Source: an uncultured Desulfobulbus sp. (lineage in GTDB: Bacteria; Desulfobacterota; Desulfobulbia; Desulfobulbales; Desulfobulbaceae). From it: a stretch of 64,000 bases of DNA. Shown one piece after another: positions 1-64,000 of the stretch (positions are counted from its first letter, which is position 1; each line of letters opens with the position of its first letter). Both the position numbers and the translations under genes were made by a program. Location: the NCBI RefSeq assembly GCF_963665445.1, contig NZ_OY762276.1:1210001-1274000 (forward strand). Direction: 5' to 3'. The notes beneath the pieces were generated by a model. That model saw only the letters and a list, made by a program, of their open reading frames with translations. It was not told the DNA's origin and did not search any database.

Positions 1-816
1 CATCTCCTCCCGGGCAGCCTTTCCTACTCCATTTCCACCGTGGGCTGTAACTTTCAATGCCGTCACTGCCAGAACTACCAGATCTCGCAGTATCCGCTGG
101 TGCACCAGGGGCAGATTGCGGGCTCCGACCGCAGCCCGGCATTCGTTATCGACCAGGCGGTGCAGGCCGGTTGCGCCAGCATCAGCTATACCTATGTCGA
201 ACCGACCATCTTCTATGAGTTCGCCTATGACTGCTGCCTGCTGGCGCGGGAACGTGGCCTGAAAAATATCTTTGTCAGCAACGGCTACATGACCGCGGAG
301 GTGGTGCGCCATCTGGCTCCGGTCCTGGATGGGATCAATATCGATCTCAAATCCTTTCAAGACGATTTTTATGTGAAGATCTGCAAGGCACGCCTGGACC
401 CGGTGCTGGAAAATATCAGGTTGTTCCATGAACTCGGCGTTTTGGTCGAGGTGACCACCCTGGTCATTCCCGGACACAACGACAGCGAGGAGGAACTGCA
501 GGCCATTGCCGGCTTTCTTTACTCGATCTCCCCGGATATCCCCTGGCATGTGAGCGGATTCTACCCCACCTATCAGATGCTTGACCGGCCGAGTACGCCG
601 GCGGCAACCCTTGTGCGCGCCCGCGAGATCGGCCTGAACCGGGGACTGCGCTACGTCTATACCGGCAATGTGGTCGGCTCGGGCGGTGAGGATACCCTCT
701 GCCCCGGTTGCGGCGCCCTGCTCATTGCCCGACGGGGCTTTCAAAGCACGCTTATCGGCCTGGAAAACGGCCATTGCGCTCAATGCCGGACCTCGATTGC
801 CGGTGTCTGGAGTTAG
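1..816 (+). CDS. amrS: AmrS-type radical SAM enzyme (AmmeMemoRadiSam system), 5' truncated by window
   Basis: Radical SAM enzyme of the AmmeMemoRadiSam trio. The frame is open from base 1, and the residues before the GTG at 40 read GSLSYSIST-VGCNF, as in AmrS proteins, so the gene begins outside the window and the GTG is not a start. The cluster-binding motif CNFQCRHCQN (Cx3Cx2C) is near residue 15 of the visible part, followed by the EPT and GxNIDLKSF blocks usual in pyruvate-formate-lyase-activase-like radical SAM folds. The C-terminus carries CPGCG and CAQC pairs that may bind a metal. The family's substrate is not settled. The 3' end overlaps the convergent methyltransferase by 4 bp. Neither AmmeMemo partner is visible here. 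Confidence 0.88.
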   Translation, partial: HLLPGSLSYSISTVGCNFQCRHCQNYQISQYPLVHQGQIAGSDRSPAFVIDQAVQAGCASISYTYVEPTIFYEFAYDCCLLARERGLKNIFVSNGYMTAEVVRHLAPVLDGINIDLKSFQDDFYVKICKARLDPVLENIRLFHELGVLVEVTTLVIPGHNDSEEELQAIAGFLYSISPDIPWHVSGFYPTYQMLDRPSTPAATLVRAREIGLNRGLRYVYTGNVVGSGGEDTLCPGCGALLIARRGFQSTLIGLENGHCAQCRTSIAGVWS

Positions 817-1823
817 ACGCTGCTCCGTCCTTTTATCCCCCGGAGAATGCCTGCGCCGTTGGGCAGGTTGAGCTCCAACCGTTCCACCCGGGAGAGTCCG
901 GCCCGATTGAGCATCTCCGCCAGTTGCCCCTCTGCGTAGGCCTGCCCCTCTCTGGTTCCAAGCAGCATGTTCAGTGAAAACAGGGCAGGATGGAGGGGGC
1001 TGGTCCGCTCATCGTCTACAATGAATTCCTGAATCAACACTGTGCCCCCTTTGGCAAGCGCTGCCGCGGCCTTGTCGACCACCGCCTGAGAGGTCGCCGG
1101 CCCCAGGCTGTGCAAAAGATGGGAGATCCAGACCACATCGAATCCCGATCCAATGGGGTCCTCGAGCACGTCGCCGGCGAGAAAGCGGATGCGATCCTTG
1201 AGTCCGTGTGCGGCAATGGTTGTCTCAGCAAAGGGACGGGTGCTGGCCAGGTCAAACACCACGGCCTCGAGTTGCGGATATTTTCGGCAGAAGTGGATTG
1301 CATAGGTTCCGGGACCGCCGGCCAGGTCAAGCAGACGCTTCCTGTCGGCCAAATTCAGCTGCTCCGCCAGCTTCGGGGCCAACTGGTTGGCCAGGTTGTA
1401 CATCCCCATGAGAAAGCTCTCCCGTTCCCGGCCGTCGGTCTCAAAGGAAGAGTTGCGACGCACCGGTGTCCCACTCTGTACGGCCTGGTCGAGTTTGCTC
1501 CAGCCTTCGACCAGGTAGTGGTGGTGCATGATGATATGTCCCATGTACTGCGGGGACTGTTTACCGAGATAGGTGGCGCTGAATTCGTTGCAGCTGAACG
1601 CGCGCCCTTCCTTGACGAGGAGCTCCATTGCGCAAAGGGCGCTGAGCAGCATATCCAGTCCGCGCGGGTCGGCATGGAGCTGCTGCGCCAAGGCCTCTGC
1701 CGTCATGGACCGGTGACAGAGCGGAGAAAAGACGTCCATCTTGACCCCGGCGTGCAGGGTGCAGGTCTGCCAATAGGAGCCTGAGATTTGCAGCAGTTCG
1801 GCCAGATTCATGAGTCTCTCCAA
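813..1823 (-). CDS. SAM-dependent O-methyltransferase (hydroxyindole O-methyltransferase-like)
   Basis: Class I SAM-dependent methyltransferase of 336 aa with the architecture of plant/bacterial O-methyltransferases: an N-terminal winged-helix dimerisation region (about residues 10-95, including MTAEALAQQLHADPRGLDMLL) and a C-terminal Rossmann domain. The SAM-binding glycine motif is LLDLAGGPGTYAIHF near residue 165, and an acidic residue ends the next strand (VVFDLA). The substrate cannot be told. It stands alone on the minus strand, tail-to-tail with amrS, and the MNLAELLQ start at residue 6 is an equally possible initiation site. It could act on a quinone- or phenol-like metabolite; that is only family-level inference. 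Confidence 0.75.
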   Translation of the reverse strand: MERLMNLAELLQISGSYWQTCTLHAGVKMDVFSPLCHRSMTAEALAQQLHADPRGLDMLLSALCAMELLVKEGRAFSCNEFSATYLGKQSPQYMGHIIMHHHYLVEGWSKLDQAVQSGTPVRRNSSFETDGRERESFLMGMYNLANQLAPKLAEQLNLADRKRLLDLAGGPGTYAIHFCRKYPQLEAVVFDLASTRPFAETTIAAHGLKDRIRFLAGDVLEDPIGSGFDVVWISHLLHSLGPATSQAVVDKAAAALAKGGTVLIQEFIVDDERTSPLHPALFSLNMLLGTREGQAYAEGQLAEMLNRAGLSRVERLELNLPNGAGILRGIKGRSSV

Positions 1824-2329
1824 CGGTTGAATGCTGTTGTCCTGTTTGCTCCCATGATCGGAAAAACAGGAGGGGGGTATGCAGATTTACCGCGATCAAT
1901 GACTGCGTTGCAGTAAATCAGTGAAGACTCTTTCCGTCAAGGACGATGATTCCCGCATCATATCAGGGGCAGGGGGCCTGCAATCGCCCGCCCGCTCTTG
2001 GAAGGGATAAAATCAACCTGTTTTTCAAGGCCTCCATTGGCAAGAGGAGGTCGGCATCAGAGACGTTACTTTCCCCTCTGGGTTGACTTGAGAGCTAACT
2101 TGCTGTATTTATATTAATATTATTTTTACTTATCGTTTAGCCGGGCAGATTCGGTTCTCGTTGCATCGAATCCCTACCTTTAATCCGCCGTCATTGTTCA
2201 CCGTCACATACGGTGACAACCGGCAGGGAAAACCATACGTCTTGCAAACTCGAAGCGTCGTTCTCGTTTTTTCCTGAAAGAACAGTTTTGCCCGTTATTC
2301 AGCCAAAACTGCATACCCACGAGGAGTGA
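1824..2329. other. Intergenic region between methyltransferase and sucrose operon
   Basis: No convincing gene in these 506 bases. An A+T-rich block at 2106-2135 follows a TTGACT hexamer at 2083-2088 and could be the sucrose-operon promoter, but the -10 match is poor. A short inverted repeat, CACCGT (2199-2204) with ACGGTG (2210-2215), could be a regulator site. A degenerate relative of the 101-bp mobile element lies at 2241-2275. The leader of the sucrose operon ends with GAGGAG just before the ATG at 2330. Confidence 0.4.
2241..2275 (-). repeat. Degenerate fragment of the 101-bp dispersed element
   Basis: Read on the minus strand, this stretch carries CGAGAACGACG followed by a diverged TTCGAG..T.. 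block, matching the hairpin right arm and adjoining sequence of the element seen at 25049, 32397 and 56803. The minus-strand translation (RERRFEF) resembles that of the intact copies (RERRFEL). The rest of the element and the target duplication are not recognisable, so this is a remnant or a chance-truncated copy. Confidence 0.4.
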
Positions 2330-4498
2330 ATGAAAAAAAATGATCAAGGACTCTCCATTGTCTTGCTCAGTATCCATGGACTGATTCGAGGAAACAACCT
2401 CGAGCTCGGCCGCGATGCCGATACCGGCGGCCAGACCCTCTACGTTGTCGAACTGGCCCAGGCCCTGGCCAAGCAAAGGGGCATTGCCCGGGTCGACCTG
2501 GTCACCCAACGGGTGGTTGACGACAGCGTTTCTCCCGATTATGCGCAGCATCTTGAAATTCTCGGGGAGAATCTCCGTATTGTTCGCATCGATGCCGGCC
2601 CCGAGCAGTATCTACCCAAGGAACAGTTGTGGGACCATCTCGACTTCTTTGCCGACAATCTGGTCAACTTTTTTCAGGAAGAGAATTCGTTTCCCCATAT
2701 CCTCCACAGCCACTACGCCGATGCCGGCTACGTTGGCTGCCGTCTGGCCAATCAACTCGGCATTCCCCTGATTCATACCGGCCATTCGCTTGGCCGGGTC
2801 AAACGAAGCCGACTGCTTGCCAGCGGACTCAATGCCGAGGAAATCGAAAGCCGGTTCAATATGAGCCGCCGCATCGAGGCGGAGGAGCAAACGCTTTCCA
2901 CCGCCGAGCGGGTGATTACCAGCACCCACCAGGAAATTGCCGAGCAGTACGAGCTCTACGATTACTACCAGCCCGAGCAGATGCGGGTCATTCCTCCGGG
3001 GACCAATCTCAACCAGTTCACGCCGCCAACCGGCGACGAACATAAAAGCGCGTTGTTCGCCACCCTGACCAGGCACCTCAAGGATCCGCACAAGCCCATT
3101 GTTCTCGCCCTGTCCCGGCCGGATCACCGTAAAAACATCGCTGCCCTGGTCGAGGCTTATGGCCAGAACGAACGGTTGCAGGAGTTGGCCAACCTGATCA
3201 TCATCGCCGGCAATCGCGACGACATCAACGAGCTCGACGAGGGGGCACAGGAGGTCTTCCGCGAGCTGCTCCTCGTCATTGACCGGTACGATCTGTACAG
3301 CAAGGTGACCATGCCCAAGCACCATCGACGCGATCAGGTGCCGATGATCTACCGGATTGCCGCGGCCAGCGGAGGCGTGTTCGTCAATCCCGGGCTGACC
3401 GAACCCTTCGGTCTGACCCTGATCGAGGCCGCAGCCAGCGGCATGCCGATCGTTGCCACCGAGGACGGGGGTCCCAAGGACATCATTCACAACTGTCAGA
3501 ACGGGTTTCTCATCAATCCGCTGGAGCCGATATCGATTGGCGATGCGATCGTCAAACTCCTGGTGGACCAGGACCTGTGGCGGCAGTGTGCGGCCAACGG
3601 CCTGCGAGGCGTGAGCGACCATTATTCCTGGGATGCGCATGCGTACCGCTACCTGGAGGTTATCAAGCCGATCGCCGAGAGTTCGGAACGACTTCAACGC
3701 AAGCCGGTCATTCGCCGTCAGCATCTCTACTGCGACCGGGCCATTGTCAGCGATCTCGATCTCAACCTGGTTGGCGATTCCGACGCCCTGGAACGGCTTC
3801 TTGAGCAGCTTCGCTGGCAGCGAACCCGCAGTTATTTCATCATTGCCACGGGACGTCGATTTGACGCCACCTTGAAATTGATGAAAAAACACAATATTCC
3901 CGAACCGGATGTACTCATTACCAGCAGCGGCACCGAGATCTATCATGCCCCCAAACTCACCGCAGACACTGCCTGGGCAAAGCATATCGATCACCAGTGG
4001 ACACCGCACATCGTCAAGGCACTCCTGACCGATTTACCCGGTCTGAAACTGCAGCCCGCAGCCGAACAGAGCCGCTATAAAATCAGTTATTATTTCGACC
4101 CGGAACTGGCCGATCTCGAGGAGATCAAACAGATCCTCTACCGCGATGAGCAGGCGGTGTTCATTCAGACCGCCTTTGGCCAGTTCCTCGATATCCTGCC
4201 CCTGCGTGCATCCAAGGGCATGGCCCTGCGTTATGTGGTGCAACAGTTGCGGCTTGAGTTGGAAAAGGTTTTCGTGGCCGGTGGTTCGGGCGCGGACGAG
4301 GACATGATGCGCGGCAACACCCTGGCTGCAGTGGTGGCCAACCGCCATAACGAAGAACTGTCCCAGCTGGTGGATGTGGAACGGATCTATTTTTCCGAAC
4401 AGTCCTATGCCGCAGGAATCCTCGAGGCCATCGAGTTTTACGATTTTTTCGGCGAGTGCCGCGATCCGCGGTCCTCCGGAGGCCATGACGATGCCTAG
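2330..4498 (+). CDS. sps: Sucrose-phosphate synthase with C-terminal HAD domain
   Basis: Catalyses UDP-glucose (or ADP-glucose) plus fructose-6-phosphate to sucrose-6-phosphate in the cytoplasm. The 722-aa protein starts with the family's N-terminal GT4 block (HGLIRGNNLELGRDADTGGQ), has the GT4 acid pair EPFGLTLIE near residue 358, and ends in a HAD-type sucrose-phosphatase-like domain from about residue 465. HAD motif I is present (SDLDLN), but motif IV reads GGSGADED where phosphatases have GDSGND, so this domain is probably weak or structural. A separate phosphatase gene follows with a 14-bp overlap. A GAGGAG ribosome site precedes the ATG. First gene of a four-gene sucrose operon. Confidence 0.93.
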   Translation: MKKNDQGLSIVLLSIHGLIRGNNLELGRDADTGGQTLYVVELAQALAKQRGIARVDLVTQRVVDDSVSPDYAQHLEILGENLRIVRIDAGPEQYLPKEQLWDHLDFFADNLVNFFQEENSFPHILHSHYADAGYVGCRLANQLGIPLIHTGHSLGRVKRSRLLASGLNAEEIESRFNMSRRIEAEEQTLSTAERVITSTHQEIAEQYELYDYYQPEQMRVIPPGTNLNQFTPPTGDEHKSALFATLTRHLKDPHKPIVLALSRPDHRKNIAALVEAYGQNERLQELANLIIIAGNRDDINELDEGAQEVFRELLLVIDRYDLYSKVTMPKHHRRDQVPMIYRIAAASGGVFVNPGLTEPFGLTLIEAAASGMPIVATEDGGPKDIIHNCQNGFLINPLEPISIGDAIVKLLVDQDLWRQCAANGLRGVSDHYSWDAHAYRYLEVIKPIAESSERLQRKPVIRRQHLYCDRAIVSDLDLNLVGDSDALERLLEQLRWQRTRSYFIIATGRRFDATLKLMKKHNIPEPDVLITSSGTEIYHAPKLTADTAWAKHIDHQWTPHIVKALLTDLPGLKLQPAAEQSRYKISYYFDPELADLEEIKQILYRDEQAVFIQTAFGQFLDILPLRASKGMALRYVVQQLRLELEKVFVAGGSGADEDMMRGNTLAAVVANRHNEELSQLVDVERIYFSEQSYAAGILEAIEFYDFFGECRDPRSSGGHDDA

Positions 4499-5330
4499 GC
4501 TGCTGCTCTGTACCGATATGGATCGGACCGTGATCCCCAATGGCCATCAAGTCGAGCATCCGCATGCCCGGGAAACATTCTCCCGGCTGTGCAGTCTGCC
4601 GCAGGTCTGCCTGGTCTATGTGACCGGTCGCGACCTCATGTTGACGAAGCAGGCCATTGATCACTACCGGCTGCCCATGCCGGCCTATGCGATTACCGAC
4701 GTGGGCACAAAAATTTACGAGCAAACAGAGGGGAGCTGGCTGGAGCTCTCCTCCTGGCGCGAGGAGATCGCCGTGGACTGGGCGGGCAAGGAGCACGGTC
4801 AACTGGAGGCGGTGCTTGCCGATCTTGATGATTTGACGTTGCAGGAAGTCGACAAGCAGCAGGAGTTCAAGCTCAGCTACTACGTAGCCTTGGAGGTGGA
4901 CCATCAACCGCTCTTGGCCCGTATCGACAACCGTCTGCAGGGCATGGGCGTCAACGCCAGCCTCATCTGGAGTATCGATGAACCCAACGAAATCGGTCTG
5001 CTTGATATTCTGCCTCGTCATGCCACCAAGATGCACGGCATTGAATTTCTCGCCGACCATCTGGGCTACCGGCGTGAAGAGATCCTCTTTGCCGGTGACA
5101 GCGGCAACGATCTGCCGGTGATGGGCAGTGCGATCCGTTCCATTTTGGTGGCCAATGCCGATTGTGCAACCAAGACGGCGGCAGAGCAACTGGCCAGGGA
5201 CAACAATGTCGCTGATACCCTGTATCTGGCCGAATCCGACTCCTTTGCCCTTGGCGGCAACTACGCCGCCGGTGTTTTGCAGGGCGTGGTTCATTTTGCC
5301 CCTGCCATTGCCCAGGCCCTCAACCTTTGA
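4485..5330 (+). CDS. spp: Sucrose-6-phosphate phosphatase (HAD superfamily)
   Basis: Hydrolyses sucrose-6-phosphate to sucrose. The protein (281 aa) opens with the HAD nucleophile motif LLLCTDMDRT and has the late Mg-binding motif FAGDSGNDLPVM near residue 205, both intact, unlike the HAD tail of the upstream synthase. The frame stays open upstream inside sps. The ATG at 4485 (or the in-frame ATG at 4491) puts the DxD motif at the expected distance from the N-terminus and gives a 14-bp overlap with sps, suggesting translational coupling. The coupled order synthase-phosphatase-fructokinase-amylosucrase matches sucrose clusters known from halotolerant methylotrophs. Confidence 0.92.
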   Translation: MTMPRLLLCTDMDRTVIPNGHQVEHPHARETFSRLCSLPQVCLVYVTGRDLMLTKQAIDHYRLPMPAYAITDVGTKIYEQTEGSWLELSSWREEIAVDWAGKEHGQLEAVLADLDDLTLQEVDKQQEFKLSYYVALEVDHQPLLARIDNRLQGMGVNASLIWSIDEPNEIGLLDILPRHATKMHGIEFLADHLGYRREEILFAGDSGNDLPVMGSAIRSILVANADCATKTAAEQLARDNNVADTLYLAESDSFALGGNYAAGVLQGVVHFAPAIAQALNL

Positions 5331-5354
5331 TCGATGAATATCCAGAGGACAGCT

Positions 5355-6233
5355 ATGCAGAAACAGGCAGGACTCTTTATTTTTGGTGAGGTGTTGTTCG
5401 ATTGCTTTCCCGGCGGGGAGCAGATTCTCGGCGGTGCGCCCTTTAACGTGGCCTGGCATCTGCAGGCCCTGGGAGATCGCCCCCTGTTCATCTCCCGCAT
5501 CGGCGAAGATGCACAAGGCGGACAGATTCTTCAAGCCATGCGCCAGTGGGGGATGGAGACCGGGGCAATGCAGATCGATACCACCCGGCCGACCGGTCGG
5601 GTCGAGGTGCGCATCACCAACAACGAGCCCAGTTACGACATCGTTGCCGACAGCGCCTATGATCGTATTTCGGCCGCCGACCTTCCGGATTGCTCCGGCG
5701 GGGGTGTGCTCTATCACGGCACGCTTGCCCTGCGGCAGGAGGAGTCGCGGGAGGCCCTGCGGCGGCTCTCGGAAAAGCCAGCACTGAAAGTTTTTCTCGA
5801 TGTCAATCTGCGGGCACCCTGGTGGAAGCGGGAGAGCGTCGTGGACCTGCTGCACAGGGCCTATTGGGCCAAGATGAACGAGCTCGAGTTACAGCTGCTG
5901 ACGCAGACAGAGGACGATATCGCCCAACAGATGGAAGCCCTGCAGAATCAATGCGGGCTTGAGCAGTTGATCGTCACCCGCGGAGAGCGTGGTGCACTGG
6001 TCAGGACAGCGGGTGGTGCGATGCAGAGTTTCAGCCCGGAAAAGGTCGATGCTGTGGTCGATACCGTGGGTGCCGGCGACGCCTTCAGTGCCGTATATCT
6101 CCATGGTCTGCTGGCGGGCTGGCCCATCGAAACAATTGGCAGGAGAGCCCAGCGTTTTGCTGGCAAGGTGATCGGGCTTAGAGGGGCGACAACCAGCGAT
6201 TCCCATTTTTACCAAGACGTACAGGATTTTTGA
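5355..6233 (+). CDS. Fructokinase, PfkB/ribokinase family
   Basis: Phosphorylates fructose to fructose-6-phosphate, recycling the fructose released from sucrose by the amylosucrase encoded next. The PfkB fold is clear: an N-terminal GEVLFDCFPGG motif, GGAPFNVAWHLQALG, and the C-terminal PfkB signature DTVGAGDAFSA with its catalytic Asp near residue 242. The start at 5355 is preferred because AGAGG at 5344-5348 sits 6 bases upstream; an in-frame ATG at 5334 would add seven residues. Length 292 aa is usual for the family. It lies 24 bp after spp and 52 bp before the amylosucrase gene. Confidence 0.9.
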   Translation: MQKQAGLFIFGEVLFDCFPGGEQILGGAPFNVAWHLQALGDRPLFISRIGEDAQGGQILQAMRQWGMETGAMQIDTTRPTGRVEVRITNNEPSYDIVADSAYDRISAADLPDCSGGGVLYHGTLALRQEESREALRRLSEKPALKVFLDVNLRAPWWKRESVVDLLHRAYWAKMNELELQLLTQTEDDIAQQMEALQNQCGLEQLIVTRGERGALVRTAGGAMQSFSPEKVDAVVDTVGAGDAFSAVYLHGLLAGWPIETIGRRAQRFAGKVIGLRGATTSDSHFYQDVQDF

Positions 6234-6285
6234 TCTGCCGGAGCAGGATCACCTCATTTTCCTCGAATACAGAAGGTTTTTTCAT

Positions 6286-8235
<1,950 letters not shown>

Positions 8236-8297
8236 GCCCTGAACCGGCTTGGGATGAGGGCCTATTGCGGTCCCCATCCCATTTGTCAATTGTTTTC

Positions 8298-8313
8298 TTC
8301 GGCGACCGCCGAA
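8298..8313 (-). promoter_or_regulatory. Candidate bacterial SECIS hairpin for the second TGA
   Basis: On the minus strand a perfect hairpin, UUCGGC-GGUC-GCCGAA, begins 12 nt after the second in-frame TGA (8326-8328) of the small gene at 8317-8526. The GGUC apical loop and the 12-nt spacing resemble the minimal E. coli fdhF SECIS hairpin, whose loop presents GGU to SelB about 17-20 nt after UGA. It lies past the TAG stop, so it is free of coding constraint. The hairpin is seen; its role is inferred. Confidence 0.6.
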
Positions 8314-8316
8314 ATC

Positions 8317-8526
8317 CTAGACTCCTCAGGTACCACCAAAACCAATGGTCACCCGGCCATCAATCACAATGACCGGGACCTTGCGTTGGCCCTGGCTGTG
8401 CTTGAGCATCTCCTCCATCCGCGTACTGTCAAGCTTCACATCGTAAAAGGTATGACCTGGATTCGCCGCACGGGCGCGATCCGTATGGGGTCAGCCTTTC
8501 TTCCCGAAAATGATCGTGGTGTTCAT
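8317..8526 (-). CDS. Putative small selenoprotein with two Sec codons (UXX-stop, glutaredoxin-like)
   Basis: This gene is hidden from ordinary ORF calling. Read from the ATG at 8526 with TGA as selenocysteine (U) it gives 69 residues. An N-terminal beta strand (MNTTIIF) leads into GKKG-U-PHT, placing U where glutaredoxins have their active-site Cys. A thioredoxin-fold-like body (TFYDVKLD, then VPVIVIDG with the cis-Pro before a strand) follows, and the end is GGT-U-GV-stop. The TGA codons are 8491-8493 and 8326-8328; TAG is 8317-8319. GAGGAG sits 7 bases before the ATG. Both TGAs have a hairpin at SECIS distance. The C-terminal U-x-x-stop matches, from memory, a family NCBI calls UXX-star (seleno)protein. 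Partner enzyme and function are unknown; a redox role is inferred. Confidence 0.72.
8459..8482 (-). promoter_or_regulatory. Candidate bacterial SECIS hairpin for the first TGA
   Basis: Eight nt after the first in-frame TGA (8491-8493, minus strand) lies an imperfect stem: GGAU, CG and CGC pair with GCG, CG and AUCC across two single-base bulges, leaving apical loop CCGU. The loop lies about 17-20 nt after the TGA, where bacterial SECIS loops normally sit, and carries GU. The stem must also encode protein, which explains the bulges. Folding software was not available, so stability is unmeasured. Confidence 0.45.
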
Positions 8527-8660
8527 AGTTCAACTCCTCAAATACATCGTTTTCTGTCACCGCCGTGCTATTGATCCCGGCGGTACCTCATGGGATAAGA
8601 GTATCCCATGGAGATAAAAATGGAATGATGGCCTGGCGAAAATCAGGGCAAGGTATGGGC

Positions 8661-8686
8661 AATATAAAAAGGTACCTTCTTATATT
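8661..8686. promoter_or_regulatory. 26-bp palindromic operator, probably for the MarR regulator
   Basis: AATATAA-R-AAGGTACCTT-Y-TTATATT reads the same on both strands except for one pair of positions. The AAGGTRCCTT core recurs at 8725-8734 (AAGGTGCCTT), 56 bp downstream. The palindrome runs into a TTGACA hexamer (8685-8690), so a bound regulator would block the promoter. The gene for a MarR-type regulator is second in the operon that follows, which makes autoregulation the simple reading. Confidence 0.6.
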
Positions 8687-8712
8687 GACAGGGTGGTGGA
8701 AGATGTTATTGT
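8685..8712 (+). promoter_or_regulatory. Promoter of the Cys/His-rich protein-marR operon
   Basis: TTGACA (8685-8690) is a perfect -35 hexamer, followed after 16 bp by TATTGT (8707-8712), a 4/6 match to the -10 consensus. Transcription would start near 8719, about 50 bp before the first start codon, within reach of the second AAGGTGCCTT site at 8725-8734. The overlap of the -35 with the 26-bp palindrome supports repression. Confidence 0.5.
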
Positions 8713-8769
8713 ACATGAAAAAGGAAGGTGCCTTTGAAATAACGACAACATTCCAAAAAGGAGATATAT

Positions 8770-9042
8770 ATGCATCATACATGTCACAAACATCATGGCC
8801 GGGGGAAACACGGTGGAGGCCGGGGCGAATTCGGCCGTTTGCACAAGGGATGCCGCCCGCATGGACGTGATCTTGGAAAAACCATGGGGCAGGGCTTGCA
8901 AACCATGGGGCATGAGGACAATGCGCCCTCCAAGGCCACGGCAATGAGCGGCGCTACCTGTCCGCTGTGCAAAAATCACTGCCCCCTGAGCGATCCCGGC
9001 TGCCCCAAAGGCGAGGTCTTTGCCCAGGCAAATGCACGATAG
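8770..9042 (+). CDS. Small Cys/His-rich protein, probable metal or Fe-S binder
   Basis: A 90-aa protein with a strong ribosome site (AAGGAG, 8759-8764 region) and no recognised enzyme domain. The N-terminal 30 residues are rich in His, Cys and Gly (MHHTCHKHHGRGKHGGG). The C-terminal part has a compact cysteine motif CPLCKNHCPLSDPGC (Cx2Cx3Cx6C) that could hold a zinc ion or an iron-sulfur cluster. It is ten bases upstream of a MarR-type gene and shares its promoter. The pairing suggests a redox- or metal-responsive unit, but no function can be assigned. Confidence 0.7.
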   Translation: MHHTCHKHHGRGKHGGGRGEFGRLHKGCRPHGRDLGKTMGQGLQTMGHEDNAPSKATAMSGATCPLCKNHCPLSDPGCPKGEVFAQANAR

Positions 9043-9051
9043 GAGTAAGGT

Positions 9052-9660
9052 ATGACAGAACCTTCTCAATCTGGGACGACGGGGCAGGCGGAGGCACTGG
9101 CGAACCTGTTCCGTCATGCCTCCCGCATGATGGCCCGCGGTTCCCACCGGTCGCACCAGGCTCCCCATGCCCAGCAGCGGGTGCTGGCGATCCTGCGGGA
9201 ACGCGGTCCGTTGACCCAGGCGGAGTTACTGCAACTGTTGGATGTCCGATCTTCATCCTTGAGTGAACTGATCGGCAAGCTTGTACATAGTGGCGCCATT
9301 ATTCGCAGGCGCAACGAGAACGATAAACGGGGGTATATCCTCTCCCTCAACGAAAACGGAGGGGATGGAAACAGGGTGGTTCCCGAGACCGGACCCATGT
9401 TCGAAGCAAACCCTTTCAGTTGTTTGGATAGTCAAGAACAGCAGCAGTTGCAGACGCTCTTGGTGAAAATTATCGATCACCTGGGGCAAAACAGGCGTGG
9501 ACAAGGCGGAAGAGGGAGGGGGCGGCGTCATTATTTGAGAAACCAAGTGGACCGGGAGGATACCGCCAAGGGCAAACGGCATAGCCGTTTCGGCCATTCG
9601 GTTCGTGGCCGGGGCCGGCAAAAGGGCAACAACAGTACTGATGGGGACGAGGAGATTTAA
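9052..9660 (+). CDS. MarR-family transcriptional regulator with basic Gly/Arg tail
   Basis: The first 150 residues carry a MarR winged helix: LTQAELLQLLDVRSSSLSELIGKLVHSGAIIRRRNENDKRGYILSLNENG gives helix-turn-helix and wing. The usual length is about 145 aa. Here about 50 extra residues follow (from about 150), rich in Gly, Arg and Lys (RRGQGGRGRGRRH, then VRGRGRQKG) and ending in an acidic DGDEEI. Such a tail may bind nucleic acid nonspecifically. A GGAG site precedes the ATG. The palindromic site at 8661-8686 is the likely target. It ends tail-to-tail with the flavodoxin-like gene, overlapping it by 4 bp. Confidence 0.82.
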   Translation: MTEPSQSGTTGQAEALANLFRHASRMMARGSHRSHQAPHAQQRVLAILRERGPLTQAELLQLLDVRSSSLSELIGKLVHSGAIIRRRNENDKRGYILSLNENGGDGNRVVPETGPMFEANPFSCLDSQEQQQLQTLLVKIIDHLGQNRRGQGGRGRGRRHYLRNQVDREDTAKGKRHSRFGHSVRGRGRQKGNNSTDGDEEI

Positions 9661-10127
9661 AAGATGCCCATCCCCACGCCGGCGGCCATGGTGTGGCCCA
9701 GTTCTTCGATATTGGCCATATCCTCCTCTGTGGGTTCACCGACCACGCGCAGGTGCTCCAGGGCCTGGCGCCACTTGTATCCGGCGGCAATCCGCTCGAT
9801 CTGGGTGATCGCGCCCCGGCCGTCGTTGCCGGCGCAGACAAAAAGCACGTAGGGCAGGCCAATGGTTTTTTCGCGTGCATCCTCATAGGTCCGGTCGAAA
9901 AAATCCTTGATCATCCCGGCCATGGTGCCGAAGTATTCCGGCGAACCGATGGCTATGCCGCGGCATTGGAGGAGATCCTCGAGGCCGGCCTCTGCGGCGG
10001 GCTTGCAGATGGTTTCCACCTCCTCCTCATGGCCGGCACCCAGGGCAAACCGCTGGGCCATCCGCTGCATGGTCCCGCCCTGGGAGTGATAGAGCACAAG
10101 CAATTTTTTACGCAGTGGCGTGCTCAT
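9657..10127 (-). CDS. Flavodoxin/NADPH-dependent FMN reductase-like protein
   Basis: A 156-aa flavodoxin-fold protein: KLLVLYHSQGGTMQRMAQ near the N-terminus is the phosphate-binding loop for FMN, and IAIGSPEYFGTMAGMIKDFFDRTY near residues 58-80 is the second FMN loop typical of WrbA/FMN reductases. It is cytoplasmic and probably a two-electron reductase or electron carrier. Its ATG overlaps the stop of cobO by 4 bp. That coupling suggests it reduces the corrinoid to Co(I) for the adenosyltransferase, as flavodoxins do in Salmonella; this is inferred from context only. Confidence 0.8.
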   Translation of the reverse strand: MSTPLRKKLLVLYHSQGGTMQRMAQRFALGAGHEEEVETICKPAAEAGLEDLLQCRGIAIGSPEYFGTMAGMIKDFFDRTYEDAREKTIGLPYVLFVCAGNDGRGAITQIERIAAGYKWRQALEHLRVVGEPTEEDMANIEELGHTMAAGVGMGIF

Positions 10128-10636
10128 TTTTCAATACCGATCCGCGCTTCAACGCCCTTGTTGTAGTAGTGTTTGATTTCCTGCATCTCCGTCACCAGAT
10201 CCGCCATATCGATCAGTTCCTGAGGGGCGTAGCGGCCGGTCAGAACGACCTCGACATGTTCGGCCCGATCGAGAAGAGCGGCTTTGAGCTCCGCAAATGT
10301 CAAAAGACCAAAATAGAGGGCGATATTGGCCTCATCGAGCACCACCAGATCATAGGCACCGGAGCGAAGAATGGCGGCCATCTCGGCTAGGCCGTCCTTG
10401 GCGGCCTGGTGATCCTCCTCCGTGGGCTGGGTATAGATAAAACAGCCCCGGCCGTACTGTTTGAGGGTGATGTTGGCGATTGTCGGCAATAGGTCGAGCT
10501 CGCTGTAATGCATCCCCTTGATAAACTGCCCAATATAGACCTTTTTCCCGGCAGCTGCCGCCCGCAGGCTCAGGCCGAGCGCGGCTGTGGTCTTCCCTTT
10601 TCCGTTGCCGGTGTAGACGTGGATGTATCCATGCAT
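10124..10636 (-). CDS. cobO: Cob(I)yrinic acid a,c-diamide adenosyltransferase (CobO/CobA type)
   Basis: Transfers the adenosyl group of ATP to the cobalt of corrinoids. The 170-aa P-loop protein has Walker A GNGKGKTTAALG at residues 10-21, the QFIKG motif, VVLDEAN as Walker B, and the ending LTGRYAPQELIDMADLVTEM.EIKHYYNKG diagnostic of the CobA/CobO/BtuR family. Start chosen at 10636 because AGGAGG lies 7 bases before this ATG; an in-frame TTG 21 bases upstream is less likely. It is translationally coupled to the flavodoxin-like gene. A second, distinct copy is at 62290. Confidence 0.92.
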   Translation of the reverse strand: MHGYIHVYTGNGKGKTTAALGLSLRAAAAGKKVYIGQFIKGMHYSELDLLPTIANITLKQYGRGCFIYTQPTEEDHQAAKDGLAEMAAILRSGAYDLVVLDEANIALYFGLLTFAELKAALLDRAEHVEVVLTGRYAPQELIDMADLVTEMQEIKHYYNKGVEARIGIEK

Positions 10637-10674
10637 GCGCTTTCCTCCTGAAATCAAATGCAGTCAGGCCCAGT

Positions 10675-11205
10675 TTACTTGCCGCACCATTGCTGCTCGC
10701 AGGGAATGCCGTCACCGTTTGCGTCGAGCTGGACATTGGGGCAGTGACGGAGGAAAAATTCGGCCTCCGTACAGGAGGTCATCTGACTGCAGAGGGTGCG
10801 GCCATCGCATTTGGGGTCAAGAGTGCGCGAAGGGGCATCTGTTGTCGTGATGTTCACTGCATCCGATTCGTCGTTTCGATACAACCCCAGATAGCCGTAG
10901 CCAAGGACAGCGATAAAGAGGGCCAAAGAGGCAAAGGCCGTGGTCGTGCTGGACCGTTTTCGCCCTGATATTGGCGGTTGCGGACGAGTCGTCGCTGTGG
11001 TTTGCCGTGTTACCAGAACGGCTGTTTGTTTACCGTTCTTGTCGATCTCAAAGGTGACAGAGAGCTTTTCGTGCAGCTGCGGCACGGAACCATCCTGGGG
11101 AAAGGCGGCCAACTCAACCCAGATGTCCCGACCGCCCCGCTGTGGAGTGATCATTCCATACCCTTTGTCGTCATTCCATTTCGTGAGTGTGCCTTCGGTC
11201 TGCAT
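10675..11205 (-). CDS. Membrane-anchored protein with cold-shock-like and Excalibur domains
   Basis: Three parts are visible in 176 aa. Residues 1-70 resemble a cold-shock domain (GTLTKWNDDKGYGMITPQRGGRDIWVE), normally a single-stranded nucleic acid binder. One membrane segment follows near 90-108 (FASLALFIAVLGYGYLGLY). The C-terminal 45 residues form an Excalibur-type calcium-binding motif: C-D-x-R-x-x-C, then DANGDGIPCEQQWC with an EF-like DxNxDG loop. The first part would be cytoplasmic and the last periplasmic. It ends 38 bp before cobO on the same strand. No specific function is assigned. Confidence 0.72.
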   Translation of the reverse strand: MQTEGTLTKWNDDKGYGMITPQRGGRDIWVELAAFPQDGSVPQLHEKLSVTFEIDKNGKQTAVLVTRQTTATTRPQPPISGRKRSSTTTAFASLALFIAVLGYGYLGLYRNDESDAVNITTTDAPSRTLDPKCDGRTLCSQMTSCTEAEFFLRHCPNVQLDANGDGIPCEQQWCGK

Positions 11206-11404
11206 ATCGATGGACCCAATAATAGGTTAAAGTCAATGGGGTTGGATAAGAAAAATGGTGCGAAAATGTACCCATGAATCGAAGAAGTGCTCACCATACC
11301 CCATTTTTTTTCCCCTGACCATGCCCCTGGATGGCCAAAAGAGATAAATCCCATAGACCCTTGTCGTCCCGGAGAAAAACCGGTATGTGAAGGGAGGACT
11401 GCGG

Positions 11405-12739
11405 TTGAAAGGTAAACTCGAAGGACTGAGAGGGCGCATGGGGCATAGAGTGGGCAAGGATATTTACCGGCAGTTGGCGGCTCGTCTGGACCAGGCGCCG
11501 ATGCGAACGCCCTGGACCCCGGTATTTCGGGAGTTGATCAGCTCGCTCTATACCCCTGAAGAGGCAGAGCTGATTATTCGCCTGCCGTACAGACCTTCCG
11601 GGCTTGACCGCATTGCCCGCCTTACCGGTATAAGCGAGACTGACCTGCAGCATCGGTTGGCATCGCTGAGTCACAAGGGGTTGGTGATCGATATCTGGGA
11701 CGGCAAGGGCTACCTCTACATGGTCAGCCCGCTGGTGATCGGTTTTTTCGAGTTTACCATGATGCGGGTGGGGCCTGATCTGCCGATGTCCCGCTGGGCG
11801 GAACTCTTCCAAGGCTATATGTTCGGCCGCAGGGAGTTTCTTGCAGCCAACTTTGGCGACAAGCAGCAGGTATCGGTCATGCGCGCGATTCCCCATGAGG
11901 AGGCACTGGATGCGCAGGTGGAGATCCTTGACTACGAACGGGCCGCGGGGCTGATCGAAAATCACGATGTATTTTCCCTTGGGCTCTGCTCCTGCCGCCA
12001 TGAAAAGCATCACCTGGGGCATCCGCCCTGCCGTGTCCCCATGGAAACCTGTACCTCCATGGGTGCCGGTGCACAATTCCTCATCCGCAACGGTCTGGCC
12101 CGGCAAATCGACAAACAGCAGATGCGGGACATCCTCGCCCGTTCCCGCGATCTCGGCCTGACCCTGTCGGCGGATAATGTCCGCAGGGATGCAGGCTTTA
12201 TCTGCCATTGCTGCGGCTGTTGCTGCAACCTGATGCAGGGCATCCGTGCAACCGGCTACACCGGCATTCTGGTGACCGCCTCGGTGGTGGCCAGAGTCGA
12301 TCTCGACACGTGCATCGGCTGTGGTCTCTGTGTGCGGGCCTGTCCCATTGATGCGATTAGCCTGGTGACCAAGGTGCGGCAAGGGGAGGGGGGCCGCGTC
12401 AGGCCCCGGGCAAAGGTCGGAGATTTCTGTCTGGGCTGCGGCGTCTGCGCCCTCAAATGCCCCACCGCCGCCCTGCGGCTGCACAAACGGGACCAGAAAG
12501 TCTACCATCCCGAAGACAGTTTTGAGCGGGTGCTGATGCAGTCCCTGGAGCGCGGCACCCTGCAAACGTTTCTGTTTGACAATCCCCTAAGCTGCACCCA
12601 CCAGTTCATGCGTGGGCTGGTGGGCGGCTTTCTCAAGCTGCCACTGGTCAAGCAGACCCTGATGAGCGAGGCGGTTCGCTCCCGATTTCTCACCGCCTTG
12701 CGCAGGGCTGCCGATGTTCAACCCCAGGAGATGGAATGA
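11405..12739 (+). CDS. 4Fe-4S ferredoxin-type protein with N-terminal winged-helix-like domain
   Basis: A 444-aa cytoplasmic protein. The N-terminal about 110 residues look like a winged helix (LDRIARLTGISETDLQHRLASLSHKGLVI). Middle cysteine clusters (LCSCRHEKHH, ICHCCGCCCN) may bind another cofactor. Residues about 305-370 hold two 4Fe-4S motifs: CIGCGLCVRACP and CLGCGVCALKCP. The TTG at 11405 is chosen because GGGAGG lies 7 bases upstream; a GTG at 11387 would place that site inside the gene. It overlaps the acetyltransferase by 4 bp. Proteins of this layout are common in sulfate reducers, probably with an electron-transfer role. Confidence 0.75.
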   Translation: MKGKLEGLRGRMGHRVGKDIYRQLAARLDQAPMRTPWTPVFRELISSLYTPEEAELIIRLPYRPSGLDRIARLTGISETDLQHRLASLSHKGLVIDIWDGKGYLYMVSPLVIGFFEFTMMRVGPDLPMSRWAELFQGYMFGRREFLAANFGDKQQVSVMRAIPHEEALDAQVEILDYERAAGLIENHDVFSLGLCSCRHEKHHLGHPPCRVPMETCTSMGAGAQFLIRNGLARQIDKQQMRDILARSRDLGLTLSADNVRRDAGFICHCCGCCCNLMQGIRATGYTGILVTASVVARVDLDTCIGCGLCVRACPIDAISLVTKVRQGEGGRVRPRAKVGDFCLGCGVCALKCPTAALRLHKRDQKVYHPEDSFERVLMQSLERGTLQTFLFDNPLSCTHQFMRGLVGGFLKLPLVKQTLMSEAVRSRFLTALRRAADVQPQEME

Positions 12740-13257
12740 AAATACGTGCCCTTGACCCGGAATTGCTGCCCAAGGCCGGTTCGCTGGTCCATCACGCCTT
12801 TGCGCCCAGCCGCTATGAATTGCAGCTGTTTGACGATCTTCACGCCCAGAAGCGGCCTGTCCACGAATGGTGCTGCATCCATCGGAATGCGGTGATCGCC
12901 TATGTCTGTTTTTCCCGTGCCTTTCACGGGCAGGAGGTCTGCGGTCTGCATCTGGCTCCGCTGGCGGTGCAGCCGCAGCTGCAGGGCCAGGGCATCGGTT
13001 CGGAACTGCTTCGTTTTGCCCTTCGGCAGGAGGTCGTTGCCGCCCAACCGATTTTTGTCCTCGGTCCCGCCGCCTTTTACCAAAAATTCGGCTTTGCTCC
13101 CTGCTCGGCTCCGCTGTGTCCCTTTGATCCCGGCAATAGACATTTTTTAAGTCTGCGGAGCACCATCAGCGAACCTTTTACCATCGGCTACGAACCGGAG
13201 TTTTATCGTCAGGCTGCAAAACCAAAAAAGACGAGCAATTCGCGAAGGAAACGCTAG
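12736..13257 (+). CDS. GNAT-family N-acetyltransferase
   Basis: A 173-aa member of the GNAT fold, using acetyl-CoA to acetylate an unknown amine. The acetyl-CoA pyrophosphate loop is LAPLAVQPQLQGQGIGSELLRFAL (Q/RxxGxG/A near residues 83-88), followed by IFVLGPAAFYQKFGFAPCS, the typical beta5-alpha4 end of YhbS-like acetyltransferases. The C-terminal 20 residues are basic and probably disordered. The ATG overlaps the stop of the ferredoxin-like gene by 4 bp, so the two are coupled, though a shared role is not evident. Confidence 0.82.
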   Translation: MKIRALDPELLPKAGSLVHHAFAPSRYELQLFDDLHAQKRPVHEWCCIHRNAVIAYVCFSRAFHGQEVCGLHLAPLAVQPQLQGQGIGSELLRFALRQEVVAAQPIFVLGPAAFYQKFGFAPCSAPLCPFDPGNRHFLSLRSTISEPFTIGYEPEFYRQAAKPKKTSNSRRKR

Positions 13258-13290
13258 CGTTTATACAGAGTGGATTGATATCCCGGTCTT

Positions 13291-14025
13291 TCAGCGAAGT
13301 GGCCGAATGCGCACCTCAATCTCCGGAGCGTCTGCAAGCAGTGTCACCAGCCTTTGGGGATCGGTATCGCCGTAGTGATAGGGATAGAGGATTCGCGGGC
13401 GAAAGGCCCGGGCCGCGTCGGCAACCATCTCCGGGGTCATGGTGTAGGGCAGGTTCATCGGCAGAAAGGCACAGGCAATGTCGGTGAGCGCCTTCATCTC
13501 GGGAATGTTTTCCGTGTCACCGGCGATGTAGATCTTGGTTGTGCCAAAGGTGAGCACATAACCGTTTCCCACCCCCTTGGGATGAAAAAAATCTCCGTTT
13601 TCCCGTTTATGCACCAGGTTGTAGGCCGGGACAGCGTCAATGGCAACGCCCAGCACCGTGTGATGGTCCCCGTTGCGCATTACCAGCCCGCCGGTCACCC
13701 GATCGGCGCAGACCGGTGGCAGAATGATCTGGGTCGACGGGCTGCGGACGGCGTTCAGTGCCTTCAGGTCGAGATGGTCGCCATGGTCATGGGTGAGCAG
13801 AATCAGGTCGGCCTTGGGCAGGGTCGTATAGTCACCGACCTTGCTGTACGGGTCTATATGGATCACCTTCCCCTGAAAAGTCAGCATCAGCGACCCGTGG
13901 CCGATAAAGCCGAGCTCCACTTCGCCCGCTGCGGTGGTAATGCGGTCTTTGCGCAAGATCTCACGGCCCGTGGCCGAAAGGACACCAAAAGAAAGCAGCA
14001 ACGAAAGTGCAAGTACGAGTTTCAT
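13291..14025 (-). CDS. Exported metallo-beta-lactamase-fold hydrolase
   Basis: 244 aa with an N-terminal signal peptide (MKLVLALSLLLSFGVLSATG), so it acts in the periplasm. The MBL metal motif THDHGDHLD (HxHxDH-like) is near residue 79, a second metal ligand Asp is in YIAGDTENIPEM near 167, and a late His is in YPYHYGD near 217. The layout resembles UPF0173-type hydrolases. The substrate is unknown. It runs toward the GNAT gene and head-to-tail with a Nudix gene 24 bp upstream, so the two may share a transcript. Confidence 0.8.
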   Translation of the reverse strand: MKLVLALSLLLSFGVLSATGREILRKDRITTAAGEVELGFIGHGSLMLTFQGKVIHIDPYSKVGDYTTLPKADLILLTHDHGDHLDLKALNAVRSPSTQIILPPVCADRVTGGLVMRNGDHHTVLGVAIDAVPAYNLVHKRENGDFFHPKGVGNGYVLTFGTTKIYIAGDTENIPEMKALTDIACAFLPMNLPYTMTPEMVADAARAFRPRILYPYHYGDTDPQRLVTLLADAPEIEVRIRPLR

Positions 14026-14049
14026 CCCGATCCTCCCTGTACAGTAGTC

Positions 14050-14652
14050 CTACGATTTTCGCATGGCCGTCTCTGCCCGTTGATCAATGGGCAGGAGGTT
14101 GTAGTTGCCTCTAAAAAAAACGTCGATGATTCGTTGATCCGCCTCAAAGGCGTAGGGGATCTGCAGATGCTGCTTCTGGTCAATCCAGCGCAGGGCAACC
14201 AGATCGTCGCCTGCCGCTTCACAACCGCCGAGGACCGTGCCCAAGAGGACGATGACCAGGGTATGGTGCCGGTCATCAAGCAGGTTGGAGACCACGTTGA
14301 ACACCCCCTGAATTCCTATCTGCAGGCCGGTTTCCTCCCAGATTTCGCGGTGAGCTGTCTGAATAAAGGATTCCTCGTATTCGATATAGCCCCCCGGCAG
14401 ACACCAGCGGCCACCGTAGCGAGCCTTTGCCGCCCGCTTGCCAATGAGGATTTTGCCTTCGGGGGAGTGAAGAACAATGGTGATGCCGGGCGAGGGGTTG
14501 AGGAAATGGACATAGCCGCAATGCAAGCAGCGTTGCCGCATAAAGGGTTTCAGTTTCCCTGTAGGGAAGGGGTGGGCGCAATGGGGACAGTAACGAAGTT
14601 GTCTGTTATTGGCGGCCTTGCTGCTGGAGGTGTGAAAGCTCTGGACAAGCAT
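14050..14652 (-). CDS. Nudix hydrolase with N-terminal zinc ribbon
   Basis: A 200-aa protein. Residues 20-50 hold a two-knuckle zinc ribbon (YCPHC...RCLHCG), as in NudC- and YfcD-like Nudix proteins. The Nudix box is complete: GGYIEYEESFIQTAHREIWEETGLQIG (Gx5Ex7REUxEExGU), preceded by RYGGRWCLPGG. It would hydrolyse a nucleoside diphosphate linked to another group, with Mg bound by the REUxEE glutamates. The substrate is not predictable. It is on the minus strand upstream of the MBL-fold gene. Confidence 0.88.
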   Translation of the reverse strand: MLVQSFHTSSSKAANNRQLRYCPHCAHPFPTGKLKPFMRQRCLHCGYVHFLNPSPGITIVLHSPEGKILIGKRAAKARYGGRWCLPGGYIEYEESFIQTAHREIWEETGLQIGIQGVFNVVSNLLDDRHHTLVIVLLGTVLGGCEAAGDDLVALRWIDQKQHLQIPYAFEADQRIIDVFFRGNYNLLPIDQRAETAMRKS

Positions 14653-14780
14653 CGTGGATCAGATGGAATTCCCGAGGTTATAAAATTTTTTTAGACAAAG
14701 GAGTCCTTTTTATGACAAACTGCAACCATAACCATAGTACTCTTTTTTTATTCTTCAAAACTCTTCAGACAAGGTGATGT

Positions 14781-15626
14781 ATGAACAGATCAACAATACT
14801 CGCTCTGCTCATGATTGTCAGCAGTGCAGGCCTCTTTTCCGGCTGCGTTGTCCCGGCAGACGGTTACTATTCCGACCCCTATTATCGTCCGGATGTGGCG
14901 GTCGCTCCCGTCCTGCCCTATGAGGTGTATCTTTCGGATCGTCCGTATTACTCGCACCAGGGGTATTATTATTTTTACGATAACTCGCGCTGGTACTACA
15001 GTCGGACGAGAGGAGGCCGTTGGTTGGAATTGCCCCGATCCCAATGGCCGCGGGATACCAGGTGGAAAGGACGCCATCATTACAATGACCACAGAGATCA
15101 CAAATATGACAAACATCGCCCGAACAAAGATCCCCGTTGGGATGACAAGCGTCGTCCGAACAACGATCCCCGCTGGGATGACAAGCGTCGTCCGAACAAC
15201 GATCCCCGCTGGGATAACAAGCATCGTCCGAACAACGATCCCCGCTGGGATGACAAGCGTCGTCCGAACAACGATCCCCGCTGGGATGACAAGCGTCGTC
15301 CCAACAATGATCCCCGCAGGGATGACAAACGCTGGCTCAACAATGATCCGCGGAGGGACAATAGATACAACCGGAACGATCCCCGCAGAGATGATCCTCG
15401 TCGGCATCAGGTAGACCCGCGGCGCAACGACAACCGCCGCCAAGATATGGATCAACGTCGACAGGACCCGAGAAACCGAAACATGGATCAGCGACGCAAC
15501 GATCAGAACAGGATGGATCAACGGCGGGATAACCGCAACCAGCGTAATGTGCAGCAGCCTCAACAGAATAACCAGCGCCGGGACGGGAAAAAACGAGAGG
15601 AAGACAAGAAAACACAGCATCCTTGA
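14781..15626 (+). CDS. Lipoprotein with Tyr-rich head and charged tandem-repeat tail
   Basis: 281 aa. A lipoprotein signal ends with the lipobox LFSGC (Cys22). Residues 28-75 are Tyr-rich (DGYYSDPYYRPD, SHQGYYYFYDNSRWYY), resembling the YXWV/beta-strand-type domain of small envelope proteins. Seven 12-residue repeats of RRPNNDPRWDDK type occupy residues 112-195, then Arg/Asn/Asp/Gln-rich low complexity to the end. The tail is highly charged, probably disordered and surface or periplasmic. No family name is assigned. Repeat number may vary between strains because the DNA units are nearly identical. Confidence 0.72.
   Translation: MNRSTILALLMIVSSAGLFSGCVVPADGYYSDPYYRPDVAVAPVLPYEVYLSDRPYYSHQGYYYFYDNSRWYYSRTRGGRWLELPRSQWPRDTRWKGRHHYNDHRDHKYDKHRPNKDPRWDDKRRPNNDPRWDDKRRPNNDPRWDNKHRPNNDPRWDDKRRPNNDPRWDDKRRPNNDPRRDDKRWLNNDPRRDNRYNRNDPRRDDPRRHQVDPRRNDNRRQDMDQRRQDPRNRNMDQRRNDQNRMDQRRDNRNQRNVQQPQQNNQRRDGKKREEDKKTQHP
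15114..15365 (+). repeat. Seven tandem 36-bp repeats inside the lipoprotein gene
   Basis: Seven consecutive 36-bp units encode the 12-residue period RRPNNDPRWDDK. Units 2-5 are almost identical at the DNA level (GATCCCCGCTGGGATGACAAG shared), units 1, 6 and 7 are diverged. The high identity of the central units implies recent expansion by slippage or recombination. Confidence 0.9.
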
Positions 15627-15774
15627 GAGTGGGAGTACCACCGTTAACCGGTTGTACTGTGACCATAACCATTACGGCAGGAATCATCGGGGAGGACCGG
15701 CATTGATTCCTGCCGTTTGTATAATGAGCAATAGGAATACAGGCAGCGGCCTTTTGTTCCCTGGTTTAAGCAAA

Positions 15775-15804
15775 AAAAGCCTTCCCGAATTCGAGAAGGC
15801 TTTT
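15775..15804. terminator. Bidirectional intrinsic terminator
   Basis: AAAAGCCTTC (15775-15784) pairs perfectly with GAAGGCTTTT (15795-15804) across a 10-base loop. Runs of A before and T after make it usable from either strand. It can end transcripts from the lipoprotein gene (plus) and from the flagellar-type gene (minus). Confidence 0.75.
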
Positions 15805-15893
15805 GATGAGGCGATTTCTGGTTGTTTCACTGATTTGACAGGGAAAACCTCTTTGTTTTTTGTGAGTACCACCAATGCTCAACTTGAAAAGAC

Positions 15894-15993
15894 AAGATAT
15901 CTCCCGTTGGTCGAGATGACATCCGGGCGGGGTGACACGTCCTCGAATGAGCGGCAAGATCGATGTTATTCCGAACGAACATGAGAAATCTCA
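15894..15993. repeat. Dispersed palindromic repeat, copy 1
   Basis: Ends are AGATATCTCCCGTTGGTCGAG-ATGAC on the left and a GTTATTCCGAACGAAC-ATGAGAAATCTC on the right. The same pair of ends, about 95 bp apart, occurs at 33424-33515 and in inverted orientation at 39301-39400. The outer ends are complementary (GAGATTTCTC/GAGAAATCTC), so a long stem-loop can form. Intergenic in all three cases. Confidence 0.65.
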
Positions 15994-16084
15994 AGAGGTA
16001 ATCTTACAGCTGAAGTTCAGTGGTAATCAGTTTGTTTTTTGACTGTGTACCAAGCGCTCTTTTTCCCCGACGGAAAGAGGGGCA

Positions 16085-16438
16085 TCAGGCTTTGAGGTTG
16101 ATCAGGGTTCCCAGCATCTCGTCCGTGGTCTGCAGTGTTTTAATGTTGGCACGCAACCCATTTTTTTCCACGATGAGATCTGTCATTTCCTGAACAAGAT
16201 CCGTATTGGACTGCTCCACCATCTCTCTCCCGTTGCTGGTGGTTTCCTCGACCAGTGCGCCGGGCGACAGGTCCTTGCTGACATTGGCACTCCCTCCCTG
16301 GGGCGCCTGACTTGAAAAGGTGACCACATCCCTCTTGAACCCCTCGGTGTTCATGTTGGCCACGTTGTTGGCGGTCGCCTGGGTTTTCACGGTATAGGCC
16401 TGTAATCCGGAAGTTGCTGCGCTGATGGCTGGGAGCAT
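16085..16438 (-). CDS. Flagellar basal-body rod-type protein (FlgC/FlgG-like), orphan
   Basis: 117 aa. The N-terminus has the flagellar rod/hook signature (AISAATSGLQAYTVKTQATANNVANMNTEGFKRD, the ANNxANxNTxGFK motif) and the C-terminus the matching rod helix (VQEMTDLIVEKNGLRANIKTLQTTDEMLGTLINLKA). The middle is short, about the size of FlgC or FlgB. The ATG at 16438 has GGAGG 6 bases upstream; the open frame extends 13 codons further without a site. No other flagellar gene is nearby, so this is an isolated paralog, perhaps accessory to the basal body. Confidence 0.8.
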   Translation of the reverse strand: MLPAISAATSGLQAYTVKTQATANNVANMNTEGFKRDVVTFSSQAPQGGSANVSKDLSPGALVEETTSNGREMVEQSNTDLVQEMTDLIVEKNGLRANIKTLQTTDEMLGTLINLKA

Positions 16439-16907
16439 GGTCGTCCTCCAAAGATATTTATGTCTTATTATAAGCATGATCAGTGCCGGCTCAAGAAAAT
16501 CATACCGGTGGACAGGTATGATTTTCTTTATCGGGTGAATTCAATGAGATGGTCGTGTATTCTTCGCGATGGTCTTTTCGCCACGGCTGCGTCGTACTTT
16601 CGAAATGGGAATTCAACACCTGATACAGGCGTAATACCTACGGGGCACAAGGAACATGCGGTCAAGACCGCCTGTCTGAGGTCACGTACTCGGGCAAGGA
16701 GGGCCAGGTCAGTTTGTGTCGTCTTTTTCGCAGCATGCCAAATTTTTGCTACACTCTCAATAAGTTATTGACTGGTGAAGCGCTATCATATAGGAAGAAA
16801 CAAGGCGGTTGCGATAACTACACGGTGGCTGGTCGGTCGCTTTTTCCACCGCCAAATCAGCTCCCCTGGGCCTCTTTCCTTCCTCTCTTTCACCATGGAG
16901 CGGTCGT
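16439..16907. other. Intergenic region upstream of GH1 gene
   Basis: No gene supported in 469 bases. It contains a 14-bp inverted repeat (16493-16528) and, at 16767, a TTGACT hexamer followed by an A+T-rich TATCATATAGG block that may be the promoter for the GH1-ABC-GH5 cluster; the match is weak. Nothing else seen. Confidence 0.4.
16493..16528. terminator. Perfect 14-bp inverted repeat, possible terminator
   Basis: AAGAAAATCATACC (16493-16506) pairs with GGTATGATTTTCTT (16515-16528) across an 8-base loop. It lies 55 bp upstream of the start of the orphan flagellar gene. A terminator with an A+T-rich stem base or a regulator site are both possible; the lack of a neighbouring gene end on the plus strand makes the role unclear. 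Confidence 0.45.
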
Positions 16908-18230
16908 ATGTACGATGTCTTCAGTCTGCCGTCCATCACCTTTCCCGAAGAGTTCCTTTGGGGCAGTTCCACCGCCGGTCATCAGATCGAAGGCGACAAC
17001 ATCCATTCCCAGGCCTGGCATAACGAGCTCAAACCCGAATTCTACCGCGATGATTCCGAACGCAAGGTCCGGGCCCCCTCGGGCAAGGCCTGCGACCATT
17101 ACCGGCTCTACCGCGAGGATGTGGAACTGATCGCCGAACTCGGTCACCGGGGCTATCGCATGTCGATCGAGTGGAGTCGCATCGAGCCGGAAGAGGGGAG
17201 GTGGGATTTCCAGGCTGTGGCCCACTATGAAGACCTGCTGACGCGCTTGGTGGCAAAGGGGATTCAGGTTTTTGTCACCCTGCACCATTTCACCCATCCT
17301 CTGTGGTTCGATCGTCTGGGCAGTTTCGCCAAGCCGGAGAACAACCACTATTTCGAACGCTACCTGAGTTTCATCGTTCCCCGGATCAGTGCCTATGTCA
17401 GCGGCTGGAACGTGATCAACGAGTTCAACCAGTGGGGCGGTTTCGACGCTGGTGCCTCGATCGCACCACTGAAGTTCAACATGATCCGCATCCACGCCAT
17501 GGGCTACCATCTCATCAAACAGTACTCGCAGGCCCCGGTGAGCAGCGCCCATGCCTTTATCCACTGGTTTCCTCGGCGGTTCAACGATACCCTTGACCGG
17601 AGAATGACCGACTTCATCGATTTCTCGACCAACGAGTTCTTCTTCCACGCCCTGCGCACCGGTGAGTTGGTCTATCCAAACGCGGATGCCAAGTACGATC
17701 CAGAAGTCAAAGGGGCGATCGACTTCTGGTCGGTCAATTATTATACCCGCCATATGGTCGATGCCCGCCTGGCCAACCTGGACGGCCCCCGCTTCAGGCA
17801 CAAAGAGCTGCGCATGATTCCGATGCCGTTCTATCTGGAGGAGATGTTTCCCGAAGGGTTGATCGCCAACCTCGAGCGGCTCGCGGATTATCCGGTGTAC
17901 ATCACTGAAAACGGCTGCTGTTGCGATGATGACCGCTTTCGTATCGTCTACCTGGCCCTGCACCTCTCCGCCCTCAAGGAGGCCATGGACCGCGGGGTGG
18001 ATGTCCGCGGCTATTTTTACTGGTCACTGATGGATAACTACGAGTGGACCACCTTTCTCCCCAAATTCGGCCTGGTGGCGGTAGACCCGATAACCTATGC
18101 ACGCACCCCCAAGGCGAGCGCATGGTTGTACCGCACAATCATTGAACACAACGGGTTCAGCGGCGAAATGCTACGCAGCTACCTGGACCAACTCCCCACC
18201 CTGTCCTCGAGATCCGGGGATCAGACCTGA
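16908..18230 (+). CDS. Glycoside hydrolase family 1, beta-glucosidase-like
   Basis: A 440-aa GH1 enzyme cleaving a beta-linked glycoside. The N-terminal FPEEFLWGSSTAGHQIEG is the GH1 N-terminal signature. The acid/base Glu is in NVINEFNQ near residue 170, where most GH1 have NEP; the nucleophile Glu is in VYITENGC near residue 331, followed by GYFYWSLMDNYEW. There is no signal peptide, so it works in the cytoplasm. The protein is slightly shorter than classical beta-glucosidases. It is followed by an ABC protein (26 bp) and a GH5 enzyme, implying a shared beta-glucan or glycoside pathway. Confidence 0.88.
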   Translation: MYDVFSLPSITFPEEFLWGSSTAGHQIEGDNIHSQAWHNELKPEFYRDDSERKVRAPSGKACDHYRLYREDVELIAELGHRGYRMSIEWSRIEPEEGRWDFQAVAHYEDLLTRLVAKGIQVFVTLHHFTHPLWFDRLGSFAKPENNHYFERYLSFIVPRISAYVSGWNVINEFNQWGGFDAGASIAPLKFNMIRIHAMGYHLIKQYSQAPVSSAHAFIHWFPRRFNDTLDRRMTDFIDFSTNEFFFHALRTGELVYPNADAKYDPEVKGAIDFWSVNYYTRHMVDARLANLDGPRFRHKELRMIPMPFYLEEMFPEGLIANLERLADYPVYITENGCCCDDDRFRIVYLALHLSALKEAMDRGVDVRGYFYWSLMDNYEWTTFLPKFGLVAVDPITYARTPKASAWLYRTIIEHNGFSGEMLRSYLDQLPTLSSRSGDQT

Positions 18231-18256
18231 GCACAAGTAGGAAATTTTCAGACCAT

Positions 18257-19945
18257 ATGGCCAATTCTCCCAATTTTTTTATAGAATTTCTCAAGCTGAC
18301 CAAGCTGTTCTGGAATTCGAGCCGTAAGTCCAAGGTCCGCCAGGCCTTTTTCTTCATTGCCCTGCTCACCGTCATGCAGATGATCGTGGCCGTCCTGATG
18401 ACCCAGTGGAGCGCCGGACTGTTCGATGCCCTCGAAGCCCACTCCATGCAGGGGTTTCTCAATCAGGTTGGCCTGCTGTCGCTTCTGTTCATTGCCGACA
18501 TGTCCCTGACCGGATCGCATCTCGAGGTGAAGCGGAACCTGCAGATGTTGTGGCGGACCTGGCTCACCGATTATGTCTTTTCCCGCTGGATGGCGGTTGG
18601 ACGCCACTACCTGGTGGCGCATCTCCCGGGAGAGCACGACAATCCGGACGGTCGTATTGCCGAGGACTGCCGGGTGGCCACCGAATCTGCGGTGGTGCTG
18701 CTCCACACCCTGTTCTACAGTGTTCTTCTTTTGATCAGCTTCACCAAGGTCCTGTGGAGCAAGTCCGGGGTGATTACCCTTGATCTCGGGTTTGCCCAGA
18801 TTCCCATTTACGGTCACCTGATCTGGGTGGCGATCGTCTATACAGCCCTGGCCTCGTGGATCGGCTGGTGGGTGAGTCAACCCCTGACCAACGCCACCAA
18901 CGTGCGTCAGTCGGCAGAGGCCAAGTTTCGTTCGGGCCTGGTGGAGGCCACGGACAATAGCCAGGCCATTGCCCTTATCCATGCCGAGCCCTGCGAACGT
19001 CGTCAGTTCCGCATCCTCTTTTGCAAGATCCGCAAGGTGTGGCACGAGCAGACCCGGGCCTGGCGCAATATCGTCATGTTCGGCACCGGCTACGCCACCC
19101 TTTCCATGGCCTTTCCCATTTTGGTGGTGGCGCCGCGCTACATTCTCGGCAAGATTACCCTGGGCGATCTGATGCAGTCGGCCCAGGCCTTCCAGCACAT
19201 GAGCGGTGCGCTCTCCTGGCCGGTCAACAACGTGGGCGGAATTGCCGAGTGGCGTGCCTCGGTGGAGCGGGTGTTGAGCCTTTTACGGGTGCTGGAGGAT
19301 GTGGATCAGGAGGTCTCCAAGACCGGTCAGTGGATTCAGGTCAAGACCGGGGAGCGTCAGGTTTTGGCCTTTCATGACCTCTGTATCGCCAAGTACGAGG
19401 GCGATATTCTTGTCGAGGGCATCAACATGGAGATCAACGAGGGGGATCATGTGCTGATCACCGGCAACGTCTATAATGGGGCGAAACTGTTTCGTGCCAT
19501 TGCCGGTATTCGCCCCTGGGGCAGCGGCCGCATTGAACTGCCCGCCAAAGGTCGCCTGTTTTTCATGCCGCCCCGGCCCCATCTCCCCACCGGTACCCTG
19601 CAGGAGGCCATCTGGTACCCGATGCTCAGGCGCCGATTCACCCGCGAGCAGGTTGAGGAGGCCATGCGCCTGGTCGGGCTGGAGCACCTGATCAGCCAGC
19701 TCGATGTCGAAGACAACTGGCTGCAAAGCCTCACCCGTGGCGAGCAGCAGCGCCTCGGCATGGTGCGTCTTTTGATCAACCGGCCGCAGTGGATCTTCCT
19801 CCAGGAGGCCTTTGATTCGCTCAAGCCGGAGGATGAGCAGTTGATGTTCGACCTGCTGTGCGAGCAGTTGCCCAACGCCGCAATTGTGTCGATTTCAAAC
19901 GTGCACAAAAACACCGATTTTTACACACGTTCTCTTTCCCTGTAA
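18257..19945 (+). CDS. SbmA/YddA-like ABC protein, degenerate ATPase motifs (paralog A)
   Basis: 562 aa: an N-terminal membrane domain (about residues 25-330) of the SbmA/BacA-YddA ABC type, with GRIAEDCRVATESAV and the conserved FR..L.....NSQAIAL block, then an ABC ATPase-like domain. The Walker A region reads GNVYNGAKLFRAIAG (from residue 403) instead of GxSGxGK[ST]; the Walker B Asp is Gln (IFLQEA, Gln516). The signature LTRGEQQRLG and the catalytic Glu remain. The family exports or imports peptides or cobalamin in some bacteria. The paralog at 35901 has the same changes. It sits between GH1 and GH5, so a sugar-related substrate is possible. Confidence 0.85.
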   Translation: MANSPNFFIEFLKLTKLFWNSSRKSKVRQAFFFIALLTVMQMIVAVLMTQWSAGLFDALEAHSMQGFLNQVGLLSLLFIADMSLTGSHLEVKRNLQMLWRTWLTDYVFSRWMAVGRHYLVAHLPGEHDNPDGRIAEDCRVATESAVVLLHTLFYSVLLLISFTKVLWSKSGVITLDLGFAQIPIYGHLIWVAIVYTALASWIGWWVSQPLTNATNVRQSAEAKFRSGLVEATDNSQAIALIHAEPCERRQFRILFCKIRKVWHEQTRAWRNIVMFGTGYATLSMAFPILVVAPRYILGKITLGDLMQSAQAFQHMSGALSWPVNNVGGIAEWRASVERVLSLLRVLEDVDQEVSKTGQWIQVKTGERQVLAFHDLCIAKYEGDILVEGINMEINEGDHVLITGNVYNGAKLFRAIAGIRPWGSGRIELPAKGRLFFMPPRPHLPTGTLQEAIWYPMLRRRFTREQVEEAMRLVGLEHLISQLDVEDNWLQSLTRGEQQRLGMVRLLINRPQWIFLQEAFDSLKPEDEQLMFDLLCEQLPNAAIVSISNVHKNTDFYTRSLSL

Positions 19946-19963
19946 TCCTTCAGGAGTTCTCCT

Positions 19964-21157
19964 ATGAGTACGACAATCTTGGCCAACGGTGCCCGGTTTC
20001 ATCGCAACCCGGTGCGCGGCGTCAACCTCGGCGGCTGGCTGGTGCTGGAGAAGTGGATCACACCCAGCCTCTTTGCCGGGCTCAAGGCCACGGATGAAAC
20101 TTCCTACTGTGTCGAATTGGGCGAGGTCGAGGCGACCCGCCGCCTGCGGGAACACTGGAACAGTTTCATCACCCGAGATGACTTTGTCTGGCTGGAAAAA
20201 GCGGGCATCACCACCGTTCGTCTCCCCCTCGGCCACTGGCTCTTCGGCAAGGACTACCCCTACCATCCGGCCTACGGAGAGTGCCGCTATCCCTTTGCGG
20301 TCGGCGGGTTGGACATCGTCGATCAGGTCTTTGAATGGGCCAGCGAATGCGGCCTGGGGGTGGTGCTCGACCTCCATGCCGCGCCCGGCTGCCAGAACGG
20401 GTTCGACAACGGCGGCATGCTCAATGTCTGCGAGTGGCACACCAAGAAAGAGTATATCGATCATTGCCTGGATGTGCTCGAACGGCTCGCCGAGCGGTAC
20501 CATATCCAGCCCATGCTGGCCGCCATCGAGGTCCTCAACGAACCGCGCTGGGATATCCCCACAGACCTGCTCAAGGACTACACCCGTGCCGCCTACGAGC
20601 GGATTCGTCGCCATTGCCCGGCGGAAGAGGTCACCGTGGTGTTCCACGACGGATTCCGAAGTTTTCGCGAATATGCCGGTTTTCTCCAGGAACCCGAATA
20701 TCGCAATGTGGCCTTTGACATCCACCGCTACCAGTGTTTTCTGCGGGAGGAGATCGACCTGGATATCTTTGGTCACCTGTACAAAAGTGCGGTCGACCTG
20801 CGCGAGGAGGTCAAAACCATTGTCGCCGAATCCGGATACCAGGTGTATTGCGGCGAATGGAGTCTGGGCCTTGATCTGAAGGTGGTCTCGCTCTGGGCCG
20901 AAGGGCCCTACAACCACGCCCTGGAAAACATGGATGCCTTCCAGGCCGCTACCGCACTGCGAGGATTTGCGGCGGCGCAGCTGCTGAGTTTCGAGCAGTG
21001 CGACGGCTGGTTCTTCTGGACCTACCGTACCGAGACCACACCCGAGTGGTGCTACCGCAACCTGGTGGATGAGGGGATCATTCCCAACCTGGGGCAGGAC
21101 GAACAGCTCATCGGCACACGTACTCTTCTCTCCCGGCCACCGGCGAACGGCAAATAA
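19964..21157 (+). CDS. Glycoside hydrolase family 5, exo-beta-1,3-glucanase-like
   Basis: 397 aa with the TIM-barrel GH5 pattern seen in yeast-type exo-1,3-glucanases: VRGVNLGGWLVLEKWITPSLF at the N-terminus, VRLPLGHW, VVLDLHAAPGCQNGFDN, acid/base Glu in AAIEVLNEPRW near residue 192 and nucleophile Glu in YCGEWSLGL near 304. There is no signal peptide, unusual for a glucanase, which implies an intracellular oligosaccharide or glycolipid substrate. It follows the ABC gene by 18 bp with a GGAG site and is probably cotranscribed with it and the GH1 gene. Confidence 0.85.
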   Translation: MSTTILANGARFHRNPVRGVNLGGWLVLEKWITPSLFAGLKATDETSYCVELGEVEATRRLREHWNSFITRDDFVWLEKAGITTVRLPLGHWLFGKDYPYHPAYGECRYPFAVGGLDIVDQVFEWASECGLGVVLDLHAAPGCQNGFDNGGMLNVCEWHTKKEYIDHCLDVLERLAERYHIQPMLAAIEVLNEPRWDIPTDLLKDYTRAAYERIRRHCPAEEVTVVFHDGFRSFREYAGFLQEPEYRNVAFDIHRYQCFLREEIDLDIFGHLYKSAVDLREEVKTIVAESGYQVYCGEWSLGLDLKVVSLWAEGPYNHALENMDAFQAATALRGFAAAQLLSFEQCDGWFFWTYRTETTPEWCYRNLVDEGIIPNLGQDEQLIGTRTLLSRPPANGK

Positions 21158-21355
21158 GGGGCAGGGGGCTTCGTCGCAGCAGCGCAACTTCCTGGAGAGG
21201 TCTTGGCTGTTTGAGAGAACGTTCGCCCTGGGAAAAGTGTTTGCAGTCTCCTCTGGTATCGGCAAAGATGGACAGGAGTCGGTTTCGCCCGGCTCCTTTG
21301 GTCTGTATCCGAACTCTTCCCTGCGCCAGGACCATCCCTTATCAAAAAAGCTATC

Positions 21356-22300
21356 ATGCAGATTGAATCCCTACAGGAGGCGGCTGAGGCCCAATCCGTG
21401 CCCAGCCAGCAGCAGCGGCCCTTCCTGGGTGTTCTGCTGGTGGTGGCGGCCACCATGTTGATCGCCTCCATGGATGCCACCACCAAGTACCTCGCCATCC
21501 GCTACAACGTGCCCATGATCATGGGCATTCGCTATTTGATCCAGTGCCTGCTGATGCTTCTTGTCCTGGCTCCAAGCCAGGGGCGGCAGCTGGTGCAAAC
21601 CAATCGGCCGTGGCTGGTCTTTGTTCGTTCCTTCTCCCTGGTGGCGGCTTCCCTTTTTTTCGGGTCAGCTCTGCAGCGGATGCCGGTTGCCGAGTCAACC
21701 GCGCTCATTTTTCTCGCCCCGATTCTGGTGGTGTTGATTGCCGGGCCACTGCTTGAGGAGGAGATCGGCCTTATCGGCTGGCTCGCTGCGGGCTTTGGTT
21801 TTCTCGGCGTCCTCCTTATCGTCCGTCCAGGGGCTGGGCTCAATCTTGTCGGGCTGTTCTGCGTGTTCATGACCGTTGTCGCCAACGTGGCCTACCATCT
21901 GCTCTCGCGCGTTCTTGCCGGCAGCGAACGCACCCTGACCATGCTCTTTCACAGCGCCCTGGTGGGGGCGTTCTGTTTTGGTGTGGTTTTGCCCTGGACG
22001 ATAGCCGGCGATGCGCCCACCTCCTTGCACCTGGTGCTGTTTCTTGCCATCGGTCTTCTCGGAGGGCTGGGACATTTCTGTTTCACCCTGGCCTACCGAT
22101 TTTGCTCCGCCTCGCAGCTCGCACCGATCAACTACATGCAATTGGTTTTTGCCTCGCTCCTTGGATGGGGCGTTTTTCACCACATGCCCGATCAGCTCAG
22201 TCTGTTGGGGATGGGAATCGTCATTGTCTCGGGGCTGATGATTGCGATGAAGGCGCGTCTGGCCGAACGAAGACTGCGGGAGCATCGGCTCGACCGATGA
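21356..22300 (+). CDS. EamA/DMT-family transporter
   Basis: 314 aa with about ten predicted membrane segments in two EamA repeats (roughly residues 23-155 and 165-300), for example LLVVAATMLIASMDATTKYLA and FLAIGLLGGLGHFCFTLAYRF. The repeat-ending signatures (AESTALIFLAPILVVL; ASQLAPINYMQLVFASLLGW) are typical of drug/metabolite transporters. Inner membrane. Substrate unknown. It lies 198 bp after the GH5 gene with no clear terminator between, so it may belong to the same cluster. A short potential coding frame follows directly. Confidence 0.85.
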   Translation: MQIESLQEAAEAQSVPSQQQRPFLGVLLVVAATMLIASMDATTKYLAIRYNVPMIMGIRYLIQCLLMLLVLAPSQGRQLVQTNRPWLVFVRSFSLVAASLFFGSALQRMPVAESTALIFLAPILVVLIAGPLLEEEIGLIGWLAAGFGFLGVLLIVRPGAGLNLVGLFCVFMTVVANVAYHLLSRVLAGSERTLTMLFHSALVGAFCFGVVLPWTIAGDAPTSLHLVLFLAIGLLGGLGHFCFTLAYRFCSASQLAPINYMQLVFASLLGWGVFHHMPDQLSLLGMGIVIVSGLMIAMKARLAERRLREHRLDR

Positions 22301-22310
22301 GGAGAAAACG

Positions 22311-22424
22311 ATGAAGGAGGGAATTCGGATGGATAGTTGGCAGGAACAGGGTGCAGGTGGCGGACACTCAGGTAGCATGCAAGATCTGCAGGCGTTCTCC
22401 AGACCGATCCGCCAGGGATGGTAG
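22311..22424 (+). CDS. Possible 37-residue peptide
   Basis: An ATG with GAGGAG 7 bases upstream opens a 37-codon frame (MKEGIRMDSWQEQ...) that starts 10 bp after the EamA stop and ends 9 bp before the methyltransferase ATG. Hydrophilic, no recognised motif. The tight fit between neighbours and the good ribosome site are its only support; it could be a leader for the next gene. Confidence 0.3.
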   Translation: MKEGIRMDSWQEQGAGGGHSGSMQDLQAFSRPIRQGW

Positions 22425-22433
22425 GCCGTAGCC

Positions 22434-23171
22434 ATGCGCCCCTCTCTCCCGGAGCAGGCCTATGACGAACTGGCCGATCTCTATGCCGCTATGGCCGATA
22501 CCAAACCGCACAATGCCCACTATGAACGCCCGGCTTTACGCTCGTTGATCGGTGGGGTGGAAGGGCAGACGATCCTGGATGCCGGCTGCGGCACCGGCGT
22601 GAACTGTGAGTGGCTGCTGCAGCAGGGGGCTGGAGTGGTGGGAGTGGATGCCAATCGCAACATGCTTGCCCATGCGCGTCAACGGGTGGGCGACGCGGCG
22701 CAACTCCTGCTGGCCAACCTGGAAGAACCGCTTGCTTGTTTTAAGAATCAAGTCTTTGACGGTATCGTCAGTGCGCTGGCCGTGACCTATGTGCGCGATC
22801 ACCAGGCCTTGTTCGGAGAATTCGCTCGTCTGCTCAAGCCCGGTGGCTGGCTGGTGTTTTCCACCGAACATCCGTTTTTTTCCTACCGTTATTTCCAGAT
22901 CGACAACTATTTTCAGACTCGTGAGGTCAGTTGCGAGTGGACCGGCTTTGGCAAGCCTGTGCGCATGCCCAGCTATTATCATAGCCTGGGGAGCATAACC
23001 ACGGCCTTGGCCGCAAACGGTTTTGTCATTGAAGAGATCAAGGAACCCTTGCCCACGCGGGCCTTTGCGGAGGCCGATCCTCCCGCATATCAGAAATTGA
23101 TGTCGTTTCCACCTTTTATCTGCTTTCGCGCTCGAAAGCCAGCCGTGCCTCTTGACGCAAGTGACAGCTGA
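22434..23171 (+). CDS. Class I SAM-dependent methyltransferase (Methyltransf_11-like)
   Basis: 245 aa. SAM-binding motif I is ILDAGCGTGVNCEWL near residue 48, with GVDANRNMLAHARQR as motif II and LKPGGWLVFSTEHPFFSY after it. The layout matches small-molecule methyltransferases of the UbiE/biotin-synthesis class. The substrate is unknown. It is convergent with the DUF190-CBS gene, 14 bp apart. No partner is obvious from context. Confidence 0.82.
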   Translation: MRPSLPEQAYDELADLYAAMADTKPHNAHYERPALRSLIGGVEGQTILDAGCGTGVNCEWLLQQGAGVVGVDANRNMLAHARQRVGDAAQLLLANLEEPLACFKNQVFDGIVSALAVTYVRDHQALFGEFARLLKPGGWLVFSTEHPFFSYRYFQIDNYFQTREVSCEWTGFGKPVRMPSYYHSLGSITTALAANGFVIEEIKEPLPTRAFAEADPPAYQKLMSFPPFICFRARKPAVPLDASDS

Positions 23172-23185
23172 ACAAGCAGCCTGGT

Positions 23186-24466
23186 TCAGGACTTTTCCTG
23201 TACGGAGCCGTATCCGGTGCGCAGCAGCGAATCGCGGCTGATCATGCCCATGAAGCACCCCTGATCGTCGATCACCGGTAACCGCTTGAGCTGCTCATTG
23301 GTCATGAGGGCGATGGCCTCCTCAATGAGCATGTGTTCGCTAGCGGTTCGCAGTTGGCTGCGCATCACCTCGCCTGCGGTGGTTTGGGCGATTCGCTGGG
23401 CCAGATCCGGGCTGAAGGGATGGGCGATGCGGGCGAACAGAGCATGCAGTCCCTGGGGATCGGGCTTGAAGAAGTGCAAGAGGTCGCTGTCGGCGATCAT
23501 GCCGACGAGAACGCCCCCGTCGTCAACCACGGCCACACACTGTATATCGTTGCCATCGATGATCTGGATGACCTGCCCGATGGGAGTTTCCCTGGTCACG
23601 GTGCGGGTATCCCGGCGGAGAATGTCGCGCACTGTGCGGAGGTTGCCCACCTCGATCTTTTGCGCGCGAAAGGCCTGCCAGTCCGGGGTTTCGTGCATCA
23701 CGGCCCTGAAAATATCGAGGCGGGAAAGCATGCCCGTCAGTTTTCCGTCTTTGTTCACCACCGGCAACCGTTTCAACCCCTTGGCCAGCATCACTTCAAC
23801 CGCCTTGCTGAGGGGCTGGTCGGCCTCAATGGTTTGTGCCGGCGTTGACATGATCTCCCCGACCTTCTTCTTCGCAAGCTCGGCCAATACCCGGGTACGC
23901 TCATCTTCGCCAGAGGCTGCCAGCAATCCGAGGCGCAGCGGCAGTCCGCCTCGGTTGAGCAGATCGCCCTGAGTCACCACTCCCACAGGGCCGTCCTTCT
24001 CATCCACCACCGGCAGCCCGGTGAAGATGGAGGAGAGCAACAGGGTTGCCGCCTGATCCAACCCCTTGTCCGCCTTGATGCACACCGGGCTGCTGCTCAT
24101 GACGTCGCCTACCTTCAGTTGTCGGGGGAAAAAGGTGGTTGCGGTCTTGTGGCTGACCACGGCCAGATCACGGACTGCGATAATGCCGTCGCAGACCAGC
24201 CCATCCAAGCCTGCCAGGACCTGCTCGCAGGAGGCCTCCGGCACAACGATAGAGATCTGCAGCGGCAGGTTGTAGGAGAGGATTTCCAGCCGTCCGGTGC
24301 TGATCTCGCCGCTTTCGTAGCAGCCGGCAATGCCGCGGGTGACCGTGCAGCGCGCAGCAATTTTCAGGCCCCGCACGTATGCAAGCACGGCATCGACCAC
24401 CGGCCTGTTGGTGCAACGGGCCTCCTCGTTAGTGAAAATTTCAATCGCCTTGTAGTTCAGCATCAC
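23186..24466 (-). CDS. DUF190 and CBS-domain protein, CrcB partner
   Basis: 426 aa: an N-terminal DUF190 domain (about residues 1-105; PII-like fold, KAIEIFTNEEARC) followed by about four CBS motifs as two Bateman pairs (VGDVMSSSPVCIKAD, VGEIMSTPAQTIEAD, VRDILRRDTRTVTRE, AGEVMRSQLRTASEH). CBS pairs bind adenine nucleotides, so it is probably a regulatory cytoplasmic sensor. It follows crcB with a 4-bp overlap (ATGA). DUF190 proteins next to fluoride channels are a known pairing, which suggests the domain modulates or responds to the channel; mechanism unknown. Confidence 0.85.
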   Translation of the reverse strand: MMLNYKAIEIFTNEEARCTNRPVVDAVLAYVRGLKIAARCTVTRGIAGCYESGEISTGRLEILSYNLPLQISIVVPEASCEQVLAGLDGLVCDGIIAVRDLAVVSHKTATTFFPRQLKVGDVMSSSPVCIKADKGLDQAATLLLSSIFTGLPVVDEKDGPVGVVTQGDLLNRGGLPLRLGLLAASGEDERTRVLAELAKKKVGEIMSTPAQTIEADQPLSKAVEVMLAKGLKRLPVVNKDGKLTGMLSRLDIFRAVMHETPDWQAFRAQKIEVGNLRTVRDILRRDTRTVTRETPIGQVIQIIDGNDIQCVAVVDDGGVLVGMIADSDLLHFFKPDPQGLHALFARIAHPFSPDLAQRIAQTTAGEVMRSQLRTASEHMLIEEAIALMTNEQLKRLPVIDDQGCFMGMISRDSLLRTGYGSVQEKS

Positions 24467-24855
24467 ATCCCCCAGCGAAGACTGCCCAGCCGCAGTCCCA
24501 GATAGGTGAGGGTCATCCCCCCGATGTTATTGAGTAGAATATTGGTCAGCGACTGCAGGGCCAACCCGGCCCGGCCCGCATTCACGGTTTCCAGGGAAAA
24601 GGAGGAAAAGGTGGTCAGGGCACCGAGATAGCCGGTAATCAACAGCAGGCGTACATCCGGTGTGAGCAGCCGGGAACGGTCGGCCAGGGCAAAGATCAGG
24701 CCGATGATGAAGCACCCCGCCATGTTGGCGGTCAGGGTGCCGTAGGGAAACGATGTGCCCCAGAACCGGGCGGCGAGAAGACCGATACCGTAGCGGCTCG
24801 CCGCCCCGAGGCTGCCCCCCGCCATGACCAACAACCACTTGTATCCCATGAACAT
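24463..24855 (-). CDS. crcB: Fluoride channel CrcB/Fluc
   Basis: Exports fluoride as a dual-topology dimer in the inner membrane. The 130-aa protein has four membrane segments and the family motifs GGSLGAASRYGIG, GTLTANMAGCFIIG (with the pore Asn) and GYLGALTTFSSFSLET (the phenylalanine-box region). The start at 24855 (MFMGYK) gives the usual length; the frame is open 41 codons further upstream but without family similarity. GGAGAG precedes the ATG by about nine bases. It is coupled to the DUF190-CBS gene. Confidence 0.9.
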   Translation of the reverse strand: MFMGYKWLLVMAGGSLGAASRYGIGLLAARFWGTSFPYGTLTANMAGCFIIGLIFALADRSRLLTPDVRLLLITGYLGALTTFSSFSLETVNAGRAGLALQSLTNILLNNIGGMTLTYLGLRLGSLRWGM

Positions 24856-25440
24856 TCTACAAAACTCTCCATGAATATCGTGTCGCGGTGAGCGATCTTC
24901 CTCACCCGGGAGTCGCTTGTTGAAGGCGATATTGCCGTTTTGGGCAATGATCATACCCCGTTCTTGGTCAATGAGCACCGGTGAATACGACTCTTTTCAA
25001 GGATTTGATCTTTGAACGTGCAGATGATTCACGCAAATTCAGAATATTGTCGTTCTCGTAAAAAGGCCCGAGAACGACGTTTCGAGCTTCGTAAGCTGCT
25101 GATTTCACGATGCATGACATTCAGGTTTTTGACTTTTTACGAAGCCATCAGAATATTGGGAGTTTGTTCGTACCCTTCGGTAATTGGGCCAGGCCTACAG
25201 CGTCTCCAGATCCAAGGGGGAAGTCATGAAGTTTTTGTCAGGCAAATTGACCGGAACAGGAAGAATGATTACTGAAGTTTGGCAGTTTCGGTAATTATCC
25301 TCTTCCCGATCTTTTTAAAAGAGAGGGAACGCGTTTTCAGGCAAGCAATCGGGTCCAGGGGGCAGTGTGGCTGTCCGCCTGGCAAACAGCAAGGAGGGTA
25401 GGGCTGGATTTATCGTCAATCCTTAGTCAGTGAAAGAGTT
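24856..25440. other. Intergenic region upstream of poxB
   Basis: 585 bases without a supported gene. The open frame at 25012-25275 is mainly the translation of the 101-bp mobile element at 25049-25149 and is not a gene. I looked for a fluoride riboswitch upstream of crcB and found no convincing one. Nothing else recognised before the poxB start. Confidence 0.5.
25049..25149 (+). mobile_element. 101-bp mobile element, copy 1
   Basis: Begins GTCGTTCTCG and ends ACGAAGCCATC. Its first 30 bases form a hairpin with 10-bp arms (GTCGTTCTCG/CGAGAACGAC), followed by a smaller AGCTT-CGT-AAGCT hairpin. It is flanked by direct repeats AGAATATT (25041-25048 and 25150-25157), read as an 8-bp target duplication. 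Almost identical to the copy at 32397-32498; a diverged third copy is at 56803-56903. Confidence 0.8.
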
Positions 25441-27180
25441 ATGGCAAAAAATGTTTCTGATGTTCTCGTCGAGATGCTGGTCGCCGCAGGCGTGAAACGC
25501 GTGTTCGCAGTGACCGGCGACAGTTTGAATCCGATCAACGATGCCATTCGGCGCGATGGCCGAATCCAATGGGTGCATGTACGTCATGAAGAGGCGGGTG
25601 CCTATGCCGCTTCCATGGATGCGGAGTTGGGTGGCATCGGCTGCTGCATGGGCAGCAGTGGGCCTGGGCATGTCCATCTGGTCAATGGCCTCTATGACGC
25701 CAATCATGCCGGTAACCCGGTTATCGCCATTGCCTCCACCGCCACCACCGACAAACTGGGACTGGATTACTTTCAGGAAACAAACGTCACCAAGCTCTTT
25801 GCCGACTGCAGCAAATACTGTTTCATGAGCAACACCCCCATCCAGGCCCTGCAGGGATGTCAGAGCGCCATCCAGCATGCCATCGGCATGCGCGGAGTCG
25901 CCGTACTCGGGCTGCCCGGGGACGTGGCTGCGGCCAGTGTGGAAATGCCGCAATCCTCCCTCAGAAATTACAGGGTACGGCCCCGGATCCTCCCTGCAGA
26001 CGAAGATCTTGAGCAGATCGCCGACATCCTCAACAACAGTAAAAAGGTGATGCTCTACTGCGGGCATGGGGCGAAGGATGCCCAGCAGCAGGTCCTGGCG
26101 CTTGCCGAAAAACTGCAGGCCCCCATCGGCTACAGCTTTCGCGGCAAGATCTTTTTTGATAAGGAAGACAATCCCTATGCGGTCGGCTTGACCGGGCTCT
26201 TGGGCATGAAATCGGGGTTCCAGGCCATGCATGAGGCCGAGGTCGTGGTCCTTTTGGGCACCGATTTTCCCTACAGCGCATTCATGCCGGAAAACAACAC
26301 CATTATCCAGATCGATATCGATCCGGCCAGGCTTGGCCGCAGGGCCAAGGTCTCGCACGGCTATTGCGGGGACATCCAGGCCTCCCTGGAGCGCCTGCTG
26401 CCGATGGTTGCGACCAAGGAACACGGCGCCTTTCTCGAGAAAATGCGATCGCTCTACCAGATCGTGGAAGAGAAGTATCAGGCCTATGTCACCGAAAAGG
26501 CGCGTGCGGGTAACATTCATCCGGAATATGTGGCCTCGGTGGTCAATACACTGGCCAGCGACGATGCCATCTTCACAGTCGATACGGGTATGTGCTCGGT
26601 GTGGGCCGCACGGTACATCAAGGGCAGGAAGAACAGGTACATCACCGGCTCCTTCAATCACGGCTCCATGGCCAATGCCATGCCCATGGCCATTGGCGCG
26701 GGCCTTGCCCAGACCGGACGGCAGATCATCGCCATGTGCGGTGATGGCGGCCTGATGATGCTGCTCGGCGATTTGATGACCATCAGCCAGTATGTCATTC
26801 CGGTGAAGATCATTCTCTTCAACAACCGCTGCCTGGGGATGGTCAAGCTGGAGATGGAAGTGGCCGGTTTGCCCGACTGGCAGACCAACATGGTCAACCC
26901 GGATTTCGCCAAGGTGGGCGAGGCCATGGGCATTCGTTCTTGGACGGTCAAAGAGGGGAAGGATGTGCAGCCCGCCATTGCCGAGGCCTTTGCCTATGAT
27001 GGACCGGCCCTGGTCAACATCTTCACCGATCCCAATGCCCTGGCCATGCCGCCGCAGGTCAACTTCGAGCAGCTCAAGGGATTTGCCCAGTCCATGGGCA
27101 AGCTGATGCTCAACGGCCAGACGGCCGAAGTGGTCAATGTGGCGGCGAGCGGGGTGAAGTATCTCAAGGAAGTGCTCTGA
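25441..27180 (+). CDS. poxB: Pyruvate oxidase/pyruvate:quinone oxidoreductase, thiamine-diphosphate enzyme
   Basis: Oxidatively decarboxylates pyruvate to acetate (quinone acceptor) or to acetyl phosphate. 579 aa in the three-domain ThDP layout. The activator Glu is in HVRHEEAGAYAASMDAELGG near residue 50, and the ThDP/Mg motif is MCGDGGLMMLLGDLMTISQYVIPVKIILFNN near residues 432-462 (GDGG...NN). The C-terminal tail (about residues 555-579) resembles the lipid-activation helix of E. coli PoxB, favouring the quinone-linked form. The start has no strong ribosome site (GAGTT). A strong terminator follows, so it is monocistronic. Acetolactate synthase is less likely given the domain similarity. 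Confidence 0.85.
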   Translation: MAKNVSDVLVEMLVAAGVKRVFAVTGDSLNPINDAIRRDGRIQWVHVRHEEAGAYAASMDAELGGIGCCMGSSGPGHVHLVNGLYDANHAGNPVIAIASTATTDKLGLDYFQETNVTKLFADCSKYCFMSNTPIQALQGCQSAIQHAIGMRGVAVLGLPGDVAAASVEMPQSSLRNYRVRPRILPADEDLEQIADILNNSKKVMLYCGHGAKDAQQQVLALAEKLQAPIGYSFRGKIFFDKEDNPYAVGLTGLLGMKSGFQAMHEAEVVVLLGTDFPYSAFMPENNTIIQIDIDPARLGRRAKVSHGYCGDIQASLERLLPMVATKEHGAFLEKMRSLYQIVEEKYQAYVTEKARAGNIHPEYVASVVNTLASDDAIFTVDTGMCSVWAARYIKGRKNRYITGSFNHGSMANAMPMAIGAGLAQTGRQIIAMCGDGGLMMLLGDLMTISQYVIPVKIILFNNRCLGMVKLEMEVAGLPDWQTNMVNPDFAKVGEAMGIRSWTVKEGKDVQPAIAEAFAYDGPALVNIFTDPNALAMPPQVNFEQLKGFAQSMGKLMLNGQTAEVVNVAASGVKYLKEVL

Positions 27181-27209
27181 GGCAGGACCTCTGCAATACA
27201 TATCGGGCG

Positions 27210-27251
27210 AAAAAATCCCCTTCAGCAGCAATGCGGCAGGGGATTTTTTTT
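27210..27251 (+). terminator. Intrinsic terminator after poxB
   Basis: AAAAAATCCCCT pairs with AGGGGATTTTTT (27238-27249) across a 16-base loop, followed by further T residues. It starts 30 bases after the poxB stop. Confidence 0.88.
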
Positions 27252-27270
27252 ATGGGCCTGGCATGGGACA

Positions 27271-27299
27271 AAAAAAGCGGGATCCGTTCGGGATCCCGC
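27271..27299 (-). terminator. Intrinsic terminator of the Cache-like gene
   Basis: GCGGGATCC (27277-27285) pairs with GGATCCCGC (27291-27299) around a 5-base loop; on the minus strand the stem is followed by a run of T. It lies 29 bp after the minus-strand gene at 27328-27702 and is back-to-back with the poxB terminator. Confidence 0.88.
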
Positions 27300-27327
27300 A
27301 AAGACCATGTACTGGAAAAGGGGGGAA

Positions 27328-27702
27328 TCAGTAACCGCTGGCAACGGTCAGGTTGCCTTTGGTTTTTTTGGCATAGGTATTTTTTTCCTTTTCCTGATAC
27401 ACGTACTGGACCCAGACGCCTTCGGGGGTAGCGGCCTGCAGGGCATCATAGATGGGCATAGCCACGGTTTTCAGATCCTTTCCGGCAAGCTTGGGGTGAA
27501 CGAGGAGCATGCCTGCGCTGTCCATGATAAAGACATAGGGGGTATAGGCATCGGGAGCGAACTCGGTGACGGCCTTGCCGCCATCGATCGCGGCGACGAC
27601 TTCGTCGACGTTTTTGCTGATAGCTGCGCGGTCGGCCGAAAATGCCTGGGTGGCAAATACAGACAGGGCGACCAGTGTGACGAGAACCAGAAGACGCTTC
27701 AT
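27328..27702 (-). CDS. Small exported protein with single Cache-like domain
   Basis: 124 aa with a signal peptide (MKRLLVLVTLVALSVFATQAFSA) and a mature part of about 100 residues. The PYVFIMDSAGMLLVHPKLAGKDLK block is typical of Cache-type periplasmic ligand-sensing domains, and PEGVWVQYVYQEKEKNTYAKKT continues the fold. The ATG at 27702 has AGGAGG 7 bases upstream; a longer frame without a ribosome site is ignored. Cache domains usually sit in chemoreceptors, but here the domain stands alone, so it may be a soluble sensor or binding protein. Own terminator at 27271-27299. Confidence 0.82.
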   Translation of the reverse strand: MKRLLVLVTLVALSVFATQAFSADRAAISKNVDEVVAAIDGGKAVTEFAPDAYTPYVFIMDSAGMLLVHPKLAGKDLKTVAMPIYDALQAATPEGVWVQYVYQEKEKNTYAKKTKGNLTVASGY

Positions 27703-28152
27703 GTGTTTCCTCCTGCTTGTGTTGAAAATCGGCCTCCTGCCCCATGCAGGTGCCGAAAAACAGACAACCGGGTACTCAAACAACAAAAATCGTTTTCTTA
27801 CGATGAAAGGCCCCCAGGGGCCGTTGTCCTGCTCACATGGGCGGTTAACCTTTTGAGATCCGCTGAGCAAGGGAGAGGCTCAGGTAATCAGCTACAGTAG
27901 CCCAAACGGCACGAGGCGGCAAGTGGTAATTCCACAGATTGAAGAGTTTACAGAGAAGACAACTCCTTCATTGTAGGTAAAGGTGGTCTGACAAATTTTT
28001 CCGCTTCCGTACAGCTGCCTGTAGAGCCTTCCCCCTACGCCATCCTCTGCCATGTCCCCCATCGAGGGAGAGCGATTCCAGCAGTTGGCCCCACCTTGGC
28101 CGGGGCAGTGGTTTGTAAATGCTAACTCTCCGTTGTCTTTGCTGTTTTTTGC
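27703..28152. other. Intergenic region upstream of the first cobalamin riboswitch
   Basis: 450 bases with no supported gene. The plus-strand open frame here overlaps the start of the Cache-like gene and shows no coding similarity. No repeat or hairpin of note was recognised except for the promoter that begins at 28153. Confidence 0.45.
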
Positions 28153-28181
28153 TTGACTTTACCGCGGAACTCCAGTTTATC
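28153..28181 (+). promoter_or_regulatory. Promoter upstream of cobalamin riboswitch 1
   Basis: TTGACT (28153-28158) and TTTATC (28176-28181) are separated by 17 bp. The predicted start point lies just before the riboswitch aptamer. The -10 match is poor, so this is a positional call. Confidence 0.4.
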
Positions 28182-28184
28182 TGC

Positions 28185-28350
28185 CGCAATTCAGGTGTTC
28201 TAAGGAACCAAAGAGGGAACCCCGTGCAAATCGGGGACGGGCCCGCCGCTGTGACCGGGGACGAACGCTGCATCGAAGTCACTGACCGATTTGGGTTGGG
28301 AAGACGCAGTCTGTAGGGTGATCCGGAAGTCAGAAGACCTGCCTGAATGG
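28185..28350 (+). ncRNA. Cobalamin riboswitch 1 (AdoCbl class aptamer)
   Basis: The B12-box features are present in order: AGAGGGAACCCCGTGCAA, the GGGACGGGCCCGCCGCTGTGA core (GCCGCUG box) and the closing GGAAGTCAGAAGACCTGCC. It binds adenosylcobalamin and controls the TonB receptor gene downstream. The hairpin at 28423-28460 is the likely expression platform. The aptamer is nearly identical to that at 42222, suggesting recent duplication. Confidence 0.95.
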
Positions 28351-28422
28351 TCAGTGGAGACGACTGCGTGGACGGCGGCGGACCCCGATATTGTTGAGAT
28401 ATCACTGTGGATAAAGAGGGCT

Positions 28423-28460
28423 ATCCCGGATCGATCACTGTTTCGATCCGGGATTTTTTT
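28423..28460 (+). terminator. Riboswitch-linked terminator 1
   Basis: ATCCCGGATCGA (28423-28434) pairs perfectly with TCGATCCGGGAT (28443-28454), followed by a run of T. It stands between the cobalamin aptamer and the TonB receptor start, so ligand-bound RNA would end transcription here. The same stem recurs at 42450. Confidence 0.9.
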
Positions 28461-28524
28461 TGCCCGATATTTTCCCGCCCCGTACCCGCAGTCTGGATGT
28501 TTTTCTATCAAAAGGAGGGGTACC

Positions 28525-30663
28525 GTGACTGCAGTGCAAGGGAATTGGCGGAAAAGGGAAGGGTTCTTTATGGGGCTGGCGGCCTGGGGCCTGATGCTCT
28601 GGCCCCAGATGACGATGGCCGAGCAGGACGATGAGGATGTCCATGTCTTGGAGGAGGTGGTGGTCACTGCCACTAACAAGAGCAAGCTGGTGGATACGCC
28701 GGCCAGTATTTCAGTGATCACCGCGGCAGATCTCGAGCAGATGGGCGCGAAAAACATCACCGAGGCCCTGGAACGCATTCCCGGGGTCTACAACACCACT
28801 GCCAGCAGTTCGTCGCTTTCCATTCGCGGCACGCGCAGTTCCATGGCCGGCGGACCGGTGATCCTGGTGGATGGGGTTGCCCAAAACTACGGCAACTACC
28901 GTCGCGAGGAACTCGATATCATACCGGTGTCCCAGATCGAACGCATCGAGGTGCTGCGCTCCGCAGGCGTGGCCTACGGGCCGGGAGCCGCTCGCGGCGT
29001 GATCAGCATCATCACCAAGAAGAACCACGGCGACAAGGCCGTCAGCGGGCATCTTTCCTCCAGTTACGGCTCCTGGAACACCGGCAACATCTCCGGCGGC
29101 CTCAATGGGCGGTACAACAAGTGGGATTACCTGGCCGATGTCAACTACTACACCACCGACGGGTACGAGAGCGAAGACATAACCCGCAGCGCCGGGCTGG
29201 TCAAACTGGGCTACAACCTCTCCAACAATACCCGCATCGGCCTTCGCGGCAACTGGGTCAACATGGACAGCGACAACGCCTACGACCTGGCCAAATATAG
29301 GTGGCAGCTGGATAATTATCGCCGTTCGAGCCATTTTCCCGTGTCCGCCACCGACAATACCCTGGTCTGGCACAACACCAAGGAGCAGGAGTCCGGGGTG
29401 TATGCGATCGATTTCAACCACGACGATGGCCGTTTCTTTTCCGACGGCACCCTCTCCTACACCCATTACGACGAAAAGTATTACGATACCAGAGACATCT
29501 TTAGCTCAAGCTCAACCGCCCGCGGGGATATCGACGACCGCGATCAGGATACCTACACCGCATCCCTTTCCGGCGGCTACCGTTTCGAGTTGGGCAACGT
29601 CGCCTACACGCCGACCCTGGGCCTGAATGTGGAGAGCATCGATTTCACCCAGCGTAAGACCTATCCCTACGACACCAGTGGCACCCGCAGCACCGCCTCC
29701 GCCGATGTCGACCTCGACGAAACCACCACCGGCATCTACTGGGACAACGATTTTCTCTTTGGCGAACACTGGGGGCTGAAGGTCGGCAACCGCGTGGATC
29801 GGGTGGACATGACCTTTGAAACCCTGGAGCCGACCCATCTCGAGATCGACGATACCATGTGGAGCTGGACCGTGGCCCCGTCCTACCATTTTACCCCCAA
29901 TGCCAACGTCTATTTTTCCCTAAGTCGCAATTACTGGTTTCCCAGCCCCCAGTACTACTACTGGGCCGCCAGCTACGGCAGCCCCAACAATCTGCCCGAA
30001 GACCTCAAGCCGGAGGAGTCGCTCACCTATGAGATCGGCTACAAACATCACCTGAGCAAGGCGTTCAACATCGCCCTGACCGGCTACTACATGGAAACCC
30101 AGGACAAGTTCAGCGGCTACTACGAGGGCAGCAGCTACATGGGGCAGAAGAACACCGGCGATGCCGAGACCTACGGCATCGAGCTGGAACTCGACGGCCG
30201 GCCGCTCAAATGGCTCGGCTATCGGATTTCCGGGGCCTGGATCGACGCCGAGTGGAAGGACGGCACCGCCCGCATCTACCAGCATCCGTCCAATACCCGG
30301 GTCGAGGTGGATCTGGATGGGTACAAGGTCAACGGCATTCCCGAGTTCACCAGCCGTATCGGTCTTGATTTCTACCCCTGGGAGGGATGGAAGGCGAGCA
30401 TCGACGCGATCACCTTCGGCAAATACTATCTCGATTACACCAACAGGCTGACCTACCCGAGCAAGACCACCTTTGACGCCTCGGTTTCCTATTCCTGGGA
30501 TGAGTACAAGGTATGGATTTTGGCCAAAAACATCCTCAACGAGGAGGTGGAGCGGGCCATCAACTCCGACGGCGAACTCAGCGGTGTTGGCGGAACGCCC
30601 TTAACCTCCTATTACGTACTGGACGGCCTGTATATCGAGGCAGGTATCAGCGTGCGGTTTTAA
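28525..30663 (+). CDS. TonB-dependent outer-membrane receptor, B12-regulated
   Basis: 712 aa. The signal peptide (about residues 1-32, ending MTMA) is followed by a TonB box-like EEVVVTATN, the plug domain (ISVITAADLEQMGAKNITEALERIPGV, GPVILVDGVAQNYGNY, IERIEVLRSAGVAYGPGAARGVISIITKK) and a 22-strand barrel ending in an aromatic residue (GISVRF). The GTG at 28525 is chosen because AAGGAGGGG lies 4 bases before it; the open frame upstream runs through the riboswitch. Location under a cobalamin riboswitch suggests corrinoid uptake (BtuB role). A siderophore cannot be excluded. Confidence 0.88.
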   Translation: MTAVQGNWRKREGFFMGLAAWGLMLWPQMTMAEQDDEDVHVLEEVVVTATNKSKLVDTPASISVITAADLEQMGAKNITEALERIPGVYNTTASSSSLSIRGTRSSMAGGPVILVDGVAQNYGNYRREELDIIPVSQIERIEVLRSAGVAYGPGAARGVISIITKKNHGDKAVSGHLSSSYGSWNTGNISGGLNGRYNKWDYLADVNYYTTDGYESEDITRSAGLVKLGYNLSNNTRIGLRGNWVNMDSDNAYDLAKYRWQLDNYRRSSHFPVSATDNTLVWHNTKEQESGVYAIDFNHDDGRFFSDGTLSYTHYDEKYYDTRDIFSSSSTARGDIDDRDQDTYTASLSGGYRFELGNVAYTPTLGLNVESIDFTQRKTYPYDTSGTRSTASADVDLDETTTGIYWDNDFLFGEHWGLKVGNRVDRVDMTFETLEPTHLEIDDTMWSWTVAPSYHFTPNANVYFSLSRNYWFPSPQYYYWAASYGSPNNLPEDLKPEESLTYEIGYKHHLSKAFNIALTGYYMETQDKFSGYYEGSSYMGQKNTGDAETYGIELELDGRPLKWLGYRISGAWIDAEWKDGTARIYQHPSNTRVEVDLDGYKVNGIPEFTSRIGLDFYPWEGWKASIDAITFGKYYLDYTNRLTYPSKTTFDASVSYSWDEYKVWILAKNILNEEVERAINSDGELSGVGGTPLTSYYVLDGLYIEAGISVRF

Positions 30664-30955
30664 GCGTTTCCATCCCCCCTTACCGCATCGACATTTTCTC
30701 ATATCATCGTTCCCGCGTTTCATCGTGGGAGCGATCACGCCACTTCCGCCTTGGGCCCCTCCTGCACCCAAACCCGCAGGCAGGGGCCTGCAGGCCTGCT
30801 TCATTTGCCCGTTTCGATTTTGTGGTATCCTGAGCGTACGGTGTCTATCTATTTTTTGCTTGTGAAAACGAAGCAATAGTTGTTGTGTAATCTATGCTGA
30901 AATCGTGAAAATCAGAGAGCAACACAACCTGGCAGCGCCACAGGGGGGGAACAGT

Positions 30956-31699
30956 ATGAGCACCTACGCAATCCATCCCATCGTCATGGGGACCAAGGTC
31001 TTTGACAAGAGCATGATGACCTACCAGTTCGGCAACGGCACCCGGTACACCATTCCCATCTACTGTTGGTACCTGGAAGGGGGCGACCGAAAGATCCTGG
31101 TCGATACCGGCGAGATGGGGCCTATCCGTTCGGAGGACCGGGAGCGTGCCATCGGCGGCCGGATCTACACCTTTGAGGAGGGGCTAGCCAAGTGGGGGCT
31201 CAAGCCGGAAGACATCGATGTGGTCATTCACACCCATCTGCACAACGATCACTGCGAAAACGATTACAAGTGCGTCAACGCCCGGATCTATGTCCATGAA
31301 AAGGAACTGGAACGCATCCACAACCCGCATCCGCTGGATTATCGCTACAACGAGGAGTTTCTCTCCGAGGTTGAGGAGAACGGCCAGATCGAGGTGATCC
31401 GCGAAGACGGTGAGATTCTCCCCGGTATCCGGGTGATCCACACCCCGGCCCACACCGAGGGGGGCTTGAGTATCCTTATCGAGACGGCCAAGGGCCCGGC
31501 GGTGATCACCGGCTTCTGCGTGATCATGGAAAATTTCAATCCGCCGCAGCAGATCAAGGCCATGGAGATGGAGGTCATTCCACCCGGTACCCACGTCAAC
31601 GTCTATCAGGCCTACGATATTATGGAGCAGGTCAAGGCAATGGGCGCAATCCTGCTGCCCCTGCACGAACCGGCCTTTGCCGGAATTGAGACGATTTGA
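30956..31699 (+). CDS. MBL-fold hydrolase, N-acyl homoserine lactonase-like
   Basis: 247 aa of the metallo-beta-lactamase fold. The dinuclear metal motif is VVIHTHLHNDHCEND (HxHxDH) near residue 88, with later metal ligands in VIHTPAHTEGGLSI near residue 163; a C-terminal His in PLHEPA completes the set. The layout and the MGTKVFDKSMMTYQFG N-terminus resemble AhlD/AttM-type lactonases. It is cytoplasmic. GGGGGGAA precedes the ATG at 30956; the longer frame start at 30905 has no site. It could quench acyl-homoserine lactones or open another lactone; the substrate is unproven. Confidence 0.75.
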   Translation: MSTYAIHPIVMGTKVFDKSMMTYQFGNGTRYTIPIYCWYLEGGDRKILVDTGEMGPIRSEDRERAIGGRIYTFEEGLAKWGLKPEDIDVVIHTHLHNDHCENDYKCVNARIYVHEKELERIHNPHPLDYRYNEEFLSEVEENGQIEVIREDGEILPGIRVIHTPAHTEGGLSILIETAKGPAVITGFCVIMENFNPPQQIKAMEMEVIPPGTHVNVYQAYDIMEQVKAMGAILLPLHEPAFAGIETI

Positions 31700-31842
31700 G
31701 AAGAGAAGAGCACTGCCACGGTTTTTTTTCGTGCATCCAGCGACTACTGAGGTGACGCACCACGGCGCGCGGCGTACCGGACCAAGTGGCGTCCGCTGGC
31801 GGTCATATTGGGGAGTTGCAAAACCGAAAAATGGTTAACTTC

Positions 31843-32235
31843 CCTTGGGTAAACCCCCGGCTTTGCCGGGGGACTCCAACAGTTTGACGGTTACTGGATT
31901 GCAGAAAAGAAACAATTGATTGCGTTCTTGATCGTCTTTGTTGAGATCAACAATGCAAAGAGCATAGGCAAGAATCAACACAATTTTTTCTGATGCTTAA
32001 TTCCCAGATTTCAATGAGGAATCGATCAACGAATACCGGAGCATCAGTTTTTGCTTATACTCACACAAAACAACAAGAGTCAGAATCGAAAGATAATAGA
32101 TGCGAACTCGTGATATTTTATTGCTGGATCTTGCCAACAACTTGACCACCAAGGGTGGTCAGTGGATCAGTTGCATATGCCGCTTTGAGCGGCTCCCAGT
32201 CTTTCAAGCCACCGGCTTTGCCGGTGGTCTTTGAC
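31843..32235 (+). mobile_element. Transposase-less relative of the IS200/IS605-type element
   Basis: About 390 bp whose two ends match those of the element at 39438: left GGTAAACCCCCGGC-TTT-GCCGGGGG hairpin (31854-31872) with AGTTTGACGG after it, and right CCACCGGC-TTT-GCCGGTGG hairpin (32209-32227). The inner GACCACC..GGTGGTCAGT and ATAT-CCGCTTTGAGCGG blocks also match. No transposase frame lies between. It is a non-autonomous derivative that could be moved by the TnpA encoded at 39547. This accounts for the region between the lactonase and the 32310 gene. Confidence 0.7.
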
Positions 32236-32309
32236 TCGGATTCAATAAATTGGCGATCCTTCATTTCACTCCTTTGTTGAGCCGGTTGTGGTGAAATACA
32301 TTATTATCG

Positions 32310-32870
32310 ATGACCTTTGAAACGCTTGATAAAATTGCCGATGCATATATCCCTCTCCTGGGCTTTCTCTCGTTTTTCTCGTTGATCCTTAACTTTGTCG
32401 TTCTCGTAAAAAAGGCCCGAGAACGACGTTTCGAGCTTCGTAAGCTGCTGATTTCACGATGCGTGACATTCAGGTTTTTGACTTTTTACGAAGCCATCAA
32501 CTTTCGGATTTCAACAACCTCGCTTTGGAAATTCTGTGCTCGTTTTTCCCTGTTGCTGCTGCTCGTTGGCCTTGTCTATGGACTCATGTTTCTTGATAAC
32601 CGCTTGGCGATATGGCATAAGCTGGGCGGGGTGGACTACAGCACCCACACGGCGCTTTCCCTGGTGCTTACCCTGTTTTTGGCAACGGGACATAGGAAGT
32701 ATCGGGGATTGGTGGCCGCATCCTTTGTTGCCTATCTGCTGTTAATGCTCTATCAGGGATACCATACAGTGGCGGATATTGTGTCCACAGCGGCGGTGGT
32801 GGGGCTGTTCGGCTTTGTCTTCCTGGGTGTTTCTGGGAAAATTGGCAAAAAGCCGCACTCCGCTCACTAA
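32310..32870 (+). CDS. PAP2-like membrane protein carrying an in-frame mobile element
   Basis: 186 aa with about four or five membrane segments. The second half has PAP2 phosphatase-like motifs: VDYSTHTALSL (normally PSGHT) and YQGYHTVADIVSTAAVVG (normally GxHxxxDVxxG). The first motif (KxxxxxxRP) is absent, so activity is uncertain. Residues 30-65 (VVLVKKARERRFELRKL...) are the translation of the 102-bp element plus one copy of its 6-bp target duplication: 108 bp, exactly 36 codons. Without it the protein would run ...SLILNF-RISTTSLW... as one piece. The product therefore may still be made. Confidence 0.65.
   Translation: MTFETLDKIADAYIPLLGFLSFFSLILNFVVLVKKARERRFELRKLLISRCVTFRFLTFYEAINFRISTTSLWKFCARFSLLLLLVGLVYGLMFLDNRLAIWHKLGGVDYSTHTALSLVLTLFLATGHRKYRGLVAASFVAYLLLMLYQGYHTVADIVSTAAVVGLFGFVFLGVSGKIGKKPHSAH
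32397..32498 (+). mobile_element. 102-bp mobile element, copy 2, inside a gene
   Basis: Same ends as copy 1 (GTCGTTCTCG... ACGAAGCCATC) and almost identical, with one extra A in the first loop. Flanked by AACTTT at 32391-32396 and 32499-32504, a 6-bp target duplication. Element plus duplication is 108 bp, which keeps the reading frame of the host gene at 32310. Confidence 0.85.
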
Positions 32871-32933
32871 GTGTGCGTGTATTATTCGGTCCTTGATGCC
32901 GGTTTCAAACAAATCAGTTGTTGTGGGAAGGAA

Positions 32934-33140
32934 ATGAACCTCAATAGAATACAAATTCAGATATTTAAACAACTCAGTGCCGCTCAAGGCCTTGAGGTGG
33001 ATGCCTACATTCGGCAGTTTGCGCAGGAATTTCTTTGTGTGGAAAAAGAGCGGTTGGATGCGCTCAACGAGCAAGAGGGTGACGCCTGGATCGAAAAGGC
33101 CTATCTGCAGTCCTTAAATCAAAAACCGATTGGAAAATAG
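32934..33140 (+). CDS. Small hypothetical protein (68 aa)
   Basis: MNLNRIQIQIFKQLSAAQGLEVDAYIRQF at the start, a largely helical acidic/hydrophilic protein with one Cys. GGAAGGAA precedes the ATG by a few bases. The frame extends upstream without a ribosome site. No family recognised. It lies between the PAP2-like gene and the small zinc-ribbon-like gene, on the same strand as both. Confidence 0.5.
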   Translation: MNLNRIQIQIFKQLSAAQGLEVDAYIRQFAQEFLCVEKERLDALNEQEGDAWIEKAYLQSLNQKPIGK

Positions 33141-33191
33141 GTAAGGTGGAGAGGCTTTCCGCTTTCAAGAGAAACGATAAGGGAGAAAAAT

Positions 33192-33359
33192 ATGAAGCTT
33201 TGGGTAACCCCGAACGGTGACCGCTGGCTCTGCGATGAGTGCCAGGCGGAATTAGTGGAACAGATTGCCAAGGAGCATTGGCGCGTGGCTTTTGAAGAGT
33301 GGGATCAGACGCTGCGTTGTTCCCATTGCAAGCATCCCGATGTGGACATTCCAGATTGA
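33192..33359 (+). CDS. Tiny Cys-rich protein, zinc-ribbon-like (55 aa)
   Basis: MKLWVTPNGDRWLCDECQAEL, then RCSHCKHPDV near the end: two CxxC pairs (residues 14-17 and 43-46) separated by about 25 residues, as in a zinc ribbon or rubredoxin-like knuckle. AAGGGAG sits 7-8 bases before the ATG. Too short for default ORF calling. It is the last gene before the minus-strand ABC-F gene, with a repeat between them. Function unknown. Confidence 0.6.
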   Translation: MKLWVTPNGDRWLCDECQAELVEQIAKEHWRVAFEEWDQTLRCSHCKHPDVDIPD

Positions 33360-33423
33360 TTGTGTTGGATTGAGTTGATTTTTTCGCGGGCATGGCCCGC
33401 GATTTTTTGAGCGCTTGAATAGC

Positions 33424-33515
33424 GAGATTTCTCCCTTTGGTCGAAATGACGGAAGACGGGGACTAAGGACTGGTTTTCCTGCTATGTCGACGTCATCCCG
33501 AACATGAGAAATCTC
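33424..33515. repeat. Dispersed palindromic repeat, copy 2
   Basis: Left end GAGATTTCTCCCTTTGGTCG-AAATGAC, right end GTCATCCCGAACATGAGAAATCTCG. Matches copies at 15894 and 39301. It lies between convergent genes, a usual place for such palindromes. Confidence 0.65.
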
Positions 33516-33592
33516 GTCCTTCGTGCATGAAAACCGGGAATGGGCAGTTCCAAAAGGCGGTCCATTCCGGTCTTCAACCGACTCTCTTCTTC

Positions 33593-35227
33593 TCAGGCTT
33601 CCCCGCCTTCCGGCACGGTCTGTTCCAGATAGTAATCGTAGTTGCCCTCGAAGATGCGCATCTCGCCGTGGTCGATTTCAAAGACCCGGTTCACCAGGGA
33701 ACGAAGGAAATGGCGGTCGTGGCTGACCATGATCAGGGTACCGGTGAAACTCTGCAGGGCCTCGAGCAGGACCTCGCGCGACTGGATATCGAGGTGGTTG
33801 GTAGGCTCGTCCAGGATGAGGAAATTGAGCGGCCGAGCCAGGAGCATGGCCAGTACCACCCGGCTCTTTTCACCGCCGGAGAGGAGCTTGATCTTCTTGT
33901 CGACGTCGTCGCCCTGGAAAAGAAAGGCGGCGCAGAGGTTGCGGACCACGCCGATGTTGACCTCGGGCATGGCCGCCTGCACGGTCTCGGACACGGTCAT
34001 CTCGCCGTCGAGCAGGTCCATGGAGTGCTGGCTGAAGTAGCCGACCATGACGTTGGCGCCAATGGTCACCGTGCCGGTGGTCGGTTCGGCTTGGCCCGAG
34101 AGGACCTTGAGCAGGGTTGATTTGCCCGCGCCGTTGCGGCCGGTGAGGGCGATTTTCTCCTGCCGCCGAATCATGCCCGCAAGGCCGCTGAATACCTGGC
34201 GGGTGGTGCCGTCGGGTTGCAGCCAGACCTTGCCGAGGTTGTCAAGGCGGGCGACATCGTCGCCGCTGCGGGGCGGTTCACTGAACTCGAACTTGATCAC
34301 CCGCTGTTCGGGCGGCAGTTCGATCCGCTCGATCTTCTCCAGCTTCTTGATCCGCGACTGCACCTGGGCCGCATGGGAAACCCGTGCGCCGAAGCGGGCA
34401 ATGAAGTCCTCCTCCTTGGCCAGCATCTCCTGCTGACGGCGGTAACTGGCCAGCAGCTGCTCCCGGCGGATCTCCCGCTCTCGCAGGTAGAAATCGTAGT
34501 TGCCGCTGTAGGTCGTCAGTCCCTGGTTGGCCACCTCGACGATCCGCCCGACCACCCGGTTCATGAAGTCGCGGTCATGACAAGTCATCAAAAGTGCCCC
34601 CTTGAACTCGCTGACCAGCCATTCCTCCAGCCAGATGATGGATTCGACGTCGAGATGGTTGGTCGGCTCGTCGAGGAGGAGCACATCCGGGTTGAGGGTG
34701 AGGATGCCGGCCAGGGCGATGCGCATTTTCCAGCCGCCGCTGAACGATTCCACCGGGAAATTCCAGCGGTCGCTGCCGATACCCAAGCCGGTGAGCACCG
34801 CCTGGGCCCGGTTTTCGAGATCGTAGCCGCCCCGGTGCTCGAATTCATCGGTGGCGTTGCCGTAGCGTTCCAGCAATGCTGCCAGTTCATCATCCTCCAT
34901 CGGGGTGGACATGGCGACTTCCATCTCGCGAATCTGCTCCCCCAGGGCCATGACCTCACTGGCAGCAGCCATAACCTCGGCCAGGGCCGAACGGCCGGAC
35001 ATCTCGCCCACCTCCTGGGAGAAATAGCCGACCACCGTTCGTTTACCGCAGGAAATTTCGCCTTTGTCCACCTCTTCGCCGCCGGTTATCAGACGAAAGA
35101 TGGTGGTCTTGCCGGCACCGTTGGGTCCGACCAGACCGGTGCGGCTGGCAGGAAGAATTTGCATTGAGGCGTTGCGCAAGAGAACGCGGGAACCGTGCTG
35201 TTTGCTGATGTTAGTCAGATGGATCAT
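33593..35227 (-). CDS. ABC-F family ATPase (ribosome-associated)
   Basis: 544 aa with two ABC domains and no membrane part, joined by a linker rich in Arg/Glu/Lys (about residues 240-320), as in EttA/Uup/YheS proteins that act at the ribosome. Domain 1: Walker A GPNGAGKTT, signature FSGGWKMR, Walker B VLLLDEPTNHLD. Domain 2: GRNGAGKST, LSGGEKSR, LILDEPTNHLD. All catalytic residues are intact, in contrast to the two SbmA-like paralogs in this window. The ATG at 35227 is preferred over a GTG two codons upstream. Probably a housekeeping translation factor; a resistance role is not indicated. Confidence 0.9.
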   Translation of the reverse strand: MIHLTNISKQHGSRVLLRNASMQILPASRTGLVGPNGAGKTTIFRLITGGEEVDKGEISCGKRTVVGYFSQEVGEMSGRSALAEVMAAASEVMALGEQIREMEVAMSTPMEDDELAALLERYGNATDEFEHRGGYDLENRAQAVLTGLGIGSDRWNFPVESFSGGWKMRIALAGILTLNPDVLLLDEPTNHLDVESIIWLEEWLVSEFKGALLMTCHDRDFMNRVVGRIVEVANQGLTTYSGNYDFYLREREIRREQLLASYRRQQEMLAKEEDFIARFGARVSHAAQVQSRIKKLEKIERIELPPEQRVIKFEFSEPPRSGDDVARLDNLGKVWLQPDGTTRQVFSGLAGMIRRQEKIALTGRNGAGKSTLLKVLSGQAEPTTGTVTIGANVMVGYFSQHSMDLLDGEMTVSETVQAAMPEVNIGVVRNLCAAFLFQGDDVDKKIKLLSGGEKSRVVLAMLLARPLNFLILDEPTNHLDIQSREVLLEALQSFTGTLIMVSHDRHFLRSLVNRVFEIDHGEMRIFEGNYDYYLEQTVPEGGEA

Positions 35228-35900
35228 GGACACTCACAGGAAAGAAAAGTGGGGGCAGGCATCATTGTCTAAAAAAAAGGCGCAACATAGCCGGGAAAGG
35301 CGCTGGTTGCAAGGGGCAAGCAGGCTTCTTTGCTGCCGCGTTCGTTGTGCCGCCGGGACAGGAAGTGCAGGCAGCATTCAATGGGGGAAAACTTCAAGTT
35401 GAAATAACAAAAAATGATCCAAAATCAGCAAGATGGGAAATAGTTGTTTGTGCTGCAATAAACTGTTGACGCCTTCTGCCCTTACATATAGATAGTGAGC
35501 TGAGTTTACCGGACGAGCCTGCCGCCGCTCATGGCTCTCCGCATCATTTAATCGCCTAAAAATAAGGGAATATCAATACCGTATTTTGGGTGTAGTTATT
35601 TTGGCAAGCCTTTCCTGCGCCCAGGGGCGCAGGCCATGCAAAAGTGCTGATCGGCCTGTATGCCGAACGAGCGTGTTGAGGAGTACCACGGGACATTGTC
35701 ATGCAGCATCTCTTCAACCGCGCCCAAATTCGAACCAACCTTTTCTCCCCGCCTCACCATCTCCTCCGGTGGCTCCCTCGGTGGTGAAATCCGTGTTGTC
35801 GTCCTGATATCTCCTCCCTTCATCAGCCTGTATCACTTTGTCCGTCGCGCGGCTGCAGCCAGGAATGCGCGTTGGTCGACAGAGGTTGTGTGAGATCACT
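35228..35900. other. Intergenic region upstream of SbmA/YddA-like paralog B
   Basis: 673 bases, no supported gene. TTGACG at about 35464 followed by a TATAGA-type hexamer could be a promoter. A GC-rich palindrome CCTGCGCCC/GGGCGCAGG-like lies at 35614-35633. Short open frames on both strands have no similarity I recognise. Confidence 0.4.
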
Positions 35901-37586
35901 ATGTCGAACAAGAAGAATTTTTTTATAGAGTTTCTCAAGCTGTCCCGGTTGTTTTGGCACTCCGGCCGCAAAAAGAGAATTCGCAACACAACCTATCTTT
36001 TTGCCCTGCTCACCGTGATGCAGATGGTGGTTGCGGTGTTGATGACCCAATGGAGCGCCGGGCTCTACAATGCCCTGGAACGGCATTCCATGAAGGGTTT
36101 TTTGATTCAGGTTGCCCTGCTGTCGCTGCTGTTCATTGCCGATATGACGCTCATGGGCTCCCACCTGGAGGTCAAGCGGAACCTGCAGATATTGTGGCGC
36201 ACCTGGCTGACCGATCATGTGATCTCGCGCTGGATGGAAAAGGGCCGCCATCACCTGGTGAGCAATCTCGAGGGGGAGCATGACAACCCCGATGGCCGCA
36301 TTGCCGAGGATTGCCGGGTGGCGACCGAATCCGCGGTCTTGCTCGGACATACCCTGTTTTACAGTATTCTTTTGTTGCTCAGCTTTACCAAAGTGCTGTG
36401 GGACAAGTCCGGGGTGATCCATCTTGATTACGGTGGCTACCATATTCCGATCTACGGCCACCTGATTCTGGTGGCGGTCGTCTATACCTGCATTGCCTCC
36501 TGGATCGGCTGGTGGGTCGGCAAACCGCTCACCGATGCGACCAATGTTCGCCAATCGGCCGAGGCCAAGTTCCGCGCCGGTTTGCTGGAGGCCAAGGAAA
36601 ACAGTCAGGCCATTGCCCTGATCCATGCGGAACAGAGTGAACGGCATCGCTTTCGCAAGCTCTTCTGCCAGATTCGCAAGGTATGGAACACGCAGACCCG
36701 GGCATGGCGCAACATCGTCATGTTCGGCAACGGCTACGCAACACTGTCCATGGTCTTTCCCACCCTGGTTGTAGCCCCGCGCTACATCCTCGGGATGATC
36801 ACGCTGGGGGATCTGATGCAGTCGGTCCAAGCCTTTCAGCACATGTCGGGCGCGCTCTCCTGGCCGGTCAACAGTCTCGGCGCCATTGCCGAATGGCGGG
36901 CCTCGGTGGAGCGGGTGTTGAGTCTGCTCGACTCCCTCGACAAGATCGACGAGGAGTTGCGGGAAAACCAGTGGATTCAACTCAAGAATTCGGAGGAGCC
37001 GGTCTTGGCCTTTCGCGACCTTTCCCTGGCCGAGCACGACGGTACCGTGCTTGCGGAGGGCATTTCCATGGAGGTCAACGAGGGCGATCATGTAATTCTC
37101 TCCGGCAATTCCGCTGTCGGGGCCAAACTGTTCCGGGCCATCGCCGGGGTCAGTCCCTGGGGAGCCGGCGAGATCGATCTGCCCGCCAAGGGGCGGCTGT
37201 TCTTTATGCCGCCGCGGCCGCATCTGCCGACCGGGCCTTTGCGGGAGGCGATCTGCTATCCGAACATGCGGCGGAGCTTTCCCCGTGACAAGATCGAAGA
37301 AGGTCTGCGCCTGGTTGATCTCGAGCATCTGATCGACCAGCTGGATTGCGAGAACAATTGGGTCCAGACCCTGACCCGGGGCGAGCAGCAGCGTCTGGGC
37401 ATAGTGCGTCTGCTGATCAACTATCCCTCGTGGATTTTTATCCAGGAGGCACTTGATTCCCTGGAGATCCAGGAGGAGGAGCGGATGGTGCGCCTGATCG
37501 GGGAACAGCTGCCCCACGCCGCGATCCTGATCATCTCCAACATGCCCAATGGCGCAGATTTCTTTTCACGACGACTCTCCCTGTAA
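35901..37586 (+). CDS. SbmA/YddA-like ABC protein, degenerate ATPase motifs (paralog B)
   Basis: 561 aa, very similar to the protein at 18257 along its whole length, including GRIAEDCRVATESAV and the membrane segments. The nucleotide-binding region again lacks a standard Walker A (GNSAVGAKLFRAIAG from residue 402) and has Gln for the Walker B Asp (IFIQEA, Gln515), while LTRGEQQRLG is kept. Conservation of the same unusual residues in both paralogs argues against random decay. Start at 35901 (MSNKKNFF) aligns with paralog A. The next gene, 65 bp on, is a GNAT-nitrilase fusion, perhaps cotranscribed. Confidence 0.85.
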   Translation: MSNKKNFFIEFLKLSRLFWHSGRKKRIRNTTYLFALLTVMQMVVAVLMTQWSAGLYNALERHSMKGFLIQVALLSLLFIADMTLMGSHLEVKRNLQILWRTWLTDHVISRWMEKGRHHLVSNLEGEHDNPDGRIAEDCRVATESAVLLGHTLFYSILLLLSFTKVLWDKSGVIHLDYGGYHIPIYGHLILVAVVYTCIASWIGWWVGKPLTDATNVRQSAEAKFRAGLLEAKENSQAIALIHAEQSERHRFRKLFCQIRKVWNTQTRAWRNIVMFGNGYATLSMVFPTLVVAPRYILGMITLGDLMQSVQAFQHMSGALSWPVNSLGAIAEWRASVERVLSLLDSLDKIDEELRENQWIQLKNSEEPVLAFRDLSLAEHDGTVLAEGISMEVNEGDHVILSGNSAVGAKLFRAIAGVSPWGAGEIDLPAKGRLFFMPPRPHLPTGPLREAICYPNMRRSFPRDKIEEGLRLVDLEHLIDQLDCENNWVQTLTRGEQQRLGIVRLLINYPSWIFIQEALDSLEIQEEERMVRLIGEQLPHAAILIISNMPNGADFFSRRLSL

Positions 37587-37651
37587 AAGGGATTTTTCCA
37601 CTGTTTCCAACCCGGCGAATATCCGGGGCGGCTACCTTCAAGGAGTACATT

Positions 37652-39223
37652 ATGGCCAAGCGAACGTCCATTCCTGAAAAACATCGTCTTGTCATCCGCA
37701 ACGCCGTGGCCAAGGATGCCGATGCCATCAGCGTCTTGACCCATCGTGTCTATGACAAGGATATGCCCAACTACACACCGGAGATGATTGAATCCCATAT
37801 CCGCCACTTTCAGGAAGGCCAGTGGGTGGCCACGGTAAACGAGGTGATTGTCGGCTACAGCGCCAGTTTTCGCATCGGCGGCAAGTACGCGTTGAAACCC
37901 CATACCTGGGAAGGGATCACCGGCGGCGGTTATGCCACCCGCCACGATGAAAACGGTGAGTGGCTCTATGGCATGGATGTCTGTGTGGATCCGGCCTACA
38001 GGGGCTACAAGATCGGTCAGCGTTTTTACGACCAGCGCAAACGCTTTGTGCGCAAGAACGAGATCAAGGGCATCGTCTTCGGCGGCCGCCTGCCCGGCCT
38101 GCGCAAACGGATCAAGGAGGTGGGCAGCGCCGAGAATTACGTCGAACTCGCCAAGGCCGGGCGGATCCGCGATTACGTGCTCAACTTCCAGCTGCGCAAC
38201 GGCTTTGAGATCATCGGCCTGATGCCGGGTTACATCAAGGACGATGTGGATTCCATGGGTTGGGGCACCCATCTCGTCTGGCGCAACCCGCTCATGGCCC
38301 CGGACGGCAGCGCCAAACCCAAATGGGCCGGTGAGCGCGGCCGCTTGCCGGCCACGGTGCGGGTGGCTGCGGTGCAGTATGAACAGCGGCGGGTCGCCAG
38401 TTTCAGTGAGTTCATGGATATCGTCGAGTTTTTTGTCGATGTCTGCGCCGGCTACAAGGCGGATTTCGTCCTCTTTCCCGAGATGTTCACCCTGCAGCTG
38501 CTCTCAATGCAGGAGCAGAGCCTCAATCCGGCGGACGCAATCGAGGAGATCACCCGGCAGACGCCGGAATTCGTCCGTGCCATGCGCGAGTTGGCGCTGC
38601 GCTACAACATCAACATCATCGGCGGCTCCCATCCCACCCGCAAGGAGGATGGCCGCATTCTCAATATTGCCTATATTTTCCTCCGCGATGGCCAGGTCCA
38701 TGAACAGCCCAAGATTCATCCCACCTCCAACGAGGAGACCTGGTGGAACGTGGAAGGGGGCGACGTGCTCAAGCCCATCGAGACCGATTGCGGGCCCATC
38801 GGGGTGTTGATCTGTTACGACTCCGAATTTCCCGAGCTTGCCCGCCGCCTGACCGATCTTGGCGCCATGATGCTCTTTGTGCCGTTCTGCACCGACGAGC
38901 GGGCCGGGTATCAACGGGTGCGCTACTGCTGCCAGGCCCGGGCGGTGGAAAACCAGCTGTACGTGGTCATGGCGGGCAATGTCGGCAACCTGCCGCGGGT
39001 GAAGAACATGCATATCCAATACGCGCAGAGCTGCATCCTCACCCCCTGTGACTTTCCCTTTGCCCGGGACGGCATTGCCGCCGATTCCAACCCCAACACC
39101 GAAACCGTGCTTCTTGCCGATTTGAATATCGCCAACCTGCAGATGGCCCGCGCCAACGGAACGGTGCAGAATTTGAAAGATCGCCGGCACGACCTGTATA
39201 CGATCAAATGGTCAGGCCGGTGA
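37652..39223 (+). CDS. GNAT-nitrilase fusion protein
   Basis: 523 aa in two parts. Residues 1-215 are a GNAT acetyltransferase (YGMDVCVDPAYRGYKIGQRFY acetyl-CoA loop). Residues about 228-520 are a nitrilase-superfamily C-N hydrolase with its full triad: Glu277 in LFPEMF, Lys354 in QPKIHPT, Cys388 in LICYDSEFPE. Fusions of this type are common in bacteria and may acylate an amine on one side and cleave an amide or nitrile on the other; substrates unknown. No signal peptide. GGAG precedes the ATG. It follows the ABC paralog B. Confidence 0.9.
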   Translation: MAKRTSIPEKHRLVIRNAVAKDADAISVLTHRVYDKDMPNYTPEMIESHIRHFQEGQWVATVNEVIVGYSASFRIGGKYALKPHTWEGITGGGYATRHDENGEWLYGMDVCVDPAYRGYKIGQRFYDQRKRFVRKNEIKGIVFGGRLPGLRKRIKEVGSAENYVELAKAGRIRDYVLNFQLRNGFEIIGLMPGYIKDDVDSMGWGTHLVWRNPLMAPDGSAKPKWAGERGRLPATVRVAAVQYEQRRVASFSEFMDIVEFFVDVCAGYKADFVLFPEMFTLQLLSMQEQSLNPADAIEEITRQTPEFVRAMRELALRYNINIIGGSHPTRKEDGRILNIAYIFLRDGQVHEQPKIHPTSNEETWWNVEGGDVLKPIETDCGPIGVLICYDSEFPELARRLTDLGAMMLFVPFCTDERAGYQRVRYCCQARAVENQLYVVMAGNVGNLPRVKNMHIQYAQSCILTPCDFPFARDGIAADSNPNTETVLLADLNIANLQMARANGTVQNLKDRRHDLYTIKWSGR

Positions 39224-39300
39224 GGGCGAGATAAACAGTGTGCTGTGCAGTATTTTTTTTATGTGATTACCACTGAACCTCGACTGAAGGAAAGCAATTT

Positions 39301-39400
39301 GAGCTTTCTCACGTTCGTTCGGAATGACAACGATATTGCTGTATTTTCCGAGGAGTGTCTCCCTATCCGGATGTCATCTCAACCAAAGGGAGAGATCTCG
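39301..39400. repeat. Dispersed palindromic repeat, copy 3 (inverted)
   Basis: Reads GAGCTTTCTCACGTTCGTTCGGAATGAC at one end and GATGTCATCTCAACCAAAGGGAGAGATCTCG at the other (split here only for reference), which are the reverse complements of the ends of copies 1 and 2. Immediately upstream of the IS200/IS605-type element. Confidence 0.6.
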
Positions 39401-39546
39401 TTTTTAGAGCTGAGTATTGGTGGTGATTAATTTCTCTTAGGTAAACCCCCGGCTTTGCCGGGGGACTCACAAAGTTTGACGGATCCTGCAAAATAAAGAA
39501 GCCTCCGATTTCGTGGACCGCTCAAAGTCACGAAAAAGGAGGCTTC

Positions 39547-39978
39547 ATGAACGACATACAATGTTTAAGCCACACGAAATGGGATTGCAAGTTCCATGTA
39601 GTGTGGATACCGAAATGCCGGAGGAAAATGCTTTATGGTCAACTTCGGAAAAGCCTTGGAGATGTATTTCACGAATTGGCCCGGCAAAAGGAAAGTCGGG
39701 TTTTGGAAGGACACCTGCAACCCGACCATGTGCATATGCTGATCTCCATACCGACGAAGTACGCGGTGTCGCAGGTGGTGGGTTTTATGAAAGGGAAAAG
39801 TGCGATTCATATAGCGCGCACGTATCTTGGCCAAAAGAAAAATTATAGCGGAATGAGCTTTTGGGCTCGAGGGAATTTTGTTTCAACAGTTGGTGCCGAT
39901 GAAGAGGTTGTGCGGGAGTATATCCGCGATCAGGAAAAAGAAGACCAACGTATCGAGCAACTGAACCTGTTTAAATAG
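39547..39978 (+). CDS. tnpA: IS200/IS605-family transposase TnpA (Y1 HUH)
   Basis: 143 aa, the full length of IS200-type TnpA. The metal-binding HUH pair is in HLQPDHVHMLISIP near residue 63, and the catalytic Tyr is in EEVVREYIRDQEKED near residue 126. N-terminal KWDCKFHVVWIPKCRRKMLYG is typical. A perfect AAAAAGGAGG site precedes the ATG. It looks intact and could mobilise the related transposase-less element at 31843. The transposase nicks and joins single DNA strands at the end hairpins. Confidence 0.93.
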   Translation: MNDIQCLSHTKWDCKFHVVWIPKCRRKMLYGQLRKSLGDVFHELARQKESRVLEGHLQPDHVHMLISIPTKYAVSQVVGFMKGKSAIHIARTYLGQKKNYSGMSFWARGNFVSTVGADEEVVREYIRDQEKEDQRIEQLNLFK

Positions 39979-40026
39979 GCGACCACCGAATGGTGGTCAG
40001 TTGATCTGTTAAATATACCGCTTTGA

Positions 40027-41973
40027 CCTGGGTTTACGGGTTGTGGAACACGCCTAGCCGCAAAGCCTTGCCTGGTGGGCGTTGGCGGGTGGTGCCGATT
40101 TTGGCGTGTGCCCACAGGTATTGCACTTATTTTTCAAGGGGCTTAATGCCAAAAATTTTGGTCGGTAGCGGAGTTACAAGTTTTTTCATCAGTTCACGAC
40201 AGGCTTCCGGCGCTGAATTAATCTGAAAAAAACTGTGCTGGTCGTTTTGAAACTCAGTGGCTTGAAGTTTGGCTAAGTTGCGCCGTATCCGGGACCAGGG
40301 CTCCCCGCACTCACGTTCCGCAACGCGCTCTATGAGCAGCGCCAGAACACAGATTTTTACATGCGTTTCGATGCGCCGTGCGGCCCAATGATACATAGGC
40401 ATCATTTTGATCTGGGTACGCTTGAGGGAGCGGAAACACCGCTCGATAACCAAAAGTCCTTTGTAGCCAAGGGCCGCATCTTCAAGGCTGATGGTGTCAT
40501 CGTTGGTTTCCAGCACCCACTTGCCGTCGTAGCGTTTGGCCTCGGTGATGGCTGCTCGGTCCAGGCGAATTTTACCGGCCTCGGTTGTTGTCAGGTACCG
40601 CTTGTATCGTTTTGAGGCCAGCAGTTCGACTGCCCATTGGGTAGAAGCATTACGGTCCTTATGGTTGGCAAGCTCCTCTTCGAGCATGCCGACGATCTCT
40701 TCTCGATGTATTCGTTGCCGCTCTGCTTCCTTTGGGTTGAAGCAGAGGATGTATCGCCGCCGTCGCTCGCCATCGCCGATAACAACCTCCTTGGCTTGCA
40801 GGCTGTCGGTGAAGGTGGTGAAGCGACCTGGTTGCGAGAGGACCTCTTTCTTGATTTCGGCCACCGATGCCATGCGGGTGGCGAGCAGGTATTTGCCACA
40901 GGCCCGTGCAAGTTCTTCTCGGTTAGCGGAGGAGTTCATACCCGAGTCGGCCACGAACAGCGCTCGACCGAGGTTCCAGCCTCGCAGGTCCTTTCTGATG
41001 CGTTTGATCGTGGATACATCCGCCGTGTTACCGGGAAAAATCCAGCTTTTCACCGGCAGCCCTTCCCGGGTAACCGCCAGGGCGACCACGATTTGCGGCG
41101 TCCACGTGCCCTCCTTGGAGTGGCCGTACTGACGCAGACCGTCGTTTTCATCAGCCTCGTCCTCGTAATCAATTGAGAACGAAGCCGTCGTGGTGTCGTA
41201 AAAAATCAGATCGACCGAGAGGTTGAACAGATTAGCGGTCTGGAAAAAGACAGCCTCCTCCACCGCATCAATATGCTTGTGGAGAAAGTCCATGGCCTCA
41301 TACATCTGACGCAGTTTCAGGCCTTGGCATTTGGGCAGATGGACCTGCTCCAGCCACCGGTCCCAAACCCCGAGCTTGGATTCCGGTGCGCAGAGACGAT
41401 TCGCCGTCATGGCCAGCAAGGCCTGATCGTAGGCAACGGCATACTTGCCTTTGTCCAGCAGAGACCGCAGCGCTTTGCCGATACCCAACCGCTCCCAAAG
41501 GGTTTCGATGACCAGCACTGTGCCGAGTTCCACTGTGCGCAGGATCTCAAGATCGTCGGGCAGTCCACCACCTTGAGCCTCCTCGCTACCAGCGGGGTCA
41601 ACAATGGTTACCCCGCAGACTCTGGCTATAGATCGGGCGAGCCGCACCAAGGCCTCACGGTCGAGCTGATCGGCGCGTCCGAAGCTGTGGATGATGCGGG
41701 CAACGGTGGAGTTGGTCTCCGGATTGCGCTCGTTGTGGGCGAGCTGGAGATACTCGGTAACGGTGCCGTTCTTGTTTTTTCGTTTCGTGGTTCGCAGATA
41801 CATGACTGCCCACCACGTTAGCGTGTTAATTCGCGTATTTCAACTGAAATATCGCTTCGCGTGTGCCCACAGATTTTGAGATTTTCACCACGCGTAAAAT
41901 TTTATCACATTGAAATTGCGTGATATTTTCTCCGGCACTGCACTAAAATGTGCCTACAACCCGCAAACATAAG
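40027..41973 (-). mobile_element. IS1634-type insertion sequence
   Basis: 1947 bp. Imperfect terminal inverted repeats: left CCTGGGTTTACGGGTTGTGG, right (reverse complement) CTTATGTTTGCGGGTTGTAGG. Flanked by TTTGA at 40022-40026 and 41974-41978, a 5-bp target duplication. It carries one transposase gene on the minus strand and sits inside the right end of the IS200-type element. Confidence 0.82.
40127..41803 (-). CDS. IS1634-family transposase
   Basis: 558 aa, full length for the family, which uses a DDE catalytic triad interrupted by a beta-strand insertion. MYLRTTKRKNKNGTVTEYLQLAHNERN is the typical N-terminus; LIFYDTTTASFS (first Asp), RALFVADSGMNS (second Asp) and YKGLLVIERCFRSLKRTQIKMMPMYHW (Glu of the YREK-like block) mark the catalytic core. 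The frame is uninterrupted. Stop lies 100 bp from the left inverted repeat. Confidence 0.9.
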   Translation of the reverse strand: MYLRTTKRKNKNGTVTEYLQLAHNERNPETNSTVARIIHSFGRADQLDREALVRLARSIARVCGVTIVDPAGSEEAQGGGLPDDLEILRTVELGTVLVIETLWERLGIGKALRSLLDKGKYAVAYDQALLAMTANRLCAPESKLGVWDRWLEQVHLPKCQGLKLRQMYEAMDFLHKHIDAVEEAVFFQTANLFNLSVDLIFYDTTTASFSIDYEDEADENDGLRQYGHSKEGTWTPQIVVALAVTREGLPVKSWIFPGNTADVSTIKRIRKDLRGWNLGRALFVADSGMNSSANREELARACGKYLLATRMASVAEIKKEVLSQPGRFTTFTDSLQAKEVVIGDGERRRRYILCFNPKEAERQRIHREEIVGMLEEELANHKDRNASTQWAVELLASKRYKRYLTTTEAGKIRLDRAAITEAKRYDGKWVLETNDDTISLEDAALGYKGLLVIERCFRSLKRTQIKMMPMYHWAARRIETHVKICVLALLIERVAERECGEPWSRIRRNLAKLQATEFQNDQHSFFQINSAPEACRELMKKLVTPLPTKIFGIKPLEK

Positions 41974-42188
41974 TTTGAGCGGTTCTAAAGCCGTTAAGCC
42001 ACCGGCTTTGCCGGTGGTTACTGACTTTTTCATGGGAATAATTATTGAATGTGCCACAGCGTAACCAGATGTAGGTTGCTGATGTCATCATGGAATGAAT
42101 GGAATACACGGGTGTTGCCAGGCATTGATGTTTTTTGGGTGATAACTGTTCCAGTCTATTTATCAAAGAAAATCAATAATAAAATTCC

Positions 42189-42217
42189 TTGACATCGCTT
42201 TGAGCATCTGTTCTATG
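42189..42217 (+). promoter_or_regulatory. Promoter upstream of cobalamin riboswitch 2
   Basis: TTGACA (42189-42194), 17 bp spacer, TCTATG (42212-42217). The perfect -35 and position just before the aptamer support a promoter for the corrinoid operon. Confidence 0.5.
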
Positions 42218-42221
42218 CATG

Positions 42222-42384
42222 GCTAGTTCAGGTGTTCGCAAGAACACAAGAGGGAACCCCGTGCAACTCGGGGACGGGCCCGCCGCTGTGACCGAGGACG
42301 AACGCTGCAGTATGTCACTGACCGCAAGGTTGGGAAGACGCAGCAAGTAGGGTGATCCGGAAGTCAGAAGACCTGCCTGGACGG
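42222..42384 (+). ncRNA. Cobalamin riboswitch 2
   Basis: AAGAGGGAACCCCGTGCAA, GGGACGGGCCCGCCGCTGTGA and GGAAGTCAGAAGACCTGCC occur in the order and spacing of the AdoCbl riboswitch. It precedes the CcsA/ResB-like, BtuFCD-like and cobN operon. Nearly identical to riboswitch 1 through the core and the closing stem. Confidence 0.95.
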
Positions 42385-42449
42385 GAAAGGAGACGACTGC
42401 GTGGACGGCGGCGTACCCGGTAGATATATTTCTGCGGATAAATAGGGCT

Positions 42450-42487
42450 ATCCCGGATCGACTTGTTTCGATCCGGGATTTTTTTTT
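42450..42487 (+). terminator. Riboswitch-linked terminator 2
   Basis: ATCCCGGATCGA pairs with TCGATCCGGGAT (42468-42479), followed by eight T. Identical stem to terminator 1 with a shorter loop. It would attenuate the whole corrinoid operon when adenosylcobalamin is bound. Confidence 0.9.
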
Positions 42488-42702
42488 GTACTGCCCGTAA
42501 ACCGCGAGCCGTGGCCCCCATGTTGTCAACTCCATTAGCCAACCATGCGAGGAGTCATGCAACAGCAACAGGCCACAGATCCATCCCGTTTCATCCCGCA
42601 AGCTTTGCCCCTTTTCAAGGCAAGACGTGCCACCCCCCGTCGGCAGCACTCCCGTTTTCCTGCACAGCCCTGCTTTGACCGCCTGCATCAAGAGGTCGGA
42701 AG

Positions 42703-43488
42703 ATGACCAATCTTGCCCAGGTGTTCTTTCAATCCGCTGGATTTTTTTATCTGATAGCTCTTGCCGCCACCTTTCTCCCCGGGAGGTGGACCTTTATTGC
42801 ACGCATTCTCCTTCTTCCGGCACTTGTCTGCAATCTGATCTCCATCGTCCTGCGCTATTACCGGGCCTGGCCTATGCTGCCGATGCATCTCGGCGCCATA
42901 GCCCTGCCGTTCTGCCTGGGACTCCTCCTGTTTTTTTGGGGCAGCGGCGTGGATTCGACCCGCCATCGTCTGCAACGAATCGGTCTTGTCCTCGCCCTCA
43001 GCCTCGTTGTCGCGGCCATCCTCTTTCCCAAGGATTTCTACCTCCCATTTCTCAAATCAAGGACGCTCTTCAGCCACGCCTTTCTCTGGTTTTCTCTCTT
43101 TGCCAAGGCCTCCTGCCTGCTCAGTGGGGCCTGGGCCCTGTGCGCCTGGCCGTTTCCTCCGGCATCCTCTCAAGACCTGCGTCCTACAGCGATCCTCCAG
43201 CAGGCAATGGGGTGGGCAGCCCTGGGATTTGGCCTCTGGAGCCTTTCCATGTTCTGCGGCGAGCTCTGGTGCTATCTGGGCTGGGGATCACCGGTCGTCT
43301 GGGAGGATCCGGCCCTGACCCTGACCATGGCCGGCTGGTTCTTTTACGCCTGCGTGCTCCACTTGCACCTGAGTAAGGCCTGGAACCAAAAGGTGCGGGC
43401 GGCCTTCATTGGCATTGGCGGCATCGCGGTGCTTGTCCTGACCTGCCTCCCCGATTTCGGTCCCTTTCGCGCCTGGGTGATGCCATGA
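42703..43488 (+). CDS. CcsA/CcmC-like cytochrome c assembly membrane protein, B12-regulated
   Basis: 261 aa with about eight membrane segments. Near residues 187-226 it carries a version of the heme-handling WWD region: GELWCYLGWGSPVVWEDPALTLTMAGWFFYACVLH, to be compared with the WGxxWxWDPKE..AL..W pattern of CcsA. Flanking His residues are present. In known systems CcsA works with ResB/Ccs1 to move heme across the membrane and attach it to apocytochrome c. Here it is the first gene after a cobalamin riboswitch and is coupled to a ResB-like gene, so the pair may serve corrinoid or metal uptake instead. That role is inferred. Confidence 0.65.
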   Translation: MTNLAQVFFQSAGFFYLIALAATFLPGRWTFIARILLLPALVCNLISIVLRYYRAWPMLPMHLGAIALPFCLGLLLFFWGSGVDSTRHRLQRIGLVLALSLVVAAILFPKDFYLPFLKSRTLFSHAFLWFSLFAKASCLLSGAWALCAWPFPPASSQDLRPTAILQQAMGWAALGFGLWSLSMFCGELWCYLGWGSPVVWEDPALTLTMAGWFFYACVLHLHLSKAWNQKVRAAFIGIGGIAVLVLTCLPDFGPFRAWVMP

Positions 43489-44291
43489 AACGTCTCTTCT
43501 CCTCCATCTGGCTGGGTTTGGGCAGCATCAACCTCACGGTGAGCCTCTGCATACTTTTGAGCTCGGATCTGATCTGGGGCTATTTCTGCCTCCAGCGCCA
43601 CACCCCGCTCTTTACTCCGCTTAACGACATGGGGCTTTTTGCGTGGAGCCGCACCTACGGCAGCCACAACCCAGGCCAGACCGGATGGTTTTTCCTGCTG
43701 CTGGTCCTGCTCACCCTGCTCTCTCTCAATACCTTTGTCTGCACCACCAACCGGGTGCGGCAGATGCTGGCCACGCGGCGGGGCGGGTTTCACTTCCTGC
43801 TGAAGCTGGCGCCGCATATCATGCACTACGCCCTCATCGTCATTCTTGGGGGGTATCTCTGCAGTTATCTGTTCACCGAGGTTCTGACCGGCCGCACCCT
43901 GGTGCCGGGTTCCCACCTCTCCTTGCCCGGTACCAGCGGTCAGGTCAGACTCCTTGCCTTTGAACCCCAGTATTACCAAGGTGATCGCCTCGGCTTCATG
44001 GACAATGAGGTGATCAGTGCTCGTTTTCGTCTGTTGCTCGACGACGGTACCAGTCAGCGGGAGGCGGTGCTCAGTTGTACCCGACCGGTGCGATTTCAGG
44101 GCTACAGTCTTCATCTGCGCAACTTTGCCCCCAAAGGGAAAAATGGCATGAAAATGAAAACTCGGGTCGATCTCTTTGTGCGCAAGGATCCCGGAGTTGG
44201 TCTTTATCTGGCGGGAATGGTCCTCTTTACCCTGGGCCTGCTGCTTTATCTCTATGAATGGATCATGATTCGGGAGGTTCGCAAATCATGA
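43485..44291 (+). CDS. ResB/Ccs1-like membrane protein, B12-regulated
   Basis: 268 aa. Three N-terminal membrane segments (SSIWLGLGSINLTVSLCILL; WFFLLLVLLTLLSLNTFVCTTNR; PHIMHYALIVILGGYLCSYL), a periplasmic domain of about 100 residues with the GxxxL.LPG..G.V.L..F pattern, and a last segment near 240-262 (GLYLAGMVLFTLGLLLYLYEW). This is the ResB/Ccs1 plan but shorter than usual ResB. The start overlaps the CcsA-like stop by 4 bp; the stop overlaps the binding-protein gene by 4 bp. With CcsA-like it would form a two-protein complex. The cargo in this operon is unknown. Confidence 0.65.
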   Translation: MKRLFSSIWLGLGSINLTVSLCILLSSDLIWGYFCLQRHTPLFTPLNDMGLFAWSRTYGSHNPGQTGWFFLLLVLLTLLSLNTFVCTTNRVRQMLATRRGGFHFLLKLAPHIMHYALIVILGGYLCSYLFTEVLTGRTLVPGSHLSLPGTSGQVRLLAFEPQYYQGDRLGFMDNEVISARFRLLLDDGTSQREAVLSCTRPVRFQGYSLHLRNFAPKGKNGMKMKTRVDLFVRKDPGVGLYLAGMVLFTLGLLLYLYEWIMIREVRKS

Positions 44292-45439
44292 AAAGACGAT
44301 TGTCTCTCTGGTTGCTGATCGGCTGCCTGGCCGGGCTGGCCCTGCTTGGTGGCTGTCGCAACGAAACCGGTGATAAAAAATTGAGTGATGCCGATGACAA
44401 GCGGCCGAGCTTTCTTCAGATCGGCGAGTTTGCCGTCCATCGCATCTCTCCCCAGCGCACTGAGGTCCGCGACGGCGCAGGGCGCACCCTGGTGCTCATC
44501 CCGCGCGATGCACCCATGCCCACGGACACTCCGCCCAATCAGGTGGTGCGTGTGCCGGTGCAGCGGGTGGTGGCCTACGGCTTTTTTGACATTGCCGTGC
44601 TCCGCGCCCTGGGCGTGCTCGAGCAGACCCTGGTCGGGGTGACCACCCCGGAAAAACGGTGGTTCATTCCGGAGATTAAGCGGGGAATGCAGTCCGGCAC
44701 GATCGCCTATGTGGGCGATGCCGCCTCCGTCGACTATGAGCGGCTCAAGCAGGCCCAGCCGGAGCTGGTGCTGACCTGGGATCCCTCGATCATTCCCATG
44801 CTCGATGACCTGAAGATTCCGGCGGTGGTGACCACCACCCCCACGGCCATGTGCCTGAATGCGCGCATGCGTTTTGTCCAGTTTCTCGCCCCGTTTTTTC
44901 ACAGGGAAAAGGAGGCGGATGGTTTTTTCACCCGGATCGACAAGGCGCTTGCCGATATTCGTGCCCGCACCGCGGCCGTTGCCCACCAGCCGAAGGTGAT
45001 GTGGGGCGATATCTACGAGAAACGGGTCATGGTCGAGCCGGGCAATGCCTGGGTCGGCGAATTGGTGGGGCTGGCCCAGTCCGACTATGAGTTCAAGGAT
45101 GTCTTCGGCACCTCCTGCATCGAGATCACGGTGGAGCGCTTTCTCTATTCCGGCCAGGATGCGGATATCTTTTTTACCTACCGCACCCAGGAAATGGGCG
45201 CCACCTCCAAGGAGGCCCTGGCCCGGCTCAACCCCCTGATCAGGGACATCGCCCCGCTCAAGCGTGGACGAGTCTACGCGCCTCTGGCCCATTACAGCCA
45301 GTCAGCCGACAAGCTCGATGAGATTCTCACCGAGATCAGCGCCATTCTCCACCCCGAGGTCTATCCCAATTACCGTCTGCGGTATTTTACCGAGTTGCCT
45401 GCAACCGACCCCAAGGTTGCCACCAAGGAGTCTTTATGA
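44288..45439 (+). CDS. ABC transporter substrate-binding lipoprotein (BtuF/FecB type)
   Basis: 383 aa. A lipoprotein signal with lipobox LLGGC (Cys near residue 23) anchors it to the inner membrane in the periplasm. The mature protein has the two-lobe type III fold of corrinoid and siderophore binding proteins (PVQRVVAYGFFDIAVLRALG, QPELVLTWDPSIIPMLDDLKIP, PKVMWGDIYEKRVMVEPGNAWVGELV). Start at 44288 overlaps the resB-like stop. Placement in a cobalamin-riboswitch operon with cobN favours a corrinoid or cobalt-chelate ligand over iron. Confidence 0.88.
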   Translation: MKRRLSLWLLIGCLAGLALLGGCRNETGDKKLSDADDKRPSFLQIGEFAVHRISPQRTEVRDGAGRTLVLIPRDAPMPTDTPPNQVVRVPVQRVVAYGFFDIAVLRALGVLEQTLVGVTTPEKRWFIPEIKRGMQSGTIAYVGDAASVDYERLKQAQPELVLTWDPSIIPMLDDLKIPAVVTTTPTAMCLNARMRFVQFLAPFFHREKEADGFFTRIDKALADIRARTAAVAHQPKVMWGDIYEKRVMVEPGNAWVGELVGLAQSDYEFKDVFGTSCIEITVERFLYSGQDADIFFTYRTQEMGATSKEALARLNPLIRDIAPLKRGRVYAPLAHYSQSADKLDEILTEISAILHPEVYPNYRLRYFTELPATDPKVATKESL

Positions 45440-46482
45440 ATTCTGCTGCATGCTGCCTGGAGAGCCGTCCGTTGGCGGTCCGGAGGGCGCCCCTTGTCTT
45501 TGCCTTGTTGACGATCTTGACCCTGATCATGCTGGCGCTGAACGTGGCCATCGGCTCGATCCATTTCAGCCCGGAGGAGATGTGGCAGGCGCTCAGCCAT
45601 CCGGACGACGGTTCGATGATCAGCTCGATCCTGTGGAATATCCGTATTCCCCGGGCCATTGCCGCGGTGTTCGGCGGTGCCTACCTGGCGGCGGCGGGTC
45701 TCCTGCTGCAGATCTACTTCCGCAACCCAATCGTCGGCCCCTACATCCTCGGCATCAGTTCCGGCGCCACCCTGATGGTCTCCTTTGTCATGCTCACCAG
45801 CGTTACCGTGGGCTGGACTTTGTTTACTCCCTTCATCTCCACCCTGGCCGCCTTTGCCGGAGCCTACGGGGTGATGCTGATCGTGCTCGCCATCGCCTCC
45901 CGCGTCAAGGGCGGGGTGACCCTCTTGATCGTCGGCCTGATGATGGGCTACCTCTGCGGCGCGGTCAGCGCCATCCTCACCGCCTTTGCCGAGAAGGACA
46001 AGATCAAGGGCTTTGTCCTCTGGCAGCTGGGCAGTTTTTCCGGCTTCAAGTGGGATGAGATCTGGCTGCTGCTGATCGTCGGCGGCGGGATTCTGGTGCT
46101 GCTCTACCTGCAGAGCAAACCGCTCAATGCCTTTCTGCTCGGTGAGGAGTATGCCGCCTCCATGGGGGTCAACATTCGCCGTTTCCGTCTCCTGATCCTG
46201 CTCTGTTCCTGCGCCCTGGCCGGCATGGTCACCTCCATGGCCGGGCCGGTGGCCTTTGTCGGCATGGCCGTGCCCCACATGGCCCGGCTCGGCTTCGGTA
46301 CCTCGGACAACCGCATACTCGTACCCGGCGCCTGCCTCATGGGCGGCCTGGTCGCCAGTCTCTGCGATCTGATCGCCCGCTCGATCATGGCCCCGGTGGA
46401 ACTGCCGCTCTCTGCCATCACCGCCTTTTTCGGCGCCCCGATCGTCATCCTGCTCCTGCTCAAACGGAGGGTCAAACTATGA
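45436..46482 (+). CDS. ABC transporter permease (BtuC/FecCD type)
   Basis: 348 aa with about ten membrane segments and the FecCD signatures RIPRAIAAVFGGAYLAAAGLLLQIYFRNPIVGPYILGISSGA and SMAGPVAFVGMAVPHMARL. It is the inner-membrane channel for the substrate brought by the binding protein upstream. Both gene junctions are 4-bp ATGA overlaps, so the importer is translated as a unit. Family members carry vitamin B12, heme or ferric siderophores. Confidence 0.93.
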   Translation: MNSAACCLESRPLAVRRAPLVFALLTILTLIMLALNVAIGSIHFSPEEMWQALSHPDDGSMISSILWNIRIPRAIAAVFGGAYLAAAGLLLQIYFRNPIVGPYILGISSGATLMVSFVMLTSVTVGWTLFTPFISTLAAFAGAYGVMLIVLAIASRVKGGVTLLIVGLMMGYLCGAVSAILTAFAEKDKIKGFVLWQLGSFSGFKWDEIWLLLIVGGGILVLLYLQSKPLNAFLLGEEYAASMGVNIRRFRLLILLCSCALAGMVTSMAGPVAFVGMAVPHMARLGFGTSDNRILVPGACLMGGLVASLCDLIARSIMAPVELPLSAITAFFGAPIVILLLLKRRVKL

Positions 46483-47741
46483 ACGCCTGTCTCCATCAAC
46501 ACGACCAGATCCCCATCATCGAAGTCCAGGACCTGAGTGTCGGTTACGGCCGCAGGCCCATCCTCAGCGGGCTCAACTTCAGCTGCCTGCCCGGTCAGTT
46601 CATCAGCCTCCTGGGCCCGAACGGCGCCGGCAAGACAACCCTGCTCCGCACCCTGTCCCGCCATCTTTCCCCCATGGCCGGTCACATCAGGGTGCAGGGC
46701 AGGCCCCTTGATCAGTTCTCCGCCATGGAGCTGGCACGGATCATGGCGGTGGTCCTCACCGACAGACTCAGTCCGCCGCTCTTTTCGGTGTTCGAATTCG
46801 TCGCCCTGGGCCGCTATCCCCACACCGACTATCTCGGGCGGCTGCGTTCCCAGGATCAGGTGATCATCAGCTCTGCCCTGGCCGCGGTCCATGCCCTGGA
46901 ACTGGCAGACAGGCCCTTTGCCGATCTCAGCGACGGCGAGCGGCAGAAGGTACTCATGGCCCGGGCACTGGCCCAGGAACCCCAGGTCCTGCTCCTGGAT
47001 GAACCGACCATTCACCTTGACCTCAAGCATCGGGTGGAGGTGATGGCCATTCTTCGCGATCTTTGCCGATCCAAGGGGATTACGGTGATTGCCTCCCTCC
47101 ATGATGTGGATGTGGCGGCTAAGGTCAGCGACCGGGTGGCCCTGGTGAAAGGCGGCGGTCTGTGCGATTGGGGCACGCCGGAGGCGGTGCTCAGCGCCGA
47201 GGCGGTGACCGGGCTCTATGACTTTGATAAGGCCGAGTTCAACCGGAACCTGGGCGGAATCGAACTCAAGGGGGAAGGCGACCGCGGCCGCGCCTTTGTC
47301 ATCGGCGGCATGGGCTCGAGTTCGTTGATTTATCGGCTGCTGGCGCGCAAGGGCTTTGCCATCGCCACCGGCGTGGTCCATGCTAATGATCTTGATTTTC
47401 ATGTGGCCAGCGCCCTGGGGGCGGACTGCGTTGTGGTCGATCCCCTGGAACCGATCAACGGTGTTGCCACCCGAAAAGCCATGGACCTGCTTACCGACTG
47501 CGACTTGGTGATCGATGCCGGTTTTCCCCTGATGGAGGGCAACCGGGCCAATCTCGAATTGGTCCAGGCCGCCTTTGATTGCGGCAAGACCGTGTTCACC
47601 CTGCGCCAGACCGACCCGCCATCCTTGATGAGCGCGGGCAAGGGGGCCTGTTACCGTTGTCCCTCCGCCACCCAGCTGGTCGAGGCCTTGGAATCCTACC
47701 AGGGCCAGGCCGTTGGCAGCCGCCATCCCGAGGAGGCCTGA
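46479..47741 (+). CDS. ABC transporter ATPase (BtuD/FecE type) with extra C-terminal domain
   Basis: 420 aa, about 160 longer than BtuD. Residues 15-255 are the ATPase: LGPNGAGKTTLLR (Walker A), LSDGERQKVLMARAL (signature), VLLLDEPTIHLD (Walker B). Residues about 268-420 form an added domain: AFVIGGMGSSSLIYRLLARKGFAIATGVVHANDLD, ending in a CxxC-type cysteine pair (ACYRC). Such a tail occurs with some corrinoid or iron transport ATPases and may regulate the transporter. Coupled to the permease upstream; cobN starts 1 bp after its stop. Confidence 0.9.
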   Translation: MNACLHQHDQIPIIEVQDLSVGYGRRPILSGLNFSCLPGQFISLLGPNGAGKTTLLRTLSRHLSPMAGHIRVQGRPLDQFSAMELARIMAVVLTDRLSPPLFSVFEFVALGRYPHTDYLGRLRSQDQVIISSALAAVHALELADRPFADLSDGERQKVLMARALAQEPQVLLLDEPTIHLDLKHRVEVMAILRDLCRSKGITVIASLHDVDVAAKVSDRVALVKGGGLCDWGTPEAVLSAEAVTGLYDFDKAEFNRNLGGIELKGEGDRGRAFVIGGMGSSSLIYRLLARKGFAIATGVVHANDLDFHVASALGADCVVVDPLEPINGVATRKAMDLLTDCDLVIDAGFPLMEGNRANLELVQAAFDCGKTVFTLRQTDPPSLMSAGKGACYRCPSATQLVEALESYQGQAVGSRHPEEA

Positions 47742-47742
47742 G

Positions 47743-50700
47743 ATGCAGCCCCTGAAACTCTGTTATTTTTCCGCCACCGCCTCTGAGATCCCCTCGCTCT
47801 CCGAAGGGGTGCGGCTCTTTCTTGACCAGGGCCACCCCTTGAGCGTCCATGCCCGGACCCAGGTGCAGCTCTTCGACCGCAGCCGCCATCAGGCTTTTGT
47901 CCAGGAGGCCATGAGGGCCGAGGTGGTGATCATCTCCCTCCATGGCGGCAAGGCATCCTTTCCTGCCTTTGCACTCCTGAAAGAAACGCTTGATGGGGTG
48001 GCGAAGGAACAGCATCCCCTAATTCACATCCAGCCCACCAGCGGTGATGAGGATTCCATCGAGGCGGCACGCGAGTTCTCCACCGAGTTCGGCACCCCGG
48101 ATTGGGATCTGGTCAAGCAATACCTCCAGTACGGCGGGGCGCAGAACTTTTACCAGTTGCTTGTCCATCTGCAGCTTCGATTGCGCGGCGAGGGGGAAAA
48201 GCCGCAACCCCCCCGGCCCTTGCCGGATGATGGCATCTACCACCCAGACTTTCCGGGTATTCCGAGCTTTGGGCGATATCTCAAGGAACGGGTTGCCCCC
48301 CAAAAGGTCACGGTCGGCCTCTGGTTTTACCAGACCTACTGGACCAACAACAATCTTGTATTTGTCGACAGCCTGATCCGCTCGATCGAGGCGGCCGGGG
48401 CCAACGTCATCCCCGTGTTCCACCTGCGCTACAAGGATGTGGAGCGCGGTAATCGTGGCGCCGACGATGTGGTGGCCGACTACTTCATGGACGGCGACAG
48501 GCCGCGCATCGATGTGCTGATCAACCCGCTGATGTTCTCCATGACCCTGGCCGCACCCGCCTTCAAACATCTGCTTGCCACCCTCGGCGTGCCGGTGATC
48601 CAGGCCATGACCTGTTCCGCGCCCTATGCCCAGTGGTCGGAGTCGATCCAGGGGCTGCCGACCATGGACGTTTCCTACTCGGCGGCCCAGCCCGAGTTCG
48701 ACGGGGCGCTCATCACCGTGCCGGTAGCCACCCGCGAGCAGGAGGCGATCGATCCGCTCACCGGCGCGCTTCTGGCCAAGTACATGCCCATTCAGGAGCG
48801 AGTGGACAAGGTGGTGCGCCTGGCGATCAACTGGGGACGGCTTGGCCGCATCCCGGTTGCGGAGCGCAAGATCGCCATCATTTTTCATCACTATCCGCCG
48901 CGTAACGATCGCATCGGCTGTGCCGCCGGGCTGGATTCCTTTGCCTCCGTCTCCGCCCTGCTCACCCTCATGCGCGAGCAGGGCTACCGGATCGAGCATG
49001 ACTATCCGCAAAAAGACGAGCTGGCCCACAGTCTGCTTGCAAAGATGACCTGCGACCAGCGCTGGCTGCCCATGGACCAGATGGCGGCCCGGGCCGAGGC
49101 CAAGGCCGGACCCGAGCATTATCAGGGCTGGCATGCGGAGCTCCCCGAGCAGATTCGCACCAAGATGGTCGAGGACTGGGGCGAGATGCCGGGTGAACTG
49201 TTCGTCCACGACGACCAGCTTCATTTTGCCGGCATGCCCAACGGCAACGTCTTTCTCACTATCCAGCCTCCGCGCGGCTATCTGGAGCAGATCGACAAGG
49301 TGCTGCACGACCTTTACCTCTCGCCGCCGCATCACTACCTGGCCCAGTACCGCTGGATCCGGGACGTGTTCAAGGCGGACGCGGTAATGCACATCGGCAA
49401 GCACGGCTCGCTTGAGTGGCTTCCGGGCAAGGCCCTGGGACTCTCGAACCAGTGCTATCCGGATCTGGCGATCATGGAGCTTCCCAACATCTACCCCTAT
49501 ATCATCAACGATCCGGGCGAAGGCACCCAGGCCAAGCGCCGCTCCTACTGCTGCATTATCGACCATCTCACCCCCGCCTTCACCAACGCCGATCTCTACG
49601 ACGATCTGGCCAAGGTCAACGCCCAGGTCGCGGACTACAGCGTTGCCCGTTCCGAGGACCCGGCCAAGGTGGAGATCCTGCGACCAATGATCTGGGAGGC
49701 GGTGGTCGCGGCCAGCCTGGACAAGGATCTGGAAATTTCCGAGGCCGAGGCCCTTGCCGATTTCGATGGCTTTCTTGAAAAGCTGCACGGCTATGTGGAG
49801 GAACTGGGCGACACCATGATCAACGACGGCCTCCACACCCTGGGACTGGCGCCCGAGGATCAGCGGCTGGTCGAGTTCGTGGTTCAGCTCACCCGCCTGG
49901 CCAACGGCGATGTCCCCTCGTTGCGCGAATCCCTGGTAACGGCCATGGGCTGCGACTACGACGACGTGATCGAGAATAGGGGCAAACGGCAGGCCCGCTT
50001 CGGTAACCGCACTGGCGGCGAGGTCCTGCGGGCGGCCCATGACCAGGGACTGGCCCTGGTGAGCCGGCTGGCGGCCTTTGATTTCCGGGCCGAGGCCATC
50101 TCCGATCTGAGCGGAGAAATGCTTTCCCATCTGGCGGAGGCCGATCGCGCCAGTGTCCAGGTCACCCTGGAGTATATAGCCCGCATCCTCGTGCCCAACA
50201 TTCGCCTCTGCAGCGAGGAACTGGACGCAGCCCTTGCCGCCTGTTCCGGCCGTTTCGTCAAGCCCGGTCCCTCGGGTGCGCCCAGCCGGGGCCAGGCCGA
50301 TATCCTCCCCACAGGGCGTAACTTCTACTCGGTGGATCCCAACAAGATCCCCAGCCCGGCTGCCTGGGAGGTGGGCGTCCGTCTCGGTGACGCCCTCATC
50401 GAACGTTACCTCAGCGAGACCGGCAAGTATCCGGATTCCATCGGCATCCTCGTCTACGGTACGGTGACCATGCGCACCCGTGGCGATGATTTGGCCGAGA
50501 TTCTCTACCTCATGGGGCTCAAGCCCGTGTGGCAGAAGGGCAGCGGCAATGTCTCTGGCCTGGAGGTGATTCCGTTAAACGAACTCGGAAGGCCACGCCT
50601 GGATGTGGTGCCGCGCATCTCCGGATTTTTCCGCGACTCCTTTCCCAACCTGGTGGAGCTGATCGACGAGGCCGCACGCATGGTGGCCGCGCTTGAGGAG

Positions 50701-51521
50701 CCGATGGAATCCAACCTGATCCGCCGCAACGTCTTTCGCGACCTGGAGGAGTACCGCAGCGAGGGGCTGAGTGAAGAGGAGGCCTGGCGCGAGGCCACCT
50801 TCCGCGTCTTCGGCTGCCCGCCCGGGACCTACGGCGCCGGCGTCTCCGAGCTGGTCGAGTCCAAAAACTGGCAGACCCAGGCGGATCTCGGCAATAACTA
50901 TATTCGCTACTCGGGCCATGCCTACGGCAAGGGCTCCTACGGCAAGACCCGGCCCATGGCCTACCGCCGCCAGCTCGCGCGCATGGATCTTACGGTCAAG
51001 AACGAGGATTCGCGCGAGTACGACATGATGTCCTGCACCGACTACTACAACTACTACGGTGGCATGATCGTGGCGGTGAAGACGGTGCGCGGCCACCTGC
51101 CGTTCTCGGTCATGGGCGACAGCTCCGATCCCAAGCGGGTCAAGATCCGCACCACCGAGGAAGAGGCCAAACATGTCCTTCGTTCCCGCCTGGTCAACCC
51201 CAAGTGGATCGCGGGGATGAAGCGGCACGGCTACAAGGGGGCAGGGACATCTCCCATGTGATGGACATCGTCCTGGGCTGGGACGCCACCGCCGAGGTCA
51301 TCGACGACTGGATGTACGAGAAAATCGCCCGCTCCTATGCCCTTGATCCGGAAATGCAGCAGTGGATGAAGGAGGTCAACCCCTTTGCCCTGCAAAACAT
51401 CCTCGACAAGCTGCTCGAGGCCATCAGCCGCGGCATGTGGCAGGCGGAGACAGAGATGGAGGAGCAGCTGAAAAACGCTTATCTGGAGATGGAGGGCGAG
51501 GTCGAGGAATGGAGCGAGTAG
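47743..51521 (+). CDS. cobN: Cobaltochelatase large subunit CobN, with -1 frame change near the 3' end
   Basis: Inserts cobalt into the corrin ring (hydrogenobyrinic acid a,c-diamide in the aerobic route; the substrate in anaerobes is less certain), with AAA+ subunits driving the reaction. Frame 1 reads 1172 aa to a stop at 51261 (MHIGKHGSLEWLPGKALGLS and YGKTRPMAYRRQLARMDLTVKNEDSREYDMMSCTDYYNYYGG are family blocks). The expected C-terminus continues in the -1 frame: GGRDISHVMDIVLGWDATAEVIDDWMYEK..., to 51521. Switching at the G5 run 51237-51241 gives 1259 aa. The next gene starts 13 bp before 51521. Start at 47743 follows GAGGAGGCC. Confidence 0.85.
51235..51243 (+). other. Frame-change site in cobN (AAG GGG GCA)
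   Basis: In the zero frame the codons are AAG GGG GCA. A P-site tRNA on GGG (51238-51240) could slip back one base and still pair with GGG, after which GGC AGG GAC is read and the family's C-terminus is restored. A missing G in the assembly or a real deletion would give the same picture. No classical tandem-slip heptamer is present. Confidence 0.55.
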
Positions 51522-53236
51522 GTTCCATTCGGAGGGCCTTGAGCGTGCTTGGCTGTGTAGCCTGTCTGTTGACGGGTATGGACGGTTTCTGCGAGCAGGA
51601 AAACGGTGCCATTGTTCTCACCGCTGCGGAGATCAAACAGATGAAGGCCAACAAGATGGCGGATCTGCTCAATCACGTCCCCGGTGTCAGTGCGGGCGAT
51701 ACCTCGGTGAGCATCCTCGGCTCTTCCAAGGTGCGGGTGCTGGTCGACGGGCGTCCGATCAACGATCCCACCTCCAGCTACGGGGCGGTCAACTGGTCCA
51801 TGGTCGATCCGGATCAGGTGGAGCGGATCGAGATCCTGCGCGGCAAGGGCGGAGTGCGTTACGGCCAGGACGCAGGCGGCGGGGTGATCCTCGTCACCAC
51901 CCGGGCGATCAAGTCGGTCAACGGCGCCTTCAAGGCCTATGGCGGCAACCTGGATACCGGCTTTGCCAGCGCCAATGTCCAGGGACGAAGCGGCCACTGG
52001 GGAGCTGAGCTCGGCGGCGAGGTGGAAACCTCCCAGGGCTACAAGGTCAACAACGACGAGTCGCGCCATCGCGGCAGCCTCAAGCTCGCCTACACCATGG
52101 ATGAGGACCGGGGCCTGAATCTGGGCGCGGATTTCGTCCACGAAGAGCGCGGACTCTCAGGCCTGCCCGAGTATCCCACGCCGCAGTCGCGCAAGGAGAG
52201 CGAGACTACGATTCTCTCCGCCCAGGCAAGGGGCTACGGTGTGACCAGTGACACCTTTTTGAACAGCGGCGAGCAGCACAACAGCGATGTCAGCCGTGGA
52301 CTTGATCAGCGGTTGCGGGTCAATGAATTGGGCGAGGACCTCAGCAGTAGCCTGAAAACCGGAGACTTCGGCACCTTGACCTATGGTGCCGGCTATCGCC
52401 TGGCCCAGGCCAGCGGCACCACCTTTTCCGATCAGAGCGAGGAGGTCTTTTCTCTTTTTTTCAGCGAGCAGTTGCACCGGAAAACGAGTCCCTGGTCGTT
52501 GACTCTGGGGCTGCGGGCCAATGCCAATACCGCCTTCGACGACGTGCTCAATCCGGAGTTGAAGCTGGTGTATCAGCAGTCTGCCTGGAACCTGAGCGGG
52601 TCCTACAGCCACACCAACAATATTCCCTCGTTTTATCAGCGGTATAACCATACCAGCTCGACCTTGCCCAATCCGGACCTGGGTATGGAAACCGCTGACA
52701 ACTACGCCCTTGCCCTGACCCTGACCCCACTGGAGAGTCTGACCATCCGCACTTCGGTCTTTTATAACCTGCTCAGCGATCGGATTACCTATGTCACCGG
52801 CGATGATGGCGTCGGCCAGTACGAAAATTTTGGCGAGGTGACCTACCGCGGCGGCGATCTGGCGGTGAACTGGCAGCCGACCAAGGACCTGAACCTCAAG
52901 GCCGGATACACCTATCTCCGCGCCATTGACGAGGAGACCGGCCTCTACGTACCGGCCAAGGCCGACCATACCGGAACCCTGGATTGTTCCTGGCAGCTGA
53001 CCGACCGGTTGAGTGCGGTTTTTTCCGGGAAGTATGTCTCCGAGGTCTACCGCAACCGCGCCAACACCAAGACCGTGCCCGACTATATCCTGGCCAATAT
53101 TCGTGCGGAATACCGCCTGGGTCGGTATGCCCTGTTCACCGAGATCACCAATCTGGCCGACACCACCTACTATTATGCCGATGGACTGCTTGGCCCGCCC
53201 CTGACCTGGATGGCGGGTGTGAGCGTACGGTTGTGA
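51509..53236 (+). CDS. TonB-dependent outer-membrane receptor in the cobN operon
   Basis: 575 aa, short for the class. Signal peptide about residues 1-28 (ending GFC). The plug domain has EIKQMKANKMADLLNHVPGV, KVRVLVDGRPINDPTSSYGAVNW and ERIEILRGKGGVRYGQDAGGGVILVTT; the rest is a predicted beta-barrel ending in GVSVRL. No strong TonB box is visible at the N-terminus apart from GAIVLTAAE. Its ATG overlaps the end of cobN by 13 bp with AGGAA upstream. With the importer it would bring corrinoid or a cobalt chelate across the outer membrane. Confidence 0.85.
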   Translation: MERVGSIRRALSVLGCVACLLTGMDGFCEQENGAIVLTAAEIKQMKANKMADLLNHVPGVSAGDTSVSILGSSKVRVLVDGRPINDPTSSYGAVNWSMVDPDQVERIEILRGKGGVRYGQDAGGGVILVTTRAIKSVNGAFKAYGGNLDTGFASANVQGRSGHWGAELGGEVETSQGYKVNNDESRHRGSLKLAYTMDEDRGLNLGADFVHEERGLSGLPEYPTPQSRKESETTILSAQARGYGVTSDTFLNSGEQHNSDVSRGLDQRLRVNELGEDLSSSLKTGDFGTLTYGAGYRLAQASGTTFSDQSEEVFSLFFSEQLHRKTSPWSLTLGLRANANTAFDDVLNPELKLVYQQSAWNLSGSYSHTNNIPSFYQRYNHTSSTLPNPDLGMETADNYALALTLTPLESLTIRTSVFYNLLSDRITYVTGDDGVGQYENFGEVTYRGGDLAVNWQPTKDLNLKAGYTYLRAIDEETGLYVPAKADHTGTLDCSWQLTDRLSAVFSGKYVSEVYRNRANTKTVPDYILANIRAEYRLGRYALFTEITNLADTTYYYADGLLGPPLTWMAGVSVRL

Positions 53237-53256
53237 TGGAATGCCAAAATGTTATC

Positions 53257-53350
53257 GGTGGGCAGAAAAAGCCCTGCCCACCCTACGGCTCGAGAAGTGG
53301 CAGTGGCATGGATTTGTAGGGTGGTGCAGGCGTCTTTTTGCCTGCCCACC
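53257..53350. repeat. Two-hairpin intergenic repeat (GGTGGGCAG family)
   Basis: GGTGGGCAG (53257-53265) pairs with CTGCCCACC (53274-53282), then CCTACGG; a mirror unit with GTAGGGTGG-TGCAGGC and GCCTGCCCACC ends at 53350. The two hairpins face each other, as in bacterial interspersed mosaic repeats. A relative lies at 58478-58574. It is between the TonB receptor and chlD and may stabilise or process the mRNA. Confidence 0.65.
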
Positions 53351-53382
53351 GCTGAGATAAAAGCAAGAACCGGAGAGCATCA

Positions 53383-55419
53383 ATGAAACCAGTCTATCCC
53401 CTGGCGGCGATAGTCGGCCAGGACGACTTCAAACAGGCCTTGCTGCTGGCGGCGGTCAATCCCGGTGTCGGCGGCCTGCTGGTGCGCGGGGAAAAGGGCA
53501 CGGCCAAGTCAACCATGGTGCGGGCCCTGGCGGCCCTGTTGCCGGATATGGAGGTGGTGGTGGGCTGTGTCAACAACTGCTCGCCCGGAGCCGATGCCCC
53601 GCGCTGCCCGGAGTGTGCACGCAGGTTCCCGAACCTTCCTGCGACCACCCGGCCGGTGCCGCTGGTCGATCTGCCGCTCAATGCCACCGAGGACCGGGTC
53701 AGCGGCGGCATCGATTTCCCGGCCACCCTGCGGGAAGGGCGGGTGATGATTGCACCGGGGCTGCTCGCCGCTGCCCACCGCGGCCTGCTCTATATCGACG
53801 AGGTCAATCTCCTCGATGATCATATCGTCGACCTGATTCTGGATGCGGCCGCCAGCGGCGAGAACCGGATCCAGCGCGAGGGCATCTCCTCCAGTCATCC
53901 TTCGCAATTCATTCTCGTGGGGACGATGAACCCGGAAGAGGGGGAGCTGCGGCCGCAACTCCTGGACCGGTTCGGGCTCTGTCTGGAAGTGGCCGGAGGC
54001 GAAGACCCCGAGGCTCGGGTGGAGCTGATGCTGCGGCGCGAGGATTTCGATCAGGACCCGAAGGACTTTTGCAGGCGCTATGCGGACGAATCGGTTCGCA
54101 TCGCCCACCGGATCACCGATGGGCGCAAACTGCTGCCCCGGGTACGGATCAGCAAGGGACTTCGCTCCTTTATCGGGGAACTCTGTCGGGAAAACAATGT
54201 CGCCGGACACCGTGCCGACCTGGTGATGGAGCAGGCTGCCCGCGCCCTGGCGGCCCTGGAAGGCAAAACCGAGGTCAGTGTCGAGCATATCGGCAAGGTC
54301 GCGCCCCTGGTGCTGCTCCATCGCAAGCGGGATGCCCAGCCTCCTCCACCTCCCCCGCCGCCGGAACCGCCCCAGCCCGAGGAACAGGACGAGCAGGAGC
54401 AGGAAGAACAATCCGAGGAGCAGGAGCAACAGCAGCCCGAGGAAAACCCGGAGAGCCAGGTGGCGCCACCGCCTCCCCAACCGCAGGAACAGGAAGACGA
54501 GCAGTCGCCGCCCGAGGAACAGGCCCAGGAGGAAGAGGGGAAGCAGGGGCAGTCGCCGGCAGAGCCCGAGGAGAAGGTCTTTGCCATCGGCACCACCTTC
54601 CGGGTCAAGTCGCTCACCGCGGCCAAGGACCGGGTGGTGCGGCGGGGCTCGGGCCGGCGCTCACGCAGCCGCATCTCCCAGAAGCAGGGCCGCTATGTCA
54701 AGTCCACCCTCCAGGACACCGGCGATTTCGCCCTGGATGCCACCCTCCGCGCCGCCGCGCCCTATCAGCGCCAGCGAAACATGGGCGGCGATCAGCGGCT
54801 GGCGGTGCAGCTCAGGCCCCAGGATATCCGCTGCAAGGTCCGCGAAAAGCGTATCGGCAACTTCCTCCTCTTTGTGGTCGATGCCAGCGGTTCCATGGGG
54901 GCGCGTGGACGCATGGCCGCCTCCAAGGGGGCGGTGATGTCGCTTCTGCTCGATGCCTATCAGAAGCGGGACAAGGTCTCGCTGATCACCTTCCGCCGGG
55001 GCGAGGCCACGGTCAACCTGCCGCCCACCACCTCGGTCGACATGGCGGGGAGGATGCTTTCGGAAATGCCGGTGGGCGGGCGAACACCGCTTTCGGCGGG
55101 GCTGGCCAAGAGTCATGAGCAGGTGCGCAACTACCTGATCAAGAATCCCACCGCCCAACCGATCGTGCTCTTCATCACCGACGGCAAGTGCAATGTGGCC
55201 CTGGGAGCGCACAAGCCCGTCGAGGAATCCCTGGCCCTGGCCGAGGCGTTTTCCCGGGATCAACGTATTCGAACCATTGTGGTCGATACCGAGGAGGCCG
55301 GGCTGGTCACCTTTGGTCTGGCCCGGCGTCTGGCCGGTGCCCTGGAGGCCCAATATTTTAAAATCGACGACCTCAAGGCAGAGGCCCTGGTCAACATCGT
55401 GCGAGGACAACAACAATGA
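53383..55419 (+). CDS. chlD: Chelatase medium subunit, ChlD/CobT-like (AAA+ and VWA domains)
   Basis: 678 aa. Residues 1-310 are a Mg-chelatase-type AAA+ module ([11 protein letters not shown] Walker [21 protein letters not shown] Walker B). Residues about 322-400 are a Pro/Glu/Gln-rich linker. Residues about 490-678 form a VWA domain with the MIDAS motif [10 protein letters not shown] (DxSxS). Unlike many BchD proteins the AAA+ motifs look intact. It would join the ChlI-like ring and CobN to power cobalt insertion. There is a zinc-ribbon-like CxxC pair ([12 protein letters not shown]) near residue 70. Coupled to the next gene by a 4-bp overlap. Confidence 0.88.
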
Positions 55420-56456
55420 AAAATCGACCCATCTATCCGTTTACCGCCATCGTTGGTCAGGAAAAAATGAAACTGGCCCTGATGCTCAATGTGGTCAACC
55501 CCGGGCTCTCCGGCGTCCTTATCCGCGGGGAGAAGGGCACGGCCAAGTCCACCGCCGTGCGTGCCCTGGCCGATATCCTCCCCGAAATTGAGGTGTTTGC
55601 CGAAGATCCCTATCAGCTTGATCCCAAAGAGGAGCTGGAATCCTACCATGCAATTTGCCAACTCATTTCGGGGGCGCGCCGTGAACTGCTGCCAGAGGTT
55701 GTTTCGCGCAAGGTGCGGGTGGTGGAACTGCCGGTGGGCGCCACCGAGGACCGGGTGGTGGGCACCCTTGATCTCGAGCATGCGTTGAAAAAGGGCGAAA
55801 AGCGGATCGAGCCCGGCATCCTTGCCCAGGCGCATCGCAACATCCTCTACGTGGACGAGGTCAATCTCCTTGACGACCATGTGGTGGATGTGCTGCTCGA
55901 CTCGGCGGCCATGGGCGTCAACACCATCGAGCGCGAGGGGGTCTCCTTTTCCCATCCGGCCCGGTTCACCCTGGTGGGGACGATGAACCCGGAGGAGGGC
56001 GAACTGCGCCCGCAGCTGCTCGACCGGTTCGGGCTCTGCGTCAACATCGAGGGCATCCAGAGCGCCGAAGATCGGGTGGCGATCATGGAGCGGCGGGCCG
56101 CCTTTGATCTCGATCCGGAAAGATTCGCCGGTCAGTGGCGGACGGAGTCCGCGGCCCTGGCCGAGCGGTTGCTGACCGCCCGTGGGTTGTATCCGCAGGT
56201 TGCGGTCGAGCGAGCCCTGCTCTTTGAGATCGCCACCACCTGTCTCGAAGTGGGCGTGGACGGGCACCGGGGCGATATCATCATGCTCAAGACCGCCAAG
56301 ACCCTGGCCGCCCTGGACGGCCGCACCGCGGTGAGCTCGGCGGATATTTCCACCAGCGCCGAACTGGTGCTGCCCCATCGGGTGCGGCGGCAACCGCTGA
56401 TGGAGATCGCCGACAATGTCGAGTCCCTGCGCAAACGGGCATTGGCCGGGAAGTGA
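55416..56456 (+). CDS. chlI: Chelatase small subunit, ChlI/BchI-like AAA+ ATPase
   Basis: 346 aa, standard for BchI/ChlI. Walker A is [14 protein letters not shown] near residues 38-46, Walker B is [21 protein letters not shown] near residue 146, and the sensor block is [24 protein letters not shown]. It is an AAA+ ring ATPase that activates the chelatase. In bacteria without bacteriochlorophyll, ChlI/ChlD plus CobN form a cobaltochelatase instead of using CobS/CobT; the neighbouring cobN and the B12 riboswitch support this reading here. Confidence 0.9.
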
Positions 56457-56509
56457 ACTCGTGGATTGGAGCTAAGGGGCGATAACAAGACAATTATTCA
56501 AGGGAAATC

Positions 56510-56794
56510 GTGCAAAGAAAGGGTGACAACAAAAAACGCTGCTGGTTCCCGGCCAAGCGCTACGGCTACGGCTGGGGTCTGCCTAAAACCTGGCAGGGTT
56601 GGCTGGTGCTGATCATCTACCTGGGCCTCACCACCCTTGGCGCGTGGCGAGTGCGCGGAGGGGGCGACCTGCTCTGGTTTGTACCTCTGGAGGCGGTGTT
56701 GACCGGAGTGTTTGTCTGGATTGTATGGAAAAAGGGGGAGCCGCCGGCATGGCGCTGGGGCGACGATAACAGCAGGACAACATCTGAAAAATAA
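56510..56794 (+). CDS. Small membrane protein with one or two membrane segments
   Basis: 94 aa from a GTG with AAGGGAA upstream. The N-terminal CWFPAKRYGYGWGLPKTWQGW is followed by two hydrophobic segments (LVLIIYLGLTTLGAW and FVPLEAVLTGVFVWIVW). Proteins with this CWFPAKRYGxGWG start are known as conserved hypotheticals; no function assigned. Its stop was originally 2 bp before the ATG of the ABC ATPase, before the 101-bp element was inserted. Confidence 0.7.
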   Translation: MQRKGDNKKRCWFPAKRYGYGWGLPKTWQGWLVLIIYLGLTTLGAWRVRGGGDLLWFVPLEAVLTGVFVWIVWKKGEPPAWRWGDDNSRTTSEK

Positions 56795-56802
56795 CCATGA
56801 TT

Positions 56803-56903
56803 GTCGTTCTCGTTAAAAGCCTCGAGAACGACGTTCCCAGCTTCGTAATATGCTGATTTCACGATAGGTGGATTTCAGCGTTTTGACTTTTTTTGAGGTC
56901 ATC
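56803..56903 (+). mobile_element. 101-bp mobile element, copy 3, between two operon genes
   Basis: A diverged copy with the same ends and the 10-bp-arm hairpin (GTCGTTCTCG/CGAGAACGAC). Flanked by ATGATT at 56797-56802 and 56904-56909. The duplicated six bases contain the start codon of the ABC ATPase gene, so one copy of ATGATT is left upstream of the element and the other serves as the start. The 3' end of the element supplies GAGG, the ribosome site for the gene. Confidence 0.85.
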
Positions 56904-57743
56904 ATGATTCATATCGAAAAACTGCAGAAATCCTACGGCAAGGTCAAGGCTGTGAACGGCATCGACCTTTGCGTTGAACCGGGCGAATTGTTCGCCTTTC
57001 TCGGGCCCAACGGTGCCGGCAAGACCACCACCATCCGCATCCTCACCGGTCTGACCCGCATCGGAGGCGGCCGGGTGCGTATCGGCGGCCATGACATTGT
57101 CGAGTCGCCCCGGGAGGCCAAACGGCAGTGCGGCCTGGTGCCGCAGCACATCAACCTGGACAGCGAGTTGAGCCTGCGCGAGAACCTGGACATCCATGGG
57201 CGGCTCTTTGCCATGGATGCCCAGCAGCGCCAGACCAAGATCGAGGAACTGCTGACCTATGTGGAGTTGCTCGACCGGATCGACTCCCTGGTCAAACAGC
57301 TCTCCGGCGGGCTCAAGCGGCGGTTGATGATCGCCCGGGCCCTGATGCACGAACCCAAGGTCCTCTTTCTCGATGAACCCACCGTGGGCCTGGATCCGGC
57401 CATTCGCCGCCGCATCTGGTCGCTGATCAAGCGGGTGCAGCAGGACGGCACCACCATCTTTCTCACCACCCATTATATCGAGGAGGCCGAGTTCCTCGCC
57501 GCGCGGGTGGCCTTCCTCGACCAGGGCAGCATCGTGGCCCTGGATTCTCCCCAGGCCCTGATGGCCAGCATCGGCCAGTGGGCGGTGGATAGGATGAACG
57601 GCGAGGGGATGGAAACCCAGTATTATCCCAGCCGCGACGAGGCCGCTCATTTTGCCGCCTCCCAGGACTGTGGCGTTACCCTGCGGCGGGTCAATCTCGA
57701 GGATGCGTTTTTAAGCCTGACCGGAAAGAAGGTGCTGTCATGA
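56904..57743 (+). CDS. ABC transporter ATPase, ABC-2/DrrA type
   Basis: 279 aa with full ABC motifs: LGPNGAGKTTTIRIL (Walker A), LSGGLKRRLMIARAL (signature), VLFLDEPTVGLDP (Walker B), and the Q-loop GLVPQ. The ATG at 56904 is the family's start (MIHIEKLQKSYGKVKAVNGIDL); the open frame upstream is the translated mobile element. It overlaps the permease gene by 4 bp. The pair belongs to the drug, polysaccharide or metal exporter class; in this corrinoid/cobalt locus a cobalt or corrin-related export role is possible but unproven. Confidence 0.88.
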   Translation: MIHIEKLQKSYGKVKAVNGIDLCVEPGELFAFLGPNGAGKTTTIRILTGLTRIGGGRVRIGGHDIVESPREAKRQCGLVPQHINLDSELSLRENLDIHGRLFAMDAQQRQTKIEELLTYVELLDRIDSLVKQLSGGLKRRLMIARALMHEPKVLFLDEPTVGLDPAIRRRIWSLIKRVQQDGTTIFLTTHYIEEAEFLAARVAFLDQGSIVALDSPQALMASIGQWAVDRMNGEGMETQYYPSRDEAAHFAASQDCGVTLRRVNLEDAFLSLTGKKVLS

Positions 57744-58474
57744 ATGGATTTATTGCTGTCTATCTGCGGGAGATGCTCATCCTCAAGTACCGATTCAAGC
57801 GTCAGCTGGCGGGCATGGCGGTATCGCCGCTGTTGTATCTGATCACCTTCGGCTATGCCATGGGCGACCTGATCCGTTTCGGCGAGCAGTCCTACCTCCA
57901 CTTTCTCATCCCCGGTCTGGTGGCCATGGCGAGCATGACCCAGTCCTTCGGCATTGCCACCGACATCAACGTCGCCCGGTTTTACTGGAATATCTTTGAG
58001 GAGTTCCAGGCCTCGCCAATCAGCAACCTCAGCTATGTGGCCGGCGAGGTCCTGGCGGGCATGACCCGAGCCCTGATGGGGGTGGCGGTGATCCTGCTCC
58101 TGAGCCTGCCCTTTGGCGTGGTCCTTCACTACGGACCCCTGTTCTGGCTGGCGGTCTTGGGTAACTGTTTTGTGTTCGCCTCGCTGGCGGTGGCCATGGC
58201 CATGCTGGTCAAATCCCATGCCGATCAGAGCCTGTTGACCAACTTCATCATCACCCCCATGGCTTTCCTAGGTGGCACCTTTTTTCCGGTGGAAAAGCTG
58301 CCCCTCTGGGCCCAGGGACTGCTGTCCTGCCTGCCGCTGACCCATGCCTCCCACGCCATTCGTGCCACCAGCCTGGGACAGCCTGCGCAGGGACTTGATT
58401 ATTTGGTGCTCCTGATCGTTGGCCTGGTCTTTTTCTGGCTGGCACTGCATTCGGTCAATAAAGCTCGAGACTAG
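57740..58474 (+). CDS. ABC-2 type permease
   Basis: 244 aa with about six membrane segments and the ABC-2 signature near FFPVEKLPLWAQGLLSCLPLTHASHAIRATSLG. It pairs with the DrrA-like ATPase upstream through an ATGA overlap. Homologs include NodJ- and DrrB-type exporters. Inner membrane. The substrate is unknown, and no terminator follows before the cbiZ gene. Confidence 0.88.
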   Translation: MNGFIAVYLREMLILKYRFKRQLAGMAVSPLLYLITFGYAMGDLIRFGEQSYLHFLIPGLVAMASMTQSFGIATDINVARFYWNIFEEFQASPISNLSYVAGEVLAGMTRALMGVAVILLLSLPFGVVLHYGPLFWLAVLGNCFVFASLAVAMAMLVKSHADQSLLTNFIITPMAFLGGTFFPVEKLPLWAQGLLSCLPLTHASHAIRATSLGQPAQGLDYLVLLIVGLVFFWLALHSVNKARD

Positions 58475-58477
58475 CTC

Positions 58478-58574
58478 CGGGTGGGCAGGTGCTGTTCCTG
58501 CCCACCGGAGATGCTGCCCAATATTTTGTTTATTTGGATAATTTGACGGTGGGTACGATACAGCTGGACCCACC
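58478..58574. repeat. GGTGGGCAG-family repeat upstream of cbiZ
   Basis: Hairpin CCGGGTGGGCAG with CTGCCCACCGG (ending near 58508), then a second pair GGTGGGT...ACCCACCCTAC (58548-58576 region). Both hairpins resemble the unit at 53257-53350. Together they separate the ABC-2 permease from cbiZ. Confidence 0.55.
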
Positions 58575-58599
58575 CTACAGCCTCAATACCCTAAAAATT

Positions 58600-59823
58600 A
58601 TGCTCATAGATACCCTGTACGACGCTGTCGAACTGCACCGAGAAGAAAAGATCATCTATGCCCGGTTCCTCAAACCTCATTCCGTGCTCTCCACCTGCCG
58701 GGTGGCCGGTGGTCTGCGCACCGACCTGAACGCGCTCTATAACCATCAGAGCTGCGAGCCCGCCGGCCACTGTCACCGTCTGCCTGCAAGCGCCTATCGT
58801 GATCCGCAGGAATACCGCAGGGCCATCTGCGGGCGCCATAACCTGGATGCCGAACGCTGCGCCACCCTGGGAACCGCGGCCAACATGCATAACGCCAGTA
58901 TCTCCCGGCAAGGGTTCCGCGACCTCGAGGTTGTTGCTGTCTGCACTGGCGGAGTCGAGGGAAATGCCGGAAGGGTGGGTGACTCGGCCTCGGTGGTGGA
59001 AACCCTGGAGGGCTTTGAACGGTTGCCGCCAGCTGAGGAGATTCCCGGGCCAGGCACGATCAACACCATGCTTTTTATCAACAAGCCGCTCATTCCCGGC
59101 GCCCTGACCCGTTGCATCATGACCGCCACCGAGGCGAAATCCGCGGTGCTGCAGGAGTTGGCGGTCAACTCCCGCTACTCAGATGGGCTGGCCACCGGCA
59201 CCGGCACCGACCAGATCGCGGTGGCCGCCCTGGAAAGCGGGGAGAAGCCCCTGACCAGCGCCGGCAAGCATGCCAAGCTGGGCGAGCTGATCGGGCGGGC
59301 AGTCTTTGCGGCGATCAAGGGCACCCTTGCCCGGCAAAATCATCTGACCCCGGCCGGACAGTGCTCGATCAAGATCCATCTGGAGCGTTTTGGCACCAAC
59401 CGCGCAGATTTGGTTGCCACGATCTGTTCCTTTCTCGACCAGGACCAGGCCCAACTGTTGCGGGCCAACTTCATGGCCTTTGAGCACGACCCGCTCACCG
59501 TGGCCGCGGTCGCCGCCCTGGTCCATCTCTACGATAAAACCGCCTGGGGCGTGTTGCCGCAAACCTGCTGGAGCGAAATCATGGCCGGGTTCTCGGCCCA
59601 GGTGGCCTGCGCGGTCAGCGGCGATTACAGCCGGCTGGCCCACTACCGCATGCTGCTGGCGCCAACGGTGCGCGATACGGGAAACAGGGCCTTCGTCGAG
59701 CTGACCTGCCGCGCCCTGGCCCTCGGGTTTTCCGAAAAATGGCGGATCATGGATGCCCTGGTTTCGACCGAGCCAAAATTATCCTGCCCACAACTGCATC
59801 AGGAGGAAAAACAGGAGCAATAA
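58600..59823 (+). CDS. cbiZ: Adenosylcobinamide amidohydrolase CbiZ
   Basis: Cleaves the aminopropanol side chain from adenosylcobinamide to give adenosylcobyric acid, a salvage step. In 407 aa the first 220 residues are the CbiZ domain: TAANMHNASISRQGFRDLEVVAVCTGGVEGNAGRVGD, LFINKPLIPGALTRCIMTATEAKSAVLQEL and GTGTDQIAVA are its signature stretches. The C-terminal 190 residues are a further helical domain present in longer homologs. The ATG at 58600 gives the CbiZ-type N-terminus (MLIDTLYDAVELHREE); the open frame upstream runs through a repeat. It is the last gene before cobalamin riboswitch 3. Confidence 0.88.
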   Translation: MLIDTLYDAVELHREEKIIYARFLKPHSVLSTCRVAGGLRTDLNALYNHQSCEPAGHCHRLPASAYRDPQEYRRAICGRHNLDAERCATLGTAANMHNASISRQGFRDLEVVAVCTGGVEGNAGRVGDSASVVETLEGFERLPPAEEIPGPGTINTMLFINKPLIPGALTRCIMTATEAKSAVLQELAVNSRYSDGLATGTGTDQIAVAALESGEKPLTSAGKHAKLGELIGRAVFAAIKGTLARQNHLTPAGQCSIKIHLERFGTNRADLVATICSFLDQDQAQLLRANFMAFEHDPLTVAAVAALVHLYDKTAWGVLPQTCWSEIMAGFSAQVACAVSGDYSRLAHYRMLLAPTVRDTGNRAFVELTCRALALGFSEKWRIMDALVSTEPKLSCPQLHQEEKQEQ

Positions 59824-59835
59824 AACCAAAAGTCG

Positions 59836-60018
59836 CATGTCGGTCGCCCGGTTGAACCGGGCGTGAAAAGGGAATCCCGTGCAAACCGGGAACGGTCCCG
59901 CCGCTGTAATCCTCGCCCCGAAACAGGAGATCGGGAACCCTGCCGAGACAGGGCCACTGTGCAACTGCATGGGAAGGCCTCGGCAAGGGAGGGAGAGTCA
60001 GAAGACCTGCCGGACATG
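59836..60018 (+). ncRNA. Cobalamin riboswitch 3
   Basis: GCATGTCGG at the start pairs with CCGGACATG (60010-60018) as P1. AAAGGGAATCCCGTGCAAACCGGGAACGG, CCCGCCGCTGTAA and GAGTCAGAAGACCTGCC are the expected elements. It differs in sequence from riboswitches 1 and 2, and no terminator hairpin with a T run was seen before the receptor start, so it may act on translation. It lies 16 bp after cbiZ. Confidence 0.95.
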
Positions 60019-60158
60019 CCAATATTTACCACGACTGTCGAGGATGCAGTGCTGTGCATTGCAGAAAACGGGCCTTCCGCTTTCTGTTGAGGGTGAATGC
60101 TGCGTTTTGTCGCTTCTGTTCCTCGCAGTCAATGATCAACCCTTTCAGGAGAAAAAGG

Positions 60159-62267
60159 ATGGACCCCAAAGGAGTGAAGAAGTTTGACCGGCTTGTATTG
60201 GCCCTGCTGTTGTGCGCGGCTCAGCCGGTTTTGGCCCAGGAGGTAATCGGAGGTGATACGGACCAGGCAAAGAGCGTTGCAGCAAAGAAGCAACAAGGCA
60301 AGGTTACGCAATCGGTTTTGCAACAGGCGGCCGAGGATATGGTGGTGACCGCGACCAGAAGTGAGGAGGATATCCTCTCCCTGCCCACCAAGATCGAGGT
60401 GATCGACAGCCACGATATCGAGATGACCGCGGCCAACACCATCACCGAGCAGTTGAAGAAATCCAGTTCGCTCAGTGTCATCGAGTATCCCGGTGCCCTG
60501 GCCGGTATCGGAATTCGCGGTTTTCGCCCCGAGTTCTCCGGCATCACCAAGCACAGCCTGATGCTCGTGGATGGCCGCCCCATCGGTGCCACCAACCTGG
60601 CAACCGTGCTCACCGACAATGTGGAGCGGATCGAGGTGCTCAAGGGACCCGCCTCCTCCCTCTACGGTGCCGAGGCCATGGGCGGCGTGGTCAACGTGAT
60701 CAGGAAAAAAACCACCGAGGGCATGAGCGGATCGGCGCAAGTCGGCTACGGCAGCTACGCCACCAACTTTCAGAAACTTGCCGCCGGCGGGGCGATCATT
60801 GCCGACAGGCTGGATTTCGATGTCTCTGCCGGTCGCTACGAGCAGGCCGACAACCTGAAAACCGGCGATAACGGCGACGAGCGTGCCAACACCGCCTACC
60901 ACACCCGTAACGGTGCCTTTCGTCTTGGCGGCAACTTTGCCGGCGACTGGCGGGCCGATTTTTCGGTCAATGCCTACCAGGGCCGGGATATCGAAACCCC
61001 GGGTGATGTGGCCTACGGTGATGTGCGCAGCGGCAGCAAGGATATCGACAACAGCGGCGTCGACCTGAAGGTCGGTGGCGGTTTGGGGGCCAACAACGAG
61101 GTGGCGGCAATGCTCTACCACACCGAGGAGGAGGCGGAGAACTATTCCAACTACTCCGGGAGTTCCATTGTCCCCACCTACCGCAGCTACGACTCCGACA
61201 CGACCTGGGACGGAGTGCAGCTGCAGGACATCTACACCTGGGGCAACCACAAGTTCATTCTCGGCTTCGACTACCAGTACATCGAGAAAATTTCCCGCAG
61301 CTATACCACCAGCGGCACGAGAAAGTCGCCCTCCTCCCCGGACGAGGGGCGGACCAACTATGCCGGCTACCTGGAATCGGTGTGGAAGTTCCTCGACAAC
61401 CGTCTGACCTTCACCGGTGGCGGTCGTTACGACACCTTTGAGGTCGAAACCCTCTCCACCCCCTACATGACCGGGTTCACCCCCAATTCCGAGGATTTCT
61501 CAACCTTCAGCCCCCGGGTCGGCGCCAACTACCATTTCGACAGCGGCATCCGCCTGCACACCACCGTGGGCAAGGCCTTTGTCCCGCCCAGCGCCTTTCA
61601 GTTGGCCGGCTATTCCGAGACCGTGGTCGGCGGCGTGACCATGATCACCCAGGGCAACAGCGACCTCGATCCGGAAACCTCCACCACCTGGGATGCTGGC
61701 GTCGGCTACGAGTTGCCTTCCTGGGGACTGTCTCTGGATCTGACCTATTTCGACACCACGGTGGACGACCGGATCACCACCACCCAAAGCGGCAACCTCA
61801 AGACCTACATCAACGCCCTGGGGGCGGACATTCGCGGTCTGGAGTCCACCCTCAGCTTTGATCTCGGTGTGCCCCTGCAGTGGAGCCGCAGTCTCAAACT
61901 CTACGTCAATACCACCCATATCTTCCAGGCCGAGGAGGAACTGACCGGCGGCGCCATGCAGGATATTCACAACGTGGCCGACTACACCTACAACTACGGC
62001 ATCGACTACAGCGACGGCACCTTTGACGGTCGTCTCCATTTCCGTACCGTGGGACCGATGCGCGATACCGACTGGGTCACGGCCGGATATCCGGAGATCG
62101 AATATCCCACATTCACCGTGGTCGATCTGGTGGTGGGCTACAACTTTCTTCAGCACCACCGGGTCGCCCTGACCGTGGATAACCTCTTTGACAAGGACTA
62201 CTACGAGAAAAAGGGCTATCCCAAGCCGGGCCAATCATTTTTCGTCAGTTATACCTATACATTCTAA
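60159..62267 (+). CDS. btuB: TonB-dependent cobalamin receptor (BtuB-like)
   Basis: 702 aa. Signal peptide about residues 1-27 (ending VLAQ), a TonB box EDMVVTATRSEED near residue 62, a plug with KIEVIDSHDIEMTAANTITEQLKKSSSLSVIEYPG, KHSLMLVDGRPIG and NVERIEVLKGPASSLYGAEAMGGVVNVIRKK, then the barrel, ending in YTYTF. The final aromatic residue is standard for barrel insertion. Start at 60159 is preceded by AGGAGAAAAAGG; the longer frame overlaps the riboswitch. Riboswitch control and position next to cobO favour corrinoid import. Confidence 0.88.
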   Translation: MDPKGVKKFDRLVLALLLCAAQPVLAQEVIGGDTDQAKSVAAKKQQGKVTQSVLQQAAEDMVVTATRSEEDILSLPTKIEVIDSHDIEMTAANTITEQLKKSSSLSVIEYPGALAGIGIRGFRPEFSGITKHSLMLVDGRPIGATNLATVLTDNVERIEVLKGPASSLYGAEAMGGVVNVIRKKTTEGMSGSAQVGYGSYATNFQKLAAGGAIIADRLDFDVSAGRYEQADNLKTGDNGDERANTAYHTRNGAFRLGGNFAGDWRADFSVNAYQGRDIETPGDVAYGDVRSGSKDIDNSGVDLKVGGGLGANNEVAAMLYHTEEEAENYSNYSGSSIVPTYRSYDSDTTWDGVQLQDIYTWGNHKFILGFDYQYIEKISRSYTTSGTRKSPSSPDEGRTNYAGYLESVWKFLDNRLTFTGGGRYDTFEVETLSTPYMTGFTPNSEDFSTFSPRVGANYHFDSGIRLHTTVGKAFVPPSAFQLAGYSETVVGGVTMITQGNSDLDPETSTTWDAGVGYELPSWGLSLDLTYFDTTVDDRITTTQSGNLKTYINALGADIRGLESTLSFDLGVPLQWSRSLKLYVNTTHIFQAEEELTGGAMQDIHNVADYTYNYGIDYSDGTFDGRLHFRTVGPMRDTDWVTAGYPEIEYPTFTVVDLVVGYNFLQHHRVALTVDNLFDKDYYEKKGYPKPGQSFFVSYTYTF

Positions 62268-62289
62268 ACCTGAGCGACAAGGAGCGACC

Positions 62290-62811
62290 ATGGCAAAGGG
62301 GTTGTTGATCGTCCTCACCGGTGACGGCAAGGGAAAGACCACCTCGGCCCTGGGGATGGCCCTAAGGGCCGCCGGGCATGGGCTGCGGGTCTGTTTCATC
62401 CAGTTTATCAAGGGGAGCTGGCACTATGGCGAGATGGATGCGGCCAAACGGTTTGAGGATCTGATCGATTTTCACGTCATGGGCCGGGGCTTTACCTGGA
62501 AATCGGAGGATATGGAAGAGGATGCCCGCCTGGCGCGGGAGGCCTGGTCGCATGCCTGCGGGGCCATTGAATCCGGGCGCTATCATCTGGTGGTGCTGGA
62601 TGAGTTCACCTATCTGCTCCATTACCGGATGCTTGCCATCGAGCCCTGCCTCAGCTTTTTTGCCGCCCATTGTCCCAAACAGCATGTGATCATCACCGGC
62701 CGTTACGCACCTCAGGCCCTGGTAGCGGCCGCTGATCTGGTCACGGAAATGCGGGTGGTCAAGCATCCCTACAAAAGCGGGATCATGGCCCAGAAGGGGA
62801 TCGAATTCTGA
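62290..62811 (+). CDS. cobO: Cob(I)alamin adenosyltransferase, CobO/CobA type, second copy
   Basis: 173 aa with GDGKGKTTSALGMALRAAGHG (Walker A), FIQFIKGSWHYGE, VVLDEFTYLL and the ending IITGRYAPQALVAAADLVTEMRVVKHPYKSG, so it belongs to the same family as the protein at 10124. The two sequences are clearly homologous but not recent duplicates. AAGGAG precedes the ATG at 62290; an upstream open frame is without a site. It is cotranscribed with btuB upstream and the radical SAM gene downstream (stop and start share one base). Confidence 0.9.
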   Translation: MAKGLLIVLTGDGKGKTTSALGMALRAAGHGLRVCFIQFIKGSWHYGEMDAAKRFEDLIDFHVMGRGFTWKSEDMEEDARLAREAWSHACGAIESGRYHLVVLDEFTYLLHYRMLAIEPCLSFFAAHCPKQHVIITGRYAPQALVAAADLVTEMRVVKHPYKSGIMAQKGIEF

Positions 62812-63938
62812 TGGAAACCACGCCCTCGACTGCAGATCAAGGTTGCCAGATCAACTATTTGATTCTCGCGCTTACCACTCGCTGCAATCTGCGCTGCCGC
62901 TACTGCTACCACGGCAGTCTGGAAAATCGATTGGATATGGATCCGGCTACCCTGAGCCAGGTACTGGACCTGGCTGCAAGGGGCTCCGGGCCGCTGCATA
63001 TTCAGCTGAGCGGCGGCGAGCCCTGCCTGGTGCCTGAGCTGATAGAGAGGGCCTGCCGCGAGGCCCGTCAGATATCCCGCCCCATGAGCATGGGCATTCA
63101 GGTGAACGGCACCTGCCTCAACAGGCAGGTCATCGGCCTGATTCGGGAATACCGTCTGCAGGTGGGAGTGAGTCTCGACGGCACGCCCAAGGTGCAGGAG
63201 GCCCTTCGCGGTCGGGCCTCCGAGACCCTGCGCGGCCTGATGCTCCTGGAGCGGGAGGAGATTCCCTTTCGGGTCACCACGGTGATCAGCCAGGAAAACG
63301 TCGGCCAGTTGGACCGGCTGGCCCTGCTCCTGGGCGGGTTTCGTCAGGCTCGGGGGATCGGTCTTGATCTGCTGGTCTGCAAGGGAAATTGTGCAGAGCG
63401 CAACGATGCACCGGCCCCTGCGGAGGCAGATGCCCTGGTCCGTGGGCTTCAAGGGCTGACCAGGACACTGGATGAGATCAATTGCAGGAGAAGCATTCCC
63501 CTGCGATTGCGGGAATGGGATCTGGTGCGGCACATGCTGGCACGCCGTGAACCACAGCAGAATCGGGTCTTCTGTCAGGCCGCCCAGGGCGCGAGCCTGG
63601 CCGTTCATCCCGATGGCCGCTTGTTTCCCTGTGGGCAAAGCCTTGGCGATGAACGATTTGCCGCAAACCTTGCAGAGGTGGGCAATCGTCCCTGCTTGCC
63701 GCCGACTTCGCTCCGCTCACTGCACAAAGACTGTTCGGGCTGCCCGCTTGAGCACTGTTGTCCGGGCGACTGCCCCAGCCGCCTGTTCTATAATCCTCCG
63801 GCGGTTCGGAAGTTGGCCTGTACCCTCTACCAGACCCTGGCGGCGGCCTGCGGCAACGAGCAAACCGAGACCGCCGTTTCTTCCAATTTTTCCAATGACG
63901 GATTGATCCATGAACGGAGGCATCCATGTCGTCTTTAA
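62811..63938 (+). CDS. Radical SAM/SPASM enzyme
   Basis: 375 aa. The radical SAM cluster motif LTTRCNLRCRYCYHGSLEN (Cx3Cx2C) is near residue 25, with QLSGGEP as the SAM-binding GGE motif. The C-terminal SPASM-like cysteine cluster is CSGCPLEHCCPGDCPSR near residue 308, with CGQSLGDE before it and a late Cys beyond. This plan is typical of maturases that modify ribosomally made peptides or proteins (anaerobic sulfatase-maturase type). The GTG or ATG choice is fixed by the 1-bp overlap with cobO. Coupling to cobO and a nitrilase is unusual and gives no substrate. Confidence 0.85.
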   Translation: METTPSTADQGCQINYLILALTTRCNLRCRYCYHGSLENRLDMDPATLSQVLDLAARGSGPLHIQLSGGEPCLVPELIERACREARQISRPMSMGIQVNGTCLNRQVIGLIREYRLQVGVSLDGTPKVQEALRGRASETLRGLMLLEREEIPFRVTTVISQENVGQLDRLALLLGGFRQARGIGLDLLVCKGNCAERNDAPAPAEADALVRGLQGLTRTLDEINCRRSIPLRLREWDLVRHMLARREPQQNRVFCQAAQGASLAVHPDGRLFPCGQSLGDERFAANLAEVGNRPCLPPTSLRSLHKDCSGCPLEHCCPGDCPSRLFYNPPAVRKLACTLYQTLAAACGNEQTETAVSSNFSNDGLIHERRHPCRL

Positions 63939-64000
63939 AGCTTGGATTGTTGCATCTGGCCATCCAGCACAAGAAACCTGAACACAACCGCCAACAGCTT
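63926..64000 (+). CDS. Start of a nitrilase-superfamily (C-N hydrolase) gene, cut by window end
   Basis: Twenty-five codons only: MSSLKLGLLHLAIQHKKPEH and further. The beta-strand LKLGLLHLAIQH followed by a K-x-E-x-N-x-x region matches the first strand and helix of nitrilase-superfamily proteins. GGAGG lies 5 bases before the ATG. It overlaps the radical SAM gene by 13 bp, so it is translationally coupled. With so little sequence the assignment is provisional. Confidence 0.5.
   Translation, partial: MSSLKLGLLHLAIQHKKPEHNRQQL

Follow-up and report, generated by a model that had tools for sequence, protein, structure and literature searches.

The locus and its reading frame

Within the window, the 64-kb stretch of DNA that was analysed as a whole, the minus strand carries a small gene whose frame is interrupted twice by TGA (Table 1). 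It opens with an ATG at 8526-8524 and closes with a TAG at 8319-8317; the two TGAs are codons 12 and 67, and the TAG is codon 70. The gene end reads TGA GGA GTC TAG, which places the second selenocysteine (Sec) codon two codons ahead of the stop. The translation contains the motifs UPHT (UxxT) at Sec12 and GGTU at Sec67, and ends with the tail GGTUGV. The frame, its ATG, both UGAs, the stop and the length of 69 residues had been given in a preliminary description of this DNA and all match the sequence, as does the ribosome binding site which it had called good. On the plus strand, an open reading frame of 106 residues (8254-8574) overlaps the gene and is taken for its putative shadow.

Table 1. 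Features of the selenoprotein locus (positions in the window)
Feature	Position	Strand	Basis
UXX-star selenoprotein family 1 gene, 69 aa with 2 Sec, TAG stop	8317..8526	-	NF041114, PF00462, dN<<dS
UGA for Sec12, glutaredoxin-type active-site position, UPHT	8491..8493	-	sequence; Cys/Sec column in 78/78 aligned members
UGA for Sec67, two codons 5' of stop	8326..8328	-	sequence
GAGGAG ribosome binding site, 7 nt 5' of ATG	8534..8539	-	sequence
Candidate SECIS 1, within coding sequence: GGAU / CGCC-CGUGC-GGCG / AUCC	8459..8482	-	similar fold and comparative
Candidate SECIS 2, 3' of stop codon: UUUCGGC-GGUC-GCCGAAG	8297..8314	-	fold and comparative

In six of six congeneric comparisons the frame, followed across both UGAs, has a dN of 0.15-0.22 against a dS of 1.5-2.2; it is under purifying selection across both of them. 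The observation that this is a real gene, and more than a chance frame, is confirmed. Nearby are a convergent alpha-amylase-family gene and, at a greater distance, a plus-strand MarR-type regulator, neither of them obviously linked to it. The plus strand also encodes a sucrose-phosphate synthase/phosphatase-like protein (2330-4498) and the alpha-amylase-family enzyme (6286-8235), with open reading frames between the two, and the region 2330-8235 is perhaps a sucrose metabolism cluster. The 64-kb window further holds three cobalamin riboswitches at 28176-28360, 42213-42394 and 59824-60029 (Rfam RF00174, 102-119 bits).

A known family with two selenocysteines

The protein reaches 104.3 bits (cut-off 72, E 2.8e-30, profile positions 2-70 of 70) with NF041114, the curated NCBI model for “UXX-star selenoprotein family 1”, and this is the only place over the cut-off in the complete, single-contig genome of 5.08 Mb. 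The Pfam glutaredoxin profile PF00462 is matched as well (34.5 bits, cut-off 22.9); profile and fold both fit a glutaredoxin. We are very probably looking at a genuine gene, encoding a very small glutaredoxin-like protein that contains two selenocysteines. The score bears out the tentative class name “UXX-star (seleno)protein” of the preliminary description. Its hint of a new two-Sec architecture does not stand, since “Distant Grx-like protein 1 (UXX-star selenoprotein family 1), NF041114, UxxT, 2 Sec” is already an entry in the table of a 2026 review (PMC13188914). “Distant Grx-like protein 1” with UxxT is also listed in PMC9312934; the available passages of PMC2398784, the apparent target of the review's citation, do not name UXX-star family 1. 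The family and its reported architecture are therefore already known, and what is added here is a sharper functional hypothesis.

The window protein is like the members of family 1 in score, UxxT motif, two Sec residues and C-terminal U-x-x-stop, and we found no difference between them. It barely passes the Uxx-star subfamily model NF041212 (67.3 bits, cut-off 66), a broader model that also covers relatives with ordinary ends. The related profiles for UXX-star families 2 and 3 and the HUGP/GUXX-star fusion (NF041211, NF047338, NF045501) give 29-38 bits, far below their cut-offs of 97-325 bits.

The two selenocysteine positions among relatives

Among the 73 genomes of the taxonomic family, the own genome included, 14 have a match at E<=1e-5 and seven exceed the NF041114 cut-off, all seven of them with two in-frame TGAs. 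A sample of 395 genomes from the phylum gave 116 genomes with a match at E<=1e-12 and 100 over the cut-off. A Desulfobulbus MAG with 74% identity is among the nearest named relatives in the protein scan, and both UGAs are also present in four relatives from Acidobacteria and Methylomirabilis MAGs (L040-L043).

We read 122 related places drawn from the profile matches in the taxonomic family and the phylum sample. As many as 107 end in UGA-x(2-4)-stop, 99 of these with exactly two codons between; the rest consist of five whose tail motif likewise closes with a UGA but is followed by a longer or unbounded frame, eight without the motif, and two that are truncated. Another 14 matches below the cut-off lay outside the 122, and 13 of them were read (G320 was left out): 11 have ordinary glutaredoxin-like ends, and two (G389, G310) end in GGUGF-stop with a UGA. 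In the latter two (L200, L201) position 1 is Cys and the tail UGA is displaced; they perhaps represent another UXX-star family. Cys was found in the GG(S/T)-x-x-stop place in none of the 135 places read (122 and the 13 below the cut-off). One more distant relative, reached through the broader model (L210), has Glu near the place of the tail Sec. The count of UGAs at position 2 is circular on its own because the 107 were picked by that UGA, and it is the absence of Cys versions that is informative; “position 2 UGA in 110/110” was likewise dropped as evidence, its rows having been chosen by the same UGA.

The first position behaves differently. Of the 107, 90 have UGA there, 15 have Cys and one has Gly; in one it is not reached. 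The alignment column of Sec12 is Cys or Sec in all 78 members, and that of Sec67 is UGA in all 78, these rows having been selected for that UGA; Gly follows Sec67 directly in 71 of the 107. The homologs read thus carry Sec or Cys at position 1, one Gly apart, and UGA at position 2, the pattern that the preliminary description had looked for; they run past the first UGA, where it would have counted an end as evidence against the gene. On a quick tree (105 rows, 68 columns), the Sec/Cys label at position 1 requires at least 11 changes, five of them forced by starred branches, on a topology of low resolution that leaves 48 of 100 inner branches open and gives no direction of change; only one in 500 label shuffles was as low as the observed value. 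The active-site position switches repeatedly between Sec and Cys among members, and the tail Sec is never Cys in this sample.

Two variants are worth recording. One subgroup (L164, L166, L173-L178, L185) carries roughly a dozen extra residues that separate the last strand from the GGTU-like tail, and a member of the ACR3 cluster lies nearby in six of its nine genomes. In the congener G035, a member at L197:1462-1578 is without the first-UGA region and has a stop ahead of the tail, with the SECIS 2 hairpin sequence still downstream; this copy is decaying or misassembled.

A tail proposed to take the place of glutathione

A single-sequence fold was poor (pLDDT 48) and was replaced by an alignment-based AlphaFold2 model, built from 78 sequences with Cys in place of Sec (pLDDT 95.3). 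The model has only two helices, at 13-21 and 34-43, with strand codes at 49-50 and 67-68. For each of the 50 PDB chains among the matches listed, the alignment stops at model residue 65, and by this model the glutaredoxin core would comprise residues 1-65, with the last four residues outside the matched fold. The active-site motif of glutaredoxins is CPYC, and in ordinary members an additional helix at the C-terminus contributes to glutathione binding. This additional helix, the mark of the classical glutathione-dependent proteins, is missing from the window protein, which ends at residue 69. It shares with monothiol and dithiol glutaredoxins (Grx3; PDB 7c10, 4tr0, 4tr1) the core fold of 1-65, over which the sequences also match, but it has UPHT rather than CPYC, no third helix in the model, and the GGTUGV end.

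We propose that the protein would be a glutaredoxin core shortened after the last strand, with the GGTUGV tail replacing the usual further helix. The tail would fold back so that Sec67-Gly68 runs antiparallel to Lys49-Val50 beside cis-Pro51, which we take to be the site at which glutaredoxins hold the Cys-Gly part of glutathione; Sec67 would then bond reversibly to residue 12, as a diselenide or selenenylsulfide. The pairing of 49-50 with 67-68 and the distance between Sec12 and Sec67 are deduced from secondary-structure codes of the model, and we regard this placement of the tail, and the pairing of Sec67 with residue 12, as plausible, if somewhat short of probable. A little more tentative is the wider reading of family 1 as a glutaredoxin with built-in glutathione, in which the Sec-Gly tail would occupy the groove and cycle with residue 12. 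Such a protein would bring its own substitute for glutathione and be re-reduced by a thioredoxin-type system; with the tail filling the groove, glutaredoxin chemistry could run in glutathione-free anaerobes. A limited literature search found no report of a glutathione-mimicking Sec tail, which is no proof of absence.

The glutathione genes are relevant here. The own genome, complete in a single contig, has no match to gshB at E<=1e-20 and none to gshA of the PF04262 type, the one gshA type that the search covered. Among the 100 genomes over the family-1 cut-off, gshB over its own cut-off is missing in 98. However, gshB is present in only 20 of the 395 genomes of the phylum sample, and its absence alongside family 1 gives a Fisher p of 0.12 for matches over the cut-off and 0.02 for the loose set at E<=1e-20; because the gene is this rare across the sample, its absence is weak support for the tail model. 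Together, the missing glutathione genes and the asymmetry between a tail codon that is UGA in every tail motif of this sample and an active-site codon that is at times Cys suggest a mechanism that can be tested.

The two Sec residues might, instead of a redox pair, form a site for a metal or metalloid such as arsenic or mercury, which would make the protein a metallochaperone or detoxification factor. PMC13188914 raises the possibility that the Sec residues of UXX-star proteins act as metal ligands. In 10 of 105 genomes the copies have, no more than four genes away, a member of a cluster to which ACR3 arsenite exporters belong (a raw count with no background rate), and all four cluster members tested exceeded the acr3 cut-off, which is a hint of metal chemistry among these copies. 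Among the Foldseek matches listed, the arsenic chaperone ArsD is a weak entry (rank 38, E 0.025). However, no ACR3-type gene is among the nearest genes in the window, whose own neighbours recur in one congener only, G037. We consider the metal reading rather unlikely and prefer the glutathione-like tail.

A conserved operon was rejected on the same neighbourhood data. When the 773 open reading frames around 110 places in 105 genomes were clustered, no cluster spanned more than 17 genomes, and this largest one lumps cyclic-nucleotide/rhodanese, MauE/DoxX and cation-efflux proteins; with no conserved neighbour cluster, no functional partner follows. A mobile origin was also set aside: the protein has no match in plasmids or phages, and none was confirmed in viral contigs.

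Probable decoding of the two UGAs

The preliminary description had called for a check on selA, selB, selC and selD, and all four are in the own genome: selA at 613 bits, selB at 369, selD at 359, and selC as a canonical tRNA-Sec (70.6 bits) with a UCA anticodon and G73. The selD gene (G000:C1:5040875-5041816, L074) has one in-frame TGA itself, so the selenophosphate synthetase is probably a selenoprotein too. SelB and tRNA-Sec would decode both UGAs of the small gene, each aided by its own SECIS hairpin. Judged from sequence, it is highly likely that the gene is a functional two-Sec member of UXX-star family 1 in a Desulfobulbus-like anaerobe, with SelB and tRNA-Sec decoding both UGAs.

The genus also has a second, diverged UCA tRNA with U73, found in the own genome (L257:5278-5375) and in ten congeners (L247-L256) among the 23 genus genomes searched. 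It resembles the selC*-tRNA-Cys with UCA described in PMC7609411, and it may insert Cys at some UGAs. A 775-residue protein in which cysteine synthase is fused to cysteinyl-tRNA synthetase (L260:583-2910), encoded in the own genome beside a separate ordinary CysRS (L259), is a possible partner of this tRNA. That the UGAs of the present gene are read as Cys by it, fully or partly, is nevertheless very unlikely. The genome has the canonical tRNA-Sec with selA, selB and selD; only one SelB passes the cut-off, and the surroundings of the second tRNA hold no SelB-family match. Eight genus genomes have the gene (own included, one copy truncated), five of them with the second tRNA, which occurs without the gene in six others.

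Candidate SECIS hairpins

A hairpin at SECIS distance had been claimed after each TGA, and comparison lends strong support to the second and moderate support to the first. In the window, both loops begin 18 nt past their UGA. The GGUC loop reported for the second hairpin is present, but not “12 nt in”: that figure refers to the stem, which starts 11-12 nt after the UGA. The SECIS of E. coli fdhF is alike in its GGUC loop and in the 11-12 nt that separate its stem from the UGA; SECIS 2 of the window differs from it in lying 3' of the stop codon, and is hence free of coding constraint. Folded singly, the two hairpins show no significant advantage over shuffles (z -0.50 and -0.61), and an Rfam scan over 8200-8600 gave no SECIS family; its two matches were below threshold and belonged to unrelated families.

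For the first hairpin, a strict rule was satisfied after 37 of 98 first UGAs (shuffles 8.5, highest 15), and after five of 22 Cys codons at the same place (shuffles 2.7, highest 6). A looser rule requiring the upper stem and a G(G/U) loop, defined after inspecting the sequences, is satisfied by 72 of 93 Sec members against five of 16 non-Sec members (15 Cys, one Gly), with a Fisher p of 5e-4 that ignores relatedness.

The second hairpin is far more regular. With a best-hairpin search that allowed a wide range of distances and set no rule for the loop letters, the loop was found 16-22 nt past the UGA in 93 of the 107 relatives (shuffles mean 20.3, sd 4.5, highest 29 in 20 sets), and 94 had a G at loop position 1 or 2 (shuffles 52.2, highest 67). 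By a fixed rule the hairpin is present in 87 of the 107 (shuffles 13.9, highest 22 in 50 sets) and missing in 20; the congener G037 has no second hairpin at the usual place. The inner five pairs of 90 second hairpins come in 47 different forms; that they pair follows from how the hairpins were picked, but their great variety does not. Both candidate SECIS elements are therefore comparatively supported, the second much more strongly.

Being GC-rich and directly past a stop codon, the second hairpin could also be taken for an intrinsic terminator and no SECIS, which is highly improbable given that TTTT follows the stem in only five of the 107, that the loop is enriched in G and held at a narrow distance from the UGA, and that a terminator scan listed none at this place. 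That the frame arose by chance or is a pseudogene in decay, as its shortness, its interruption by UGA and its presence over the cut-off in only seven of 73 taxonomic-family genomes might suggest, can be dismissed in view of the NF041114 score, a dN/dS of about 0.1 and the presence of both UGAs in seven of seven genomes.

In 53 relatives, the UGA taken as Sec sits 9 nt ahead of a UGA taken as stop, and the hairpin is in register with the first; when the fixed rule is counted from the stop UGA instead, it is satisfied in 11 of them (shuffles 7.2, highest 11). These relatives are a natural test of SECIS spacing, and a SECIS that varies 3' of the stop without coding constraint makes the rules of the RNA easy to read.
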